A stretch of DNA of 64,000 bases from Phyllobacterium myrsinacearum (GTDB lineage: Bacteria; Pseudomonadota; Alphaproteobacteria; Rhizobiales; Rhizobiaceae): contig NZ_PVBT01000001.1 in NCBI RefSeq assembly GCF_002980555.1, positions 248,001 through 312,000 on the forward strand, read 5' to 3'. Every line of letters begins with the position of its first letter. The stretch's first letter is position 1. The notes beneath the pieces were generated by a model. The model was not told the DNA's origin and did not search any database. It saw only the letters and a program-made list of their open reading frames with translations. Shown here piece after piece: positions 1 through 64,000 of this stretch. The position numbers and the translations under genes were made by a program.

Positions 1-688
1 CAAAACTGTCGGCGGCCGCTGCCAGCTGCTGGATCGGCTTGATCTGGTTGCGCAGGAACAGAATGGCGATGGCCAGCAGCACCAGCGCGGAACCGGACAT
101 CCAGACAAGCAGGATCAGGGTGTTCGAGGCATAGGCCTGGCTGCGGCGGGCAAAGACCCGCAGGACCTTGCCTTCCAGCTGGATGCGGATTTCGACGAGA
201 TCGGAATCGCCTATTGTGTCGATCCAGAACGGGCGGTTGATCTGCTTGGTGATCTCGGCGCTCAGCGGTTCGTCAAGAATGGAAAAGAACGGTTTTGGAC
301 CGGGCGCCGGCAGGGGATCGGGCGGCAGGATGGAGATGGTGAGCGACAGTCTTTCGCGCGCGATGCGGATGAGGTTTTCATAGCCGGGGTCCTGCGGATA
401 GGTGTCCATCAGGTCGATGATGCCGGAGATGTCGCGCACCACGGCCGTCGACAGGCGCTGGGTGACGGTCTGCCAGTAGCGCTCCATGAACACGAAGGCG
501 ATGACCGATTGCAGCAGCACCATGGGTGCGATGATGATGATCAGCGAGCGGGCATAGAGCCGCTTCGGCATCCACTGCGCCAGCCAGCGGGAAAACTTCC
601 GCCACGGGCCGAGCAGCGTGCTGCGGCGACGGCGCCAATGCCGCTGCCTGACTGCCAATGCGCGTTTTGCACTGTCCGTTTGTGCCAT
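1..688 (-). CDS. Sensor histidine kinase, EnvZ-type (N-terminal part, cut by window edge)
   Basis: The first ~229 codons of an inner-membrane sensor kinase that runs off the left edge. The ATG at 686-688 opens a basic N-terminus (MAQTDSAKRALAVRQRHW), then a transmembrane helix around residues 50-68 (LIIIIAPMVLLQSVIAFVF), a periplasmic sensor segment of about 100 residues, and a second helix (NTLILLVWMSGSALVLLAI) leading into the start of a HAMP linker (RNQIKPIQQLAAAADSF). The dimerisation/phosphoacceptor and ATPase domains lie outside the window. It follows an OmpR-type regulator on the same strand 58 bp upstream, so the two are probably cotranscribed and form a cognate pair. The signal sensed cannot be read from the sequence. 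EnvZ is a family-level comparison, not an orthology claim. Confidence 0.85.
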   Translation of the reverse strand, partial: MAQTDSAKRALAVRQRHWRRRRSTLLGPWRKFSRWLAQWMPKRLYARSLIIIIAPMVLLQSVIAFVFMERYWQTVTQRLSTAVVRDISGIIDLMDTYPQDPGYENLIRIARERLSLTISILPPDPLPAPGPKPFFSILDEPLSAEITKQINRPFWIDTIGDSDLVEIRIQLEGKVLRVFARRSQAYASNTLILLVWMSGSALVLLAIAILFLRNQIKPIQQLAAAADSF

Positions 689-746
689 ATGATCGGTGCC
701 CACTCGCGCATTGGTTACTGCGTCCTGATCCTGCGGATCGGGACGT

Positions 747-1457
747 TCACTCCACGCTCAATTTATAGCCGACGCCGCGCACTGTCTGCAACCAAACCGG
801 ATTGGCCGGATCATTTTCTATCTTGCGGCGCAACCGGTTGATCTGCACGTCGATCGTCCGTTCGCCGACATCGCCTTCCTGGCCGGTCAGTTCGTGCCGG
901 GGCACGGTTTCACCGGCGCGGGCGGCAAAGATCGCCATGATATCCTGCTCGCGGTCCGTCAGGCGGATCAGCTCGCCCGAACGCTTCAACTCGCGCTTGG
1001 CGATGACGAAGGTATAGGGGCCGAAAACGATCTGTTCGATCTTGGCTTGCGATGCCGGAGCGCCGCGGCGCAGGATGTTGTTGATGCGCAGGATCAGTTC
1101 GCGCGGGTCGAAGGGTTTCGGCAGATAATCATCCGCACCCGCTTCGAGACCGCTGATGCGGCTGTCCGTCTCCGAAAGCGCCGTCAGCATCAGGATGGGA
1201 ACATTCTTTTCCTGGCGCAGGGACTGGGTGAGCGCCACCCCGCTTTCGCCCGGCATCATGACGTCGAGGATCAGCAGGTCGTAGTCAATGCCGGCCAGCT
1301 TGCGCCTGGCCTCGTCCGCATTGGCAGCCACCGTAATGCGAAAGCCGCTGCCGGTCAGATATTGCGACAGCAAGTTTCGAATCCGGGTGTCGTCGTCGAC
1401 AATGAGCAGGTGCGGCGCATCGTCTGAAAGCGGAAGTTCTTCACTCACCAAAATCAT
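747..1457 (-). CDS. OmpR-family two-component response regulator
   Basis: A 236-residue DNA-binding response regulator. The receiver domain (about residues 15-130) has the acidic pair D21/D22, phosphoacceptor D65 in LLILDVMMPG, T92 and K114 in the YLPKPFDP switch motif. The C-terminal winged helix (about 140-235) ends in the typical RRKIENDPANPVWLQTVRGV segment. It sits between a MarR-type gene upstream and a sensor kinase downstream, all on the minus strand, which suggests one operon. A MarR plus OmpR pair resembles the petP-petR genes of Rhodobacter; that link is an inference. The ATG at 1457 is close behind an AAGGA; a GTG nine bases further in is better spaced and could be the real start. 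Confidence 0.9.
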   Translation of the reverse strand: MILVSEELPLSDDAPHLLIVDDDTRIRNLLSQYLTGSGFRITVAANADEARRKLAGIDYDLLILDVMMPGESGVALTQSLRQEKNVPILMLTALSETDSRISGLEAGADDYLPKPFDPRELILRINNILRRGAPASQAKIEQIVFGPYTFVIAKRELKRSGELIRLTDREQDIMAIFAARAGETVPRHELTGQEGDVGERTIDVQINRLRRKIENDPANPVWLQTVRGVGYKLSVE

Positions 1458-1519
1458 TCCTTCTCTCTCCGGGCATTGACGCCCGCCCTTGGTCCCCGGA
1501 CGTCCCTATCCGGCATAAA

Positions 1520-2023
1520 CTAACCTGCCTGCGGCAGACTGTCGATCTGTTGCCTTTGGCCGGGATTGACCATCGCTTTGAGGAAATGTTCGATCACTGC
1601 CCGGTCAGCCAGACCGATTTGCTCCAATGCACTGCCAATGCGGCGTGATTGCGGTGCCGCAAGCTCAAGCGCGAGTTCCCGGCCCTTCATCGTGGGGTAG
1701 AGTTCCCGCTGCCGCCGGTCGCGCGGGCCGGGTATCTGTACGACATGGTCCGTGTCGATCAGCTGCTTGAGGACACGGGCGAGGCTCTGCTTGGTGATTT
1801 GCAGCACATCGAGCAATTCCGCAACCGTCATGCCCGGCTTACGGTTGATGAAATAGAGAACCCGGTGGTGGGCGCGGCCAAAGGTCAGCTTTTCCAGAAT
1901 CAGATCCGGGTCGGCGGTGAAATCACGGTAGGCAAAGAAAAACAGCTCAATGAGGTCGAGTTCGCTCGCATCCGCCTTGGTCAGGGCTGTCTCAATATGC
2001 CGATCCGGTGTATAAGGTTTCAT
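1520..2023 (-). CDS. MarR-family transcriptional regulator
   Basis: A 167-residue winged-helix regulator. The central part (about residues 50-110) holds the family pattern: HHRVLYFINRKPGMTVAELL, a recognition helix around ITKQSLARVLKQL, and a wing with the DRR motif in GPRDRRQRELYPT. It is the first gene of a probable three-gene minus-strand unit with the OmpR-type regulator and kinase, so it may act together with that two-component system, as PetP does beside PetR. About 45 bases upstream of the start lies CAGTC - 15 bases - GACTG, a possible autoregulatory operator. Ligand and targets are unknown. Confidence 0.85.
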   Translation of the reverse strand: MKPYTPDRHIETALTKADASELDLIELFFFAYRDFTADPDLILEKLTFGRAHHRVLYFINRKPGMTVAELLDVLQITKQSLARVLKQLIDTDHVVQIPGPRDRRQRELYPTMKGRELALELAAPQSRRIGSALEQIGLADRAVIEHFLKAMVNPGQRQQIDSLPQAG

Positions 2024-2200
2024 GCAGGGCTCCCGCTCTCATTCATGTGTCGCCGAATAATATGTCAGTCTTGTTGACTTAATTTTAGACTGCTGATAAT
2101 TTTTGGCAAGCTGTTGGCCGCATTTTGAATGAAACGAAAAGCCAATACGTGTTTCCGGGACATTTTTCCTCATCGAAACGCCTATGACTGCCACGCATGA

Positions 2201-2230
2201 CCCCGAAAATCGGCTCGATTTTCACCGGGG
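2201..2230. repeat. Imperfect palindrome in the marR-ilvE intergenic region
   Basis: CCCCG plus AAAATCG (2201-2212) can pair with CGATTTT (2216-2222) and CGGGG (2226-2230) around a three-base loop, with a three-base bulge. The sequence around it (GCATGACCCCGAAAATCGG) resembles palindromes common in Rhizobiales intergenic DNA. The 2024-2383 gap otherwise holds the marR and ilvE promoters and the 8-bp inverted repeat listed separately; short reading frames here have no ribosome binding site. Confidence 0.5.
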
Positions 2231-2307
2231 CGGGCGTGAATTCAAAATGGACAGCGTCCTTTGCGCGTTCAAGAAGAACGCGCGGCGCTGTCGCGAGCCA
2301 AGGTTCA

Positions 2308-2332
2308 CCAATTGTGAAACGGGAACAATTGG
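2308..2332. promoter_or_regulatory. Inverted repeat upstream of ilvE (candidate operator)
   Basis: CCAATTGT at 2308-2315 and ACAATTGG at 2325-2332 form a perfect 8-bp inverted repeat with a 9-base spacer, about 50 bases before the ilvE start. Its position fits an operator or activator site in the ilvE promoter. The cognate protein is not identifiable; an Lrp-type regulator is encoded at 33.3-33.7 kb but its site cannot be matched by eye. Confidence 0.45.
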
Positions 2333-2383
2333 CGTCGTCTCAGACCCGTACAATGATCAGGAATCAAACGCCTGGAGGAAAAC

Positions 2384-3274
2384 ATGGCATCCGTACCATT
2401 TGATCAGCTTGAAGGTTACATCTGGATGAACGGCGAATTCGTTCGCTGGGCAGATGCTAAGGTTCACGTGCTGACTCATGGCCTGCATTATGCAAGCTCG
2501 GTCTTTGAAGGTGAGCGCGCCTATGGCGGTGAAATCTTCAAGCTCAACGAACACACGGAGCGTCTGCACGAATCGGCACGTATTCTTGGCTTCACCATTC
2601 CCTATTCGGTTGAAGAGCTGAATGATGCCTGCCGCAAGCTTCTTGCCAAGCAGGGTTTCCAGGATGCCTATGTGCGTCCGATAGCCTGGCGCGGCAGCGA
2701 GTCGATGGGCGTTTCCGCCCAGAACAACAGAATCAACGTGGCCATCGCCATCTGGCAGTGGCCGAGCTATTTCGACCCGGCGCAGAAGCTTAAGGGTATT
2801 CGCCTGGATATGGCGGAGTATCGCCGCCCGGATCCGAAGACGGCTCCCTCCAAGTCCAAGGCCGCGGGCCTGTACATGATCTGCACCATCTCCAAGCATG
2901 CCGCCGAGGCCAAGGGCTATGCGGATGCGCTGATGCTGGACTGGCGCGGCCAGGTGGCTGAAGCCACCGGCGCCAACGTGTTCTTCGTCAAGGACGGTGT
3001 CATCCATACGCCGAAGCCCGATTGCTTCCTCGATGGCATCACCCGCCGCACCGTCATCGAGCTTGCCAAGCGCCGCGGTTATGAGGTTGTCGAACGGGCC
3101 ATCATGCCGGAAGAGCTGGAAGGTTTCGAACAGTGCTTCCTGACCGGGACGGCTGCGGAAGTGACCCCGGTTTCTGAGGTCGGGCCATACCGCTTCACCG
3201 TTGGCGAGATCGCGGTCAACCTGATGAACGACTACGCTGCCGAAGTAACACCCAAGAAAGCGGCAGCGGAATAA
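2384..3274 (+). CDS. ilvE: Branched-chain amino acid aminotransferase
   Basis: A 296-residue class IV PLP-dependent transaminase that interconverts leucine, isoleucine and valine with their 2-keto acids, using glutamate/2-oxoglutarate, in the cytoplasm. The N-terminus carries the family stretch THGLHYASSVFEGERAY (residues 31-47). The PLP-binding lysine is K159 in SKSKAAGLYM. The C-terminal half has EATGANVFFVKDG and FLTGTAAEVTPV, the cofactor phosphate and substrate loops. Length matches bacterial IlvE. The ATG follows a strong GGAGG in CTGGAGGAAAAC. It appears monocistronic, after a 360-bp gap with a candidate operator. Confidence 0.95.
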   Translation: MASVPFDQLEGYIWMNGEFVRWADAKVHVLTHGLHYASSVFEGERAYGGEIFKLNEHTERLHESARILGFTIPYSVEELNDACRKLLAKQGFQDAYVRPIAWRGSESMGVSAQNNRINVAIAIWQWPSYFDPAQKLKGIRLDMAEYRRPDPKTAPSKSKAAGLYMICTISKHAAEAKGYADALMLDWRGQVAEATGANVFFVKDGVIHTPKPDCFLDGITRRTVIELAKRRGYEVVERAIMPEELEGFEQCFLTGTAAEVTPVSEVGPYRFTVGEIAVNLMNDYAAEVTPKKAAAE

Positions 3275-3452
3275 CTCGGAGCATCGGAGCGCAAATAGGG
3301 CGCTCCCGGCCCGATACTGCAAGCTTGCTAACGAAAACAACCGGTTGATACCTCTTTATTGAGGCGTCATCCGGTTTGACATTGCCCAAAACTTAGTCAA
3401 CATGCCAGTGTCAGGCATGAGTCTGGCGCGAAACGTTGACGGGGTGTCAATT

Positions 3453-3764
3453 ATGGGTGCACTTCTTCCTCTCATCATCCAACTGATCTCAGGGGCTGTC
3501 GGCGGCAATATTGTCGGCGGTATTCTCAAAAACCTGACTCTTGGCCCGACTGGCAACACGATTGCCGGCGGCGTTGGTGGACTAGTGGGTGGCTACTTGA
3601 CGCAATACCTTGGCGCCGGTGGTGCCCAGCTCGTGGCAAACGCAGCAGCATCGTCGGGACTTGATCTCGGCTCGATCATCGGCAACGTTGCCGGTGGTGG
3701 TGTTGGCGGTCTTATCCTCACAGCAATCGTTGGTGCGATCAAGAACGCGCTGGCCAAATCCTGA
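3453..3764 (+). CDS. Small glycine-rich hydrophobic protein
   Basis: A 103-residue hydrophobic protein beginning MGALLPLIIQLISGAVGGN. It is built of glycine/alanine/isoleucine-rich stretches with many GG and GGxxGG pairs (GGNIVGGILK, AGGVGGLVGGYL, AGGGVGGLILTAIVGAI) and ends in NALAKS. The pattern suggests two or three short membrane helices packed through glycine-zipper motifs. I recall similar short proteins in other Rhizobiales but know no function. An in-frame ATG at 3402 would add 17 residues; the start at 3453 is preferred because GGGG lies upstream and the hydrophobic core starts there. A strong terminator follows 25 bases after the stop, so it is a single-gene unit. Confidence 0.75.
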   Translation: MGALLPLIIQLISGAVGGNIVGGILKNLTLGPTGNTIAGGVGGLVGGYLTQYLGAGGAQLVANAAASSGLDLGSIIGNVAGGGVGGLILTAIVGAIKNALAKS

Positions 3765-3789
3765 TCAGGACGGGACGCAAACGATTTTC

Positions 3790-3817
3790 AAGGGCGGTCC
3801 CATTGGCCGCCCTTTTT
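3790..3817 (+). terminator. Intrinsic terminator after the glycine-rich protein gene
   Basis: AAGGGCGG pairs with CCGCCCTT across a nine-base loop and is followed by TTT, forming a rho-independent terminator for the upstream gene. Confidence 0.85.
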
Positions 3818-3871
3818 ATTTGGGTTAGAGCCTAACGTAGACGATTTGAGATAAGCATAGGGTTTGAACAA

Positions 3872-4516
3872 ATGGGACAATTGCAGGCCGGTATTATCCC
3901 CGTGACGGCCTTTCAGCAGAATTGCACGATCCTCTTCGACAGCGATGACAAGCATGGCGTCCTGATCGATCCCGGCGGCGACAATGATCAGGTGCTCCAT
4001 GCGATCCGCTCCAACGGCATTACCATCGATGCCATCTGGATCACCCATGGCCATATTGACCATGCAGCCGGCGCCATGGACATGAAGGAAGCGCTCGGCG
4101 TCGATATCATCGGACCGCACCAGGCGGATAAATTTCTTCTGGATTCAATGGAGGAGAAGGCGGTCCAGTACGGCATTCAGGGCAGCGGCGTGCGCAACTG
4201 CACACCGGACCGCTGGCTTGCGGATGGCGATACGGTGTCGTTCGGGTCGCATGTGTTCGAGGTGCTGCACTGCCCGGGCCACGCGCCGGGGCACGTGGTC
4301 TACTACAACCGTGCCGCCAAGTTTGCCCATGTCGGCGACGTGCTGTTCAACGGCTCGGTCGGGCGGACGGATTTGCCGGGGGGCGACCACGATACGCTGA
4401 TCAGCTCCATCAAGAACAAGCTGTTTCCGCTTGGCGACGATATCGGCTTCATCTGCGGGCATGGTCCTGGCGGCCGTTTCGGCGAGGAGCGCCGCACCAA
4501 TCCGTTCCTGACGTGA
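3872..4516 (+). CDS. MBL-fold metallo-hydrolase (glyoxalase II-like)
   Basis: A 214-residue metallo-beta-lactamase-fold hydrolase. The metal-binding motif HxHxDH is H59-G-H61-I-D63-H64 in WITHGHIDHAAG. Further ligands are expected in the CPGHAPGHVVYY and HVGDVLF segments and in the final ICGHGPGG. Length and motif spacing match the short YcbL-like group of glyoxalase II relatives, which hydrolyse thioesters such as S-lactoylglutathione, but the long glutathione-binding C-terminal domain of true glyoxalase II is absent, so the substrate is uncertain. It starts at ATG 3872 and ends just before a bidirectional terminator shared with the convergent BA14K gene. Confidence 0.88.
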   Translation: MGQLQAGIIPVTAFQQNCTILFDSDDKHGVLIDPGGDNDQVLHAIRSNGITIDAIWITHGHIDHAAGAMDMKEALGVDIIGPHQADKFLLDSMEEKAVQYGIQGSGVRNCTPDRWLADGDTVSFGSHVFEVLHCPGHAPGHVVYYNRAAKFAHVGDVLFNGSVGRTDLPGGDHDTLISSIKNKLFPLGDDIGFICGHGPGGRFGEERRTNPFLT

Positions 4517-4517
4517 C

Positions 4518-4551
4518 AAAAAGGCCGCCGGATCGCTCCGGCGGCCTTTTT
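4518..4551. terminator. Bidirectional terminator between the MBL and BA14K genes
   Basis: AAAAAGGCCGCCGGA pairs perfectly with TCCGGCGGCCTTTTT around a four-base loop. With A and T tracts on both sides it can end transcription of both convergent genes. Confidence 0.92.
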
Positions 4552-4570
4552 CAATCCGGCTGATCGGTGA

Positions 4571-4987
4571 TCAGTTGGCGTTGCAGAAATAATCGCGTCC
4601 ATCATAGCCGCGGAACGTACCGGTTTCAGGATTGAACGAGCGGTAACGGTCGGCGCAGTAGCGGTACCAGGCCCGTGACCACGGCTGGGCGCTGCCATAA
4701 TAGGCGGGGCGCACTTCGCGATAGACGCGGACCGGTGCGGCGCGATAGATCGGACGATCATCGTAGTCGCGGTAGATCACGTCGGGTTCGCGCGGCTGCG
4801 CGAGCGCGCCGCCGATGAGCGCACCTGCGGCAAGGCCAATGGCGCCGGCAGCAAGGGCATCACCGCCGCCGCGATGGTGATGGCGGCGCCAGCCCCAGTC
4901 ATCAGCCGACGCTGACGACGCAAGTGGAACGGCAATCGTTGCAAAAGCTGCCGTTGCAAGAATGGCAATTTTCATACCTTTAAACAT
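4571..4987 (-). CDS. BA14K-family secreted protein
   Basis: A 138-residue exported protein. The N-terminus is a Sec signal peptide (MFKGMKIAILATAAFATIAV then ASSASADD, cleavage expected after ASA near residue 27). A His/Arg-rich stretch and a glycine/alanine-rich hydrophobic segment (ALAAGAIGLAAGALIGGALA) follow. The C-terminus carries the BA14K signature: YRYCADRYRSFNPETGTF and GYDGRDYFCN, with two cysteines that may form a disulfide. The founding member is an immunoreactive 14-kDa Brucella abortus protein reported to bind lectin-like ligands; related proteins are abundant in Rhizobiales. A periplasmic or envelope location is likely; the molecular role is unknown. Confidence 0.88.
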   Translation of the reverse strand: MFKGMKIAILATAAFATIAVPLASSASADDWGWRRHHHRGGGDALAAGAIGLAAGALIGGALAQPREPDVIYRDYDDRPIYRAAPVRVYREVRPAYYGSAQPWSRAWYRYCADRYRSFNPETGTFRGYDGRDYFCNAN

Positions 4988-5303
4988 CTGTGCCTCCTTT
5001 GAAGCATCCTTGGCGAAACTTTTGGAACCGCCTGATCGTGTTGGGCTGGACTTTCAGTGGGGGCGCCAGCCGTGATGTGTGTTTTAAACGTTCCAGAATG
5101 AATGCAAGCTGAACGGAAAGCGGGCGCTTTCGTTCCCTGCATCCATGCGGGACGGGCACATCGACAGCATAATATCAGCAAATCCATGGCAAGGAACGGG
5201 CGCAGGAAGCTGGAAATGGTTGATTTCGGGAGAATTTCTTCGCAAAGCATCCGCTTTGCGGACACGCAGCCATCGCCGCGACCGAGAATGTGGACTGTCA
5301 GGG
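4988..5303. other. Intergenic region upstream of the BA14K gene
   Basis: About 320 bases between the BA14K start and the cspA terminator. It should hold the BA14K promoter and leader (AGGAGG lies just before the start). I see no convincing gene, RNA structure or repeat in it. Confidence 0.5.
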
Positions 5304-5327
5304 AAAACCCCCGATTGTGGCGGGGGT
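5304..5327 (-). terminator. Intrinsic terminator of the cold-shock gene
   Basis: On the minus strand ACCCCCG (5327-5321) pairs with CGGGGGT (5313-5307) over a seven-base loop and is followed by TTTT, just after the cold-shock stop codon. Confidence 0.75.
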
Positions 5328-5352
5328 CCCGAAGCGGCTTGCGCCGCCTGAA

Positions 5353-5568
5353 TTATTCCGTAACCGTGATGTTGACGGCCTTGGGGCCCTTGCCACGACG
5401 GTCAGGCTCGGTATCGAAGGAAACCTTCTGATTGTCTGCGAGACCTGTGAGGCCGGATGCCTGAACGGCGGAGATATGGACAAAAATGTCCGCTGCGCCA
5501 TCATCCGGTTTGATAAAGCCAAAGCCTTTTTCACTGTTGAAGAATTTGACCGTACCGGTCTGTGCCAT
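5353..5568 (-). CDS. CspA-family cold-shock protein
   Basis: A 71-residue single-domain nucleic-acid chaperone. RNP1 is KGFGFIKP (residues 14-21) and RNP2 is DIFVHI (27-32), with the aromatic residues needed for stacking on single-stranded RNA. The frame is open far upstream, but the ATG at 5568 has an ideal AAGGAACGGAG binding site and gives the family length. The 428-base upstream region, free of genes, may include a long 5' leader as in other csp genes. A second CspA-type gene lies at 43.15-43.36 kb. The protein probably binds RNA in cold or stationary-phase cells; specific targets are unknown. Confidence 0.93.
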   Translation of the reverse strand: MAQTGTVKFFNSEKGFGFIKPDDGAADIFVHISAVQASGLTGLADNQKVSFDTEPDRRGKGPKAVNITVTE

Positions 5569-5996
5569 GCTCCGTTCCTTTTCCTTACTTACCGCGTTCC
5601 CCTCCGGGCTAGCGGGATTGGTAGTGCCGCCTTTTGTAAGATACATCCGGCGTAAATCATGCAGGCAGTTCTCGAATTCAGGAAAGGAGCCGATCATTGC
5701 CGGGATTTCTCCCGACCCGGTATTCTTGCGGTTCCGGCGCGCCGTTCTTCCAGTCTTCCAGTGTTCGCAGATGCCCGAACGCTTTGAGACTGCTAGAATA
5801 AGTGTTTTTTGGCAAGCAAAAGTTTTTCCGTCATTTAGGCGACTATATCGAACAGCTGTGCAGCTGACATACTTGGCCGCGCAAAATCGTTGCCTGCAAC
5901 CCATGTATTAAGCGCGCCGAGAGCCGCAATTCGAGGTTGTACGCGGTCGCGACCCCGCATAAAACTGTCCAAATGGTCAAATATTGACGTGTTGCC
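5569..5996. other. Long intergenic region upstream of the cold-shock gene
   Basis: 428 bases between the cold-shock start and the transglycosylase stop. It is more AT-rich than its neighbours around 5780-5830 and probably contains the csp promoter and leader. No tRNA, terminator or conserved RNA was recognised. Confidence 0.45.
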
Positions 5997-6884
5997 CTAG
6001 CGGTTGCGCAGAACAATACATGCGCCGCCCGCGCCATGGAGCTTGGCGCAGATCGCATTGGCTTCGCCGCGCGTGTCGGCGCCGATGCGCACGGCATAGA
6101 TGCCGCGGCGGCCCATCGGCGTGCGGTAGCGGCTGATGACCGGCTCGTGCTGGTTCAAGATGGCCGGAAAGGCGCGGCGCAGCCGTTCCATCTGGTTCAC
6201 GGCGGCTGACCGGCGGAAGTTACCGGCAATCTGGATGCCCCAGGGTTTCGGCTTGATCTGGGCCATGGAGATCGTCGCCGAGCGGACAACCGGCAATTGG
6301 CGGCAGGCGGCATCGAAATCCAGCCTGGCGTTGAGCGGTGCAGCGCCGATCTCGGCGCCGGCGGCGAAATCATCCGCCGGGCGCCCTGTAATATCAAGGA
6401 CATAGTCTTCGGTTTCGAGCGGCAGAAAGCCGCCGCTCGACAGCCATTTCGACACGCGTGTCGGTCCGGCATTGTAGGCAGCGGCCGCCAGTCCCCAATT
6501 GCCGAAGGTGGCGCGCAAATCCTTGAGCAGCGCCGCCGAAGCCGGGAGTGCCTGGGCGAAATCAAAGGGGTTGGCCAGCTGCCGCTCCCTCGCTGTGCCT
6601 GGCATGAACTGGGCGATGCCCTGCGCGCCGACCGGGCTTTGCGCCTGATCGTCGAAACGGCTTTCCTTCCAGATCAGCCGGGCAAAGAAGTCGCGCGGCA
6701 CGCCGTGGCCATCGGCCTGGGTGGCGATGGCAGCGCATATCTGGCTGACGGTGGGGGCGGGCGGCTGCACGGGCGCCGGTGCGGACGGGTTATCGGCCGC
6801 AAGCACAATCGATGCGCCGAGGATCGTGAACGATGCGACCAGAGCTATGTTGTATAACCAGTTCACCCAGCCCTCATTTCCCAT
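5997..6884 (-). CDS. Lytic transglycosylase (SLT domain) with C-terminal SPOR-like domain
   Basis: A 295-residue peptidoglycan-cleaving enzyme of the soluble-lytic-transglycosylase family. A signal anchor (LYNIALVASFTILGASIVLAA, described here in parts: LYNIALVASF and TILGASIVLAA) precedes a proline-rich spacer. The SLT domain runs from about residue 50 to 160, with catalytic Glu in RLIWKESRFD, then SPVGAQGIAQFMPGTA and AAAYNAGPTRV. The last ~70 residues (WGIQIAGNFRRSAAVNQMER to GRGEA-type ending) look like a SPOR fold, which binds denuded septal glycan. It would act in the periplasm, possibly at division sites. It lies downstream of the lipid kinase gene on the same strand, 65 bp away, perhaps cotranscribed. 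Confidence 0.88.
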   Translation of the reverse strand: MGNEGWVNWLYNIALVASFTILGASIVLAADNPSAPAPVQPPAPTVSQICAAIATQADGHGVPRDFFARLIWKESRFDDQAQSPVGAQGIAQFMPGTARERQLANPFDFAQALPASAALLKDLRATFGNWGLAAAAYNAGPTRVSKWLSSGGFLPLETEDYVLDITGRPADDFAAGAEIGAAPLNARLDFDAACRQLPVVRSATISMAQIKPKPWGIQIAGNFRRSAAVNQMERLRRAFPAILNQHEPVISRYRTPMGRRGIYAVRIGADTRGEANAICAKLHGAGGACIVLRNR

Positions 6885-6949
6885 TCATCCTGCTGTTCAA
6901 GCATAAAGCACAGAGACATTGCAGAGGAAAGTCCGGACAGGCCGCCGGT

Positions 6950-7861
6950 TTAGACGGAAGCTGCCCTGGCCGGTGTTGCCGGGGCAAAGACCCGGATGGC
7001 CTTCTCCCGGATGCGGAAATGCGCCGGTGTCCAGGTGGTGAGGTCGCCGTCGGTGTTCACGGCGCGCGGCTTGCTGGTTTTGATGGTGACTTGCGTGGTC
7101 TGGAAGGCCCGCACATCGTTCCAGCGGCCATGGGTTCCCTTGCGCAGGCTGGGCAGGAGGCCGAGCAGCCGCCACCAGTGATCCACCTCCAGGCTGTAGA
7201 AATCCAGCCGTCCGTCATCGGCGGTCGCGGTTTCCTCCACGGTCATGCCGCCGCCATAATGGCGGCCATTGCCGACGGAAACCTGCATTGTCCGGATCGT
7301 CTCGACCGAGCCGTCATGCTCGACATAGGCGGTGAACAGCCGGGAGCGGGCGAGGAGGCGGGCGGCAACAATGGCATAGCCGAGTTTGCCCCAGCGCTTC
7401 TTGGCCTTTTCCGTCAATTCTGCGGCGAGTTCAGCACTGAAGCCGATGCTGGCGACATTGAAGAACAGGTTGCCGTTGACTTCGCCCAGATCAATAGGGC
7501 GCGGTTCGCTGGAAAGGATCAGTTCCGCCGCCTTGAGCGGGACGGGCGGCAGGCCGATTGTCCGGGCGAAATCATTGGCCGTGCCCAATGGCAGGACACC
7601 CAGCGGCAGGCCGGTCTCGACAAGACCGGCAGCGGCCGCGTTCAGCGTGCCGTCACCGCCGCCGATGATCACCAGATCGCATGCATCCCGCATGCGCCTG
7701 ATGACATCGGAAATGGATTCGTCCTTATCCGGCGCCGCATCGACCAGTGTCAGCCCGCCGGTTTCCAATGCCTTGCGGATGGGATCAATCGGCTTGCGGC
7801 CGCTGCGCGCATTGGGATTGACGATGAACAGGGCGCGTCGTGGCGGTTTGGCTGGGGTCAA
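6950..7861 (-). CDS. Lipid kinase of the diacylglycerol kinase / YegS family
   Basis: A 303-residue kinase of the DAGK catalytic family that phosphorylates a membrane lipid with ATP. Visible motifs are NPNARSG near the N-terminus, GGGDGTLNAA (nucleotide-binding loop), PLGTANDFARTIGLP and the C-terminal NTDGDL motif, all conserved in YegS/DgkB-like proteins. The open frame extends into the divergent HAD gene but holds no ATG near the expected start; a TTG at 7859-7861 with GGAG ten bases upstream gives a normal N-terminus (TPAKPPRRALFIVNPNARSG). The exact lipid is unknown. Start codon confidence is moderate, function at family level high. Confidence 0.85.
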   Translation of the reverse strand: MTPAKPPRRALFIVNPNARSGRKPIDPIRKALETGGLTLVDAAPDKDESISDVIRRMRDACDLVIIGGGDGTLNAAAAGLVETGLPLGVLPLGTANDFARTIGLPPVPLKAAELILSSEPRPIDLGEVNGNLFFNVASIGFSAELAAELTEKAKKRWGKLGYAIVAARLLARSRLFTAYVEHDGSVETIRTMQVSVGNGRHYGGGMTVEETATADDGRLDFYSLEVDHWWRLLGLLPSLRKGTHGRWNDVRAFQTTQVTIKTSKPRAVNTDGDLTTWTPAHFRIREKAIRVFAPATPARAASV

Positions 7862-8011
7862 CAGGCTGGTGCTCCGGTTTGCAGTCCGCCGCAGGTGGGG
7901 TTTGATTTGTGGCGAAACAAGGCAATGCCATGCCGCAGCCCGGTGGATTTTGCCGGTGGCAAGCGCTACACAGTTGGGATCATCCTTTCGGCAATGCATG
8001 AGAGTTCGAGA

Positions 8012-8710
8012 ATGTCCTCCCTCACCACCATCGGTTTTGACGCAGACGATACGCTCTGGGAGAACGAGCAGTTCTTCCGCCTGTCGGAAAAGCACTTCGA
8101 GGCACTGCTTGCCCCGCATACGGATGTCCCTGACCTGTCTGACCGGCTTCTGGAGGTGGAGCGGCGCAATCTCGATCTCTATGGTTTCGGCATCAAGGGG
8201 TTCACCCTGTCGCTGATCGAGACGGCGCTGGAGGTGACGGATGGCAGGATACCGTCATCCGTTCTCGGCGAAATCCTGGCGGCGGGGCGGGACATGCTGC
8301 GCCATCCCATCGAAACCCTGCCGCATGTGCAGGACACGCTGGAGCAATTGGCCGGGCGCTACCGGCTGGTCCTGATCACCAAGGGCGACCTTTTCGATCA
8401 GGAGCGCAAGCTGGCGCAATCGGGCCTTGGCGATTTCTTCGATGCGGTTGAGATCGTCAGCAGCAAGGACCGGGCTACCTATCAGCGGATTTTCAGCCGC
8501 CATGGCGATGGCCCGGAGCGCAGCATGATGATCGGCAATTCGCTGAAATCGGACGTGGTTCCGGCCATTCAGGCTGGCGGCTGGGGCATTTATGTCCCGC
8601 ATGCGCTGACCTGGGTGCTCGAACATGTGGACGCGCCGGTGGCGGAGCCGCGCTTCCGCCAGATCGAGCATCTCGGCGATCTCGCACCGCTGCTGGCTGA
8701 ACTGGGCTAA
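8012..8710 (+). CDS. HAD-superfamily hydrolase
   Basis: A 232-residue HAD-like phosphatase. Motif I is FDADDTLWENEQFF near the N-terminus (nucleophile and acid/base aspartates of DxD). Motif II is LITKGD, motif III the lysine in SSKDRATY, and motif IV is the acidic region around IGNSLKSDVVPA. A helical cap lies between motifs I and II. The substrate cannot be told from the sequence. An in-frame ATG at 7994 would add six residues. It is divergent from the lipid kinase and shares with it a short promoter region of about 150 bases. Confidence 0.87.
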   Translation: MSSLTTIGFDADDTLWENEQFFRLSEKHFEALLAPHTDVPDLSDRLLEVERRNLDLYGFGIKGFTLSLIETALEVTDGRIPSSVLGEILAAGRDMLRHPIETLPHVQDTLEQLAGRYRLVLITKGDLFDQERKLAQSGLGDFFDAVEIVSSKDRATYQRIFSRHGDGPERSMMIGNSLKSDVVPAIQAGGWGIYVPHALTWVLEHVDAPVAEPRFRQIEHLGDLAPLLAELG

Positions 8711-8862
8711 TCCAAGCGGCGTCTTTCCAAGCTTATCAGGCTTGGGGTATGGTGTGTTTCCCCTTGGAATTTGCCTTGAGGGGCGTCCCGCGCGGACATC
8801 CATATATTTTTTGAGAATATTCAATATTGGTTACGTAATAACATTAATTTTCAGGAGTCATA

Positions 8863-10770
8863 ATGTCGTTTATTTTTATGAAGTCTCCCTTTGAAACTTT
8901 ACGGTTGGGCCTCCTCATTTTATGGCTGTTTGCATTGCAGCAGCAGGCCCACCCCCAGGATGCAGTGCCTGTGGTGAAGGAAGAATACATCTCCGCGTCG
9001 GATGTTATCACGGTTGAGAAGGACGGCAGCTACAGCGTGGAGTGGCAGACAACGCGCCGGCTGCTTGATGCCAGCGGCCGTGACAGCTTTGCAACGAAGA
9101 CGTTCAGCTTCAATGACCAGCTGGCAAGCCTTGACATCATCGAGGCGGAAACCATCAAGGCGGACGGGCGGCGCATCCAGGTGCAGCCGGATCAGATCCG
9201 GCTGCAGGAGGACCCGGCGGCGACGGGGCTGCCGGTGTTCAGCACGAGCAAGCAGAAGACCATTATTTTCCCCGACATCGAGGTTGGCGACAGCGTTCGC
9301 TACCGGGCGCGGAAAATCCAGAGGGAACCGGATTTTCCCGGACATTTTGCCTATGCCGATTCATTTGCTCCGGACGAACGGGTGCTTGCCTATACGCTGG
9401 TGTTGAAGGCTCCGAAATCCCTCGGTCTGCGCAGTGAAGCCTTGGCGATGAACGAGGTGCGGGCGACGGATGAAAAGGGTGACGACGTTTGGAGCTGGAG
9501 CTTTGCCCAGCCCGACACCAGGCCGCTTGACCACGGCAAGGCGGATGTCTTCATGAACAGTCCGCACATCATCGTTACGAGTTTTGCCGATTGGAATGCC
9601 ATTGCCCAGGCCTACCGGGCGCGCGCCGACGACAAGCTTGCGGTAACGCCGGAGATTCAGGCGCTTGCCGACGAGCTGACGAAAGATGTTCCCGGCCGGC
9701 GCGAACAAGTGCAGCGGATCTACAACTGGGTGCGCGGCAATATCAGGTATGTCGCCCTGTATCTGGCACAAGGGGGCTATGTGCCGCATTCGGCCGGGGA
9801 CATCCTGCGAAACCGCTATGGCGACTGCAAGGACCACGTTGTCCTGCTCGAAGCGCTTCTGCGTGCCAGGGGGATTGAAAGCCATGGCGCCCTCATTGCT
9901 TCGGGCGATCTGTTCAGTCTGCCCTCTGAAGCGCTGCCGGGCTATTTCGATCACATCATCAGCTATGTGCCGGAATTTGATCTTTATCTCGATTCCACGG
10001 CCGAATATCTGCCATTCGGTTTGAAAGGCTATTGGCTGTCGTCGAAAGCTGTCTTGCATGTGGATGGCCTGACGGGCATCCGCACGACGCCCGCCATGAC
10101 GGCGCAAGAGAATTCATTGTCCACCAGCACGACCTGGTCACTCGACATGGATGGGTCGCTGCACGGCAGGATCGTGGAAATTTCGCGGGGTGGCATATCG
10201 ATTGACCGGCGCCGCGCCGTCGCGGGCATCGATCCGCTGCAGCGCGCCGGTCTCGTGCAGCAGCTTCTTGCCCGTAACGGCTTGAAGGGCAGGGGCAGCT
10301 ACACGGCGGACGATCCGAAAAGCGATGAGCGGGACTACAGGATCGATATCGATTTCACCATCAATCAGACCGGCCTTGATCTGTCCGGTCCCGAGGCGTT
10401 CGCCATCACGCCCCCCTTGGCGTTGGGCTATTCCATACCGGACATGACCAGCTTTGCCATGGAGCGCCCCGAACCGCTCTATGCAACAGCCTGTGCGGCC
10501 GTTGAGCTTGACGACACCTATGACGGAACCATTCCGGAAGGCGTTGGCGTCCGGTCCCTGCCAAAATCCGTGTCGCTGGCCGAAGGGCCCATCCGGTACG
10601 ACGCGGCCTATGCGGCGGAGGGACAGAAAATCCACGCAAGACGTCACTACGTCATGCCCATCGACCGGGGGTATTGCACGCCGAAAGATGTGGAACAGAT
10701 GGCGGAGGCTGTGGGCAAGGTGCGCCAGGATCTGCAGCGGAAAGTTCTGCTGGCACCCGCCGGCGATTGA
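8863..10770 (+). CDS. DUF3857 and transglutaminase-like domain protein
   Basis: A 635-residue exported protein. The N-terminus has a signal or anchor helix (LGLLILWLFALQQQ). A DUF3857 beta-sandwich (about residues 45-220) precedes a transglutaminase-like fold with the triad C322 in RYGDCKDH, H364 in YFDHIIS and D377 in LYLDSTAEY. The C-terminal ~230 residues are a further beta-rich region. Such proteins are probably periplasmic or surface thiol proteases or amide-processing enzymes; no substrate is known. The start is supported by AGGAG in TTCAGGAGTCATA. The 150 bases upstream are strikingly AT-rich for this genome, with ATATT and TTACGTAA elements, consistent with a strong or regulated promoter. 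Confidence 0.88.
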   Translation: MSFIFMKSPFETLRLGLLILWLFALQQQAHPQDAVPVVKEEYISASDVITVEKDGSYSVEWQTTRRLLDASGRDSFATKTFSFNDQLASLDIIEAETIKADGRRIQVQPDQIRLQEDPAATGLPVFSTSKQKTIIFPDIEVGDSVRYRARKIQREPDFPGHFAYADSFAPDERVLAYTLVLKAPKSLGLRSEALAMNEVRATDEKGDDVWSWSFAQPDTRPLDHGKADVFMNSPHIIVTSFADWNAIAQAYRARADDKLAVTPEIQALADELTKDVPGRREQVQRIYNWVRGNIRYVALYLAQGGYVPHSAGDILRNRYGDCKDHVVLLEALLRARGIESHGALIASGDLFSLPSEALPGYFDHIISYVPEFDLYLDSTAEYLPFGLKGYWLSSKAVLHVDGLTGIRTTPAMTAQENSLSTSTTWSLDMDGSLHGRIVEISRGGISIDRRRAVAGIDPLQRAGLVQQLLARNGLKGRGSYTADDPKSDERDYRIDIDFTINQTGLDLSGPEAFAITPPLALGYSIPDMTSFAMERPEPLYATACAAVELDDTYDGTIPEGVGVRSLPKSVSLAEGPIRYDAAYAAEGQKIHARRHYVMPIDRGYCTPKDVEQMAEAVGKVRQDLQRKVLLAPAGD

Positions 10771-10790
10771 GCGGAGACGGAGCAGGCCTC

Positions 10791-12308
10791 TTATTCGGCG
10801 GCGTGCTGGTCCTGCGCGCCGTCATCGGGGCCGTTGGGATCGCCTGCCATTGTCTCGCAGCCGAGATCGGGGAAGGCGACGACGCGGTTTCCGGCAAAAT
10901 CGGTGCGGACCACCACCAGTCCCTGTTCCTCGAAATAGGTCAGGAGCCGCCGGGCGCGCCGGGCGGAATGGGTGCCATAGGCGCGGGCGAGCGTTGCGTC
11001 GGACGGACAGGGATTGCCGGTGACCGCCGCCTGCGCGACAATGAAGAACACACCCTGCACGTCATCGGGCAGGCTCTTGGACAGTTCCAGCGCCTGCTGC
11101 CATGGCTCGCTCTGCGCGGTTTCGCCATCGATACCGGCGCGCGCAACCGCCAGCTTGCGGCGGAAGGCGGGCAGGGACAGCGCGTCGCCGGGGACGCGGC
11201 GGATGCGGCAGCGTACCAGAAAATCCTGATAGAGCACCGCATCGGTGCGGAAACCGGCATCCGGGTCGCCCAGCATTTCCTGCATGACCGCATCAATCAG
11301 CGCACTGCGTTCGGCTTCGTCGATTTCCGGGAACAGTGTCATGGCGGGCGCTTCCGCTTCGGCCATTGCCTTGGCTTGGGTCAACTGCGCCAGAATGTCG
11401 GCGGTCGGGGTGGGCGGCGGCGGCGCGGGCGTGCGCCGCACCACCGGGCGCCGCTCTTCGGGCGCCGGTGTGAAGATCAGCTCATGCGCGTCATCGGCCT
11501 GCTGCGGCAGCGGGGTCAGCTTCGGGCTGGACGAGCGGGCGGAGGTTTCGACCGGGCCGATGGTGACCGGCAGCGGGCGGCGCGAAAGCGCGGGCCCCAG
11601 GGCGACGAAGTGTCCGCGTGCCAGATCGCGGAACTGTTCCGCCTGCCGGCGTTCCATGCCGAGCAGATCGGATGCGCGGGCCATGTCGATATCGAGGAAG
11701 GTGCGGCCCATCAGGAAGTTGGAGGCTTCGGCGGCGACGTTCTTGGCCAGCTTGGCCAGGCGCTGCGTGGCGATGACCCCGGCAAGACCGCGTTTGCGGC
11801 CGCGGCACATCAGATTGGTCATGGCCCCGAGCGACAGTTTGCGCGCTTCGTCGGAGACTTCACCGGCAACTGCCGGGGCAAACAGCTGCGCCTCGTCGAC
11901 CACGACAAGCATCGGATACCAGTAGTCGCGCTCCGCATCGAACAGGCCGCCGAGAAACGCCGCGGCGCAGCGCATCTGCTGTTCGACATCGAGGCCTTCA
12001 AGATCGAGCACCACGGATACCCGGTGCTGGCGGATGCGCGCGGCAATGCGGGTCAGTTCATTCTCGGTGCGTGCACCATCGACGACCACATGGCCGTATT
12101 TGTCGGCAAGGGTGACGAAGTCGCCTTCCGGATCGATGACGCATTGCTGCACCCATTGGGCGCTCTGTTCGAGCAGGCGGCGCAGGAGATGGGATTTGCC
12201 CGAACCGGAATTGCCCTGGACCAGCAGGCGCGTTGCCAGAAGCTCTTCCAGGTCGAGCATGGCTTTTGCGCCTGCGGGCGCCGCTCCCATGTCGATGTCG
12301 ACCTTCAT
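10791..12308 (-). CDS. HerA-like ATPase (DUF87/VirB4-type)
   Basis: A 505-residue ATPase of the HerA/FtsK clade. Walker A is GNSGSGKS at residues 32-39, Walker B is MLVVVDEAQ with D138/E139, and an arginine-rich RGRKRGLAGVIATQRLAKL segment follows, typical of HerA-like DNA translocases. A proline-rich linker around residue 300 leads to a separate C-terminal region of about 170 residues with a helix-turn-helix-like end (SDATLARAYGTHSARRARRL). No NurA nuclease gene lies nearby, so the classical HerA-NurA pair is absent. It may move DNA or remodel protein-DNA complexes; its biological role in Rhizobiales is unclear to me. Confidence 0.8.
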   Translation of the reverse strand: MKVDIDMGAAPAGAKAMLDLEELLATRLLVQGNSGSGKSHLLRRLLEQSAQWVQQCVIDPEGDFVTLADKYGHVVVDGARTENELTRIAARIRQHRVSVVLDLEGLDVEQQMRCAAAFLGGLFDAERDYWYPMLVVVDEAQLFAPAVAGEVSDEARKLSLGAMTNLMCRGRKRGLAGVIATQRLAKLAKNVAAEASNFLMGRTFLDIDMARASDLLGMERRQAEQFRDLARGHFVALGPALSRRPLPVTIGPVETSARSSSPKLTPLPQQADDAHELIFTPAPEERRPVVRRTPAPPPPTPTADILAQLTQAKAMAEAEAPAMTLFPEIDEAERSALIDAVMQEMLGDPDAGFRTDAVLYQDFLVRCRIRRVPGDALSLPAFRRKLAVARAGIDGETAQSEPWQQALELSKSLPDDVQGVFFIVAQAAVTGNPCPSDATLARAYGTHSARRARRLLTYFEEQGLVVVRTDFAGNRVVAFPDLGCETMAGDPNGPDDGAQDQHAAE

Positions 12309-12380
12309 TGCTTCTCCAGACCGGTGGTGATTCCGCGCACGGTCAAACGTGCGCGGACCTCCTTAGCATCCCTTTTCCGC

Positions 12381-13445
12381 TCATGCGCGAGCGATATGCC
12401 GCTTCTCACCGGAAACCCACAGATGGTTTTCCGCATCGGTGCGGCGCAGCACCGCACCGAACTCCTGCATCCGCGCAACCACGTAGTCCGGCTCCATCAG
12501 CCCGTCCGGGAAATACAGGCCTGGCGCCACCTTTTCCCCGCCGGCAAGACCGAGCAGGCGCTCCACGGCCAGGGCGACATGCAGAGCGGTCAGGGGTGCC
12601 TGGCCCTGCGGATGGACAATATCGAGGCGCGCGGTGGTTTCCTCGCCGGTTTTGAGCTGGCCGCTGATCTCGATGACGATCTCGGTGGAGAAGGCTTCGC
12701 CGCGGCGGCGGCTCGCCGATTGGCCGTATGCCATGTCAAACCGGATGGAGTGCGCGCCGGTGGTAACACCGAGGCTGAGAACATCGAGGGGCGCGTAGGC
12801 GCTTGCCTCGACCTTCATACCGTCGATATCCGTGAACTGGCGGGTGGCGTTCTCGCCCGTGACCCAGCGCCATTTGCCGCTTTTGAGCGCTAGCGGATTG
12901 GGCGCGGACTGGGTCAGCCGCTCAAAATCGGCAAAGGCGGCCGGTCCGCCCATGTCCTGCTCGTCCAGCACGGCCGCAATGGTAATGTCGTCAATCCGGC
13001 TGAAGTCCCTGGCCGCCTGGAGCGCGGGGAAGGTGGCCGACCCTGCCAGCCAGGTACTGGCCATGAGGATCGCCGAACTGTTCGGTTTATGGATGTAATG
13101 CGCCATTTCCGGTCCGACTTCGAACACGCCGCTGGAGACGCTCAGATAGGGCAGACGGTGCGCCTGCGCATATTTCAGGCTGTTGAGCGTCTCGTCCTTG
13201 ACGAACAGCACGATGGCGCTGAATGCCTTGCCGCCGGGCTGACCAAGATCGGCCCGGTCAAGGTCGATGGCCACCGCCTCGGCGCTGCCGAGAGATCTGG
13301 CAACGAGTTCCGCCTTGGCCAGATCGCGCCCGCCGATGGCAATCGGCAGATCCGGGTGGAGCTTGCGCAGGGTTTGTGCCGCTTGTGCGCCGACGATGCC
13401 GGATCCGCCAATGATGAGGACAGGGGCTGCAGTGGTCGTGGACAT
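12381..13445 (-). CDS. Saccharopine dehydrogenase-like NAD(P)-binding protein
   Basis: A 354-residue oxidoreductase-like protein. The Rossmann nucleotide loop is VLIIGGSGIVGAQAAQTLRK close to the N-terminus, followed by IAIGGRDLAKAE, which resembles the saccharopine dehydrogenase/NAD-binding group. The remainder fits the alpha/beta catalytic half of such proteins, without a motif naming the substrate. It is divergent from a TetR gene with a clear palindromic site between them, so it is probably the regulated target. RBS AAAGGAACATCCC precedes the ATG. True lysine-pathway function is unlikely given the context. Confidence 0.78.
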   Translation of the reverse strand: MSTTTAAPVLIIGGSGIVGAQAAQTLRKLHPDLPIAIGGRDLAKAELVARSLGSAEAVAIDLDRADLGQPGGKAFSAIVLFVKDETLNSLKYAQAHRLPYLSVSSGVFEVGPEMAHYIHKPNSSAILMASTWLAGSATFPALQAARDFSRIDDITIAAVLDEQDMGGPAAFADFERLTQSAPNPLALKSGKWRWVTGENATRQFTDIDGMKVEASAYAPLDVLSLGVTTGAHSIRFDMAYGQSASRRRGEAFSTEIVIEISGQLKTGEETTARLDIVHPQGQAPLTALHVALAVERLLGLAGGEKVAPGLYFPDGLMEPDYVVARMQEFGAVLRRTDAENHLWVSGEKRHIARA

Positions 13446-13458
13446 GGGATGTTCCTTT

Positions 13459-13491
13459 ATATTACTATAGGTAAGTTACTTTTAGTAATAT
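13459..13491. promoter_or_regulatory. Palindromic operator between dehydrogenase and TetR genes
   Basis: ATATTACT (13459-13466) and AGTAATAT (13484-13491) form a perfect 8-bp inverted repeat. Nested inside are TTACT-TTT-AGTAA (13476-13488) and GTAAGTTAC. It lies within 15-45 bases of the dehydrogenase start, the usual place for a TetR operator. Confidence 0.7.
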
Positions 13492-13551
13492 GTAGGTGCG
13501 CGATTGCAAGTCAAGGGGTGACGTTGCTATTCTGGAAAAAAGGATATCCGC

Positions 13552-14139
13552 ATGAGCAAGACCGCAGCCGCCAAGAAAATGCCGAAAGCCCAGCGGCGGG
13601 AGCAGCTCATGGAGACGGCGCTGGGGATCATCCGCACGCAGGGAACCGATGCGCTGACGCTTGGCTATCTGGCGGAGCGTGCGGGGGTGAGCAAGCCGAT
13701 TGCCTATGAACATTTCGGCACGCGCGCTGGCCTGCTGATTGCGTTGTATCAGCAGCTGGACCAGCAGCAGGTCGATGATTTGCTGGCAGCTCTGGAGCAG
13801 GCGCCGAAACAACTGGGCAGCGTCGCCCGGCTGATGAGCGAGGCCTACATGGCCTGCTACCGCTCCATAGGCCCGGAGTGGCATGCCATCTCGGCCGCGC
13901 TCAAGGGCGATGAGGAAATGGAGACATTTCAGAAGGCGTTGATCGACGGCTATGTCGATCTCTACTGCACCGCGCTGGCACCCTATTCGGCGCTTTCTGC
14001 CGATGAGCTGCGCCTGCGCTGCGCCGGTATCATCGGCGCAGCCGAGGCCATTTCGCGGGAAATGACCTGCGGCTGCGTGGATGAAGCCACCGCAGCGGCC
14101 ACCCTGGGATCGCTGATCCTGCAGTGGGTGGCCAACTGA
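13552..14139 (+). CDS. TetR-family transcriptional regulator
   Basis: A 195-residue repressor. The N-terminal helix-turn-helix (about residues 15-60) reads REQLMETALGIIRTQG, LTLGYLAERAGVSKP and IAYEHFGTRAGLLIALY, the standard TetR pattern. The C-terminal ~130 residues form the ligand and dimer domain with no recognisable ligand motif. It is divergent from the saccharopine-dehydrogenase-like gene and probably controls it and itself through the palindrome between them. AAGGATATCCGC precedes the ATG. Confidence 0.88.
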   Translation: MSKTAAAKKMPKAQRREQLMETALGIIRTQGTDALTLGYLAERAGVSKPIAYEHFGTRAGLLIALYQQLDQQQVDDLLAALEQAPKQLGSVARLMSEAYMACYRSIGPEWHAISAALKGDEEMETFQKALIDGYVDLYCTALAPYSALSADELRLRCAGIIGAAEAISREMTCGCVDEATAAATLGSLILQWVAN

Positions 14140-14150
14140 TACCGGATTTG

Positions 14151-14182
14151 CATCATGGTGAACTTGTTGAACCACGCACTAC
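14151..14182 (-). repeat. Dispersed 32-bp repeat, copy 1
   Basis: Read on the minus strand, this 32-base segment (core GTGCGTGGTTC, end TCACCATGATG) matches 27 of 32 bases of 51819-51850. Both copies lie in intergenic DNA just downstream of a gene. It looks like a member of an interspersed chromosomal repeat family. Confidence 0.6.
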
Positions 14183-14192
14183 AGTTTTTGCT

Positions 14193-15083
14193 TTAGATGT
14201 TTATTGTCCGCCCAAGAAACTCCCGCATCAGTGCAGCGACTTCTTCGGCATGGTCTTCCAGAAGAAAATGCCCGCCATCGAAAATGTGCAGCTCTGCCTT
14301 GGGTAGCTGTCCGGCATAGGCCCTGGCGCCGGCAAGGGTGAAGAAGGGATCATGCTGGCCCCAGGTGATCAGCATCGGCGGCTGGTGCTCGCGGAAATAG
14401 GCCTGGAAATGCGGGTACTGCTTGAGGTTTGACTGATAATCATGCAGCAGGTCGATCTGGGCCTCGGCAATGCCGGGACGGTCGAGGCCGTTCTGCGCAT
14501 GGGTCCAGGCATCGGGGCTGATGCGGGCCGGATCTTTCGCACCGAACAGGTATTGGCCCCTTGTGTCCTCGATCGAGAGGTGGCGGCGCATGGCGGCCTC
14601 CGTCTGTGCATTGCGATCCGCCCACAGGCGCCGGGCCGTATCGAAACCGTCCGACAGGCCTTCTTCATGCGCCACGGCGTTCTGCACGAAAATCGCCGTC
14701 ACCCGTTCCGGGTGGCGGGAAGCGAGGCGGAAGCCGACGGGACCGCCGAAATCCTGCGCGTAAAGCGCATAGCGCTTGAGGCCGAGCTTCCGGGTGAATG
14801 CGTCGATGATGTCGGCGAGATGATCGAATGTATAGCGGAACGCCGTGTGGGACGGGGCATCGCTGTAACCGGAGCCGGGATAATCCGGCGCGACAACATG
14901 GTAACGGTCGGCCAGCAGCGGGATGAGGTCGCGGAACATATGCGACGAGGTGGGAAAGCCGTGCAGCAGGAGCAGCGTCGGCGCGTCCTTCGGCCCGGCT
15001 TCCCGGTAAAAGATATTCAGGCCATCGACCTCTTCGGTCCGGTAGCTGATCAGCGGGCGTGCGTGTTCGTTCGATTGTGACAT
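14193..15083 (-). CDS. Alpha/beta hydrolase, epoxide hydrolase / haloalkane dehalogenase type
   Basis: A 296-residue alpha/beta-fold hydrolase. The oxyanion motif is HGFPTSSHMF (residues 41-50). The nucleophile elbow is AQDFGG with D111 in place of serine, which points to epoxide hydrolase or dehalogenase chemistry through an alkyl-enzyme ester. The catalytic histidine is H272 in DGGHFLLEDH. A cap region lies between about residues 130 and 220. The ring-opening tyrosines of epoxide hydrolases cannot be assigned by eye, so the substrate is open. It is divergent from a CGNR regulator with repeats between them. RBS AGGAGCAGGAACG. Confidence 0.85.
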   Translation of the reverse strand: MSQSNEHARPLISYRTEEVDGLNIFYREAGPKDAPTLLLLHGFPTSSHMFRDLIPLLADRYHVVAPDYPGSGYSDAPSHTAFRYTFDHLADIIDAFTRKLGLKRYALYAQDFGGPVGFRLASRHPERVTAIFVQNAVAHEEGLSDGFDTARRLWADRNAQTEAAMRRHLSIEDTRGQYLFGAKDPARISPDAWTHAQNGLDRPGIAEAQIDLLHDYQSNLKQYPHFQAYFREHQPPMLITWGQHDPFFTLAGARAYAGQLPKAELHIFDGGHFLLEDHAEEVAALMREFLGRTINI

Positions 15084-15120
15084 CGTTCCTGCTCCTGTTG
15101 GATGGGTGGTTGCACCGTCT

Positions 15121-15182
15121 AAATTACATTTTGATGGTTACTCAAGTGGAGTAACTTGTCAAATTGAATTTTGATGGTTACT
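15121..15182. promoter_or_regulatory. Direct repeat plus palindrome between hydrolase and CGNR genes
   Basis: A 22-base unit (ending ATTTTGATGGTTACT) occurs at 15121-15142 and 15161-15182, identical at 20 of 22 positions and exactly 40 bases apart. Overlapping the first copy, GTTACTC-AAGTG-GAGTAAC (15137-15155) is a perfect 7-bp inverted repeat. This is a probable regulator-binding array for the divergent pair. Confidence 0.7.
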
Positions 15183-15204
15183 TCTGGAGACGAAAGGAAA
15201 AGCG

Positions 15205-15762
15205 ATGCCGTTCATTTTTCTGGGCAATGCCCTCTGGCTGGATTTCGTCAACACGCAGATCATCGATGGCGAGTTCATCGATCTCATCGGCAAGGACGGT
15301 GCGTTTCTGCAATGGGCGAAGACGGCCGATCTTCAGGATGATGCGGCTGATGCGGCCACCTTCAACGCCGCCTTGACGGAAGCGCAGGCGTTCCGTGCAC
15401 AGTTGCGCGCGGCGGCGGATGGTCTGGCGGCCGGGACGGCGCTCAATCCTGCCTTTATCACCGATATCAACCGGCGGATGGCGGAACATCCGGTTGCAAC
15501 GGTTCTGGAGACATCAGGGAACGGGTGGGTGACCAGCGCAAAGCCCGTCACCAGCGGGCCGCAAAGCGTATTGGCTGAAATCGCCTCTGACTTTGCCCGG
15601 TTTGTCACCGACGAAGCGACGAATGTCCGCCACTGCAGCAATGAGCGCTGCTGCATCGTCTTCTACGATACCAGCAAGAATCACACGCGGCGCTGGTGCA
15701 GCATGGAGACATGCGGCAACCGGGCCAAAGCGGCCGGCCGCCGCGCGCGCATTGCCCGCTAG
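15205..15762 (+). CDS. CGNR zinc-finger / ABATE-domain regulator
   Basis: A 185-residue protein with the two-domain architecture of CGNR proteins. The N-terminal ABATE-like region begins FLGNALWLDFVNTQ and runs to about residue 130. The C-terminal zinc finger has C-x4-C (CSNERC) and C-x4-C (CSMETC) with the signature CGNR itself in METCGNRAKAAGRRAR. Members are thought to be DNA-binding regulators that sense small ligands, often next to an enzyme gene. Here it faces the alpha/beta hydrolase, and the direct repeats between them are its likely binding sites. Its stop codon overlaps that of metE by four bases. Confidence 0.87.
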   Translation: MPFIFLGNALWLDFVNTQIIDGEFIDLIGKDGAFLQWAKTADLQDDAADAATFNAALTEAQAFRAQLRAAADGLAAGTALNPAFITDINRRMAEHPVATVLETSGNGWVTSAKPVTSGPQSVLAEIASDFARFVTDEATNVRHCSNERCCIVFYDTSKNHTRRWCSMETCGNRAKAAGRRARIAR

Positions 15763-18074
15763 GTCTGCTGTTCCAGCCGCAGGCGTTTTGCCGCCTCGAC
15801 CATGTTGACGAGGGCCGGCTTGACCTCTTCCCATTTGCGCGTTTTCAGGCCGCAATCGGGATTGACCCAGATCTGGTCCGGGGCGAGATGGGTTTTCGCC
15901 TTGCGCAAGAGGCCGGCCATTTCGTCCACCGGCGGGATGCGCGGGGAGTGGATGTCATAGACACCCGGTCCGATCTCGTTGGGGTAGTGGTAGGTCACGA
16001 ACGCGTCGAGCAGTTCCATTTTCGACCGCGATGTTTCGATGGAGATCACATCCGCATCCATGGCCGCGATGGAGTCGATGATGTCGTTGAACTCCGAATA
16101 GCACATATGCGTATGGATCTGCGTTTCGTCCTGAACGCCCGAGGCGGACAGGCGGAAACATTCGGTGGCCCAGCCGAGATAGGCGGCCCAATCGGCCCGG
16201 CGGACCGGCAGGCCCTCGCGGATGGCGGGTTCGTCGATCTGGATGATGCGGATTCCAACCTTTTCGAGGTCGCTCACCTCGTCGCGCAGTGCCAGCCCGA
16301 TCTGGCGGCAGACCTGATCGCGCGGAAGGTCGTCGCGCACGAACGACCATTGCATCATGGTCACCGGCCCCGACAGCATGCCCTTCATCGGCCTGTCGGT
16401 CAGCGACTGCGCATAGGCAGCCCAGTCGACCGTCATGGCCTGCGGGCGGCTGACATCGCCGAAAATGACCGGCGGGCGGACGCAGCGCGAACCGTAGCTC
16501 TGCACCCAGCCATGCCGGGTGAAGGCAAAGCCGGATAATTGCTCGCCGAAATACTGCACCATGTCATTGCGCTCGAATTCGCCGTGCACCAGCACGTCGA
16601 TGCCGATTTCTTCCTGCCAGCGGATGGAGTTTTCCGTTTCCTTGCGCAGCAGCGCCGCATAGGCATTGGCGGTCAGCGCCCCCTTGCCATGCTCCGCCCG
16701 CGCCTTGCGCACCCCTTCCGTCTGCGGAAAGGAACCGATGGTGGTGGTCGGAAAATCCGGCAGCCCCAAGGATTTCTGCTTTTTACGGCGAACGGGATAG
16801 GGGCTTTGCCGCTGCGACTGCTCCGCGGTCACGGCCTGCAGGCGCTGCCTGACCGCCGCATCGTGAATTTTGGCCGATGTCCTGCGGGTTTCCACGGCCG
16901 CACTGGCGGCTGCCAGTTCGTTGCGGACGCTATCGCGGCCGGTGTTGATCGCCCTGCCAAGGATCGACAGTTCCTCCAGCTTCTGCGTGGCAAAGGCCAG
17001 CCAGCTCTTGAAGTCAGGGTCGATGTCCGTTTCAAGTTCGAGATCGACAGGCGTGTGCAGCAGCGAGCAGGACGGCGCAAGAATGAGGTGATCGGTCCCC
17101 CGCTGGCTGATCACCGGTTCGATACGCCGCAGGATTGCCTCGAGATCGGCGCGCCAGACATTGCGGCCGTCGATGACGCCGAGCGACAGGACGAGGCCGG
17201 CGGGTGCCTCAGCCACGACAGTATCGAGTTGTTCGGGTGCACGGCAAAGATCGAGATGCAGGCCGGCAACGGGCAGCCCGAGCGCCAGGTCGAGATTGTC
17301 GCCAAGCGCGCCGAAATAGGGCGTCAGCAACAATTTCAGGCGGGGAAGGGCACGGGCGAAAAACGCATAGGCCATCTTGAACGCGGTTTTTGTGGTTTCG
17401 TCGAGATCGAGCACCAGTGCGGGCTCGTCGATCTGCACCCATTCGGCGCCGTTGGCGGAGAGGCGGCGGAGGATTTCCGTATAGACCGGCAGAAGGCCCG
17501 GCAGCAGCGACAGCGGATCGGTCTGCGCATCCTTGCTCTTGGCCAGCTTGAGGAAAGTGACCGGCCCGAGAATCACGGGACGCGTGTCAAAGCCCTGCTC
17601 CTTCGCTTCGCGGTATTCGTCGACCGGCTTGTTGGAACCGAGGGTGAATTCCTGCCCCTTTGTCAGTTCCGGCACCATGAAATGATAGTTGGTATCGAAC
17701 CACTTCGTCATCTCCTGAGCGGCCACCCCATGGTGGGCGCAGGCGCCATGATCATGGCCGCCCTGGCTGCCGCGCGCCATGGCGAAATAGGTCTCGGGCG
17801 AAACCGGCCCGCCCTTCCATGCATAGCTCTGCGGCACCGCGCCAAGCATGACGCTGGTGTCCAGCACGTGGTCATAGAGCGAAAAATCATTGCTCGGCAT
17901 GTGGCTAAGCCCATGCGCCTGCTGCAGGGTCCAGTTCTCCCGGCGCAGTTCTGCCGCGATATCCTGCAGGGTGACGATATGCGATTGGCCCGACCAGAAT
18001 TTTTCCAGCGCGAATTTCAGCTCGCGCCGCTTGCCGATCCGCGGAAAACCCAGATTGCTTGTGGTGATAGTCAT
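15759..18074 (-). CDS. metE: Cobalamin-independent methionine synthase
   Basis: A 771-residue enzyme that transfers the methyl group of 5-methyltetrahydropteroyl-triglutamate to homocysteine, the last step of methionine synthesis. The N-terminal barrel starts TSNLGFPRIGKRRELKFALE. The catalytic C-terminal barrel begins near DFPTTTIGSFPQTEGVRKAR and includes the zinc site residues in HTHMCYSEF and VNPDCGLKTR, plus IQIDEPAIREG. Length matches E. coli MetE (753). A cobalamin riboswitch lies upstream, which explains its regulation: expression is turned off when B12 is available and the B12-dependent MetH can work. The ATG follows AAGGAACT. Confidence 0.96.
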   Translation of the reverse strand: MTITTSNLGFPRIGKRRELKFALEKFWSGQSHIVTLQDIAAELRRENWTLQQAHGLSHMPSNDFSLYDHVLDTSVMLGAVPQSYAWKGGPVSPETYFAMARGSQGGHDHGACAHHGVAAQEMTKWFDTNYHFMVPELTKGQEFTLGSNKPVDEYREAKEQGFDTRPVILGPVTFLKLAKSKDAQTDPLSLLPGLLPVYTEILRRLSANGAEWVQIDEPALVLDLDETTKTAFKMAYAFFARALPRLKLLLTPYFGALGDNLDLALGLPVAGLHLDLCRAPEQLDTVVAEAPAGLVLSLGVIDGRNVWRADLEAILRRIEPVISQRGTDHLILAPSCSLLHTPVDLELETDIDPDFKSWLAFATQKLEELSILGRAINTGRDSVRNELAAASAAVETRRTSAKIHDAAVRQRLQAVTAEQSQRQSPYPVRRKKQKSLGLPDFPTTTIGSFPQTEGVRKARAEHGKGALTANAYAALLRKETENSIRWQEEIGIDVLVHGEFERNDMVQYFGEQLSGFAFTRHGWVQSYGSRCVRPPVIFGDVSRPQAMTVDWAAYAQSLTDRPMKGMLSGPVTMMQWSFVRDDLPRDQVCRQIGLALRDEVSDLEKVGIRIIQIDEPAIREGLPVRRADWAAYLGWATECFRLSASGVQDETQIHTHMCYSEFNDIIDSIAAMDADVISIETSRSKMELLDAFVTYHYPNEIGPGVYDIHSPRIPPVDEMAGLLRKAKTHLAPDQIWVNPDCGLKTRKWEEVKPALVNMVEAAKRLRLEQQT

Positions 18075-18190
18075 AGTTCCTTACCCCGATGGTTGAGGGC
18101 AAAGGCCAGGCGCACGCGTGCAGGACATACGGGCGCTCATGACGCCCGCTTGCAAGCGACACCGGACACCCCGCCCGTGGACGTTATCTA

Positions 18191-18380
18191 TCGCGGCAGG
18201 TCTCCTGGCTTGCGGGTCGGCGCTCTCGTCAGGCCTTCCCGATCCGTCCTGGGATCAGTGACACGAAATTGACGAGAACTCGCCGCTTACAGTTGCGGGG
18301 GCAGCTCCGGATTGAACCGCTGGCAGCGATCGCACCGTATTCCCTCTTAGCTCTGCGCCCATAGGCGCAGAGAACCACGA
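18191..18380 (-). promoter_or_regulatory. Cobalamin riboswitch upstream of metE
   Basis: Read on the minus strand the conserved blocks come in the right order: GGTTCTCTGCGCC stem, AGAGGGAATACGGTGC, the core GCTGCCCCCGCAACTGTAA, GTCACTG of the B12-box region near 18255-18262, GGGAAGGCC, and the final GCCAGGAGACCTGCC at 18195-18209. These are the signature parts of the adenosylcobalamin riboswitch. It ends about 115 bases before the metE ATG. No T-rich terminator was found between it and metE, so translational or rho-dependent control seems likelier than an intrinsic terminator. Confidence 0.95.
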
Positions 18381-18456
18381 TGCGGGGCATGGTAGGCGCG
18401 TCGCCGAAGACTGTCAACAACACATAAAGACATATTTATATGGTTACATCTTCGGG

Positions 18457-19761
18457 TCAGTGTGCGATGGCAGGTTCGCCGACGCGGTCGTCCTTGCTGC
18501 TCTTGCGGATAGTCAGCGCCAGCAGCGCGGCGATCAGGCACAGGATACCGGCGGTGAAGAAGGCCGGGAGGTAGCTTGCATATTCCGTGCGGGCAAAACC
18601 GCCGCCATAGGCGGCCGATGCAGCGCCGAGCTGGTGACCGGCAAAGACCCAGCCGAACACCATGCCGGCCTTTTCCCGGCCAAACCGGTCCGTTGCCAGC
18701 TTGACCGTCGGCGGTACGGTGGCGATCCAGTCAAGACCATAGAACATGGCAAACAGCGACAGGCCGTAGATCGAGAAATTGCTGTAGGGCAGGAACAGCA
18801 GCGAGGCGCCGCGCAGGCCGTAATACCAGAACAGCAGCCAGCGGTTGTCGACCCGGTCGGACAGCCAGCCGGAGCCGATCGTGCCGAAGAAATCGAAAAA
18901 GCCCATCATGGCCAGCACGCTGGCGGCGGTGACGGCCGCAAGCCCGTAGTCACCGCAGAGGGCCACGAAGTGGGTCTGGATGAGGCCGTTGGTGCTGGCG
19001 CCGCAGATGTAGAAGGTGGCGAACAGCACCCAGAACGTGCTGCTGCGCGATATTTCCTTGAGGGTGGCCAGCGGCAGGATGATGAGCGACAGCAGGCCGC
19101 CGGTAATCGGTGCGGTCTTGGCCACGTCCTTCTCGCCATAGGCGGGTAGGCCGACATCGGACGGGCGGTCCCGCATCAGGAGGAAGACGGCGGCCGCTGC
19201 GACGGCGAGCAGGGCGCAGACCATCATGGTCGCCGCGCGCCAGCCGTAATTCTCGCTGATCGAAGCCATGAGCGGCATGAAGGCCAGCTGTCCGGTGGCC
19301 GAGCTTGCCGTGAGCATGCCCAGCACCAGCCCGCGCCGGTCGGTGAACCAGCGGGTGGCGACGGTCGCGCCGAGCACCATGGCGGTCAGGCCGGTGCCGA
19401 AGCCGATCACCACGCCCCACAGCAGGATGAGCTGCCAGATCTGCGTCATGCCGAGGGAGAGGAAGGAACCGCCGGCAATGAGCGCCAGCGCCACGCACAC
19501 GACTTTCCGCACGCCGAAATAGTTCATGAAGGCCGCGGCGAACGGGCCCATCAGCCCGAACAGCAGCAGCCGGATGGAGAAGGCGGTGGCGATCTGTTCC
19601 GTCGTCCAGCCGAATTCCTTTTCCAGCGGCACGATGAGCACGCCGGGAGCGCCGACGGCCGCCGCCGTGACAAGCATGGTGAGGAAGGTGACGGAGACGA
19701 CGACCCAGCCATAGTGGACATTGCGCCGGGCGAGCGCGGCTGCGAGAGGCGATGAAATCAT
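18457..19761 (-). CDS. MFS transporter (oxalate/formate antiporter-like)
   Basis: A 434-residue inner-membrane transporter with 12 predicted helices. The N-terminal helix pattern NVHYGWVVVSVTFLTMLV and the loop DRRGLVLGMLTASSATGQ are typical of the OFA/monocarboxylate branch of the major facilitator superfamily. A central cytoplasmic loop around residues 200-225 divides the two six-helix halves. The substrate is unknown; organic anions are favoured by the family. It is divergent from a TetR gene, with two ATGAC-type palindromes between them, so expression is probably repressed until an inducer is present. Confidence 0.85.
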   Translation of the reverse strand: MISSPLAAALARRNVHYGWVVVSVTFLTMLVTAAAVGAPGVLIVPLEKEFGWTTEQIATAFSIRLLLFGLMGPFAAAFMNYFGVRKVVCVALALIAGGSFLSLGMTQIWQLILLWGVVIGFGTGLTAMVLGATVATRWFTDRRGLVLGMLTASSATGQLAFMPLMASISENYGWRAATMMVCALLAVAAAAVFLLMRDRPSDVGLPAYGEKDVAKTAPITGGLLSLIILPLATLKEISRSSTFWVLFATFYICGASTNGLIQTHFVALCGDYGLAAVTAASVLAMMGFFDFFGTIGSGWLSDRVDNRWLLFWYYGLRGASLLFLPYSNFSIYGLSLFAMFYGLDWIATVPPTVKLATDRFGREKAGMVFGWVFAGHQLGAASAAYGGGFARTEYASYLPAFFTAGILCLIAALLALTIRKSSKDDRVGEPAIAH

Positions 19762-19801
19762 GTTCGTGTTCCCTGGAGGGCCATCGGCTTTTGGATTTTA
19801 A

Positions 19802-19838
19802 ATGACGATCATCATATTTGACTATTGATGACGGTCAT
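19802..19838. promoter_or_regulatory. Paired operators between MFS and TetR genes
   Basis: ATGAC-G-GTCAT (19828-19838) is a perfect palindrome and ATGACGATCAT (19802-19812) a one-mismatch copy 26 bases away, both followed by CATAT or ATAT. They lie 40-75 bases from the MFS start and just upstream of the TetR gene. Confidence 0.7.
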
Positions 19839-19878
19839 CATATAAATTGTCAATGCAGTTTTTTTGAAGGAATGTTTC

Positions 19879-20457
19879 ATGCGCGTCAGCAGGGACCAGG
19901 CAGCACAGAACCGCGCCCGCATCATCGAGATCGCCGGACAGCAGTTCCGCGAAAAGGGTTTTGACGGCATCGGCGTTGCCGATGTGATGAAAAGCGCGGG
20001 TCTGACCCATGGCGGCTTCTATGGGCATTTCAATTCGAAGGACGATCTGATCGCCGAGGCCTGCGCTGCAGCCATGGCCCTGTCGGTGCGGCGGTGGACC
20101 AGCCTGTCCGAGGCGTCACCCGGCGATGCGCTCGGCGCCATCACCCAATCCTATCTGGCGGGCGATGCCCATGGCGAGGGGCAGATGAGCGGCTGCATGA
20201 TGGCGGCGCTGGCGCCGGATATCGCCCGGCGCGGCGGTCCTGTCCGTTCGCGCTTCACCGAGGGCACCAAGGCGCTTCTTGATATCCTCATCAATGCCGT
20301 GACCGGCCGCAGCAAAGCCCGGCAACGCGAAAAGGCCATCGCCATCATGGCGGGGCTGGTGGGCACCGTGGTGCTGGCGCGCGCGGTTGACGATCCCGAT
20401 TTTGCCAGGGAGATCAAGCGGGTGGGCGAGGCCGCATTTGGGCGGGACGCGGAGTAG
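19879..20457 (+). CDS. TetR-family transcriptional regulator
   Basis: A 192-residue regulator. The DNA-binding domain (about residues 5-55) contains NRARIIEIAGQQFREKGFD, IGVADVMKSAGLTHGG and FYGHFNSKDDLI, resembling the AcrR/NemR-type branch. The C-terminal domain includes a cysteine in GQMSGCMMAALAPD, a position where some relatives sense electrophiles; that role is only a guess here. ATG 19879 is preferred over an upstream TTG because GAAGGAA is correctly spaced. It is divergent from the MFS transporter and is its likely repressor. Confidence 0.88.
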   Translation: MRVSRDQAAQNRARIIEIAGQQFREKGFDGIGVADVMKSAGLTHGGFYGHFNSKDDLIAEACAAAMALSVRRWTSLSEASPGDALGAITQSYLAGDAHGEGQMSGCMMAALAPDIARRGGPVRSRFTEGTKALLDILINAVTGRSKARQREKAIAIMAGLVGTVVLARAVDDPDFAREIKRVGEAAFGRDAE

Positions 20458-20475
20458 GGCGGTGAGCATTCCGCT

Positions 20476-23298
20476 CTACCGCCCCGGACGTCCCGTCTTT
20501 CCCGGCCGGCGCTTCTTGCGCGCATCATTGGTATCTTCATAGGAACCAATGCCGCTGCGCTCGCGGCGGATGATGGTGTCGTCGTTCCGGTTGGTGCCGC
20601 CGGGAAGCGCGGGTTTTTCCGGCACTGCGCCACGCACAGGCTTCTCCGTCCGGCCGACGGTCATCTCGTCCAGCGTGTTCTTGCGGAATTGGCCGCCGCC
20701 AAGCGGCCGGGTGGTATCACCGCCCATCTCATCGAGATGCGGCTTGCGGAACAGCGGCGAATTCGGATCGCTGTTCTCGTCGGTCACCACACGGTGCATG
20801 GCGCGTCCGGCATTGTGCCGGCCCTTGGTGCGGCCGCTGACCGGGCTTTCCAGTTCCACTTCGCGTGCCATCGGATCGTCCGATATGGCCAGTTCCGTCT
20901 CGCGCAGCCGCTTGATTTCGTCGCGCAGCCGTGCCGCGACTTCGAAGTCGAGATCGTCGGCGGCTTCGCGCATCTGCTTTTCCAGATGTTCGAGATGCGA
21001 TTTGAGGTTGTTGCCCATCATCGCGCCGGACTCGGCAAAGCCGGAAATATCGGCACGAACGTGATCGCGTTCGTAAACGCTGTTGAGAATATCGCCGATG
21101 TTCTTCTTGATGCTGGCGGGCGTAATGCCGTTGGCCGTGTTGTAGGCTTCCTGTTTTTCGCGGCGGCGGCTGGTTTCCGCCATGGCCCGTTCCATCGATC
21201 CGGTCACATGGTCCGCATAGAGGATGACCTTGCCGTCGACGTTGCGCGCGGCGCGGCCGATGGTCTGGATCAGCGATGTTTCCGAGCGCAGGAATCCTTC
21301 CTTGTCGGCATCGAGAATGGCAACGAAACCGCATTCGGGAATGTCGAGGCCCTCGCGCAGCAGGTTGATGCCGACGAGCACGTCGAAAGCGCCGAGCCGC
21401 AGATCACGCAGGATTTCGATGCGCTCCAGCGTATCGATGTCCGAGTGCATGTAGCGCACGCGGATGCCCTGCTCGTGCAGATATTCCGTCAGGTCTTCGG
21501 CCATGCGCTTGGTCAGCACCGTGACCAGCGTGCGATAGCCCTTTGCCGATGTCTCGCGGATTTCGCCGAGGACATCGTCAACCTGCGATTTGGCCGGACG
21601 CACCTCGACCGGCGGATCGATCAGGCCGGTCGGCCGGATGACCTGTTCGGCGAACACGCCGCCGGCTTCTTCCATTTCCCAATTGCTCGGGGTTGCCGAA
21701 ACCGCGACGGTCTGCGGGCGCATCGCGTCCCATTCCTCGAAGCGCAGCGGACGGTTGTCCATGCACGAGGGCAGGCGGAATCCGTATTCGGCCAGCGTTG
21801 CCTTGCGCCTGAAGTCGCCCTTGTACATGGCGCCGATCTGCGGAACGGTCACATGGCTTTCATCGATGAAGACGAGCGCGTTGTCGGGGATATATTCGAA
21901 CAGCGTGGGCGGCGGCTCGCCCGGTTTGCGGCCAGTGAGATAACGCGAATAGTTCTCGATACCGGCGCAGGAGCCGGTCGCCTCGAGCATTTCGAGATCG
22001 AAGGTGCAGCGCTGCTCCAGCCGCTGCGCTTCCAGCAGGCGGCCCGCCTGGTTGAGTTCCACCAGCCGGTGTTTCAGTTCTTCCTTGATCGATTTGATCG
22101 CCTGATTGAGTGTCGGGCGCGGCGTCACATAGTGCGAGTTCGCGTAAATCTTCACCTGGCTGAGGTCGCCGGTTTTCTGGCCCGTCAGCGGGTCGAATTC
22201 GGTGATCGACTCGATCTCGTCGCCGAACATGGAAATGCGCCAGGCCCGGTCTTCAAGGTGGGCGGGGAACAGTTCGATCGTGTCGCCGCGCACCCGGAAC
22301 GAGCCGCGGGTGAAATCCATCTCGCGCCGCTTGTACTGCTGCGCCACCAGATCGGCGAGCAGCGCCCGCTGGTCGAGCCGGTCGCCGATCTTCATCTCGA
22401 ACGTCATGGCCGTGTAGGTTTCGACCGACCCGATACCGTAGATGCAGGAGACGGAAGCGACGATGATCACATCATCGCGCTCGAGCAGCGAGCGGGTGGC
22501 GGAATGGCGCATCCGGTCGATCTGCTCATTGATCGACGATTCCTTCTCGATGAAGGTGTCCGAGCGCGGCACATAGGCTTCCGGCTGGTAGTAATCGTAA
22601 TAGGAAACGAAATATTCGACCGCATTGTTGGGGAAGAAGGATTTGAACTCGCCGTAGAGCTGCGCGGCCAGCGTCTTGTTGGGGGCGAGGATCAGGGCCG
22701 GGCGCTGGGTCTCTTCGATGACCTTGGCCATGGTGAAGGTCTTGCCCGAGCCCGTGACACCCAGAAGCACCTGCGTCTTGTCGTCATCGGCAATGCCCGA
22801 GACCAGATCGCGAATGGCCGTCGGCTGATCGCCGGAGGGCTGGAAATCCGTTTCCATCCGGATGGCGATGCCGCCTTCGGATTTCGACGGACGGGCAGGG
22901 CGGTGCGGCTGCCAGGCCGTGCCGTTCTTGAACAGCGGATTGCCGCTTTCGATCAGGGCGGAGAGCGCGGCAACGGTGGCGGTGGCGCCGCCTGCCGGCA
23001 GATTGGCGGTGTCCTCAAGCGCGATATCCAGGCCGGCAACGGGGTTCAACCCGGCAGCGGCCCGCGTCTTCGGATCGCTCGATCCGCCGATGGATGTGCC
23101 GCGCGAGGTCCTCGAACTGCTGGTTTGCCTGGCCGCAGCCTTCCCCGGCTTGGCTGCCTTGGGCTTGGCTTTGGCGGTTTCCTCGGAAATCTGCTTGGCC
23201 CAATCGCTGATCGAGCCGGAGAGCGGTGTGCCTTCCAGTTCCGATTGCGGCGCCTCGCCGAAACCATCCGCGTTATATTTGTCAGGAGATTTAACCAT
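20476..23298 (-). CDS. uvrB: Excinuclease ABC subunit B
   Basis: A 940-residue DNA-damage recognition helicase of nucleotide excision repair; it forms the UvrA-UvrB complex and then recruits UvrC. After an N-terminal extension of about 145 residues comes the UvrB core: Walker A GVTGSGKT at 180-187, the beta-hairpin [24 protein letters not shown], the IGRAARN motif of helicase domain 2 and a UVR motif ([19 protein letters not shown]). A basic, low-complexity tail of about 110 residues follows. E. coli UvrB is 673 residues, so both ends are extended, as I recall for Rhizobiales UvrB. The start at ATG 23298 is chosen over an upstream ATG in the same frame. Confidence 0.95.
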
Positions 23299-23409
23299 GG
23301 GTTGAATATGGTGGGAGTCCGGCAAAATGGAAAGAGCCAAGTCTGCAAAAGTCGCCGGAAGCAGCAGGCTCCTGACATAAGGTTGTCAGGAGGAATGTCA
23401 GGGTGGCTC

Positions 23410-23667
23410 TCAGCCGTAGCGCAGCTTGAGGCCGAGAATGGTCAGGATCAGCAGAAGCGTCATGCCGTTGGCGGCGATGACCGGCCAGGAGCTGATCATG
23501 ATGCCATAGAACAGCCAGAGCAGGACACCCAGTGCCAGCGAGACGTTGGTGATCAGCGAAATGCTGGCGGTCTCGCGGTGCCGGACGATCTTGATGATCT
23601 GCGGAACCCAGCACAGGGTGGTGATCAAGGCAGCAAGACTGCCAACGAGCTCGATATGGAGAGGCAC
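23410..23667 (-). CDS. SemiSWEET sugar transporter
   Basis: An 85-residue three-helix membrane protein of the MtN3/SWEET (PQ-loop) family. The PQ motif lies in TLCWVPQIIKIVRHRETASI, followed by SLALGVLLWLFYGIM and a third helix. Bacterial SemiSWEETs dimerise to form a sugar uniporter. The GTG at 23667 gives the family length; an ATG at 23739 in the same frame would add 24 residues with no strong ribosome binding site. It stands alone downstream of the uvrB promoter region, so the transported sugar is not suggested by context. Confidence 0.8.
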   Translation of the reverse strand: MPLHIELVGSLAALITTLCWVPQIIKIVRHRETASISLITNVSLALGVLLWLFYGIMISSWPVIAANGMTLLLILTILGLKLRYG

Positions 23668-23808
23668 GGACTGATCTTTCAGAAAAAACGAGAGAATTGA
23701 TATATGAGCGAATTTTTCAAAAAAATACAGCGGAATCATGACTTAACCGTCAATCCGCGATAAAAATTTATGTCGCGGACTGACGGTGCCGTGTGTTGCG
23801 AAAAGACC

Positions 23809-24978
23809 CTACTGAACGGCGCCGAGAAGCCGGGCGGGAAGATAAATCACAAGCGACGCCGCGCCTGTGATGACGGAGGTGCCATCGGCAAGAACGGACT
23901 GCCCGGCGGGCGTTTCGTCACCGGACAGCACTTTCTGCGACAATTGCCCGCTGCGCACCATGTTCATCAGGGTCGGCGAGCTTGCGAACACCCCGTGCGA
24001 CCCGCCGTCGAGGTCGGACGCATCGAGAACGACGATGCCGAGTTTCTGCAGCACGGCGATGCTGGTGCCATCACCGACGCGCGGGTGGCCGCCGGTAATG
24101 CGTCCCGACACGCTCAGGGCACTGTCGGCGCGGGAAACCAGCACCGTAAAGGGTTTTGGCAGTTCGCCGATATCCCTGACCTGTCCCTGGAACACGTCGA
24201 TATCGATATCAGGCGCCGCCAGCATGATACCCGACAGGCGGCGGAAAACATCGCGGTGGCCGGTCTGCGCCAATTGGCTCAGGGCCTCCATGACGACGAA
24301 CGAGCCCATGGAATGGCCGACCAGCAGGATTTTCGTCGCCTTGGTCGCTGCAGCCAGTTGCAGAAGTTCGGCAAGACCGTCGCGGCCATAGGTGGCGCTG
24401 TCGCGGTCATAGACGTAAAGGCCGAGCGAGCCCGCCGAGGGCCAGGAATAGTGGACGGAGACGGCAGGCAGGCCGTAATCATAGGCGAACTGCGCCTGCC
24501 GGAAGACGCTGTCGGCAAAATTGTTGTTATAGCCGTGGACGAAGACAAACAGCTCGCGCTGGTTGGCGGGACGTTTCGCCAGTTCCGCGTTGATCTTGTC
24601 GATGAACACCTGCTTGTTGCCATAGGGCTGGAACGCCGTTGCGGCAAAATCCCGGGCAGGGTTGGGTTTGTTGCTGCTCTTTTCCACTTCGCCGCGCTTG
24701 TGGCTGGGCGGAATGCCGACGTCGACGCGGGCAAAATTGAGGGTCGGGGAGCGCTTGGCCGAATAGGGCAGGGAGAGATTGTCCGACCGCTCGCGGCTGG
24801 TGGCGACGAAAATCGGAATGACGGCTTTGGGTCCGGTCTTGTCGTTCAGCACCGGGGCCGGCACCGCTGCATTGGCCTTGACGACGTGCTGGGACGTGAG
24901 CCCCAGGACGGCACGGCCGCCGCACCCTGTCAGCACAAATATGACAAGCAGAAAGGCCGACAGACGGGAAACGGTCAT
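23809..24978 (-). CDS. Alpha/beta hydrolase lipoprotein (DUF900)
   Basis: A 389-residue predicted lipoprotein. The signal peptide MTVSRLSAFLLVIFVLTGCG contains a lipobox with the lipidated cysteine at residue 19. The DUF900 alpha/beta-hydrolase fold includes FVFVHGYNNNFAD and the nucleophile elbow GHSMGSF. A final hydrophobic segment precedes the C-terminus. Such proteins are probably envelope esterases or lipases of unknown substrate. The ATG at 24978 is preceded by GGAGTGTGTTC; an upstream in-frame ATG would disrupt the signal peptide. The gene stands alone on the minus strand. Confidence 0.85.
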   Translation of the reverse strand: MTVSRLSAFLLVIFVLTGCGGRAVLGLTSQHVVKANAAVPAPVLNDKTGPKAVIPIFVATSRERSDNLSLPYSAKRSPTLNFARVDVGIPPSHKRGEVEKSSNKPNPARDFAATAFQPYGNKQVFIDKINAELAKRPANQRELFVFVHGYNNNFADSVFRQAQFAYDYGLPAVSVHYSWPSAGSLGLYVYDRDSATYGRDGLAELLQLAAATKATKILLVGHSMGSFVVMEALSQLAQTGHRDVFRRLSGIMLAAPDIDIDVFQGQVRDIGELPKPFTVLVSRADSALSVSGRITGGHPRVGDGTSIAVLQKLGIVVLDASDLDGGSHGVFASSPTLMNMVRSGQLSQKVLSGDETPAGQSVLADGTSVITGAASLVIYLPARLLGAVQ

Positions 24979-25119
24979 GAACACACTCCGGACAGCACTG
25001 CGGAAGTTAGAACCAGTATTTCGGCCGCACTGCAACTTAAAACCACGAATCGGCTGAAGGCAGGCACGCTGAACACCCGCCAGCGTGACAATTTTCCAAC
25101 AACCGGATGCCGTAGCCGG

Positions 25120-26316
25120 TCAGACGATGAGCGGGTCACGGCCCATGTTCAGATGCAGGTCGTGGCCGTCATAGGCATGCGCTTCGGCCACCGCTTCGTC
25201 GAGTTCGACGCCGAGGCCCGGCGCCGTCGGCGGGATGATGTAGCCGTTCTCCCATTGAAGCGGTGTCTTGAGCAGTTCGGCATGGAACCCGCCAAAAGCC
25301 TGGATGCATTCAAGGATGAGAAAATTCGGGCTGCAGGTGGAAAGCTGGATATTGGCTGCGCCGACGATCGGACCGCAATAGAGATGCGGGGCGATCTGCG
25401 CGTGAAACGTTTCAGCCATGCCGGCGATCTTCTTGGCTTCCAGAATGCCGCCGACACGCCCCAGATTCATTTGCAGGATATTGGCGGCGCGGTTCACCAG
25501 CACCCGCTGAAACTCGTATTTCGTGGCAAGACGCTCGCCCGTCGCCACCGGGATCGTCGTGTGCTGCTGCACATAGGCCATATTCTCGGGCATGTCAGGC
25601 GGAACCGGCTCTTCGAACCACAGGGGGTCGTAGGGTTCGAGCCGTCTGGCCAGCCGCACGGCGCCGGTCGGCGTCATCTGGCCATGGGTGCCGAAGAGCA
25701 GGTCGGCCTTCGAGCCAACCGCTTCGCGCACAAGGCGGACGAATTTTTCGCCGAGATCGAGCTGTTCGAGCGAGAGCTGGCGCGGGTCGAAGGCGGTGTA
25801 GGGCGCAACTGGATCGAATTTCACGGCGGTATAGCCCTGCGCGACATATTCGGCGGCTCGCTCCGCCGAGGCCTCGGCATTCCAGTAAATCGCCGAGGTC
25901 TCGCCCAGTTCGGGTTTGGGATAGAGATAGGTGTAGCTGCGCAGCCGCTCATGCACCCGGCCGCCGAGAAGTTCATAGACGGGCTTGTCCGCTTCCTTGC
26001 CGATAATATCCCAGCAGGCCATCTCCAGCGCAGACACCGCGCCCATGATGGTCACATCGGGGCGCTGGGTAAAGCCGCCGGAATAGGCGCGGCGGAAGAA
26101 CCGCTCGATGTGGTGCGGATCTTCGCCGACAAGCCAGCGCTCGGCGACATCCTCGATCACCCGGCGCATCACCTGCGGGCTGACCGTCGAATTATAGGCC
26201 TCGCCATAGCCGGTGACGCCCGAATCGGTGGTGAGCTTGACGAAGATGAACCACGTGCCGCCGAAGGAGGGCGGCGGGTTGCCGACGACAAAGGTTTTTA
26301 CATCGGTGATTTTCAT
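25120..26316 (-). CDS. Mandelate racemase / muconate lactonizing enzyme family protein
   Basis: A 398-residue enolase-superfamily enzyme, probably an acid-sugar dehydratase. The N-terminal capping domain begins MKITDVKTFVVGNPPPSFGG. The barrel carries YTAVKFDPVAPY (a Lys-x-Asp-like region), WFEEPVPPD and GERLATKYEF with the metal-ligand Glu residues, and the catalytic His in APHLYCGPI. These sites resemble the mandelate racemase subgroup, whose members dehydrate sugar acids such as gluconate, galactonate or arabinonate. The substrate cannot be fixed by eye and no sugar-acid operon surrounds it. Confidence 0.85.
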   Translation of the reverse strand: MKITDVKTFVVGNPPPSFGGTWFIFVKLTTDSGVTGYGEAYNSTVSPQVMRRVIEDVAERWLVGEDPHHIERFFRRAYSGGFTQRPDVTIMGAVSALEMACWDIIGKEADKPVYELLGGRVHERLRSYTYLYPKPELGETSAIYWNAEASAERAAEYVAQGYTAVKFDPVAPYTAFDPRQLSLEQLDLGEKFVRLVREAVGSKADLLFGTHGQMTPTGAVRLARRLEPYDPLWFEEPVPPDMPENMAYVQQHTTIPVATGERLATKYEFQRVLVNRAANILQMNLGRVGGILEAKKIAGMAETFHAQIAPHLYCGPIVGAANIQLSTCSPNFLILECIQAFGGFHAELLKTPLQWENGYIIPPTAPGLGVELDEAVAEAHAYDGHDLHLNMGRDPLIV

Positions 26317-26491
26317 GGCCTGCTCCGCTGGTTCAGTCTCAGGCAGACCCTAAGGGAGAGGGCGCATATGTCAAAAACCGTGCAACGACCCGCCATGTCG
26401 GCTTTCTGACAGTTCTTGCGGCGAAGGTCTTTCCATTGCCTCTATTGCACTGCATCATAAGCCCACACGCAAATACCCATGGAGACCGGAC

Positions 26492-26887
26492 GTGACTGAA
26501 GAAACCAAGCCGATCGGCGAATTGACCCTGCGCACGCTGGCCATGCCTGCGGATGCCAATGCCGCCGGCGATATTTTTGGCGGCTGGGTCATGGCACAGA
26601 TGGACTTGTCCTGCGGTATCCGCGCGGCGGAACGGGCGCGCGGCCGGGTGGTGACGGCGGCGGTGAAGGAAATGGCCTTCGCCAAGCCGGTCAAGATCGG
26701 CGATACGCTGTGCGTCTACACCCATATCGAGCATGTCGGGCGCACCTCCATCACGCTGAAGGTGGAAGCCTGGGCGCAGCGCTATCTCTCGGACCTGATG
26801 GAGCGGGTCACCCATGCGGATTTCGTCATGGTGGCACTCGACACGTCAGGCAAGCCGACGCCGGTGCCGCCGGAAACGAAAGCCTAG
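26492..26887 (+). CDS. Acyl-CoA thioesterase (YciA-like hotdog)
   Basis: A 131-residue hotdog-fold thioesterase that hydrolyses acyl-CoA to free acid and CoA. The motif NAAGDIFGGWVMAQMDL near residue 26 holds the catalytic aspartate region, and AKPVKIGDTLCVYT and GRTSITLKVEAW follow the YciA/acyl-CoA hydrolase pattern. It starts with GTG after GGAGACCGGAC. The stop overlaps the stop of the convergent VOC gene in a CTAG, a compact arrangement that leaves no room for a terminator between them. Confidence 0.9.
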   Translation: MTEETKPIGELTLRTLAMPADANAAGDIFGGWVMAQMDLSCGIRAAERARGRVVTAAVKEMAFAKPVKIGDTLCVYTHIEHVGRTSITLKVEAWAQRYLSDLMERVTHADFVMVALDTSGKPTPVPPETKA

Positions 26888-27300
26888 CCGCCGATCATAT
26901 ATTTGTCCCAGAAACCGGCCTGCGGTTCGCTCTGTTCGACAATGTCGATCCACAGGCCCGACGGATCGTGGAAACCGAAACGGCGCTGGCCGAAAGGCTC
27001 GTCCGTCAGCGGATATTCCACCTGAAGTCCGCTTGCGGTGACCTTCTCGAAAGCCGCCGCCGCGTCCTCGACCTGCAGCTCAAAGCACATGCCCTTGCCG
27101 CCGAAACTGTCCGGGCCGGGCGGCGCCGACGGATGATCCGGCGTCATGAAGGCGATGGAGGCCGTGTGATCCTCGCCCGAAAGCCAGCAGAACCATGTGC
27201 TGTCAAAACCGCTGGTGAAACCGAGATGCCGTATCCAGAAATCGCGGCAAGCCTCTTTTTTCTCGGTGACAATGATCGGATAGCGATCCGTAAAGCGCAT
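26884..27300 (-). CDS. VOC-family (glyoxalase/bleomycin resistance-like) protein
   Basis: A 138-residue protein with two beta-alpha-beta-beta-beta modules of the vicinal oxygen chelate superfamily: the first around YPIIVTEKKEACRDFWIRHL, the second around KGMCFELQVEDAAAAFEKV and ending in FHDPSGLWIDIVEQ, where D and E residues are candidate metal ligands. Function could be a lyase, dioxygenase or binding protein. The ATG at 27300 has GAAAGG upstream; an earlier in-frame ATG is less likely. Confidence 0.85.
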   Translation of the reverse strand: MRFTDRYPIIVTEKKEACRDFWIRHLGFTSGFDSTWFCWLSGEDHTASIAFMTPDHPSAPPGPDSFGGKGMCFELQVEDAAAAFEKVTASGLQVEYPLTDEPFGQRRFGFHDPSGLWIDIVEQSEPQAGFWDKYMIGG

Positions 27301-27516
27301 GGTGAGCCTTTCTCTATGGTGATTTGCGGCATTAGAGGCAGCTGGCACGGCGATGACAAGGGGGGTTTGTCAGTAGTCTTTTGGCGCCCGCTTGGAGGCA
27401 TATCCGTCATAAGCGGGGGATTTGCGCACCATCCTGTGATTAACATCGTAAAAGGCTTGGATTGGCAGCATTAATCGGGCAGCCTTTTTCAAGGGCAAGA
27501 TGTTGGAGGGGGATGC

Positions 27517-28701
27517 ATGGCACTGTCGGGCGCAATCCGGAACTACGCACGCATACGGGGCGGGAGCGACAGCGCGAAAGTCGATTTCGTCGAGCTGTTC
27601 TTCGATCTCGTCTTCGTCTTTGCCGTCACCCAGATTTCGCATTTCCTGCTGCATGACCTCAGCCTCAAGGGGCTTGGCGAAAGCGCGCTGCTGCTCGCGG
27701 CGGTCTGGTGGGTATGGGTCTATACCGCGTGGGCGACCAACTGGCTTGATCCGACGACGCCGCCGGTCCGGATGATGCTGTTCGTGCTTATGCTGGCGGG
27801 GCTGGTGCTGTCGACCTCCATACCCACGGCCTTTGCCGGCCGCGGGCTGGTTTTTGCCCTAGCATTCTCCACCATGCAGCTGGGCCGCTCGCTCTTCGTC
27901 GTGTGGGCGATGCGCCACCACAACCGCTCCAACTATCTCAACTTCGTGCGCATCTCGAGCTGGCTTGGCGTCTCCGCCGTGTTCTGGATCAGCGGTGGGC
28001 TGGCCGATCCGGAAAACCGCGTGTTTTTCTGGCTGGTTGCGCTGCTGATCGAACTGGCGGGTCCGGCGCTGGGCTTTCGCACCCCTGGCCTCGGTGCGTC
28101 CAGCACGGCGGACTGGGATGTGAACGGCGACCACATGGCCGAGCGCGCCGCGCTGTTCATCATCATTGCGCTCGGTGAATCCATTCTCGTGTCCGGGGCG
28201 ACATTCGCCGAGCAGGAATGGACCTTCATTTCATTCTCGGCCTTCCTGACGACCTTCGTGGCTTCGGTCGCCATGTGGCTGATCTATTTCAACGTCGGGC
28301 AGCTGCGCGCGCATCACAAGATCGCCTCGACCGACGATCCCGGCCGCATCGCCCGCGTCGCCTACACCTATATCCATGTGCTGCTGGTGGCCGGCATCAT
28401 CGTGGTGGCCGTTTCCGATGAGCTGGTGCTGGCGCATCCGCTCGGTCATTCCGCGCCCTCGGTTCTCTGGACCTCGATCGGCGGAACGGCGCTCTATCTC
28501 ATCGGCAACCTGCTGTTCAAGGGCTATGTGGAGGGCAGGCCGCCGCTGTCGCACATGGTGGGACTGGTCCTGTGCGCCGTTCTGGCCTTCGCGGGCGGCG
28601 CGCTGTCGCCGCTGGTGCTCGGGGCGGCAACCAGCCTGATCCTGATCGTGGTGACGGTCTGGGAATATGCCGGGCGGATCAGGGAACCCAGCCACCACTG
28701 A
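27517..28701 (+). CDS. Low-temperature requirement A (LtrA) family membrane protein
   Basis: A 394-residue polytopic membrane protein with about 12 helices. The N-terminal signature VDFVELFFDLVFVFAVTQIS and a conserved HMAERAALFIIIALGESI region match the LtrA family, first described in Listeria as needed for low-temperature growth. Molecular function is unknown; membrane integrity or transport has been proposed. RBS GGAGGGGG lies just upstream. It is a single gene, convergent with the extensin-like gene 20 bases away. Confidence 0.88.
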   Translation: MALSGAIRNYARIRGGSDSAKVDFVELFFDLVFVFAVTQISHFLLHDLSLKGLGESALLLAAVWWVWVYTAWATNWLDPTTPPVRMMLFVLMLAGLVLSTSIPTAFAGRGLVFALAFSTMQLGRSLFVVWAMRHHNRSNYLNFVRISSWLGVSAVFWISGGLADPENRVFFWLVALLIELAGPALGFRTPGLGASSTADWDVNGDHMAERAALFIIIALGESILVSGATFAEQEWTFISFSAFLTTFVASVAMWLIYFNVGQLRAHHKIASTDDPGRIARVAYTYIHVLLVAGIIVVAVSDELVLAHPLGHSAPSVLWTSIGGTALYLIGNLLFKGYVEGRPPLSHMVGLVLCAVLAFAGGALSPLVLGAATSLILIVVTVWEYAGRIREPSHH

Positions 28702-28720
28702 AAGCGCTGGGGTTCTGACC

Positions 28721-29701
28721 CTAACGGCAGGCGCGATGGCCGTTGCGCCGCTGCATCAGATCGAAGTGGAAATGGTCGCGGTGGAAAATATCGTAGCCGG
28801 GGCCGAGCACCGTGGTGAAGTAGTCGCAGGCATCGGAGCGGACATTGTTGAGCAGGCCGCGCTGCCGGAAGGCGAAGAATCCCGGCTTCTGCACCTTGAT
28901 GTCGGTGCCGTTGTTCAGGGTGATCTTGGCGATATCCAGCGCATTGCCCTTGGAATGTTCGGACATATTGGCGCCCGGCCGGTTGCTCATGGTGCGGCAG
29001 GAATAGCTCGATGCCTGATGAATGGTGTTGACGCCGGAGAGATAGCGCAGCCGCGTCGATGGCTGCAGGTCGCCCTTGACCCAGCGGGCAAAGGCCAGTG
29101 TCATCTGGCAGTTCAGCGTCGCACTGGGTTTCAGGCGGATCTGGCCGCTGGCGAAACCGCTGACCGTCAGCGGATTGTCGATACGGCACACGCCGCCATC
29201 ATTGATGGGCGCGCGTTCCTGAAAGACGACACCAAGCTGCTTGAGCTGGGTCCGGCAGGCGATTTCACCGGCGGGCATGGTGTAGCGGCTTTCGCTACGC
29301 GCCATGGGATCGCGCAGACCGCCGCCGGCATAGCCGTAATTCTGTTCGCGGCTCGCCAGCGCGTGGTTTTCTTCGGTCATGACGGGCTGCGCGGCGGCTA
29401 GGTTCTGCGCCTGCGCCACCGGCTGGTCGGCCTCGTTGTTGGCAATGCGGTTTTCTTCACCGGCCAAAGAGTTGTCAGCAAGGGAATTGTCGGGAGCGGG
29501 GGGCGTGACGGGCGTCATGTCAGCGGCGGGTGCAACCGCGATATAGTCGCCGGACTCCGCAGGACTCGAGCTGTGGCCGACATTGGCCTGCGGGCGGCGC
29601 ACATCACCCATGCCGCAAGCGCTGAGCGCGGTCGCCGTGCATAGGATAAAGACGGTCGTAAGGCGCCTCAAGGGCACGGCGGACGACAACGCAAAACTCA
29701 T
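28721..29701 (-). CDS. Extensin-like domain lipoprotein
   Basis: A 326-residue predicted lipoprotein. The signal ends in ATALSACG, with lipidation at the cysteine near residue 29. A long low-complexity Ala/Pro/Asn-rich region (to about residue 120) is followed by the extensin-like C-terminal domain: CRTQLKQLGV, ERAPINDGGVCRIDNPL, the SSYSCRTMSNRPGANMSEHS region and FYFHFDLMQ-type end (HRDHFHFDLMQRRNGHRACR). This domain is common in Rhizobiales; its His and Asp residues recall LAS-type peptidases (D-Ala-D-Ala carboxypeptidase fold), suggesting peptidoglycan binding or cleavage, but activity is unproven. RBS AAAAGGA. Confidence 0.87.
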   Translation of the reverse strand: MSFALSSAVPLRRLTTVFILCTATALSACGMGDVRRPQANVGHSSSPAESGDYIAVAPAADMTPVTPPAPDNSLADNSLAGEENRIANNEADQPVAQAQNLAAAQPVMTEENHALASREQNYGYAGGGLRDPMARSESRYTMPAGEIACRTQLKQLGVVFQERAPINDGGVCRIDNPLTVSGFASGQIRLKPSATLNCQMTLAFARWVKGDLQPSTRLRYLSGVNTIHQASSYSCRTMSNRPGANMSEHSKGNALDIAKITLNNGTDIKVQKPGFFAFRQRGLLNNVRSDACDYFTTVLGPGYDIFHRDHFHFDLMQRRNGHRACR

Positions 29702-29822
29702 GTCACCACATCCTTTTCGCCTGAAACCAAGCGCAGACAGGCGATAAAATAAGACTAAAGTGTAAAGGAAAGGTCAGCGGCGGCGGTAATGCCTATGTCG
29801 GCAACAAGGCAGCGGCGGCGCC

Positions 29823-30707
29823 CTATGCGTCCGCCCGGTTGCGCAGGGCCGGGACGATTTCAACGGTAATCATGGCGGTGAAGATCAGCGCACAGCCGAT
29901 CATGCCGTGGACCGTCATGCGCTCGCCGAGAAGGATGGCGCCGAAGAGCGCCGCGAACAGGGCTTCGGAGGACAGCATGATCGCCGCCTGCGGCGCGCTG
30001 GTATAGCGCTGGCCGACTGCCTGCAGGGTAAAGGCAATGCCGCAGGAGAACACCCCGCCGAAGAGAATGGCCGGCCAGGACAGCATGACCGACGGCCAGT
30101 TGAACGGTTCCATGAAGGCGGCGAGGGTAAAGCCGAAGATGGCGCAGGTCAGGAACTGCACGAAGGAAAGCATGAAGGGCCGGCCGTTTTCATGGGCGAG
30201 ACGGTTGATGAAGATGATCTGCAGCGCCCAGAAGACGGCGCACAGGATGGTCAGCCAGTCGCCGGTCGTCAGATTGTTGAGCTGTCCGCCCGACAGGAGA
30301 TAGATGCCGCCCAGCGCCGTCAGGGCACAGGGCCAGACAATGGGGCTCGGCCAGCTCCAGAACATGAGGACGCCGAGGATCGGCACCATGACCACATAGA
30401 GGCCGGTGAGAAAGCCGGAATTGGTGACCGTTGTCGTGGCAAGGCCCATTTGCTGGAGAACCGAGCCGACCGACAGGAACAGGCCGATGAAGATGAAGCT
30501 GCCGTAATCCCGGCGGGTGAGCCGATGCCTGGCCAGCCGTGCTTCGCGCCATGCCAGCGGCGCAACGGTGAGGCTTGCCAGGGCGAAGCGCAGTCCGATG
30601 AACAGAAAGGCGCCGACATTGCCGACGGCGCTCGCCTGCGCAACAAAACCGAGGCCCCAGATGGCGCCTGCGACAAGCAGCAACAGATTGGCACGGCCTT
30701 GCGTCAT
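29823..30707 (-). CDS. DMT-superfamily transporter (EamA family)
   Basis: A 294-residue inner-membrane protein with ten predicted helices in two EamA repeats, the first beginning NLLLLVAGAIWGLGFVAQAS and the second near WLTILCAVFWALQIIFINR, with the conserved ALFAALFGAILLGERM in the second half. EamA proteins export metabolites or amino acids. The substrate is unknown. It is divergent from greA, with the greA promoter and leader in the gap. Confidence 0.87.
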   Translation of the reverse strand: MTQGRANLLLLVAGAIWGLGFVAQASAVGNVGAFLFIGLRFALASLTVAPLAWREARLARHRLTRRDYGSFIFIGLFLSVGSVLQQMGLATTTVTNSGFLTGLYVVMVPILGVLMFWSWPSPIVWPCALTALGGIYLLSGGQLNNLTTGDWLTILCAVFWALQIIFINRLAHENGRPFMLSFVQFLTCAIFGFTLAAFMEPFNWPSVMLSWPAILFGGVFSCGIAFTLQAVGQRYTSAPQAAIMLSSEALFAALFGAILLGERMTVHGMIGCALIFTAMITVEIVPALRNRADA

Positions 30708-30876
30708 GGTGGATCCACAGAATATCCGCGGTCGTCCCTTGGCCGCAACCCGCTCTATCGGTTGCCGCGATGGACTGCAAGAGCCCCGAAGGCAGCATTG
30801 CTCCCCGGCGGCACAGGCAAAACCGGCTGATCCGCGACATTTTCTACTTTCTTCGTGAAATCGCCGGAAAGAGTGC

Positions 30877-30940
30877 TATATTAAACGACGAATGACTGAA
30901 CGGTTCCGAAGTCTTGAGCTTCGGTGACCGTTTTCTTTTT
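30877..30940 (+). promoter_or_regulatory. greA promoter and leader terminator (attenuator candidate)
   Basis: A TGC-extended -10 box TATATT (30877-30882) is followed by a two-part hairpin: AACGGT (30899-30904) with ACCGTT (30927-30932) enclosing CCGAAG (30906-30911) with CTTCGG (30919-30924), then TTCTTTTT. This is a full intrinsic terminator placed between the likely promoter and the greA ATG at 30996. No plus-strand gene precedes it, so it must act on the greA leader itself. Confidence 0.75.
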
Positions 30941-30995
30941 GTGTCGCGCGGCCCTGGCGGGGCGCATTTGACACTTGACTGCGAAAGGAGAGGGC

Positions 30996-31469
30996 ATGGA
31001 AAAGGTCCCGATGACTCAAGGCGGATTTGACAAGCTCAAGGAAGAATTGCGCTGGCGCCAGCAGGAAGAGCGGCCCCGCATCATCCAGGCAATTTCGGAA
31101 GCGCGCGCCCATGGCGACCTCTCGGAAAATGCCGAGTATCATGCCGCCAAGGAAGCCCAGAGCCACAATGAAGGCCGCGTCAGCGAGCTGGAAGGCTATA
31201 TCGGGCATGCCGAGATCATCGATATCTCGAAATTGTCCGGCGACAAGATCAAGTTTGGCGCCACCGTCCAGCTGATCGACGAAGATACGGAAGACAAGAA
31301 GATCTACCAGATCGTCGGCGATCAGGAAGCTGATCCGAAGGCCGGCCGCATTTCCATTTCCTCACCCATCGCGCGTGCCCTCATCGGCAAGAGCGAGGGC
31401 GACACGATCGAGGTCAATGCACCGGGCGGCGCCCGTTCGTATGAAATCGTCGGGTTCAAGTTCGCCTGA
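30996..31469 (+). CDS. greA: Transcription elongation factor GreA
   Basis: A 157-residue factor that enters the RNA polymerase secondary channel and stimulates cleavage of backtracked transcripts. The N-terminal coiled coil (to about residue 75) has the [13 protein letters not shown] tip residues with the acidic pair near residue 45, and the C-terminal FKBP-like domain includes [14 protein letters not shown]. Length equals E. coli GreA (158). ATG 30996 is backed by AAGGAGAGGGC; an earlier in-frame start is unlikely. It leads into two LPS glycosyltransferase genes, an order known from Sinorhizobium meliloti. Confidence 0.96.
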
Positions 31470-31473
31470 TACC

Positions 31474-32541
31474 GTGCCGGAACCGGTAAGCAACGTCGAG
31501 GTGATCGCTCCGAATTTCAAGCGCAAGCTTTCCGGGGTCACCTCGACTATCGTGCAGCTTATTCCGCTGCAGCGGGCCAACGGCCTCAAAATCGTGGCCA
31601 TGGGGCCGGGTCTTCCCGGCAACCTGCCGAAAATCGGGTGGCGTTCGCTGCCCGGTTTCTGGTTCAGGCCCAAGACCAGGCCCTTCCGCATCTGGCATGC
31701 CCGCCGCAACAATGAAATGCTTGCGGGCATTCTGATGCGCCATGTCCTGCGCATGAAGCTGTCGCTGCTTTTCACCTCGGCGGCGCAGCGCGACCACAAG
31801 CCCTTCACCAAATGGCTGATCCGGCGGATGAACGCCGTGATTGCCACCAGCGCCAAATCCGGCAGCTATCTGCAGGTGCCGCACACCGTCATCATGCACG
31901 GGGTGGACACGGAGACGTTCCATCCGCCGGCAACACCCGAGGATGCCTTTACCGCCTCCGGCCTACCGGGAAAATATCTCGTCGGCTGTTCCGGGCGTAT
32001 TCGCCATTCGAAGGGCACGGATCTTTTCGTCGATGCCATGATCAATCTCCTGCCGCGCTATCCCGAATGGACGGCCGTCATGACCGGCCGGACAACCGCC
32101 GAGCACAAGGGGTTCGAGCAGGCGCTGCGCGACAGGATTGCCAGGGCCGGATTGCAGGACCGCCTGGTCTTCCTGGGCGAAGTGCCCGACGTAAAACTCT
32201 GGTACCGCCGCATGACCCTTTATGTCGCGCCGTCGCGCAATGAAGGTTTCGGCCTGACGCCGCTGGAAGCCATGGCGTCGCAGACTGCCGTTGTGACCAG
32301 CGATGCCGGCGCCTATGCGGAGATGGTCGAACGCGCCACGGGCACCGTCGTTCCGGCGGGTGACCGGCCGGCGCTGGAAGAGGCCATCGAGCGCTATCTC
32401 GCCGATCCGGCAAAATGCGAGGAAGCCGGAAAGGCCGGGCTCGAGCATGTGCGGGAACATTTCCCGCTGCAGAATGAAGCAGCGAAAATCCTCACCGTCT
32501 ATGAGCGCCTGTTCGCGAGCAGCATCCGGGCCGGAACATGA
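31474..32541 (+). CDS. lpcC: LPS core mannosyltransferase (LpcC/LpsB/WadC-like)
   Basis: A 355-residue GT4-family glycosyltransferase. It has the family-specific start VEVIAPNFKRKLSGVTSTIV, GVDTETFHPP, the nucleotide-sugar EGFGLTPLEAMASQTAVV motif with the conserved Glu residues, and a C-terminal helix. Rhizobium leguminosarum LpcC and S. meliloti LpsB, near-identical in these stretches as I recall them, transfer mannose to Kdo of the LPS inner core; Brucella WadC is related. The greA-linked position repeats the S. meliloti order. No ATG fits the family N-terminus; GTG 31474, four bases after greA, does. ATG 31441, overlapping greA, is the alternative. Confidence 0.88.
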   Translation: MPEPVSNVEVIAPNFKRKLSGVTSTIVQLIPLQRANGLKIVAMGPGLPGNLPKIGWRSLPGFWFRPKTRPFRIWHARRNNEMLAGILMRHVLRMKLSLLFTSAAQRDHKPFTKWLIRRMNAVIATSAKSGSYLQVPHTVIMHGVDTETFHPPATPEDAFTASGLPGKYLVGCSGRIRHSKGTDLFVDAMINLLPRYPEWTAVMTGRTTAEHKGFEQALRDRIARAGLQDRLVFLGEVPDVKLWYRRMTLYVAPSRNEGFGLTPLEAMASQTAVVTSDAGAYAEMVERATGTVVPAGDRPALEEAIERYLADPAKCEEAGKAGLEHVREHFPLQNEAAKILTVYERLFASSIRAGT

Positions 32542-33266
32542 AGGTTTCCGCGTTCATCATTCACCTCAAACGCGCTGAAAAACGCGGCGCGCATGTCAGG
32601 GCTTTGATGCAGCGGCTGCCTGTTGCAGCGCAGATTATCGATGCCATCGACGCGCAGCAGCTCGTTGAGAGCGAAATCGCAGCGGTCTATAGCCGGACAT
32701 CCCGGCATTTCCCGCCCTATCCCTTCCTGTTGCGCACCACGGAAATCGCCTGCTTTCTCTCGCATCGAAAAGCATGGCAGGCGATTGTCGATGGCAATCT
32801 CGATGCGGGGCTGGTCATTGAGGACGATGTCGATATCGATCCGGGCTTTGCCGATCAGCTGAAACTGGCGATGGAGACGGTGAAGCCCGGCGACTACATC
32901 CGCTTCCCGCGCTGGACGCGGGGCGAAAAAGGCGGTGATGTCGCCCGCCAGGATGGCAACGCCATCATGCAGCCCGCATTGCCCGGTCTGGGCATGCAGA
33001 TGCAGCTCATCGGCCGTGATGCCGCCATTGCGCTGCTTGCAGCAACGACGCGGTTCGACCGGCCGGTGGACACCACGCTGCAGATGCGCTGGCTGCATCC
33101 CGTGCGCATGCTGTCAGCTCGGCCGATCACCATCCGCGAGATCGATTTCAACCTGGGCGGCACGGTGGTTCAGGGCAAGAAAACGCTTTCGGACAAGCTG
33201 AAGCGCGAAGTGCTGCGGCCAGCTTACCGGTTTCTCCTGTTTTTCTATTCGAAAATACGCGGTTAG
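32538..33266 (+). CDS. Glycosyltransferase family 25 (LPS biosynthesis)
   Basis: A 242-residue GT25 enzyme. The start KVSAFIIHLKRAEKRGAHV and the conserved RTTEIACFLSHRKAWQAIVD and LVIEDDVDIDPGF segments, with the DxD-like EDDVDID motif for metal and nucleotide-sugar binding, are diagnostic. GT25 proteins add galactose or glucose in LPS or lipooligosaccharide cores. It overlaps the mannosyltransferase stop by four bases (ATGA), implying translational coupling and a shared role in core assembly. The donor sugar is unknown. Its stop overlaps the convergent lrp stop. Confidence 0.88.
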   Translation: MKVSAFIIHLKRAEKRGAHVRALMQRLPVAAQIIDAIDAQQLVESEIAAVYSRTSRHFPPYPFLLRTTEIACFLSHRKAWQAIVDGNLDAGLVIEDDVDIDPGFADQLKLAMETVKPGDYIRFPRWTRGEKGGDVARQDGNAIMQPALPGLGMQMQLIGRDAAIALLAATTRFDRPVDTTLQMRWLHPVRMLSARPITIREIDFNLGGTVVQGKKTLSDKLKREVLRPAYRFLLFFYSKIRG

Positions 33267-33733
33267 AGCACCATCAACGGTTCGTTCTTGACCGAACGAA
33301 TGGTCAGCGAGGTGCGGACGGAATCGACATTCGGCGTCGATGTCAGGTCTTCAATGACGAAATTCTGGAAAATGCTGATGTCGCTGGCCACGCAATGCAG
33401 GAGGAAGTCGGATTCGCCCGACACCATCCATGCCCGGCGCACGATGGTCCAGCTGTTGGTCTTTTCGGCAAAGCTCTTCAGGTCGGCGTCCGATTGCCGG
33501 TGCAGCCTGATCATGCAGAAGGCAACGATATCCTGGCCGAGGATCGAGCCGTTCAGGATGGCCCTGTAGCCCTGGATGATGCCGCTTTCCTCCAGCTTGC
33601 GCACCCGGCGCAGGCAGGGCGGCGCCGATATGCCGACGCGCTCGGCAAGCTCCACATTGGTGATGCGGCCATTATCCTGAAGCTGTTTCAGGATTTTCCA
33701 GTCGATCTCGTCCAAGTCCGCCTTCAAAGGCAT
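33263..33733 (-). CDS. Lrp/AsnC-family transcriptional regulator
   Basis: A 156-residue regulator. The N-terminal HTH reads DEIDWKILKQLQDNGRITN and VELAERVGISAPPCLRRVRK; the C-terminal RAM ligand domain has WTIVRRAWMVSGESDFLLHC. It is one of the genes reported beside the LPS cluster in S. meliloti (lrp), so the gene-order match supports orthology. It may sense leucine or other amino acids and regulate metabolic genes broadly. It ends within the GT25 stop codon. Confidence 0.9.
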   Translation of the reverse strand: MPLKADLDEIDWKILKQLQDNGRITNVELAERVGISAPPCLRRVRKLEESGIIQGYRAILNGSILGQDIVAFCMIRLHRQSDADLKSFAEKTNSWTIVRRAWMVSGESDFLLHCVASDISIFQNFVIEDLTSTPNVDSVRTSLTIRSVKNEPLMVL

Positions 33734-33842
33734 GGTCTGATTATATCCCTGTCAAAAAGGCGCTTACGGCGAGCACCATAGGCGATTCCTGCCGCTGTGT
33801 AATGCATTCGCATCCGGTTGCAAACAGGTTCATAGCATGGAC

Positions 33843-35243
33843 CTAACGGCTCCAGAAGCTGCGCGTAAACAGAATGACGACCGTGATGATTTCCAGCCGG
33901 CCCGCCAGCATGAGATAGCTCAGGAGCAGAAGCGATGGGTCGCTGAGCGTTGAAAAGTTGCCGACCGGCCCGATCGTATCGCCAAAGCCCGGCCCGACAT
34001 TGGAAAGCGCCGTGAGGGCGCCGGTGATGGACGTGCCGAGATCGTTGCCGAGGATCGTCAGCGCCGTGGCCCCGACGACCAGGGACGACATGTAGAGAAA
34101 GATGAAGAGCAGGGCGGATTGCGCGACCTGCGGGCTGATTTCGGCGCGGCCATAGCGCATTTTGATAACGGCATTCGGCATGATCAGCCGGGTCAGGCTG
34201 GCGGATGCCAATTGCCAGAGGATGATCAGGCGATTGAGCTTGATACCGCCGGAGGTCGACCCGGCACAGCCGCCGATGAATGTCACGATGAAGAAAATGC
34301 CAAGGGCTTCCGGCCCCCAGCGCGTATAATCTTCGGTTGCAAAACCTGTGGTTGAGATAATCGATACGAGGTTGAATGCGGCGGCAATCAGGGCATCGCC
34401 GAAGCCGATGCCGGTTTCCAGCGTGAGCCCCACCGCCAGGAAAAAGCTGAGGCCGATGACGATGACGAAGAACAAAGTCACCTGCGGGTCGGCGAGCGAG
34501 GTCAGGCGCTGCGGCATGACCGCCTTGATGTAGAGCACGAAGGGCAGGGCGCCGAGCATCATGAAGATGGTGGCGATGACGAGAATGGCCCGGTTGTGGG
34601 CATAAAAGCCCAGGGATGAATCGTGGGTGGAAAAGCCGGCGGTGGCGACGGTCGTCATGCCGTGATTGACCGCATCGAACATGCCCATGCCGGCGGCGAA
34701 ATAAGACAGGGTGCACAGCACCGTCAGGCTGACATAGGCGATGATGATGCCGGTGGCGATCTGGTGGATGCGCGGCAGGATCTTTTCCGACTTGTCGGAG
34801 GATTCCATGTGCAGGAGCTGGATGCCGCCCACCCGCAGCGACGGCAGCAGCAACAGGCCGAGGCCGACGAAGCCGAAACCGCCGAACCAGCACAGGAGCG
34901 AGCGCCAGAGCAGGATGCCGCGCGGCATGGCATCGAGCCCGGTCAGCACGGTGGCGCCCGTCGACGTGATGCCGGACATGGATTCGAACAGCGCCTTGGC
35001 AAAACTGATCGGCAGCGTCGAGAAATAGAGGGGAAGGGAACCGAGCAGCGCCGCCGTGAGCCAGACGGAAACGATCAGGAGAAAGCCGAGGCGCGGGGTG
35101 AACCGGATGTCGGGATTGTGGGTGGCCAGGGCAACAAGCCCGCAGAGAACACCGGTGAAAATCGCCGATTCCACGAAAGTGATCCAGTCCCGGTTGCCGA
35201 TGTGCAGATCAACAGCGGCGGGAATCAGCATGGCCGCCGCCAT
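33843..35243 (-). CDS. TrkH-family potassium uptake protein
   Basis: A 466-residue potassium transporter subunit with four MPM (membrane-pore-membrane) repeats. Selectivity-filter loops are seen as TSTGATVLTGLD, STHDSSLGF and the filter-like ISTTGFATED and LSNVGPGFGDT regions; the last carries the usual Gly residues. It would form the ion channel of the Trk system with a cytoplasmic TrkA elsewhere. The annotated ATG at 35243 starts inside the first helix; the frame upstream is open to 35279 and reads like a normal TrkH N-terminus (RTIINICARFGLIMAAAM), but contains no ATG, GTG or TTG in a good position. A non-canonical start is possible. Confidence 0.88.
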   Translation of the reverse strand: MAAAMLIPAAVDLHIGNRDWITFVESAIFTGVLCGLVALATHNPDIRFTPRLGFLLIVSVWLTAALLGSLPLYFSTLPISFAKALFESMSGITSTGATVLTGLDAMPRGILLWRSLLCWFGGFGFVGLGLLLLPSLRVGGIQLLHMESSDKSEKILPRIHQIATGIIIAYVSLTVLCTLSYFAAGMGMFDAVNHGMTTVATAGFSTHDSSLGFYAHNRAILVIATIFMMLGALPFVLYIKAVMPQRLTSLADPQVTLFFVIVIGLSFFLAVGLTLETGIGFGDALIAAAFNLVSIISTTGFATEDYTRWGPEALGIFFIVTFIGGCAGSTSGGIKLNRLIILWQLASASLTRLIMPNAVIKMRYGRAEISPQVAQSALLFIFLYMSSLVVGATALTILGNDLGTSITGALTALSNVGPGFGDTIGPVGNFSTLSDPSLLLLSYLMLAGRLEIITVVILFTRSFWSR

Positions 35244-35498
35244 GATCAGACCAAATCGCGCGCAAATATTGATGATGGTGCGAAAAATGAGCGGACCTCA
35301 GACTGGCAGCAGGGACATGAGAATGTTTCATAACCGGTTCCACCCCGCGCCACAATGCACGCCAAACGGCAAAACACCGCGTACAAGCTGTGGCTAACCG
35401 GGCTATATCACGCGCAGACCTTGCAACGGAGGGGGCTGACCCACTACCTTATGGCATTGGAAATGATCACAAGTCTGCTCCCAACCCGTTCTGGCTGA

Positions 35499-36497
<999 letters not shown>

Positions 36498-36557
36498 GGG
36501 CGTTTGAGATAAGGCCGGTTGCGATATGCGGAACCGGAATGGGGGAGAGACTGCGCC

Positions 36558-37454
36558 ATGTCGCTTGACTGGGACAAATTGCGAATATTCCATGCTGCGG
36601 CGGAGGCTGGGTCGTTCACCCATGCCGCCGAGACGCTGCATCTGTCGCAATCGGCCATCTCCCGCCAGGTGAGCGCTTTGGAACAGGATGTCGGCGTTCC
36701 CCTGTTTCACCGGCATGCGCGCGGCCTGATCCTGACCGAGCAGGGCGAGGTGCTGTACCGCACGGCGCATGAAGTGCTGATGAAGCTGGAAAATGTCCGC
36801 TCGCGCCTGACCGAAAGCAAGGACCGCCCGTCGGGCAAGCTGCGCGTCACCACCACCGTCGGTCTCGGTTCCGGCTGGCTGATCGAGCGGGTGCAGGAAT
36901 TCATCGAGCTTTATCCGGAAGTGCAGCTGCAGCTGCTGCTCGACAATGAAGAGCTGGATCTGACGATGCGCCATGCGGATTGCGCCATTCGCCTGCGCCA
37001 GCCGCAGCAGCCCGATCTGATCCAGCGGCGGTTGTTCACCGTGCATATGCACGTCTACGCCTCGCCGGGCTATATCGCCAAATACGGCAAGATCGAAAAC
37101 ATCGACGAGATCGATTCCCACCGCATCGTCAGCTTTGGCGAACCGGCGCCGTCGTACCTCACCAATCTCAACTGGCTGGAAGGGATCGGCCGGTCCGACG
37201 GCAATCTGCGGCCCGCCGTTCTGCAGATCAACAATCTCCTGTCGATCAAGCGCGCCATCCAGAAGGGCGTCGGCCTCGGTGTGCTTCCCGATTACATGGT
37301 CGAGAAAGATTCGACCCTGGTGCGCCTGTTGCCGGAGATGGAGCTGCCATCCTTCGATACGTTCTTCTGCTATCCCGAGGGAATCAAGAACGCAGCGAAA
37401 TTGCACGTGTTTCGGGATTTCCTTTTCTCGAAGGCGCGCACCTGGTCGTACTGA
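36558..37454 (+). CDS. lsrB: LysR-family regulator of the LsrB/VtlR type
   Basis: A 298-residue LTTR. The N-terminal HTH is MSLDWDKLRIFHAAAEAGSF and TLHLSQSAISRQVSALEQDV; the effector domain includes PSGKLRVTTTVGLG and HADCAIRLRQPQQ. Cysteines C142 and C271 lie at positions comparable to redox-sensitive cysteines reported for S. meliloti LsrB. Sequence and context (after trxB, before an AbcR-like sRNA) match LsrB of Sinorhizobium, which affects LPS and redox gene expression, and VtlR of Brucella and Agrobacterium, which controls AbcR sRNAs. GGGGGAGAG precedes the ATG. Confidence 0.88.
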   Translation: MSLDWDKLRIFHAAAEAGSFTHAAETLHLSQSAISRQVSALEQDVGVPLFHRHARGLILTEQGEVLYRTAHEVLMKLENVRSRLTESKDRPSGKLRVTTTVGLGSGWLIERVQEFIELYPEVQLQLLLDNEELDLTMRHADCAIRLRQPQQPDLIQRRLFTVHMHVYASPGYIAKYGKIENIDEIDSHRIVSFGEPAPSYLTNLNWLEGIGRSDGNLRPAVLQINNLLSIKRAIQKGVGLGVLPDYMVEKDSTLVRLLPEMELPSFDTFFCYPEGIKNAAKLHVFRDFLFSKARTWSY

Positions 37455-37579
37455 CCGGCTGTTTCCGCATTTTTGCGAAAAATTTTTCTTTCGAAAGCGG
37501 GCAGATTCGGAGCATGATCTTGCCGGATTGCATCGCAAAGGCGCGCTCTCATTTCAAAAATGCCGATAAATTGTCGGTA

Positions 37580-37605
37580 TGCATTTGGTGCATGGGTGCA
37601 TTGCA
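37580..37605. promoter_or_regulatory. TGCAT repeats upstream of the AbcR-like sRNA
   Basis: TGCAT occurs at 37580, 37589 and 37597, with TGCA again at 37602, i.e. about one per 8-9 bases. The cluster is 45-60 bases upstream of the predicted sRNA start, where an activator such as the adjacent LTTR could bind. Confidence 0.4.
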
Positions 37606-37640
37606 CAATTGGGGGATTGCAAGAAGCGGTTAAAGGGCCC

Positions 37641-37770
37641 ATATCCACATCACTAGCCGATGCGTCTCCTCCTCCCATTGCGCATCCGCTAGTGTTCCCC
37701 TCTGGAGGTTTTGCCAGAAATGGCATCCTTCAAAACTTAAGGCCGGGCAATTGTCCGGCCTCTTTTCTTT
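37641..37770 (+). ncRNA. AbcR-like small regulatory RNA
   Basis: In the gap between lsrB and msrP a strong stem, CACTAGC-C-GATGCG (37651-37664) with CGCATC-C-GCTAGTG (37681-37694), presents a 16-base loop containing CTCCTCCTCCC, a perfect anti-Shine-Dalgarno stretch. A second exposed CCCCTCTGGAGG follows and the transcript ends in the GGCCGG...CCGGCC hairpin with a TCTTTTCTTTT tail. AbcR1/AbcR2 of Agrobacterium, Sinorhizobium and Brucella are Hfq-binding sRNAs with such loops that silence ABC-transporter mRNAs, and in Sinorhizobium and Agrobacterium they lie beside lsrB/vtlR. Position, layout and structure agree; the 5' end is estimated. Confidence 0.82.
37741..37770 (+). terminator. Terminator of the AbcR-like sRNA
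   Basis: GGCCGG (37741-37746) pairs with CCGGCC (37755-37760); the inner GCAATTGT is also nearly self-complementary. A T-rich tail (TCTTTTCTTT) follows. Confidence 0.88.
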
Positions 37771-37792
37771 TCTGGGGTATGTTTCCAAAAAA

Positions 37793-38773
37793 TCAGCGAT
37801 AGAGCGTTTCGTTTTCAAGCCTCGTATAGAGGGACGCGACCTGATCGCCATAGCCGTTGAACAGCAGGGTCGGCACGGTTTCACCCGTGTGCAGCACGCG
37901 CTCCTGCGCCTGGCTCCAGCGGGGATGCGCCACCGCCGGATTGACGTTGGCCCAGAAACCGTACTCGTTCGATGCCAGCTCTTCCCAGAAACTCACCGGC
38001 CGCTTGTCGGTGAAGCTGATCTTGCGGATCGATTTGATTGACTTGAACCCGTATTTCCACGGCAAAGCGAGGCGGATCGGCGCGCCGAACTGGTTGAGCA
38101 GGGGCTTGCCATAGGCGCCTGTCACCAGGAAGGCGAGCTCGTTGGCGGCCTCCGCCATGGTGACGCCCTCCACATAGGGCCAGCTATAGAGAAAGCCGTT
38201 CTGGCCGCTGGCCATGGCTGGGTCGTTGAAGGTCTCGAAGCGGATATATTTGGCCGAGGCGAGCGGTTTCGCCAGTTCGACCAGCCTGGACAGGGAAAAG
38301 CCGGTCCAGGGAATGGTCATCGACCAGGCCTCGACGCAGCGGTGCCGATAGAGACGCTCCTCCAGCGGAATTTTTGCTTCAAGGTCGGCAAATTCGATGA
38401 TGAAAGGTTTTTCCACCATGCCGTCGATGTCGATCGCCCATGGGTTGGTGATGAGGCTCCGCGCCTCGGCATAAATGCCCTTGTCCGATCCGAACTCGTA
38501 GAAATTGTTGTATGTCGCGTTGATCGCTTCCGGTGTCAGGCTGCGGTCGAGCGTGTAGGCACCGTTGCGTCTGGCCGGATAGAGCGCCGGGTTGCCCGCA
38601 GGTTTATGCTCCCCCTCGGCGCGCGCCACTTTTGGTAATGCTGTGAGCGCAGCGGTTGCCAGCGCACCAAGACCCCATGCCTGCAGGATCGATCGCCGGT
38701 TCAGAAACGCGGCCTCCGGGGTTGCCAGGGTTTCGGCTATCGCCCAGGCGGGCTTGCGGTGAATGGCGGCCAT
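37793..38773 (-). CDS. msrP: Protein-methionine-sulfoxide reductase catalytic subunit
   Basis: A 326-residue molybdopterin oxidoreductase of the MsrP/YedY family, which repairs oxidised methionine in periplasmic proteins. A twin-arginine signal (NRRSILQAWGLGALATAAL, residues 25-43) directs folded export. The Mo-ligand cysteine is C146 in YRHRCVEAWSM. Electrons normally come from the haem protein MsrQ, whose gene is usually adjacent but is not next to this one: the flanks are the sRNA and aspC. ATG 38773 is chosen over an upstream ATG because it matches the family N-terminus. Confidence 0.92.
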   Translation of the reverse strand: MAAIHRKPAWAIAETLATPEAAFLNRRSILQAWGLGALATAALTALPKVARAEGEHKPAGNPALYPARRNGAYTLDRSLTPEAINATYNNFYEFGSDKGIYAEARSLITNPWAIDIDGMVEKPFIIEFADLEAKIPLEERLYRHRCVEAWSMTIPWTGFSLSRLVELAKPLASAKYIRFETFNDPAMASGQNGFLYSWPYVEGVTMAEAANELAFLVTGAYGKPLLNQFGAPIRLALPWKYGFKSIKSIRKISFTDKRPVSFWEELASNEYGFWANVNPAVAHPRWSQAQERVLHTGETVPTLLFNGYGDQVASLYTRLENETLYR

Positions 38774-38863
38774 GACTGTTCTTTCATCTCTGCGGCGTTG
38801 CGGTGGAAATATGCCATTTCCACGCAAGAACGATCAACACAAAGCCGTGAAGCTTTTGCGGCA

Positions 38864-38889
38864 AAGAAAAAGGGGCCGATACGGCCCCT
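38864..38889 (-). terminator. Terminator of the aspartate aminotransferase gene
   Basis: On the minus strand AGGGGCCG pairs with CGGCCCCT over a three-base loop, followed by TTTTTCTTT, immediately after the aminotransferase stop. Confidence 0.92.
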
Positions 38890-38913
38890 GGTATTTTCAA
38901 TCCGGTTGTACGA

Positions 38914-40221
<1,308 letters not shown>

Positions 40222-40353
40222 TCACATCGCGCTGTTTCTATGCAGGGTGTGACATGAAACATTCAAAGCATCAGCCCCGTTCATGGGATGTTTCACGCAA
40301 ACCGATGAGACCGGACACCAGCGGTGATATTTGCCCGCCACAGGAGACCAGCC

Positions 40354-40980
40354 ATGCCGATACTCTATTCGCAGCTCAGTTCCGGAAATTGCTACAAGCC
40401 GCGCCTCTTGATGGCGAAGCTTGGCCTGCCGTTCGAGCATGTGGCCATTTCATCGGCGGACGGATCGACGCGAAAACCGGAATTCACCGCCAAGAATCCC
40501 AATGGCAAGGTGCCGCTGCTGGAGCTTGACGACGGCCGGTTCCTGGCGGAGTCCAATGCCATCCTGCTCTATCTGGCCGAGGGAACCCGGTTCATCCCTG
40601 ATGATTCCTATGCGCGCGCACTGATGTATCAATGGCTGTTCTTCGAACAGTACACGCATGAACCCAATATTGCGGTGCGCCGCGCCCTGCTGGTCTATCC
40701 GGAGCGGGCGAAGGATGCGACGCCGGAGCGGCTGGCGGCAACGCTGGAAGGCGGCAACAAGGCGCTGCTCGTCATGGAACAGCAGTTGCAGAAGACGCCC
40801 TATTTCGCCGGTGACGCGATCAGCGTCGCCGATATCGCGCTCTATGCCTATACCCACGAGGCGAACCAGGGCGGCTATGACCTTTCGGCCTATCCGTCCG
40901 TGGCGAAATGGCTGAGCCGGGTTGCCGGCGACGAGGGGCACGTGCCGATCACCTGGCTGCCGGAGGCGTCAGGCGGCTGA
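40354..40980 (+). CDS. Glutathione S-transferase
   Basis: A 208-residue cytosolic GST. The thioredoxin-like N-domain has SGNCYKPRLLMAKLGLPFEH, with NPNGKVPLLELDDGRFLAES containing the cis-proline glutathione-binding loop. The helical C-domain includes NKALLVMEQQL and YFAGDAISVADIALYAY, the conserved structural motif. It conjugates or reduces small electrophiles with glutathione; class and substrate are not resolved. AGGAGACCAGCC supports ATG 40354. It overlaps the convergent LysR gene by twelve bases. Confidence 0.88.
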   Translation: MPILYSQLSSGNCYKPRLLMAKLGLPFEHVAISSADGSTRKPEFTAKNPNGKVPLLELDDGRFLAESNAILLYLAEGTRFIPDDSYARALMYQWLFFEQYTHEPNIAVRRALLVYPERAKDATPERLAATLEGGNKALLVMEQQLQKTPYFAGDAISVADIALYAYTHEANQGGYDLSAYPSVAKWLSRVAGDEGHVPITWLPEASGG

Positions 40981-41895
40981 TTTGATCTCATCGCCCGTTC
41001 CGGTCATGCCCGGCAGGCGGGAGGCGAGGGCATCGATCAGCACGCGCATGCGCGCCGGCATGAAGGGCGCCCGCGGCCAGACCGCATAGGTGTCGAAAAC
41101 CAGCGGTTCGACGTCGGGCAGGACCCGGACAAGGCTACCGCTGTGCACCCGCGCGCGAATAAGCCAGCAGGGCAGCCAGGCGAGCCCCATGCCCGCGACC
41201 GCCATATCGGCAGCGCTATCCAGATCATCGAGGATCAGCCGGGTGCGGGCCGGGGCCGCATAGGTACCGCCCTTGCCGTCAGGGAAAAGCCAGGGCCGGG
41301 TATTGCCGTCGCGGCCATAGACGATGGAGTCGTGCCCGGCGATATCCTCGATGGCGCGCGGGGTTCCACGTGCGGCGAGATAGGACGGCGCTGCACAGAT
41401 GGTCATGCGCTGGCGCGCAATGCGGCGGGCGGTGAGGACGGCGCTGTCGGGCAGGACTGCGTTGCGGACAACAAGGTCATAGCCTTCCTCGATCAGGTCC
41501 ACCGGCCGGTCGGTGAAAGACACGTCGAAGCGCAACGCCGCGTATTGGCGGGAGAGGTCGGCGATGACGGGCGCGACGCAGTAACGGCCGAATATCACGG
41601 GTACGCTGATGCGCAGGCGGCCCGCCGGTTGTTCCCTGTCGGAAGCCAGGGCACCTTCCGCCATGTCGAGTTCGGCCAGGATGCGCACGCAATGCGCGTA
41701 GAAGGCGTTGCCGTCGCTCGTCAGCGTGAATGCCCGCGTGGTGCGGTGGCAGAGACGCACGCCAAGCCGTTCCTCCAGCCGGGCGACCGCCTTGCCGACG
41801 GCCGAGCGTGACAAATGCAGTTTTTGCGCGGCGGCGGAAAAACCGCCGGCATCCACCACCGTGACAAACTCCTGAATACCCGCAAGCCGGTCCAT
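40969..41895 (-). CDS. LysR-family transcriptional regulator
   Basis: A 308-residue LTTR. The HTH is MDRLAGIQEFVTVVDAGGFS then AAAQKLHLSRSAVGKAVARL. The effector domain has RLRISVPVIFGRYCVAPVIA and DLVVRNAVLPDS. The style is that of the single-transporter or oxidoreductase-linked LysR regulators. It is divergent from an alcohol dehydrogenase-like gene, with a T-N11-A box of the LysR type between them, so it probably regulates that gene and itself. GGAG six bases before ATG 41895 settles the start; upstream in-frame ATGs lack one. Confidence 0.9.
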   Translation of the reverse strand: MDRLAGIQEFVTVVDAGGFSAAAQKLHLSRSAVGKAVARLEERLGVRLCHRTTRAFTLTSDGNAFYAHCVRILAELDMAEGALASDREQPAGRLRISVPVIFGRYCVAPVIADLSRQYAALRFDVSFTDRPVDLIEEGYDLVVRNAVLPDSAVLTARRIARQRMTICAAPSYLAARGTPRAIEDIAGHDSIVYGRDGNTRPWLFPDGKGGTYAAPARTRLILDDLDSAADMAVAGMGLAWLPCWLIRARVHSGSLVRVLPDVEPLVFDTYAVWPRAPFMPARMRVLIDALASRLPGMTGTGDEIKSAA

Positions 41896-41905
41896 ACTAC
41901 GCTCC

Positions 41906-41928
41906 ATTGTAGAATGGAACGATACAAT
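41906..41928. promoter_or_regulatory. LysR-type T-N11-A box
   Basis: ATTGTA (41906-41911) and TACAAT (41923-41928) form a perfect inverted repeat with exactly eleven bases between, the classical LTTR recognition layout, located 11 bases upstream of the LysR start in the divergent gap. Confidence 0.75.
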
Positions 41929-42015
41929 AATGGGTGGAATGGGCGCAACAGCATCGTACAACGATCATATAAAACACTGTCCTCACCCCGGCTGGCGGGG
42001 CATGCAAGGACAGAG

Positions 42016-43050
42016 ATGATGACGAAGATGATGAAACGCTGGACGCTGAATGGGGCGGGACGCGACAATCTCACACTGGTCGAGGCCGCGGTGCCAACAC
42101 CGGGGCCGGGTGAAATTCTGGTCAAGGCCACGGCGGCGTCGCTCAATTACCGTGACAAGCTGCTGGTCGATCTCGGCTTTGGATTGCCGGTGCCGCAGAC
42201 GGAACCGCTCACGCCGCTGTCGGATCTGTCCGGCACGGTCGCGGCGGTCGGCCCCGGTGTGACGCGCTTCGCCGCGGGTGACGCCGTCATCTCGACCTTC
42301 CTGCCGGACTGGATCGACGGCAGCGGTCCCGGCACGGCGCGCGATCCCAACGGCCGCAGCCTTGGCGGGCCGATGCAGGGCGTTCTGGCTGAATATGTCG
42401 TGCTGCACCAGGACTGGGCGGTCCGGGCGCCGCGCACGCTGACCGGTCTGCAGTCGAGCACGCTGCCCTGCGCCGGCCTTACCGCATGGACCGCTCTGGT
42501 CGAGCGCGGCAAGCTCAAGGCGGGGCAGACCGTGGTCGTCATCGGAACGGGCGGCGTGTCGATCTTCGGCATGCAGGTTGCGCTGATGCACGGCGCTGAA
42601 GTCATCGTTGTCTCCGGCGACGACAGGAAGCTCGCCTGGGCCAGGGAACTCGGTGCCCACCATGGGATCAACCGCCAGGCGGAGGACTGGGTCGAAGCCG
42701 TCTACCGGCTGACCGGCGATCACGGTGCCGACCATATCGTCGAGACGATCGGCGGCGCCCATCTCGACAAGTCCCTGCGCGCGGCGGCGGTCGGCGGGCG
42801 CATTTCGCTGATCGGGGTCATCGAGGGTTTTGAGATATCCGGCGGCTTCGGCCCGTTTGCCCGCAAGCGCGTGGCCGTCGAGGGCATTCAGGTCGGACAC
42901 CGGCGGGCATTGGAGGATCTGGTTGCCGCGGTCGAACTGTCGGGTGTCACTCCGGTCATCGATGCTGTTTACACCATGGCGGATTTTCCCGATGCGCTCG
43001 ATCATCTGGAGCGCGGACCGTTCGGCAAGGTGGTTGTCGAGATCGGCTGA
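42016..43050 (+). CDS. NAD(P)-dependent alcohol dehydrogenase (zinc-type/quinone reductase-like)
   Basis: A 344-residue medium-chain dehydrogenase. The N-terminal GroES-like domain has PGPGEILVKATAASLNYRDK and the central Rossmann loop is VVVIGTGGVSIFGMQVA, with GADHIVETIGG. The usual catalytic zinc Cys-His pattern of alcohol dehydrogenases is not clear, so a quinone-reductase-like activity is possible. The ATG at 42016 has AGGACAGAG. It is divergent from the LysR gene and is its likely target. Confidence 0.85.
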   Translation: MMTKMMKRWTLNGAGRDNLTLVEAAVPTPGPGEILVKATAASLNYRDKLLVDLGFGLPVPQTEPLTPLSDLSGTVAAVGPGVTRFAAGDAVISTFLPDWIDGSGPGTARDPNGRSLGGPMQGVLAEYVVLHQDWAVRAPRTLTGLQSSTLPCAGLTAWTALVERGKLKAGQTVVVIGTGGVSIFGMQVALMHGAEVIVVSGDDRKLAWARELGAHHGINRQAEDWVEAVYRLTGDHGADHIVETIGGAHLDKSLRAAAVGGRISLIGVIEGFEISGGFGPFARKRVAVEGIQVGHRRALEDLVAAVELSGVTPVIDAVYTMADFPDALDHLERGPFGKVVVEIG

Positions 43051-43077
43051 GACAGGGCAAGCGATCGGTGAAATGCA

Positions 43078-43104
43078 AAAAGGCGGGATTAAAATCCCGC
43101 CTTT
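43078..43104. terminator. Bidirectional terminator between dehydrogenase and cold-shock genes
   Basis: AAAGGCGGGATT pairs with AATCCCGCCTTT over a two-base loop, with A-rich and T-rich flanks, serving both converging genes. Confidence 0.9.
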
Positions 43105-43149
43105 CCAAATTTGTAAATTCGAAAACCTGTCGATTTTCGCGTGCGGCGA

Positions 43150-43362
43150 TTAACCAGCAACGCTGAGGTTGTCAGCGGACGACTTGCCCGAACGACGGTC
43201 CTGTACGATTTCGTAGTTGACCTTCTGGCCGTCATTGAGGCCGCGCAGTCCTGCGCGCTCAACAGCGGAGATGTGTACGAATACGTCTGCACCGCCGGTG
43301 TCAGGCTGGATGAAACCATAGCCCTTAGTGCTGTTGAACCATTTCACTGTTCCCGTAGCCAT
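43150..43362 (-). CDS. CspA-family cold-shock protein
   Basis: A 70-residue cold-shock domain protein with RNP1 KGYGFIQP and RNP2 DVFVHI. It differs from the paralogue at 5.35 kb at many positions, with Trp instead of Phe at residue 8 (KWFNST). The ATG at 43362 follows AAAGGAATTTCCC. It has its own strong terminator and a 333-base upstream region, again consistent with a long csp leader. Confidence 0.93.
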
Positions 43363-43695
43363 GGGAAATTCCTTTCAGAGATATAAGACAGGCAACATAC
43401 AGCTATGCTGCCCAGGGAATCGAACCTATGCAATGGAGTTCATCAGGAAGCGCAACGGGTTACGCAGGTCGCAAAGTCACTCGACCGATAAATCGATGCG
43501 GGATACATAAGACAGAATCGGAGCCGAAACAAGCGGGATTCAAATCGGCCCCGTGCCGCCGTCACGCGCCCGCCCTTGACCGGGCAAAATTCAGCCTTAC
43601 TTCCCTTGGGTAAATCCGAAGCTTTATCCGGTGCAACTGAACCAACAATGATAGAGTGGATGAGCCGAATCACGGCCGTCCAGAGAGGCTAGCTC
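43363..43695. other. Divergent intergenic region, csp and ABC exporter promoters
   Basis: 333 bases between divergent starts. It should contain both promoters and the csp leader. CCCGCCCTTGACCGGGC around 43569 is GC-rich and may fold, but no known RNA family is recognised. Confidence 0.4.
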
Positions 43696-45480
43696 ATGGC
43701 GGAAGACAAACAGAGCAAGACGTCCGCCATCGCCGTTGCCGGCGAAGTTCAGGTCGGATTTCTTTCTCAGCTCCGCGTTATCCTCGATGTCTACTGGATA
43801 TCACCCGTCCGCAACCGGCTCGTGCTCCTGCTGCTCACGCTGTTCGCCATCATCATCATCACGTCGGCCGGCCAGGTCCGTCTGGTGCAATGGAACGGGC
43901 GCTTCCTTGATGCGCTGTCCCATCGCGATTTCCCGGCATTTCTCAGTGAGCTGCTGGTGTTCCTGGGGATTGCCAGCGTTCTGCTGGTTCTGGCCGTCGC
44001 GCAGGCCTGGTTCAACCAGATGACGCGCATGAAACTGCGCGAAGGCTTGACCCGGGACCTCATCGGCGAATGGCTGGTCCCCCGGCGGGCTTTCAAATTG
44101 TCCAATTCCGGGCCGATCGGCGTCAATCCCGATCAGCGTCTGCATGAGGATGCGCGCCATCTGGCTGAAATGTCGACGGATCTCGGTCTTGGCCTGCTGC
44201 AGGCCTCCATTCTGGTGGCCAGTTTCATCGGCGTGCTCTGGGGGCTTTCCAGCGGCTTTGTCTTCAACGTCTACGGCTACAGTTTTTCCATTCCGGGTTA
44301 CATGGTGTGGGCGGCATTCCTCTATGCCGGTTCGGCATCGGCAATCAGCTGGTTTGTCGGACGCAAGCTGATCAAGCTCAATGCCGACCGCTACCAGCGC
44401 GAGTCCGACCTGCGGTTTTCACTGATGCGCGTGAACGAGCATATCGACGCCATTGCGCTTTATCGCGGCGAGCAGGACGAAAAGGTCAGGCTGGGGCTGG
44501 ATGTCGATGCGCTGCTCGCTGCCATCCGCAAGCTGGTGTCCGCCTGGACACAACTGGTCTGGGTAACCTCGGGCTATGGCTGGTTCACCAATGTCGCGCC
44601 TTATCTCGTCGCTGCTCCCGTCTATTTCACCGGCAACCTGTCCTTTGGCGGTATGATCATCGCCGTTGGCTCGTTCAATCAGCTGCAGGCCTCGCTCAAA
44701 TGGTTCGTCGATAATTTCGGGGCGATCGCCGACTGGCGCGCCACGCTTCTGCGTGTCACCTCGTTCCGGCAGGCCGTGCAGTCGATGGACACGCTGAACA
44801 GTGTCGAGCAGCGGATCAAGTTTTCGCAATCCGAGACCAACCAGCTGGTTTTCGACACGTTGAAGATCACGGCACCGCTGGCGACCGTGCGTCTGAAGGA
44901 GCGGAAAGCCGTGGTCAAGGAGGGCGAGCGGGTGCTGATCACCAGCGAGCCCGGCATTGACAGGACGCTGCTGTTCCGCGCGATTGCCGGTCTGTGGCCC
45001 TGGGGATCGGGCAATATCGCCCTGCCCAAGGACACCTCCATTCTCTATATGCCGCGCTCGCCGTATTTTCCGCCCGGCAGCCTGCGCGAAGTGATGTCCT
45101 ATCCGCTCGGGAAGGATGCCTTTCCCGACGGCGAGCTTGTTTCAGCCCTGCATGAATTGGGGCTGGACCGCCTCAAGACCATGCTCGACTTCCGCGCGCG
45201 CTGGGACCGGGAACTGAGCGATGACGAACAGCAGTCGCTGGCCTTTGCCCGGCTGATGCTGCACAAGCCGAGCTGGGTGGTCATCGACGAATCCCTGGAT
45301 GCCATGGAAGCCGACGCGCATGAGCGGGTGATGGCCGTGCTGCGCGACAAGCTTGCCGCGTCGACCGTGGTGCATATCGGGCGGGAGGACACGAGCGATC
45401 ACGTGTTCTCCAAGGTGCTGCACTTTGTCAGCGATCCCACCGGGCATGGCATGGAAGCCGAAGGGCTGAGCGGCGTCTAG
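43696..45480 (+). CDS. SbmA/BacA-type ABC exporter with degenerate ATPase domain
   Basis: A 594-residue protein fusing an SbmA/BacA-like membrane domain (six helices, about residues 40-345; WNGRFLDALSHRDF and SFNQLQASLKWFVDNF are typical) to a C-terminal ABC ATPase domain, as in YddA. The ATPase is eroded: the Walker A site (residues 416-425) reads TSEPGIDRTL, lacking the GK[ST] lysine; the signature LSGGE is LSDDE (507-511); the H-loop histidine is replaced in HIGRED. Walker B with D531/E532 remains. ATP hydrolysis is therefore unlikely. YddA/BacA relatives import or export peptides and very-long-chain lipids; the role here is open. Confidence 0.85.
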   Translation: MAEDKQSKTSAIAVAGEVQVGFLSQLRVILDVYWISPVRNRLVLLLLTLFAIIIITSAGQVRLVQWNGRFLDALSHRDFPAFLSELLVFLGIASVLLVLAVAQAWFNQMTRMKLREGLTRDLIGEWLVPRRAFKLSNSGPIGVNPDQRLHEDARHLAEMSTDLGLGLLQASILVASFIGVLWGLSSGFVFNVYGYSFSIPGYMVWAAFLYAGSASAISWFVGRKLIKLNADRYQRESDLRFSLMRVNEHIDAIALYRGEQDEKVRLGLDVDALLAAIRKLVSAWTQLVWVTSGYGWFTNVAPYLVAAPVYFTGNLSFGGMIIAVGSFNQLQASLKWFVDNFGAIADWRATLLRVTSFRQAVQSMDTLNSVEQRIKFSQSETNQLVFDTLKITAPLATVRLKERKAVVKEGERVLITSEPGIDRTLLFRAIAGLWPWGSGNIALPKDTSILYMPRSPYFPPGSLREVMSYPLGKDAFPDGELVSALHELGLDRLKTMLDFRARWDRELSDDEQQSLAFARLMLHKPSWVVIDESLDAMEADAHERVMAVLRDKLAASTVVHIGREDTSDHVFSKVLHFVSDPTGHGMEAEGLSGV

Positions 45481-45521
45481 AGGCTTTGCCGCTGCGCCAA
45501 TAACCGGCAGCCCACATGCCC

Positions 45522-46397
45522 TCACATGAACAGCGGGGCGTGTTCCTTGACCCAGTGGCTGAAGCGGCGGGGCGGGCGGCCGATGACCTGCTGAACATTT
45601 CCGGTGACGGCACGCCCTTCCGGCGGCGGATTGCTGTTCCACGCCACCACATAGTCGATGACATCTTCGCCGATGCCGAGTTCACGCATGGATTGCCGGG
45701 TGTGCTCCTCGCTCACCTCGACATAACGGATCGGCTTGCCGGTGGCGGCGCTGATCGCCTTGATCTTGTCCGGTATGGTCAGGACTTCGCAGCCCGTCAG
45801 CTTGAGGGTTTTGCGGGCGTGGCCGCCATGGCTGAGAATCCGGGCGGCGACCGCCGCCACATCCGCCTCGTGGATGAGGGTTCGCGCCATGCTGCCATAG
45901 GGCTCGCGCACGACATTGGACGACCTGATGCTCTTGATCCAGCCCAGCGTGTTGGACATGAGATCGACCGGCTGCAGGATCGTCCATTCCAGATCGCTTG
46001 CCTCCACCGCCGCCTCGACGCTTCCGGTCCGCCCGTCGCTGAGCACGCAGATGCGCTGCACACCCTCCCAGCGCGCCAGCTGGACAATCTCGGCGCCGTT
46101 GTCGAGCGGGGTGTAGTCATCGCCGCCGATGGTGATCAGATGCATACCGGCCACGCCGGCCAGCGCCCGTTCGAATGTTTCCGTCCGCGTCAGGTCGCCC
46201 TCGACCACCTCGACGCCCGCAGGCAGATTGGCGCGCCGCGCATCGCGGGTGAGCGCCCGCACGAGATAGCCGTTCTCCAGCAGTTCATTGACGACGTGCC
46301 GCCCGACATTGCCTGTCGCGCCCGTGACGAGAAACCGTTTTGCCTGGAACAGCCGGAGAAACTGTGCGTCGGTAAGTCTTTCAATATCGGTCAACAT
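45522..46397 (-). CDS. NmrA-type NAD(P)-binding protein
   Basis: A 291-residue atypical short-chain dehydrogenase. The Rossmann loop is RFLVTGATGNVGRHVVNELL (residues 20-39), with later segments VEGDLTRTETFERALAGVAG and ILQPVDLMSNTLGW matching the NmrA/quinone oxidoreductase group, which often lack catalytic Tyr-Lys and act as redox sensors or azoreductase-like enzymes. Its promoter is of the MerR-controlled kind (see the adjacent site). An ArsR gene is divergent from it. CCCAGGAGCACGC precedes the ATG. Confidence 0.85.
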   Translation of the reverse strand: MLTDIERLTDAQFLRLFQAKRFLVTGATGNVGRHVVNELLENGYLVRALTRDARRANLPAGVEVVEGDLTRTETFERALAGVAGMHLITIGGDDYTPLDNGAEIVQLARWEGVQRICVLSDGRTGSVEAAVEASDLEWTILQPVDLMSNTLGWIKSIRSSNVVREPYGSMARTLIHEADVAAVAARILSHGGHARKTLKLTGCEVLTIPDKIKAISAATGKPIRYVEVSEEHTRQSMRELGIGEDVIDYVVAWNSNPPPEGRAVTGNVQQVIGRPPRRFSHWVKEHAPLFM

Positions 46398-46435
46398 GCG
46401 TGCTCCTGGGTGGATGGATTCCGGTCGAAGCCAAG

Positions 46436-46466
46436 GTTATAAAACCTCAACTTAAGTTGAGGTCAA
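46436..46466 (-). promoter_or_regulatory. MerR/SoxR-type promoter of the NmrA gene
   Basis: On the minus strand: -35 TTGACC (46466-46461), -10 TATAAC (46441-46436), spacer exactly 19 bases. Overlapping the spacer is the perfect 20-base palindrome ACCTCAACTTAAGTTGAGGT (46444-46463). The long spacer with a CCTCAA-type palindrome is the hallmark of promoters twisted open by MerR-family activators such as SoxR. Confidence 0.82.
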
Positions 46467-46615
46467 TCCTGCGAAAGGGGCATTTTGTCCAAGGCCCGGC
46501 GGGTCCGGTTTCGGGTTCCTGCCGCCGCTGCCATCGGGGTGCGGAATCTTGACATCCCGCCGGATTTGCAATACTAAACTATTTGGTTATTTAACCTAGG
46601 GGTAATGTAAAAAAT

Positions 46616-46963
46616 ATGACGCCTGACCGTCTCAGCGGCATTCTGGCTGCACTCGCCGATCCAACGCGGCGTGCCATTCTGGCGCGTCTTGCCGAAGGCG
46701 AAACATCCGTCACCGAACTGGCAGAACCGTTCGATATGAGCATGCCGGCGGTTTCAAAGCATCTGAAGGTGCTGGAGCGGGCCGGGCTGATCGCGCGCGG
46801 CCGCGCGGCGCAGTGGCGCCCCTGCCGCCTGGAAGCCGGGCCGCTGCGCGAAGTATCGGACTGGCTCGACCACTACCGGCGCTTCTGGGACGAGAGCCTC
46901 GACCGGCTCGAGGATTATCTGCAGGCGCTGCAGAAGGGCGATCCCGACGCCACGCCCAACTGA
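46616..46963 (+). CDS. ArsR-family transcriptional regulator
   Basis: A 115-residue winged-helix protein. The HTH is LADPTRRAILARLAEGETS and FDMSMPAVSKHLKVLERAGL, with a wing at RAAQWRPCRLEAGPL. A metal-binding CxC motif typical of arsenic sensors is absent, so it belongs to the metal-independent ArsR group that often pairs with an enzyme gene. It is divergent from the NmrA gene, but the operator seen there is of the MerR type, so the link between the two is uncertain. Confidence 0.87.
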   Translation: MTPDRLSGILAALADPTRRAILARLAEGETSVTELAEPFDMSMPAVSKHLKVLERAGLIARGRAAQWRPCRLEAGPLREVSDWLDHYRRFWDESLDRLEDYLQALQKGDPDATPN

Positions 46964-47009
46964 GTGAGGGAAAATCCGGTCACGGCATGGGCCGCGACCG
47001 GAGCCATGG

Positions 47010-50492
<3,483 letters not shown>

Positions 50493-50521
50493 GGCTTCTT
50501 CCTATCAACAGCGTGCTGCAC

Positions 50522-50549
50522 AAAAAACCGCACGGACTTGACCGTACGG
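50522..50549 (-). terminator. Leader terminator (attenuator candidate) before carB
   Basis: On the minus strand CCGTACGG pairs with CCGTGCGG (one G-T) over a six-base loop and is followed by TTTTTTG. The last T is 30 bases before the carB ATG. No minus-strand gene lies just upstream, so it acts on the carB transcript itself. Confidence 0.8.
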
Positions 50550-50861
50550 GCAGACACAAAATTCCTAATGCGAGGCTAAGGCTGCCTTATAGGCAAAGCG
50601 ATTGGATTACGTAACCCCAAAAACGCGCAAATCCATGCTTTTTCGCCGCAGTTTCGCATGGATCAGGTATGCGGCGGCGCTTTGCGCGCATCCGGGTCTG
50701 AAACAACGGGCGGACTCTGCATTATTCAGTCATGAAAATTGATCGTGAACTGATTGCAGCCAACAGTTGAAAATAGCATCGTGCATGGAACAAATAAGGG
50801 GCTATACTGTTGATGTGCAACATATCAGCGGCATGGCCGAGGGTTCATCTGGAGGTGGGTA
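50550..50861. other. Intergenic region between carB leader and ypfJ-like gene
   Basis: About 310 bases holding the carB promoter (possible -10 CTATAA near 50588-50597 on the minus strand) and the promoter of the zinc peptidase gene. No further structure recognised. Confidence 0.4.
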
Positions 50862-51806
50862 ATGCGCTGGCAAGGCGGTAGGCAAAGTGACAATGTTGAG
50901 GACCGCCGCACCGATGGTGATGATGGCGGCATTCCCGGCGGCATGGGCAATGGCGGCGGCTTCCGCTTTCCCAGCGGCGGCGGCATACAGTCCGTGCGCG
51001 GCGGCGGCATATCGGGTATCCTTGTGCTTGCGGCCATTTTCCTGTTCCTGAAATTCTGCACCAATATCGATCCGATGCAGATTCTGGTGGATGGCGGCAT
51101 GATGGATCAATCATCGCCCGGCCAAAGCCAATCGCAGTCACCGGCCTCGCGCCCGACGGCGCAGGCCAATGACCAGATGACCCAGTTCGTCAAGACCGTC
51201 CTGGCCGAGACCGAGGATGTCTGGAGCGGCATCTTCCAGGCGGAAGGCAAGCAGTATCCGCCGCCCACCCTGGTGCTGTTTAATGGACAGACCCGTTCGG
51301 CCTGCGGTTCCGCCAGTGCGGCGAGCGGACCGTTCTATTGTCCGGGCGACCGCAAGGTCTATATCGATCTGAACTTCTACAACGAGCTGGACAAGAAGTT
51401 CGGCGCATCAGGCGACTTTGCCCAGGCCTATGTGCTTGCCCATGAAGTCGGTCACCACGTGCAGAACCTGATCGGTGTCCTGCCGAAGTTCAACCAGATG
51501 CGCCAGAACATGAGCGAGGCCGACGCCAATGCCATGTCCGTGCGGGTCGAACTGCAGGCGGATTGCTTTGCCGGTATCTGGGGACATTTCACCCAGCAGA
51601 AGGGTATCCTTGAGGCAGGCGACCTGGAAGAAGCGCTGAATGCCGCCAAGCAGATCGGCGACGACACCCTGCAACGCAAGATGCAGGGCTATGTGGTTCC
51701 CGAAAGCTTCAACCACGGCACGTCTGCCCAGCGCAGCTCGTGGTTCAAGCGCGGCTTTGACAGCGGCAAGCTCGAAAGCTGCGACACGTTCAGCGGCGCG
51801 ATCTGA
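50862..51806 (+). CDS. Neutral zinc metallopeptidase, YpfJ family
   Basis: A 314-residue membrane-anchored protein. A Gly/Asp/Arg-rich start is followed by a single transmembrane segment (GISGILVLAAIFLFLKF, about residues 48-64). The predicted zinc-binding HExxH is AHEVGHHVQN in the C-terminal domain; LQADCFAGIWGHF provides the third-ligand region. FYCPGDRKVYIDLNFYNEL and QRSSWFKRGFDSGKL are conserved stretches of the family. Function in E. coli YpfJ is unknown. The ATG follows GGAGGTGGGTA, a strong binding site. Confidence 0.88.
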   Translation: MRWQGGRQSDNVEDRRTDGDDGGIPGGMGNGGGFRFPSGGGIQSVRGGGISGILVLAAIFLFLKFCTNIDPMQILVDGGMMDQSSPGQSQSQSPASRPTAQANDQMTQFVKTVLAETEDVWSGIFQAEGKQYPPPTLVLFNGQTRSACGSASAASGPFYCPGDRKVYIDLNFYNELDKKFGASGDFAQAYVLAHEVGHHVQNLIGVLPKFNQMRQNMSEADANAMSVRVELQADCFAGIWGHFTQQKGILEAGDLEEALNAAKQIGDDTLQRKMQGYVVPESFNHGTSAQRSSWFKRGFDSGKLESCDTFSGAI

Positions 51807-51818
51807 GCGGCAAAGCGC

Positions 51819-51850
51819 GTGGTGCGTGGTTCGACACGCTCACCATGAGG
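51819..51850 (+). repeat. Dispersed 32-bp repeat, copy 2
   Basis: GTGGTGCGTGGTTCGACACG followed by CTCACCATGAGG matches the minus-strand copy at 14151-14182 at 27 of 32 positions and sits 12 bases after a stop codon. Confidence 0.6.
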
Positions 51851-51857
51851 ATGGAGC

Positions 51858-51886
51858 GGATTGCAGGGTGTTATATCCTGCAATCC
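51858..51886. repeat. Perfect 10-bp hairpin next to repeat copy 2
   Basis: GGATTGCAGG and CCTGCAATCC pair perfectly over a nine-base loop. No T-run follows, so it is not a typical terminator; it may belong to the repeat beside it. Confidence 0.5.
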
Positions 51887-52074
51887 CCGCGTTTGCCGTT
51901 ACATCAAACCACCCCCTCTGGGCTGCCGCTCCTCTTCCTCTTTGGCAGTACGTGTCAGGATATCTCCGTCCGTAGCGGTTTTCTGATCATGTTCACGTAT
52001 TGTTTCGCTCGTAGAAATCGATTATGAGCATTTTCCGGATCAATTTCGCTCCGGAACGCCAAAAGTGAGTTTCG

Positions 52075-53346
52075 ATGATTGATCCTGTCCTTGCCAAGCG
52101 CGGGCTGACTCTTGTCTTTGTCATGCTCCTTATGGATGTCATCGGCATTGCGATCATCGTGCCGGTCATGCCGGCCTATCTCGAACAGCTGACGGGATCG
52201 GATGTCAGCCATGCGGCGATTGACGGCGGCTGGCTGCTCTTCGTCTATGCTGCCATGCAGTTCGTTTTTGCCCCGCTGATCGGCAATCTGAGCGACCGTT
52301 ACGGCCGCCGTCCGGTGCTGCTTGCCTCGGTGTTTACCTTTGCCATCGACAATCTGATCTGCGCGCTCGCCACCAGTTTCGCCATGCTGTTCATCGGCCG
52401 CGTGCTGGCGGGCATCAGCGGCGCGAGCTTTTCCACCGCCTCCGCCTATATCGCCGATGTCAGCACGGACGAGAACCGTGCCAAGAATTTCGGCCTTCTC
52501 GGCATTGCCTTCGGCGTGGGTTTTATCCTTGGTCCGATCATTGGCGGGCTGCTCGGTGAGTTCGGGCCGCGCGTGCCGTTCTTCGGTGCGGCGCTGATCG
52601 CCTTCCTCAATTTTCTCGTGGCCTATTTCTTCCTGCCGGAAACGCTTGAAACGAAGAACCGCCGGACGTTTGACTGGAAGCGCGCCAATCCGCTCGGCGC
52701 TCTCAAACAGATGCGCGGCCACCGGGGGATTCTGTGGATCGGCCTCGTCTTCTTCATGCTGACCCTTGGCCACATGGCCTATCCCTCCGTGTGGTCGTTC
52801 GTCGGCGCCTATCGCTATGACTGGAACCAGCGCGACATCGGCCTGTCGCTCGGCGTGTTCGGCATGGGCGGCGCGCTGGTCATGGGTTTCATCCTGCCGC
52901 ACGTCGTCGCCCGCTTCGGCGAGTGGCGCACGGCGGTGATCGGGCTGGTTTTCACCGCGCTCGCCTTTTTTGGCTATGCCGCGGCGTGGCAGGGCTGGAT
53001 GGTCTATGCGGTCATTGTCGCGACCTGCCTGGAAAGCCTGGCGGATCCGGCCATGCGCAGCATTGCCGCCGCCAAGGTGCCGCCGTCGGAGCAGGGCGAG
53101 TTGCAGGGTGCCATGACCAGTCTGTTCAGCATCACCAATGTGATCGGGCCGCTGATGTTTACCCAGATCTTTGCCATGTTCACCGCACCGGCAGCAGCGA
53201 TCGCCTTTGGCGGCGCGCCCTATGTGCTGGGCGGGCTCTTCGTGGTGATCGCCGTCGCCGTCTTTGTCCTCAAGGTGGAGAAACCGGCTAATCCCGCGCA
53301 CGAACTGCTGGAACCGGAGGCGCTGGTCTCGAGCGAAGCCTCATAA
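52075..53346 (+). CDS. MFS drug transporter, TetA-like
   Basis: A 423-residue drug/proton antiporter-like protein with 12 predicted helices. The loop 2-3 signature GNLSDRYGRRPVLLAS (motif A of DHA1 exporters) and RVLAGISGASFSTASAYIAD with GPIIGGLLG (motif C region) are clear, and resemble TetA(C)-type proteins. Substrate could be tetracycline-like or another drug; resistance is not demonstrated. The convergent TetR gene overlaps its end by six bases, but its own promoter region shows no obvious operator. Confidence 0.87.
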   Translation: MIDPVLAKRGLTLVFVMLLMDVIGIAIIVPVMPAYLEQLTGSDVSHAAIDGGWLLFVYAAMQFVFAPLIGNLSDRYGRRPVLLASVFTFAIDNLICALATSFAMLFIGRVLAGISGASFSTASAYIADVSTDENRAKNFGLLGIAFGVGFILGPIIGGLLGEFGPRVPFFGAALIAFLNFLVAYFFLPETLETKNRRTFDWKRANPLGALKQMRGHRGILWIGLVFFMLTLGHMAYPSVWSFVGAYRYDWNQRDIGLSLGVFGMGGALVMGFILPHVVARFGEWRTAVIGLVFTALAFFGYAAAWQGWMVYAVIVATCLESLADPAMRSIAAAKVPPSEQGELQGAMTSLFSITNVIGPLMFTQIFAMFTAPAAAIAFGGAPYVLGGLFVVIAVAVFVLKVEKPANPAHELLEPEALVSSEAS

Positions 53347-53895
53347 CAAGCGCTTTTCGATCCGCTGCATGGCCCGTTCGAACACGGCAGGATCATCCAG
53401 CGCGCGGGCAAGAACCAATGCGCCCTGAATGTTGGCCACCGTTTCTTCCGCGAGGTCGATTGCCTGATCAGGGGCGTGGCCGGTCTTCTGCAAGCCTATC
53501 GCAAGCGCATGCCGCCATTTCGCGAAATAGTCGAGGATGGCGCCGGCAAAGCGATCCCGAACATTGTCGAGCGCAAATGCACCCACGACACAGATGCGGC
53601 ATCCGGAATGAAAATAATCCGACACGGCCCGGCACATGGCGCCGATGGCTGCGGCGGGATCGTCCGACTCGCGCAGAGGGCGATAAATCCGGTCTTCAAA
53701 CCACGTATCGATATGGTGCAGGACCGCTGTTGCCATCTCTTCCTTGCCGCCGGGAAAGAAGTGGTAAAGGCTGCCGCGGCCAAGGCCGGTCTTGTCGCCG
53801 ATGACGGCGAGGCTTGCTCCCTCAAAACCATATTCGCGAAAGATCTCGGCGAGAACAGGTATGATGTCGGCGCGCTCGGTGATGGTTTTGGCCAT
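53341..53895 (-). CDS. TetR-family transcriptional regulator
   Basis: A 184-residue regulator. The HTH is ERADIIPVLAEIFREYGFEG and LAVIGDKTGLGRGSLYHFFP. The C-terminal domain carries FHSGCRICVVGAFALDN, with cysteines that might serve sensing. It is the second gene of a minus-strand pair, beginning two bases after the DUF1348 stop, so it is cotranscribed with DUF1348 and probably represses that operon through the operator upstream of DUF1348. Confidence 0.88.
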   Translation of the reverse strand: MAKTITERADIIPVLAEIFREYGFEGASLAVIGDKTGLGRGSLYHFFPGGKEEMATAVLHHIDTWFEDRIYRPLRESDDPAAAIGAMCRAVSDYFHSGCRICVVGAFALDNVRDRFAGAILDYFAKWRHALAIGLQKTGHAPDQAIDLAEETVANIQGALVLARALDDPAVFERAMQRIEKRLL

Positions 53896-53897
53896 GT

Positions 53898-54371
53898 TCA
53901 GAGGCCGAGTTCCGACAGGCCCGGATGGTCAGCCGGGCGGGAGGCGGCGCGGTCCCAGAAAAACTTCCGCTCGGATTCCGCGATCGGCAGATCGTTGATA
54001 CAGGCAAAGCGCGTGCGCATCAGGCCATTCTCGTCAAACTCCCAGTTTTCGTTGCCATAGGCCCGGAACCAGTTGCCGGAATCATCATGGTATTCATAGG
54101 CAAACCGCACGGCGATGCGGTTGCCGGTGAAGGCCCACAGCTCCTTGATCAGGCGATAGTCGAGCTCGCGGTTCCATTTGCGCGTGAGAAACGCGGCGAT
54201 GGCATCACGGCCCTTTACGAACTCGGCACGGTTGCGCCAGTCGCTGTCCACGCTATAGGCGAGCGCCACCCGTTCGGGATTGCGGCTGTTCCAGCCATCC
54301 TCTGCGGCCCTGACCTTCTGGATTGCAGTTTCGCGGGTGAAAGGAGGAAGGGGCGGGCGTTGTTCCGGCAT
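53898..54371 (-). CDS. DUF1348 (SnoaL-like) protein
   Basis: A 157-residue small alpha+beta barrel protein of the NTF2/SnoaL-like superfamily, DUF1348. Key stretches are [54 protein letters not shown] and [18 protein letters not shown]. Enzymatic function is unknown; relatives include isomerase-like and polyketide-related proteins. A start at MPEQ (54371) is favoured by GGAGACGACC; ATG 54383 is possible. It leads the operon with a TetR gene and is behind a long inverted repeat. Confidence 0.85.
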
Positions 54372-54386
54372 GGTCGTCTCCATGGT

Positions 54387-54423
54387 TTGTACTGATCGGT
54401 AAAGTCTGTATCGATAGGTACAA
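54387..54423. promoter_or_regulatory. TetR operator candidate before the DUF1348-tetR operon
   Basis: TTGTACTGATCGGTA and the complement of TATCGATAGGTACAA agree at 12 of 15 positions, separated by seven bases. It lies 15-50 bases upstream of the DUF1348 start, a typical autoregulatory position. Confidence 0.65.
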
Positions 54424-54530
54424 TTGCCATCCATTGTTGTCAACGTCGATCGCAGATTCACATGCGCCGCCTTTGACTGGCTGCGTCTTTGCGCTATGCA
54501 AAGGGTCCCACCTGCCGAAACGAGGTTTCC

Positions 54531-55451
54531 ATGTCCATTGAAAAACGTATTCCGCTCAATTCCGGTGGTCTGTCGCTGTCCCGGCTGGTGCTGGGCGCCT
54601 GGCGGCTGCTCGATCAGGGCGCCAAGCCGTCCGCCGCCGGGGTGGCGCGCCTGATCGACGAGGCGATCGCGCTCGGCCTGACCAGTTTCGACCACGCCGA
54701 TATCTATGGCAATTACGGTGTCGAGGTGGCTTTCGGCGCGGGTCTTGCCGGCTGGAGCGGCAAGCGCCAGTCGATCGAACTGATCACCAAATGCGATATT
54801 ATGCTCACCTCCGACCAGCGCACGGAAAACCGGGTGAAGCACTACGATACCAGCGCGGCGCATATCAAGGCGTCCGTCGACCGCTCGCTGCAGAATCTGA
54901 AGACCGATTATATCGACGTGCTTTTGCTGCACCGTCCTGATCCGCTGATGGATGCGGATGACACGGCGGGGGGATTGCAGGCGGTTGTGGAGGCCGGAAA
55001 GGTGCGCGCCGTGGGCGTGTCGAATTTCACGCCGTCGCAGATCGATCTGCTGGCTTCGCGCCTGCCGTTTGCCGTGGTGACCAACCAGATCGAGATGTCG
55101 GTCACCGCAACGGCGCCGCTCACCGATGGCAGCCTCGATCATGCCCAGCGGCTGCGCTACGCGCCGATGATCTGGTCACCGCTTGGCGGCGGCAGCCTGT
55201 TTACCGGCACGGGCGAGCAGGAACAGCGCGTGCGCGCTGCGTTGCAGGCCGTTGGCGCTGAACTCGGTGTGGATGATATCGCGGCGATTGCCATTGCCTG
55301 GCTGTTGCGTCATCCGGCGCGGCTTGTTCCGGTGCTCGGCAGCCTGAAGCCGGAGCGCCTGGCGAAAATGGTGGCGGCGCTCGATATCACGCTCGAGCGC
55401 CAGCAGTGGTTTGCCATCCTGAAAGCCAGTACCGGCCGGGATGTTGCCTGA
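54531..55451 (+). CDS. Aldo/keto reductase
   Basis: A 306-residue AKR of the YdhF/Mocs-like branch. The barrel begins [20 protein letters not shown]; the catalytic Asp-Tyr region is in [14 protein letters not shown], the Lys of the tetrad in [11 protein letters not shown] and the His in [14 protein letters not shown]-binding residues lie in [17 protein letters not shown]. Substrate unknown. CGAGGTTTCC precedes the ATG. It is divergent from the DUF1348 operon and may share its control. Confidence 0.88.
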
Positions 55452-56690
55452 TCAGGCGGCCTGATCGCGCTCGGGCAGGGGCGCTAGACCGCGGCGGGCG
55501 CGGATCAGATTGGCGAAGCGGCGGAACAGGTAGTGCGAATCCTGCGGGCCGGGCGAGGCTTCCGGATGGTGCTGCACCGAGAAAATGGCCTTGCCGGTGA
55601 CGCGCAGGCCGCAATTGCTGCCGTCGAACAGAGAGACGTGGGTTTCTTCAACGCCATCGGGCAGGGAATCCGCATCGACGGCAAAGCCGTGATTCATCGA
55701 AACGATCTCGACCTTGCCGGTTGTGTCATCACGCACCGGATGATTGGCGCCATGGTGGCCCTGGTGCATTTTCTTGGTGTCGCCGCCGAGCGCCAGCGCC
55801 AGCATCTGGTGGCCAAGGCAGATGCCGAAGACGGGAATGTCGGTCTTGATCAGGTCCTGGATGGCCGGAACCGCGTATTTGCCTGTCGCAGCGGGATCGC
55901 CCGGGCCGTTCGACAGGAAAATCCCATCGGGCTTGTGGGCGAGCACGTCGTCCGCCGTTGCCGTGGCCGGAACGATGGTGACCTTGGCACCGAGACCGGC
56001 GATAAGGCGCAGGATGTTGCGCTTGATGCCGTAGTCGATGGCAACCACGTGGAATTCCGGTGCGGTCTGCTGATCAAAACCCTCGTTCCACACCCATGGC
56101 TTCTCGGTCCAGACCGCGCTCTGGCCTGACGTGACGTCCTTGGCCAGATCGAGATCCAGCAGGCCGTGCCAGGCGGCGGCGCGTTTGGTCAGGGCAGGGA
56201 TGTCGAACTTGCCTTCCGGATCGTGGGCGATGACGCCATTGGGCATGCCCTTTTCGCGGATGAGGGCGGTGAGCGCACGGGTATCGACACCGGCAAGGGC
56301 GATCACGCCGCGCGCCTTCAGCCAATCGTCGAGATGTTCGGCGGCGCGGTAGCTCGAGGGTGCCGTGATGTCGGCCTTGAAGATGGCGCCGACGGCACCG
56401 GCGCGGTTGGCCGGGGTCAGGTCTTCAATGTCTTCCCTGTTGGTGCCGACATTGCCGATATGGGGGAAGGTGAAGGTGACGATCTGGCCGGCATAGGAGG
56501 GATCGGTGAGGATTTCCTCGTAACCGGTGAGCGCGGTGTTGAAGCACACTTCCGCTTCGCAGGCGCCGGTTGCACCCAGTCCCTTGCCCTCGATCACCGT
56601 TCCATCGGCCAGAACCAGCACTGCTGTCGGCTTGAATTCTGTCCAGGCTGCGGTCTTTGCACCTGCGTCTGTCGTTATCGGGGCGGTCAT
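55452..56690 (-). CDS. carA: Carbamoyl-phosphate synthase small subunit
   Basis: A 412-residue glutaminase subunit supplying ammonia to CarB. The N-terminal domain contains CEAEVCFNTALTGYEEILTD and YAGQIVTFTFPHIGN. The class I glutamine amidotransferase domain has the nucleophile cysteine in FGICLGHQMLA and the catalytic His/Glu pair in VQHHPEASPGPQDSHYLF. ATG 56690 has GCAGGAGTGCCGC; longer in-frame starts are not supported. Its partner carB is 5 kb to the left with intervening genes, as in other Rhizobiales. Confidence 0.97.
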   Translation of the reverse strand: MTAPITTDAGAKTAAWTEFKPTAVLVLADGTVIEGKGLGATGACEAEVCFNTALTGYEEILTDPSYAGQIVTFTFPHIGNVGTNREDIEDLTPANRAGAVGAIFKADITAPSSYRAAEHLDDWLKARGVIALAGVDTRALTALIREKGMPNGVIAHDPEGKFDIPALTKRAAAWHGLLDLDLAKDVTSGQSAVWTEKPWVWNEGFDQQTAPEFHVVAIDYGIKRNILRLIAGLGAKVTIVPATATADDVLAHKPDGIFLSNGPGDPAATGKYAVPAIQDLIKTDIPVFGICLGHQMLALALGGDTKKMHQGHHGANHPVRDDTTGKVEIVSMNHGFAVDADSLPDGVEETHVSLFDGSNCGLRVTGKAIFSVQHHPEASPGPQDSHYLFRRFANLIRARRGLAPLPERDQAA

Positions 56691-56973
56691 GCGGCACTCC
56701 TGCGTGGGCTTGCGTCGTCGTTCTTCATTGGGCATTGAAAAATGCCGTTCGGTATTCCATATGACATGGCTGAACGCGGTGGTCGATTGACCTTACCACC
56801 GCTGCAACAACCTAAGATATCTGGCTAGGTCACGGACCTTAGAGAAAACCGCGCTTCCGGTCAATTGCGACACGACAACTCTTCGTGGAAATCGGTGCCG
56901 AACCGGCCCGCCGCGATGATTGATTTCGTTCGGACCCGCCGGTAGGGTGCTGACACAACAGGAGAGTAAAGCC

Positions 56974-57423
56974 ATGCGCGATACCATCGCCGGGGCACTG
57001 ACAACCGCCATCAAGGCACAGGACAAGCGCCGCGTCTCGACGCTGCGCCTGATCATGGCCGCCATTCAGGATCGGGATATTCTCAATCGCGGATCGGGCA
57101 AGGACCCGGTCACGAGCGATGAGATCAGCGCGATTCTGGCCAAGATGATCAAGCAGCGCGAGGAATCCGCGAAGCTGTACGAGGACGGCAACCGTCTTGA
57201 GCTTGCCGAGCAGGAGCGCAGCGAGATCGAGATCATCCGGGGTTTCCTGCCCAAGCAGCTGGGCGACGAGGATATCCGCCAGGCCTGCTCGCAGGTTATC
57301 GAGGAAATCGGCGCGGGCGGCCTGCGCGACATGGGCAAGTGCATGAATGCGCTGAAGGAAAAATACGCCGGCCAGATGGATTTCACCAAGGCCAGCGGTA
57401 TCGTGAAGGAAATCCTGCAGTAA
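56974..57423 (+). CDS. yqeY: GatB/YqeY domain protein
   Basis: A 149-residue protein of the GatB/YqeY family, an all-helical domain also found at the C-terminus of GatB, which binds tRNA. Clear segments are KAQDKRRVSTLRLIMAAIQ, EISAILAKMIKQREESAKLY, EIEIIRGFLPKQL and FTKASGIVKEIL. Proposed to assist tRNA-dependent amidation or aminoacyl-tRNA handling. CAGGAGAGTAAAGCC supports the ATG. It lies between carA and the dnaG region, an order common in Rhizobiales. Confidence 0.92.
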   Translation: MRDTIAGALTTAIKAQDKRRVSTLRLIMAAIQDRDILNRGSGKDPVTSDEISAILAKMIKQREESAKLYEDGNRLELAEQERSEIEIIRGFLPKQLGDEDIRQACSQVIEEIGAGGLRDMGKCMNALKEKYAGQMDFTKASGIVKEILQ

Positions 57424-57458
57424 GCTGCGGGTTACACAAACAGGTGCGGGATATACAG

Positions 57459-57493
57459 CCGCCGTTTCAGCAATGGGCTGAAACGGCGGTTTC
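57459..57493 (+). terminator. Terminator of yqeY, embedded in a converging gene
   Basis: CCGCCGTTTCAGC pairs perfectly with GCTGAAACGGCGG over a five-base loop, followed by TTTCC. The hairpin includes the stop codon and last codons of the convergent MFS gene. Confidence 0.8.
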
Positions 57494-58684
57494 CATTGGT
57501 ACGGGTGCCGGCGAGCGGGCGTTGCGGTACACCATCACGGCGATCATCAGGGCGGCCACGCCAGCGCCGATGGAGACGCAGAACCCGGACCGGGCGCCAT
57601 AGGCGTCGATCACCAGTCCGGACAGGGACGAGCCCAGCGCCATTCCGATGCCGATGCCCGTCATTGCCCATGTGATGCCTTCGGTGAGTTTGGACGCCGG
57701 CACGAGACGCTCGATCAGCCCCATGGAGATGATGATGGTGGGCGACACGGCGGCACCGGCCAGGAACAGGATCACCGCAAGCATCGGAATGCTGGTCACG
57801 AACAGCAGCGGCAAAGTCGTCAGCATGGCCAGCGCGATGGCATAGAGGAACTGCGTTGCCAGCGGTCGTCTGAATTTGAGCGTGCCGAAGACAAGGCCGA
57901 TGATCAGCGATCCGGCGGCGTAGCTGGCCAGAACGATGCTGGCGGCTGCCTTCTGGCCCTGTTCCCCGGCAAAGGCGATGGCCGTCACCTCGGCGGTGCC
58001 GAAAATGGCGCCGATGGCCACCAGCGTCAGCACGATCCATTGCAGCGGGCGCAGGCGGATAACCGATGTTCCCTTGCTCTTGTCCTGCGCATGAACAGGC
58101 GGTTCCGTCGAACGCTGGGCAATGAACAGCAGCGTGCCGACGGTCAGGAACAACGTTGCTGCCAGCGGGCCGGCTTCCGGAAAGAGTGCAACGCTCAGCC
58201 CGATCGAGACGATGGGTCCAACCATGTAGACAATTTCATCGACAACCGATTCCAGCGCGAAGGCGGTGTGGAGTTTTGGTGTGTCGCGATAGATCGCCGT
58301 CCAGCGCGCCCGCACCATGGCGGATATGCTGGGCATGAAGCCAGCCGATATGGCGAACAGAAACAGCATCCAGCTCGATGCGCCATAGCGCGCCGACAGC
58401 ATCAGCGCCGTCAGTGCCAGCACGGTGATGACCGTGACAGGCGGAAGGACGCGGCGCTGTCCGTAGCGGTCGATCAGGCGCGAGATTTGCGGGGCGATCA
58501 AGGCATTGGACAGGGCAAAGGCGGCCGATACGGCACCGGCCAGCCAATAGGTGCCATGGGTCTGCGACAGCATGGTGACGATGCCGAGCGTGATCATCGA
58601 CACGGGCAGGCGGGCGATCAGGCCGGAGGCGGAGAAGGCGAAACTGCCCGGCGCCTTGAAGATATCCCGGTATGGATTGGTCAT
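57467..58684 (-). CDS. MFS transporter
   Basis: A 405-residue 12-helix transporter. The N-terminal half includes PVSMITLGIVTMLSQTHG and APQISRLIDRYGQRRVLPPV, a motif-A-like loop; the second half has GGAAVSPTIIISMGLIERLV. The substrate is unknown; the family and regulation by a TetR protein suggest drug or metabolite export. ATG 58684 is best supported by AAGGG; ATG 58693 is too close to it. It is divergent from tetR with three operators between. Confidence 0.85.
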   Translation of the reverse strand: MTNPYRDIFKAPGSFAFSASGLIARLPVSMITLGIVTMLSQTHGTYWLAGAVSAAFALSNALIAPQISRLIDRYGQRRVLPPVTVITVLALTALMLSARYGASSWMLFLFAISAGFMPSISAMVRARWTAIYRDTPKLHTAFALESVVDEIVYMVGPIVSIGLSVALFPEAGPLAATLFLTVGTLLFIAQRSTEPPVHAQDKSKGTSVIRLRPLQWIVLTLVAIGAIFGTAEVTAIAFAGEQGQKAAASIVLASYAAGSLIIGLVFGTLKFRRPLATQFLYAIALAMLTTLPLLFVTSIPMLAVILFLAGAAVSPTIIISMGLIERLVPASKLTEGITWAMTGIGIGMALGSSLSGLVIDAYGARSGFCVSIGAGVAALMIAVMVYRNARSPAPVPMETAVSAHC

Positions 58685-58719
58685 GGTGAACATTCCCTTG
58701 TGCAGCGGGCGTATAATAA

Positions 58720-58787
58720 CATACGCAGCGTATGTCGATGTATTAGTTGCATACGAGACGTATGTCAATTAATATACGCCGCGTATG
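58720..58787. promoter_or_regulatory. Three tandem TetR operators between MFS and tetR
   Basis: CATACG-CAG-CGTATG (58720-58734), CATACG-AGA-CGTATG (58750-58764) and TATACG-CCG-CGTATG (58773-58787): three 6-bp inverted repeats with three-base spacers, centres 30 and 23 bases apart. Confidence 0.88.
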
Positions 58788-58804
58788 TAAAGGGAATTCA
58801 TGAA

Positions 58805-59425
58805 ATGCACAAACCCCGGGCTGAAATGATTGCGCAAACGCGGGCCAAGCTGGTTGCGGCGGCGCGACAGGCTTTTGGCACGGCGGGCTATGCCGATGCG
58901 TCCATGGATGACTTCACATCGGCTGTCGGCCTGACGCGCGGTGCGCTGTATCACCATTTCGGCGACAAGAAGGGTCTGCTTGAAGCGGTTATTGCCGAGA
59001 TCGACGCGGAAATGGATGCGCGCCTGCTTGCCGTCTCCAGCCGGTCGCAGAGCCAGTGGCAGGGGTTTGTCGACGAATGCACCGCCTATCTGGAAATGGC
59101 GCTCGAGCCGGAAATCCAGCGCATCGTGCTGCGCGATGGCCCCTCCGTGCTCGGCGATCCCGCCACTTGGCCCAACCAGAACAAGTGCATCCTTTCCATG
59201 TCGGCCAATCTGAAGCGCCTGAGCGCGGACGGCATCATACGGCCGGGCGATCCTGAGGCGCTGGCGCGCCTGCTCAATGGCGCCCTGCTGCATGCGGCGT
59301 CGTGGATCGCCAATTCACCCGAACCGGAAGCCACATCGCGGCGGGCAGTGGAAGGCATCAAGGATCTGCTGAACGGCCTGCTGCGTTTTCCCGTTGCCAC
59401 GCCCGCAAATGCGTCTGGCTGTTGA
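58805..59425 (+). CDS. TetR-family transcriptional regulator
   Basis: A 206-residue regulator. HTH: QTRAKLVAAARQAFGTAGYA, MDDFTSAVGLTRGALYHHFG and DKKGLLEAVI. C-terminal: IQRIVLRDGPSVLGDPATW and ALARLLNGALLHAASWIANS, a TetR C11-like pattern. It is divergent from the MFS gene and should repress both through the CATACG operators. AAGGGAATTCATGAA precedes the ATG. Confidence 0.9.
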   Translation: MHKPRAEMIAQTRAKLVAAARQAFGTAGYADASMDDFTSAVGLTRGALYHHFGDKKGLLEAVIAEIDAEMDARLLAVSSRSQSQWQGFVDECTAYLEMALEPEIQRIVLRDGPSVLGDPATWPNQNKCILSMSANLKRLSADGIIRPGDPEALARLLNGALLHAASWIANSPEPEATSRRAVEGIKDLLNGLLRFPVATPANASGC

Positions 59426-59730
59426 AAGAGGAGAATGACGGGCGGTCCTTGGAACGCGGGTCTTGGGGTATGCTGTATGCGATGCTTGCGATCCAAGGAC
59501 CACCCGCCCCGGCGTTTTCAGGTTTTGCCCGGTGTACCACCACGGAGCCAAACCTCCCCGGCCGCACGAGGTTTTTCCCTCGTGAAGCCAAAGCGCCGAT
59601 CCTTTCCCGACTTTCGAAAGTTTCCGGAAGCATTCCCGCCGGAAAGGACGAGGAGAAGGATAAGCGAGGTTGGGAGAACGTGGATAAGTTGGTGTTGAAT
59701 TTCTTATAAAACAACAGCTTGGCTGTTCCC
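59426..59730. other. Intergenic region with hairpins, left of the repeat element
   Basis: Holds a long inverted repeat, CGGGCGGTCCTTGGA (59439-59453) with TCCAAGGACCACCCG (59492-59506), 14 of 15 pairs, and a 7-bp hairpin CACGAGG-CCTCGTG at 59565-59584. Reading frames here (for example ATG 59470 to 59709) have no family and overlap in several frames, so no gene is called. Confidence 0.5.
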
Positions 59731-59921
59731 ACCCCCCTCTGTCCTGCCGGACATCTCCCCCACAAGGGGGGAGATCAGCTGTCATTGCTGTTTCAGCCAA
59801 TCTTCAACATTGAAGACAACCGAAAGCCGTTGATGCCAATGTGATTTCCCCCCTTGTGGGGGGTCCGAAGGACGGGCGAGACCCGTGGCTCGCCCCGGAG
59901 GGCGGCAGCCCAGAGGGGGGT
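59731..59921. repeat. Composite inverted-repeat element (MITE-like)
   Basis: The ends CCCCCCTCTG (59732-59741) and CAGAGGGGGG (59911-59920) are a perfect inverted repeat. Inside, each arm has a C/G-rich hairpin (CTCCCCCACAAGGGGGGAG on the left; CCCCCCTTGTGGGGGG on the right), themselves complementary. The core carries no gene. This matches the form of interspersed intergenic repeats common in Rhizobiales. Confidence 0.75.
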
Positions 59922-59934
59922 AAGGAGCGACAAT

Positions 59935-61605
59935 TCAGTTGTTCAGCGCGCGCAGCCGTGTGGTGTTGAGCAGGCCCTGTTCCTCCAGCACCGGATAGGC
60001 CATGGCGGCCAGCAGCGAGTTGATCTGCTTCAGGTCGCGGATGGTATCGAGGTGGATCGAGCTGGTCTCCAGGCTGCGCAGTGTTCCCTCGCGCAGGCGG
60101 CTGAAATGGCGCTGGCTGCTCTGCTTTTCCAGATCGCGCAGGTGATCCTTTTCCAGCACCAGCTGGTGCGCCATCTCACTGTCGCGCGACACCAGCACGT
60201 TGAACGCCATGCGCGCATTGGTCAGGACCTTTGCGTGGAAGTTGCTGAGTTCCAGCCAGCCCTCATCGGTGAATTTCAGCTTGCGGTCCATCTTCTTCTG
60301 CACCAGCGCGAGCATGTTGCGCACGATGATATCGCCGACCTGTTCGAGCTTGACGCAGGCGCCGAGCAGTTCCTGGGCCCGGCTGACCTCCTGCGGCGAC
60401 AGGGCGCGCGTCGTCAGCTTGGCGAGATAAAGCTTGATCGCGGCATGCTTGCGGTCGACCTTGTCATCGAGGCCCGACAATTCGTCGATGCGCGCCTGCT
60501 CGGGATTCTCGTAGAGCCCGATGATCCGCTGCAGCATGATTTCCACGGTTTCGCAGACACGCACGGTCTCGCGCGTGGCATTGGCAAGGGCAAGGCTCGG
60601 CGCATCGAGCACGCTTTCATCAAGTGCGCTGAGTTCCGCCTGTTCCAGCGACGGGGCCTGCGGGACGGGGGCATTGAGCGCAACAATGGCCTTGGTGGCC
60701 TTCAGGACAAGGCCGGACAGCGGCACGCCGGCAAGCAGGATGATGATGTTGAAGAGGATATGCGCATGGATGATCTGGTCAGCCGGCGCCGCACCAAGGA
60801 AGGCCACCGACGGCTTGAAGGTGAGGTAGGCAATGAGGATGATGAGGGAACCGGCGCCGCGCATCAACAGGTTGCCCATCGGCACGATCCGGGCCTGCGG
60901 CGCGGCATTGCGGGTCAGCAGCGGCGCGATGAAGGACGAGCCGAGATTGACGCCGAACACCATGACGACGCCGAGTTCCGGATCGATGAGGCCGCGCGAT
61001 GCGAACGTGACGAGCAGCAAAATGGCGGCGATGCTGGAATGGAACAGCCACGTCATCAGCGCCGCCAGCATGAAGGCGGTGACCGGGTCGGTGCTCAGAT
61101 AGCTGACGATGACAGGCAGAAGGTCGCTGTTGCGCAGCGGCTCGGTGGCCTGGCCGGTCATCTCGAGCGACAGGACGAGCAGGCCGATGCCGACGAGAAT
61201 GCGGCCGATCTGGCGCCAGTCGCCGCGCTCGGTGGACATGAAGATGACGGTGCCGGCGAGCAGGCACAAAGGTACCAGCAGCGTGAGATCAAAGCTCAGG
61301 ATCAGGACGACGAGCGCCGAGCCGACCTCGGCGCCGCGCACCGCCATCAGCCCGGAAATGCCGCTGACAATGCCGGACCCGACGAAGGAGCCGACGAGCA
61401 GGCTGACGGCCGTCGAGCTTTGCAGCGCAATCGACAGCATCGTGCCCCAGAGGACGGCAAGGACGGGATTGTGCAGCACACCGCGCAGGCTCTGGCGCAT
61501 GCGTTCGCCATAGGCGCGCTCGACGCCGGTGCGCACCATGCGTGTCGCCCACAGCAGAAGGGCCACCGCACCTGCAAGATGCAATAAAACTGTCGAACCG
61601 TTCAC
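59935..61605 (-). CDS. Na/Pi cotransporter family protein
   Basis: A 556-residue protein. About eight membrane helices with two QSSTA-like motifs (LQSSTAVSLLVGSFVGSG and FHSSIAAILLLVTF) form the Na+/phosphate cotransporter core, followed by a cytoplasmic PhoU-like helical domain (about residues 340-556). Role: phosphate uptake or export linked to sodium. The frame has no ATG at its head; GTG 61605 is favoured because AGGA lies nine bases upstream, while TTG 61614 directly abuts it. Confidence 0.88.
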   Translation of the reverse strand: MNGSTVLLHLAGAVALLLWATRMVRTGVERAYGERMRQSLRGVLHNPVLAVLWGTMLSIALQSSTAVSLLVGSFVGSGIVSGISGLMAVRGAEVGSALVVLILSFDLTLLVPLCLLAGTVIFMSTERGDWRQIGRILVGIGLLVLSLEMTGQATEPLRNSDLLPVIVSYLSTDPVTAFMLAALMTWLFHSSIAAILLLVTFASRGLIDPELGVVMVFGVNLGSSFIAPLLTRNAAPQARIVPMGNLLMRGAGSLIILIAYLTFKPSVAFLGAAPADQIIHAHILFNIIILLAGVPLSGLVLKATKAIVALNAPVPQAPSLEQAELSALDESVLDAPSLALANATRETVRVCETVEIMLQRIIGLYENPEQARIDELSGLDDKVDRKHAAIKLYLAKLTTRALSPQEVSRAQELLGACVKLEQVGDIIVRNMLALVQKKMDRKLKFTDEGWLELSNFHAKVLTNARMAFNVLVSRDSEMAHQLVLEKDHLRDLEKQSSQRHFSRLREGTLRSLETSSIHLDTIRDLKQINSLLAAMAYPVLEEQGLLNTTRLRALNN

Positions 61606-61705
61606 TTGAGCCAATCCTAACGAGGTGGAAAAATGCGGTATACAACCAGACCAATTCTAGTTGCCAATTATTAAGATAACATATCAATCCAAAAGGGGAA
61701 AAAAT

Positions 61706-61816
61706 ATGTTCCGGCTAAGAAAAAATATGTCGCATTTGACAAAGTGTAACAGTTTTATGACAGCTTTTACCCGCATCCTATATGATAAGCCGGCTTTTCA
61801 ATATCCGATCCGGTAA
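61706..61816 (+). CDS. Possible 36-residue small protein
   Basis: In the 374-base gap before dnaG, a frame begins with ATG 61706 after AAAAGGGG and encodes a basic 36-residue peptide (starting MFRLRKNMSHLTKC, ending PAFQYPIR). No known family. The region is AT-rich (much lower GC than neighbours), so the frame may be chance and the AT richness may mark the dnaG promoter. Confidence 0.25.
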   Translation: MFRLRKNMSHLTKCNSFMTAFTRILYDKPAFQYPIR

Positions 61817-61988
61817 TTAAATCAAAAAGATAGGATGAGCAGGGGATGACCGGCTTGCAGACCTTTCACCGCCCCACGATATGATGCAATATGGAACCGG
61901 TTCTGCAGACAGCTGTGGAAACCGTGAAAAATGGAGGCATTCGGGGCTCAGGCCCGGGAATCGCCGGATTGAGTGAACGAAGAACAGC

Positions 61989-63959
61989 ATGCGATTTCCG
62001 CCGTCCTTTCTCGATGAGATCAGGGAGCGTGTACCGATTTCCAGTGTGATCGGCACGCGGGTGTCCTTCGACCGGAAAAAAACCAATGCGCCGAAGGGCG
62101 ATTTCTGGGCGTGCTGCCCGTTTCATGGCGAGAAATCGCCAAGCTTCCACTGCGAGGACCGCAAGGGCCGCTATCACTGCTTCGGCTGCGGGGTGACGGG
62201 CGATCACTTCAAGTTCCTCACGGAGCTTGAGGGGCTGAGCTTTCCCGAAGCGGTGCAGCGCGTGGCTGACATGGCGGGTATTCCCATGCCGGCGCGCGAT
62301 GCCGAAATGGAAATGCGCGAGGCCAAGCGCGCCACGCTCTATGACGTCATGGACATGGCGACGAAATTCTTCGAGGAGCAGCTGCAGTCGGCTGCGGGCG
62401 CCAAGGCGCGGGCCTACCTGCGTGACCGCGGCCTGTCGGCGGCGACGCAGCATGCCTACCGGCTGGGTTATTCGCCGGAGAGCCGCAATGCGCTCAAGGA
62501 GCATCTGGCGCTGAAGGGCGCAACACGCGAACAGATCGAGGCCTGCGGCCTCGTGGTCTATGGCGACGACAAGCCGGTCTCCTATGACCGCTTCCGCGAC
62601 CGCATCATGTTCCCGATCGAGGATCTGCGCGGGCGGGTCATCGCTTTCGGCGGCCGGGCGCTGACGCCCAATGCCCCGGCCAAATATCTCAATTCCAACG
62701 AGACCGAGCTGTTTCACAAGGGCAAGGTGCTGTTCAACGCCCTGCGCGCGCGGCGCGCGGCGCAGCCGCAGGCGGGGCAGGCCGCCAAGGCCGTGATTGC
62801 GGTCGAAGGCTATATGGACGTCATTGCGCTGGCGCAGGCGGGTTTCGGTCAGGCGGTTGCGCCGCTCGGCACGGCGCTGACGGAAGACCAGCTCGATCTG
62901 CTCTGGCGCATGTCGCCGGAGCCGGTGCTGTGTTTCGACGGCGATCAGGCCGGGATCAAGGCGGCCTACCGCGCCATTGATCTGGCCATGCCGGCGCTGA
63001 AGCCGGGCCGGTCGCTGCGCTTTGCCGTGCTGCCGGAAGGCAAGGACCCCGATGACCTCGTCAAGGCATCGGGCCCGCAGGCCTTCCAGGCCGTATTGGA
63101 CGATGCCCGCCCATTGGCTGACATGCTGTGGGCGCGCGAGACCAGCGGCGGCGTTTTCGACACGCCGGAGCGGCGCGCCGAACTGGAATCCCGGCTCAAG
63201 CAGATGACGGCGCTGATTGCCGACGAGAATGTGCGCCGCCACTATGCCCAGGATGTGCGCGACCGTATCCAGCAGTTCTTCGGCTCGAACCAGCGCGGGG
63301 GCAACAACCGGCGCGATGGCGACCAGCGCGGCAATGGCCAGAATGGTTTTGGCGGCCAGAATGGCTATGGCCAGAGGGGCAGGGGTGCGGCCTCGGGGCG
63401 GCTCGCCGTTTCCGACAGTCTTGCCCGCTCGGTACTGGTGAAGACCACGTCGGCGGCGCCGCCGCTGCGCGAGACCGCCATATTGATGACCCTGTTCAAC
63501 CATCCCCGGCTGATCGAAGAGGATTTCGAAACGGTGGTGCGGCTGGAATTCAGCCACCCGGACCTGAAACGCTTTCATTCCGCCATGCTCAATGCCCTGG
63601 CCGAGCACCACGTGGTGGACGGGCTGGAAATGCGCAAGGCCATGGCCGATGCCGGACATGGCACGCTGATCGAGGCGCTCGAGGCGCTTGTGCGGCGCGC
63701 CCGCATGTGGACCGCCACGGCGGAAGCGGCGGAAGAGGATGCGCTGGAGGCCTTGCGGCAGGCCGTTCACTTGCATCAGCGCGCAAGCACACTACATAAA
63801 GAGCTGAAAGTAGCTGAAACCGCGTTGGCGACGGAAACGACCGACGAAAACCTCAACCGGCTGCTCGATATTCAGAACGACATCCGCAACGCCCAGGCGA
63901 CGGAAGCACTGATCGAGGGCTTTGGAATCCCGTCCGGACGGTCCGGAAAGGGTTTTTGA
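61989..63959 (+). CDS. dnaG: DNA primase
   Basis: A 656-residue primase that makes RNA primers for replication. The CHC2-type zinc-binding domain has C43, H46, C64 and C67 (CCPFHGEKSPSF and YHCFGCGVTGDHF). The catalytic core begins near residue 120 with the Toprim domain: VIAVEGYMDVIAL and FDGDQAGIKAA (DxD). A Gly/Asn/Gln-rich linker (about residues 432-475) separates the core from the C-terminal DnaB-binding helical domain. The ATG at 61989 lies 30 kb from greA in the typical rhizobial chromosome region, normally followed by rpoD. Confidence 0.96.
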   Translation: MRFPPSFLDEIRERVPISSVIGTRVSFDRKKTNAPKGDFWACCPFHGEKSPSFHCEDRKGRYHCFGCGVTGDHFKFLTELEGLSFPEAVQRVADMAGIPMPARDAEMEMREAKRATLYDVMDMATKFFEEQLQSAAGAKARAYLRDRGLSAATQHAYRLGYSPESRNALKEHLALKGATREQIEACGLVVYGDDKPVSYDRFRDRIMFPIEDLRGRVIAFGGRALTPNAPAKYLNSNETELFHKGKVLFNALRARRAAQPQAGQAAKAVIAVEGYMDVIALAQAGFGQAVAPLGTALTEDQLDLLWRMSPEPVLCFDGDQAGIKAAYRAIDLAMPALKPGRSLRFAVLPEGKDPDDLVKASGPQAFQAVLDDARPLADMLWARETSGGVFDTPERRAELESRLKQMTALIADENVRRHYAQDVRDRIQQFFGSNQRGGNNRRDGDQRGNGQNGFGGQNGYGQRGRGAASGRLAVSDSLARSVLVKTTSAAPPLRETAILMTLFNHPRLIEEDFETVVRLEFSHPDLKRFHSAMLNALAEHHVVDGLEMRKAMADAGHGTLIEALEALVRRARMWTATAEAAEEDALEALRQAVHLHQRASTLHKELKVAETALATETTDENLNRLLDIQNDIRNAQATEALIEGFGIPSGRSGKGF

Positions 63960-63965
63960 CGAAAT

Positions 63966-63990
63966 TGATTCGCTTTTTTGCCGCGAATCA
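63966..63990 (+). repeat. Hairpin after dnaG
   Basis: TGATTCGC and GCGAATCA form a perfect 8-bp stem over a nine-base loop, six bases after the dnaG stop. No T-run follows within the window, so it may be a transcript-processing or weak terminator structure. Confidence 0.45.
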
Positions 63991-64000
63991 GTTGAGTCGG

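What the first reader, a model, noticed from the sequence alone, without database searches (positions are those of the whole stretch)
37641..37770. AbcR-type sRNA beside lsrB/vtlR
The gap between an LsrB/VtlR-like regulator and msrP contains a long stem whose 16-base loop is a CTCCTCCTCCC anti-Shine-Dalgarno sequence, a second exposed CCCCTCTGGAGG, and a GC hairpin with T-rich tail. This is the AbcR layout known from Agrobacterium, Sinorhizobium and Brucella, at the same genomic address. Only one copy is evident here, where some relatives have two in tandem.
Basis: partly seen in the sequence, partly recalled or inferred. Interest (0 to 1): 0.75.

Follow-up and report, generated by a model that had tools for sequence, protein, structure and literature searches.

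The report
AbcR small RNA beside lsrB
A plant-associated soil bacterium (Phyllobacterium) carries, next to a regulator gene, a standard copy of a known small RNA family thought to silence nutrient-uptake genes; it is an ordinary family member, with a second copy elsewhere that looks wired to the heat-shock system instead.

Summary
Window 37652-37766 (+) matches Rfam RF02345 (ar15, the AbcR family) at 58.7 bits, gathering score 40. It lies in a trxB - lsrB/vtlR - abcR - msrP block of a Phyllobacterium genome. Upstream is an exact copy of the published LsrB/VtlR box (GCAT-N3-TG-N3-T, 37590-37602). Of 65 named lsrB loci with an abcR downstream, 62 have this box, 78-82 nt before TCCTCCCA, while the distance from lsrB varies from 136 to 1491 nt. 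Compensatory changes support the fold. One correction: the copy is single here, but the genome holds a second on contig C10. The 21 genus genomes searched each have one lsrB-type copy and one dispersed copy; 21 of 21 dispersed copies carry an RpoH-like -35 and 0 of 21 the exact LsrB box. Best mechanism: an Hfq-dependent antisense RNA covering ribosome-binding sites of ABC-transporter mRNAs; transcription, Hfq binding and targets are inferred. Verdict: new member of a known kind. The mildly new point: the LsrB/heat-shock split of inputs known from S. meliloti seems kept although the copies are no longer in tandem.

The parts
35523..36497 (+). trxB, thioredoxin-disulfide reductase
   Evidence: TIGR01292 400.5 bits, cut-off 343.45
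36558..37454 (+). lsrB/vtlR, LysR-type regulator (298 aa; only two cysteines, C142 and C271, which by position resemble A. tumefaciens C144/C273; not aligned here)
   Evidence: PF00126 + PF03466; cysteine positions; 97-100% identity to the 16 best named LsrB loci, 14 of them titled Phyllobacterium, and 78-86% to the Brucella-clade loci
37579..37593 (+). possible second, upstream LTTR half-site (ATGCATTTGGTGCAT); inference
   Evidence: sequence; ATGCAT palindrome 37579-37584; tandem LTTR motifs are reported for PabcR1 in S. meliloti work (PMC8844928, passages)
37589..37605 (+). LsrB/VtlR box: exact GCAT-N3-TG-N3-T at 37590-37602 inside the imperfect palindrome TGCATGGGTGCATTGCA
   Evidence: conserved at a fixed spacing in relatives
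37617..37622 (+). candidate -35 (TTGCAA, weak)
   Evidence: 17 nt before CATATC; judged by eye against the consensus CTTGAC-N17-CTATAT quoted; the generic sigma-70 scan found nothing
37640..37645 (+). candidate -10 (CATATC); CATAT stands there in the 21 class 1 copies printed for the genus
37651..37770 (+). abcR small RNA gene (class 1, LsrB type); Rfam match 37652-37766
   Evidence: RF02345 58.7 bits; start inferred from the box and the stem; end in the T tail
37651..37694 (+). hairpin 1, presents the anti-Shine-Dalgarno loop 37666-37679
   Evidence: compensatory changes
37672..37677 (+). M1 motif CUCCCA (within CUCCUCCUCCCA 37666-37677)
   Evidence: motif named in PMC5461406; found; invariant
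37694..37699 (+). M2 motif GUUCCC
   Evidence: motif named in PMC5461406; found; invariant
37703..37732 (+). hairpin 2 (UGGAGG...CCUUCA with an inner GCCAG hairpin)
37740..37770 (+). intrinsic terminator, 9-bp GC-rich stem + CTTTTCTTTT
37793..38773 (-). msrP, converging neighbour
   Evidence: NF003767 399.9 bits, cut-off 207

Best explanation
It is the LsrB-controlled AbcR (ar15) small RNA of a Phyllobacterium. LsrB, made from the gene just upstream and probably sensing redox through its two cysteines, binds the box at 37589-37605 and activates a weak sigma-70 promoter, giving a transcript of about 116-120 nt from about 37651 to the terminator at 37740-37770. Hfq would stabilise it. The open UCCUCCCA loop (and GUUCCC) pairs with ribosome-binding sites, above all those of mRNAs for periplasmic binding proteins of ABC transporters, blocking translation and speeding decay. 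It corresponds to AbcR1 of S. meliloti and A. tumefaciens and, by its VtlR box, to AbcR2 of Brucella. Shown here: family membership, conserved fold and loops, conserved box at fixed spacing, presence of hfq and rpoH genes. Inferred: transcription, LsrB binding, redox sensing, Hfq binding, targets, direction of regulation.
For: RF02345 58.7 bits vs gathering 40. Fold z -8.05. 36 lsrB-linked copies (34 distinct): loops invariant, 88.9% of cells paired against 81.6% in shuffles (0 of 500 as high), 81 cells with double-sided changes against 32.0, slid structures 31-48% paired. Box: 62 of 65 named loci, spacing 78-82 nt in a search of starts 60-90 nt upstream of the loop; random 42-nt windows of the same loci 0.0045; in the genus 20 of 21 exact, 21 of 21 relaxed. 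hfq: 106.2 bits. ABC-transporter parts lie behind 23 of 57 GGGAGGA-type RBS ORFs against 2 of 23 for a control RBS (p 0.004); binding proteins behind TGGGAGGA 12 of 30 against 1 of 23 (p 0.0025). Mechanism as published for S. meliloti and Brucella (PMC8844928, PMC5461406, PMC3712013; passages read).
Against: No RNA data. The score is modest: rhizobial-type copies reach 108-118 bits in this genus and up to 127 in the family. The sigma-70 scan found no promoter. The outer stem pairs differ between lineages: helix 1 has 72.6% of cells paired, and two of five measures do not exceed the shuffles. 3 of 65 named copies lack the exact box, and 15 of 80 LsrB loci have no abcR core within 5 kb; for two of the 15 the coordinates put it about 5.5 kb away. 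The RBS enrichment is a correlation and not shown to depend on the eighth base: AGGGAGGA gives 5 of 27 binding proteins, 12/30 vs 5/27 p 0.07.
Confidence: 0.93

Rival explanations
1. The RNA is a 3'-UTR product of the lsrB mRNA, released by an RNase, not an independent transcription unit.
For: lsrB is upstream on the same strand; ~200 nt separate its stop from the RNA, and the scan of 37450-37850 found no terminator-like site other than the RNA's own.
Against: The box and the RNA keep 78-82 nt between them while the gap from lsrB runs from 136 to 1491 nt in 65 named loci; CATAT is conserved just before the RNA in the genus.
Confidence: 0.05
2. Part of a small coding ORF (for example the 80-aa ORF 37560-37802 +).
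For: An 80-aa ORF spans the region.
Against: Lengths of the lsrB-type copies are 114, 115, 116 or 117 nt in the genus, with one- and two-base indels, so no frame is kept; changes follow base pairing.
Confidence: 0.01
3. A related but different aSD small RNA family (ar14) rather than AbcR.
For: RF02344 ar14 aligns with 30.2 bits.
Against: ar14 is below its gathering score (58.8); ar15 is above its own; the GUUCCCCUCUGGAGG part, the lsrB address and the LsrB box point to ar15.
Confidence: 0.01

Closest known systems
AbcR1 of Sinorhizobium meliloti (ar15 / RF02345)
   Same: lsrB next door; LsrB box GCAT-N3-TG-N3-T at the reported spacing; exposed UCCUCCC loop; A/U-rich stretch and Rho-independent terminator (PMC3712013 and PMC8844928, passages read)
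   Different: No tandem AbcR2; msrP instead of an ArsR-type gene on the far side
AbcR1/AbcR2 of Agrobacterium tumefaciens
   Same: trxB - vtlR - abcR order and VtlR box (PMC7486931, passages read)
   Different: Tandem pair and arsR downstream there; single local copy here
AbcR2 and AbcR1 of Brucella abortus
   Same: A VtlR-controlled copy separate from a second copy elsewhere; M1 CUCCCA and M2 GUUCCC both present (PMC5461406, passages read)
   Different: The second copy of Phyllobacterium stands beside an acyltransferase gene; no flanking protein is shared with the dispersed copies of the Brucella-clade genomes compared. B. abortus itself was not examined.

Membership tests
AbcR / ar15 (RF02345) | Covariance score over the curated gathering score | tested here: met
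   58.7 bits vs 40
AbcR / ar15 (RF02345) | Exposed anti-SD loop UCCUCCC(A) (M1) in the first hairpin | tested here: met
[quoted passage not shown]
   37694-37699; its first G pairs at the foot of hairpin 1, the rest is open in the fold
AbcR / ar15 (RF02345) | Conserved fold with compensatory changes | tested here: met
   88.9% of cells paired, 81 double-sided changes; two of five measures not above shuffles
AbcR / ar15 (RF02345) | A/U-rich single strand before a Rho-independent terminator with U tail (Hfq signature in PMC3712013) | tested here: met
   AAAACUUAA then GC stem and CUUUUCUUUU, by eye; binding itself not tested
AbcR / ar15 (RF02345) | Transcribed, Hfq-stabilised, represses ABC-transporter mRNAs | not testable with these tools
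   hfq present; RBS enrichment only correlative
LsrB/VtlR-controlled AbcR (AbcR1 of S. meliloti) | LsrB box GCAT-N3-TG-N3-T at -61 to -49 | tested here: met
   box at 37590-37602; position fits if transcription starts at 37651, which is inferred; 20 of 21 exact in the genus
Tandem AbcR1-AbcR2 arrangement | Second ar15 copy directly downstream | tested here: not met
   one ar15 match in the window; the second copy is on contig C10
ar14 (RF02344) | Score over gathering score 58.8 | tested here: not met
   30.2 bits

The most novel reading that the evidence does not exclude
In the Phyllobacterium/Brucella clade the AbcR pair is split across the genome, but the two inputs known from the S. meliloti tandem pair are kept: the lsrB-linked copy answers to LsrB (redox), the dispersed copy to a heat-shock sigma factor (RpoH1-like). 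The RNA plus its promoter would then be the unit of inheritance, and the activator of the VtlR-independent AbcR copy in Brucella, called yet to be described in 2017, would be an RpoH sigma factor.
Probability: 0.55. Interest if true: 0.45.

Novelty: new member of a known kind. Interest (0 to 1): 0.3.

Why it matters
As a single finding it is ordinary: it extends a well-studied regulon to Phyllobacterium. The comparison around it gives something testable. The core copies sort by promoter into LsrB type and RpoH-like type, one of each in 21 of 21 genus genomes and at least one of each in the 12 Brucella-clade genomes compared. If true, a redox input and a heat-shock input feed the same kind of transporter-silencing RNA through changes of gene order, and it names a candidate for a regulator that PMC5461406 (2017) calls yet to be described.

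Tried and rejected
Generic sigma-70 scan: no promoter in the region; I used the published alphaproteobacterial consensus by eye instead. NCBIfam for the LysR protein: nothing over a curated cut-off among the 25 of 56 families shown, so the name lsrB/vtlR rests on synteny and identity to relatives. In one search the loci of 17 minus-strand matches were read on the wrong strand; one search repeats it with the strands put right, and only the plus-strand row L002 is cited. One search looked at 1500 nt only and is replaced for counts. Target test: a first pattern (CTGGGAGGA) carried a base that the RNA does not complement and was replaced by TGGGAGGA. The tight control AGGGAGGA turned out rich in ABC-transporter genes too (10 of 27), so the eighth base is not shown to matter. 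ORFs under 60 aa were dropped before the counts (6 of 36 TGGGAGGA sites, 7 of 34 AGGGAGGA, 7 of 31 AAAGGAGA), as was one of two overlapping hits of one gene (L327/L328); the remaining ORFs were not checked to be real genes. The alignment A1 holds the window and 35 of the 65 named loci, picked by me for spread; two rows (L132, L134) were cut short of the terminator by my end rule. Of 45 matches I read 43; the two unread ones are below the cut-off (28 and 26.6 bits). The 7 copies from six anonymous genomes were picked by hand.

Papers: the 2018 Rhizobiales AbcR review is not held. PMC12772402 and PMC3747064 (passages) name no sigma factor for a Brucella abcR. In the listings seen I saw no paper on AbcR of Phyllobacterium or on RpoH control of a Brucella abcR; three of these lists were cut (20 of 37, 15 of 90, 10 of 28 papers shown), and most subscription papers are not in that library.

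Full report
WHAT IS THERE. The window comes from the genus Phyllobacterium: the 16 best named LsrB loci are 97-100% identical, 14 of them titled Phyllobacterium and two 'Rhizobiales bacterium'; three other species titled Phyllobacterium stand further off at 83-84%. The order is trxB (35523-36497 +), a LysR regulator (36558-37454 +), the RNA (37651-37770 +) and msrP (37793-38773 -). At gathering scores Rfam finds two families in the 64 kb: a cobalamin riboswitch far away and RF02345 ar15 at 37652-37766, 58.7 bits against 40. A lenient scan of 37300-38100 shows ar14 second at 30.2 bits, below its cut-off of 58.8.

FOLD. 37648-37770 folds into three hairpins at -52.6 kcal/mol, z -8.05 against 200 shuffles. 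Hairpin 1 shows the loop CUCCUCCUCCCAUU; between hairpins 1 and 2 UUCCCCUC is open; hairpin 3 is the terminator. In 36 lsrB-linked copies (window plus 35 of 65 named loci, from Phyllobacterium, Brucella-clade and Mesorhizobium-clade genomes) the two loops do not vary. The given pairs are kept in 88.9% of cells (shuffles 81.6 +/- 0.5, 0 of 500 as high) with 81 double-sided changes (shuffles 32.0, 0 of 500); sliding the partner drops pairing to 31-48%. Two measures did not exceed the shuffles: the number of pairs with a double change (294 of 500 as high) and further pair types (498 of 500). The structure was taken from the window's own fold, which favours it over the slid versions. RNAalifold's own consensus has 25 pairs, 6 with a double change.

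PROMOTER. Published work on S. meliloti puts an LsrB box GCAT-N3-TG-N3-T at -61 to -49 of abcR1, above a sigma-70 promoter (PMC8844928, passages read). Here the exact box is at 37590-37602. Counting from it, transcription would start at 37651, one base before the Rfam match and on the first base of stem 1. CATATC at 37640-37645 and TTGCAA at 37617-37622 are candidate -10 and -35. Of 80 named LsrB loci, 65 have an abcR core downstream within the 5 kb held; 62 of these 65 have the exact box (starts sought 60-90 nt before TCCTCCCA), and the spacings are 78-82 nt only, while the lsrB-to-loop distances run from 136 to 1491 nt; random 42-nt windows of the same loci give 0.0045. The other 15 loci, 13 of them titled Brucella or Ochrobactrum, have no core in the locus on either strand; for B. 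pituitosa and B. pseudogrignonensis the coordinates of the same type of copy imply about 5.5 kb downstream of lsrB. The other 13 were not placed.

SECOND COPY. The genome has a second ar15 copy over the cut-off, G000:C10:196315-196411, 55.6 bits, beside an acyltransferase gene; four weaker matches (14-18 bits) are chance level. In 21 genomes of the genus (own included) 65 copies were found at E 0.001, one of them below the cut-off, and all 65 were read. I sorted them by lsrB adjacency and by their first bases; the labels are mine. Class 1 (LsrB type): 21 copies, one per genome; 20 within 1.5 kb of lsrB; the last (L021) was placed by sequence, and its coordinates agree with L097, where the gap is 1.5 kb. 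Class 2 (starts GCGTAACGA): 21 copies, one per genome; the ORF downstream of the own copy has a match beside all 21 and beside no other copy. Class 3: 20 further copies in 11 genomes. Class 4: 3 copies of rhizobial type. Exact LsrB box: class 1 20 of 21, class 2 0 of 21, class 3 1 of 20, class 4 1 of 3. (C/G)TTGA(A/T) at -40 to -33: class 1 1 of 21, class 2 21 of 21, class 3 1 of 20, class 4 0 of 3. The C10 copy has CTTGAA-N16-CATATTT, close to the RpoH1 consensus CTTGAA-N16-CCTATAT quoted in PMC8844928. The class 2 copies of a genus are related, so 21 of 21 is not 21 independent events.

RELATIVES. In 20 named genomes reached from LsrB loci, one search found 45 matches; I read 43, plus 7 picked from six anonymous genomes, 50 in all, 48 distinct. 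Of the 50, 22 have the LsrB box, 22 have (C/G)TTGAA at -36/-37 without it, 6 have neither. Two LsrB-box copies also have CTTGAA at -37 (L218, L239), and 4 of 65 named class 1 copies have (C/G)TTGAA between -45 and -30, so this -35 alone is no proof. All 20 named genomes have an LsrB-box copy; 13 have an RpoH-like one: the 12 of the Brucella clade (Brucella/Ochrobactrum and neighbours, Paramesorhizobium, and two species titled Phyllobacterium with LsrB at 83-84%) and 1 of 8 in the Mesorhizobium/Aquamicrobium group. The dispersed copies of the Brucella clade share flanking proteins with each other and not with the Phyllobacterium class 2 copies: either the RNA moved with its promoter or the promoter type arose twice. 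More widely, 114 of 151 genomes of the family have an ar15 match at E 0.001 and 99 over the cut-off; 59 of 61 have an LsrB match at E 1e-60.

FUNCTION. hfq (106.2 bits) and rpoH (377.6 bits; a second sigma factor gene at 134.6, below the cut-off) are in the genome. As a rough target test I listed ATGs 3-9 nt behind three 8-base RBS types in the own genome: TGGGAGGA 36 sites, AGGGAGGA 34, AAAGGAGA 31, of which 30, 27 and 23 gave distinct ORFs of at least 60 aa. Pfam at E 1e-10 shows periplasmic binding proteins in 12 of 30 (TGGGAGGA, the complement of the loop), 5 of 27 (AGGGAGGA, one pair less) and 1 of 23 (AAAGGAGA). All ABC parts: 13, 10 and 2. Fisher, one-sided: 12/30 vs 1/23 p 0.0025; 5/27 vs 1/23 p 0.14; 12/30 vs 5/27 p 0.07; ABC parts 23/57 vs 2/23 p 0.004. 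This fits AbcR targeting but may only reflect a shared RBS style of such genes.

COMPARISON. In the sequence features tested this is an AbcR/ar15 RNA. It is the LsrB/VtlR-controlled paralogue: AbcR1 in S. meliloti and A. tumefaciens, AbcR2 in B. abortus according to PMC5461406 and PMC7486931 (PMC8844928 calls the B. abortus one AbcR1). LsrB here has exactly two cysteines, 142 and 271; PMC11975290 (passages read) reports C144 and C273 as conserved among LsrB homologues. The correspondence is by position and was not aligned.

LIMITS. No transcript data. Sigma factor assignments rest on short motifs. 

Noticed in passing
window 18178-18394 (-): Cobalamin riboswitch, RF00174, 121.5 bits.
   Followed up: no
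L007, L008, L009 (G019:C4, G004:C89, G020:C2): Three Phyllobacterium genomes carry an extra ar15 copy at 108-118 bits, far above their other copies and nearer the rhizobial type: possibly horizontally acquired.
   Followed up: partly
L012-L015, L017, L019, L027-L030, L033, L176, L183, L186, L192, L205-L209: 20 further ar15 copies in 11 of 21 genomes; 6 of 20 keep a relaxed LsrB-type box, some as a near-palindrome TGCATAGCWGCTATGCA: an expanding RNA family with mixed promoters.
   Followed up: partly
L113-L116, L119, L120, L122-L124, L127, L128, L130, L133, L135, L158: 15 of 80 lsrB loci have no abcR core within 5 kb; for two of them coordinates imply about 5.5 kb, so something may have been inserted between lsrB and abcR.
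   Followed up: partly
G000:C1:313480-314247, just beyond the window end: A second RpoH-like sigma factor gene (134.6 bits, below the 323.1 cut-off).
   Followed up: no
G026 and G064: Two small genomes of the family (1.1 and 1.5 Mb) keep LsrB without an ar15 match at E 0.001 (the family run used stricter filters, so weak copies may be missed).
   Followed up: no
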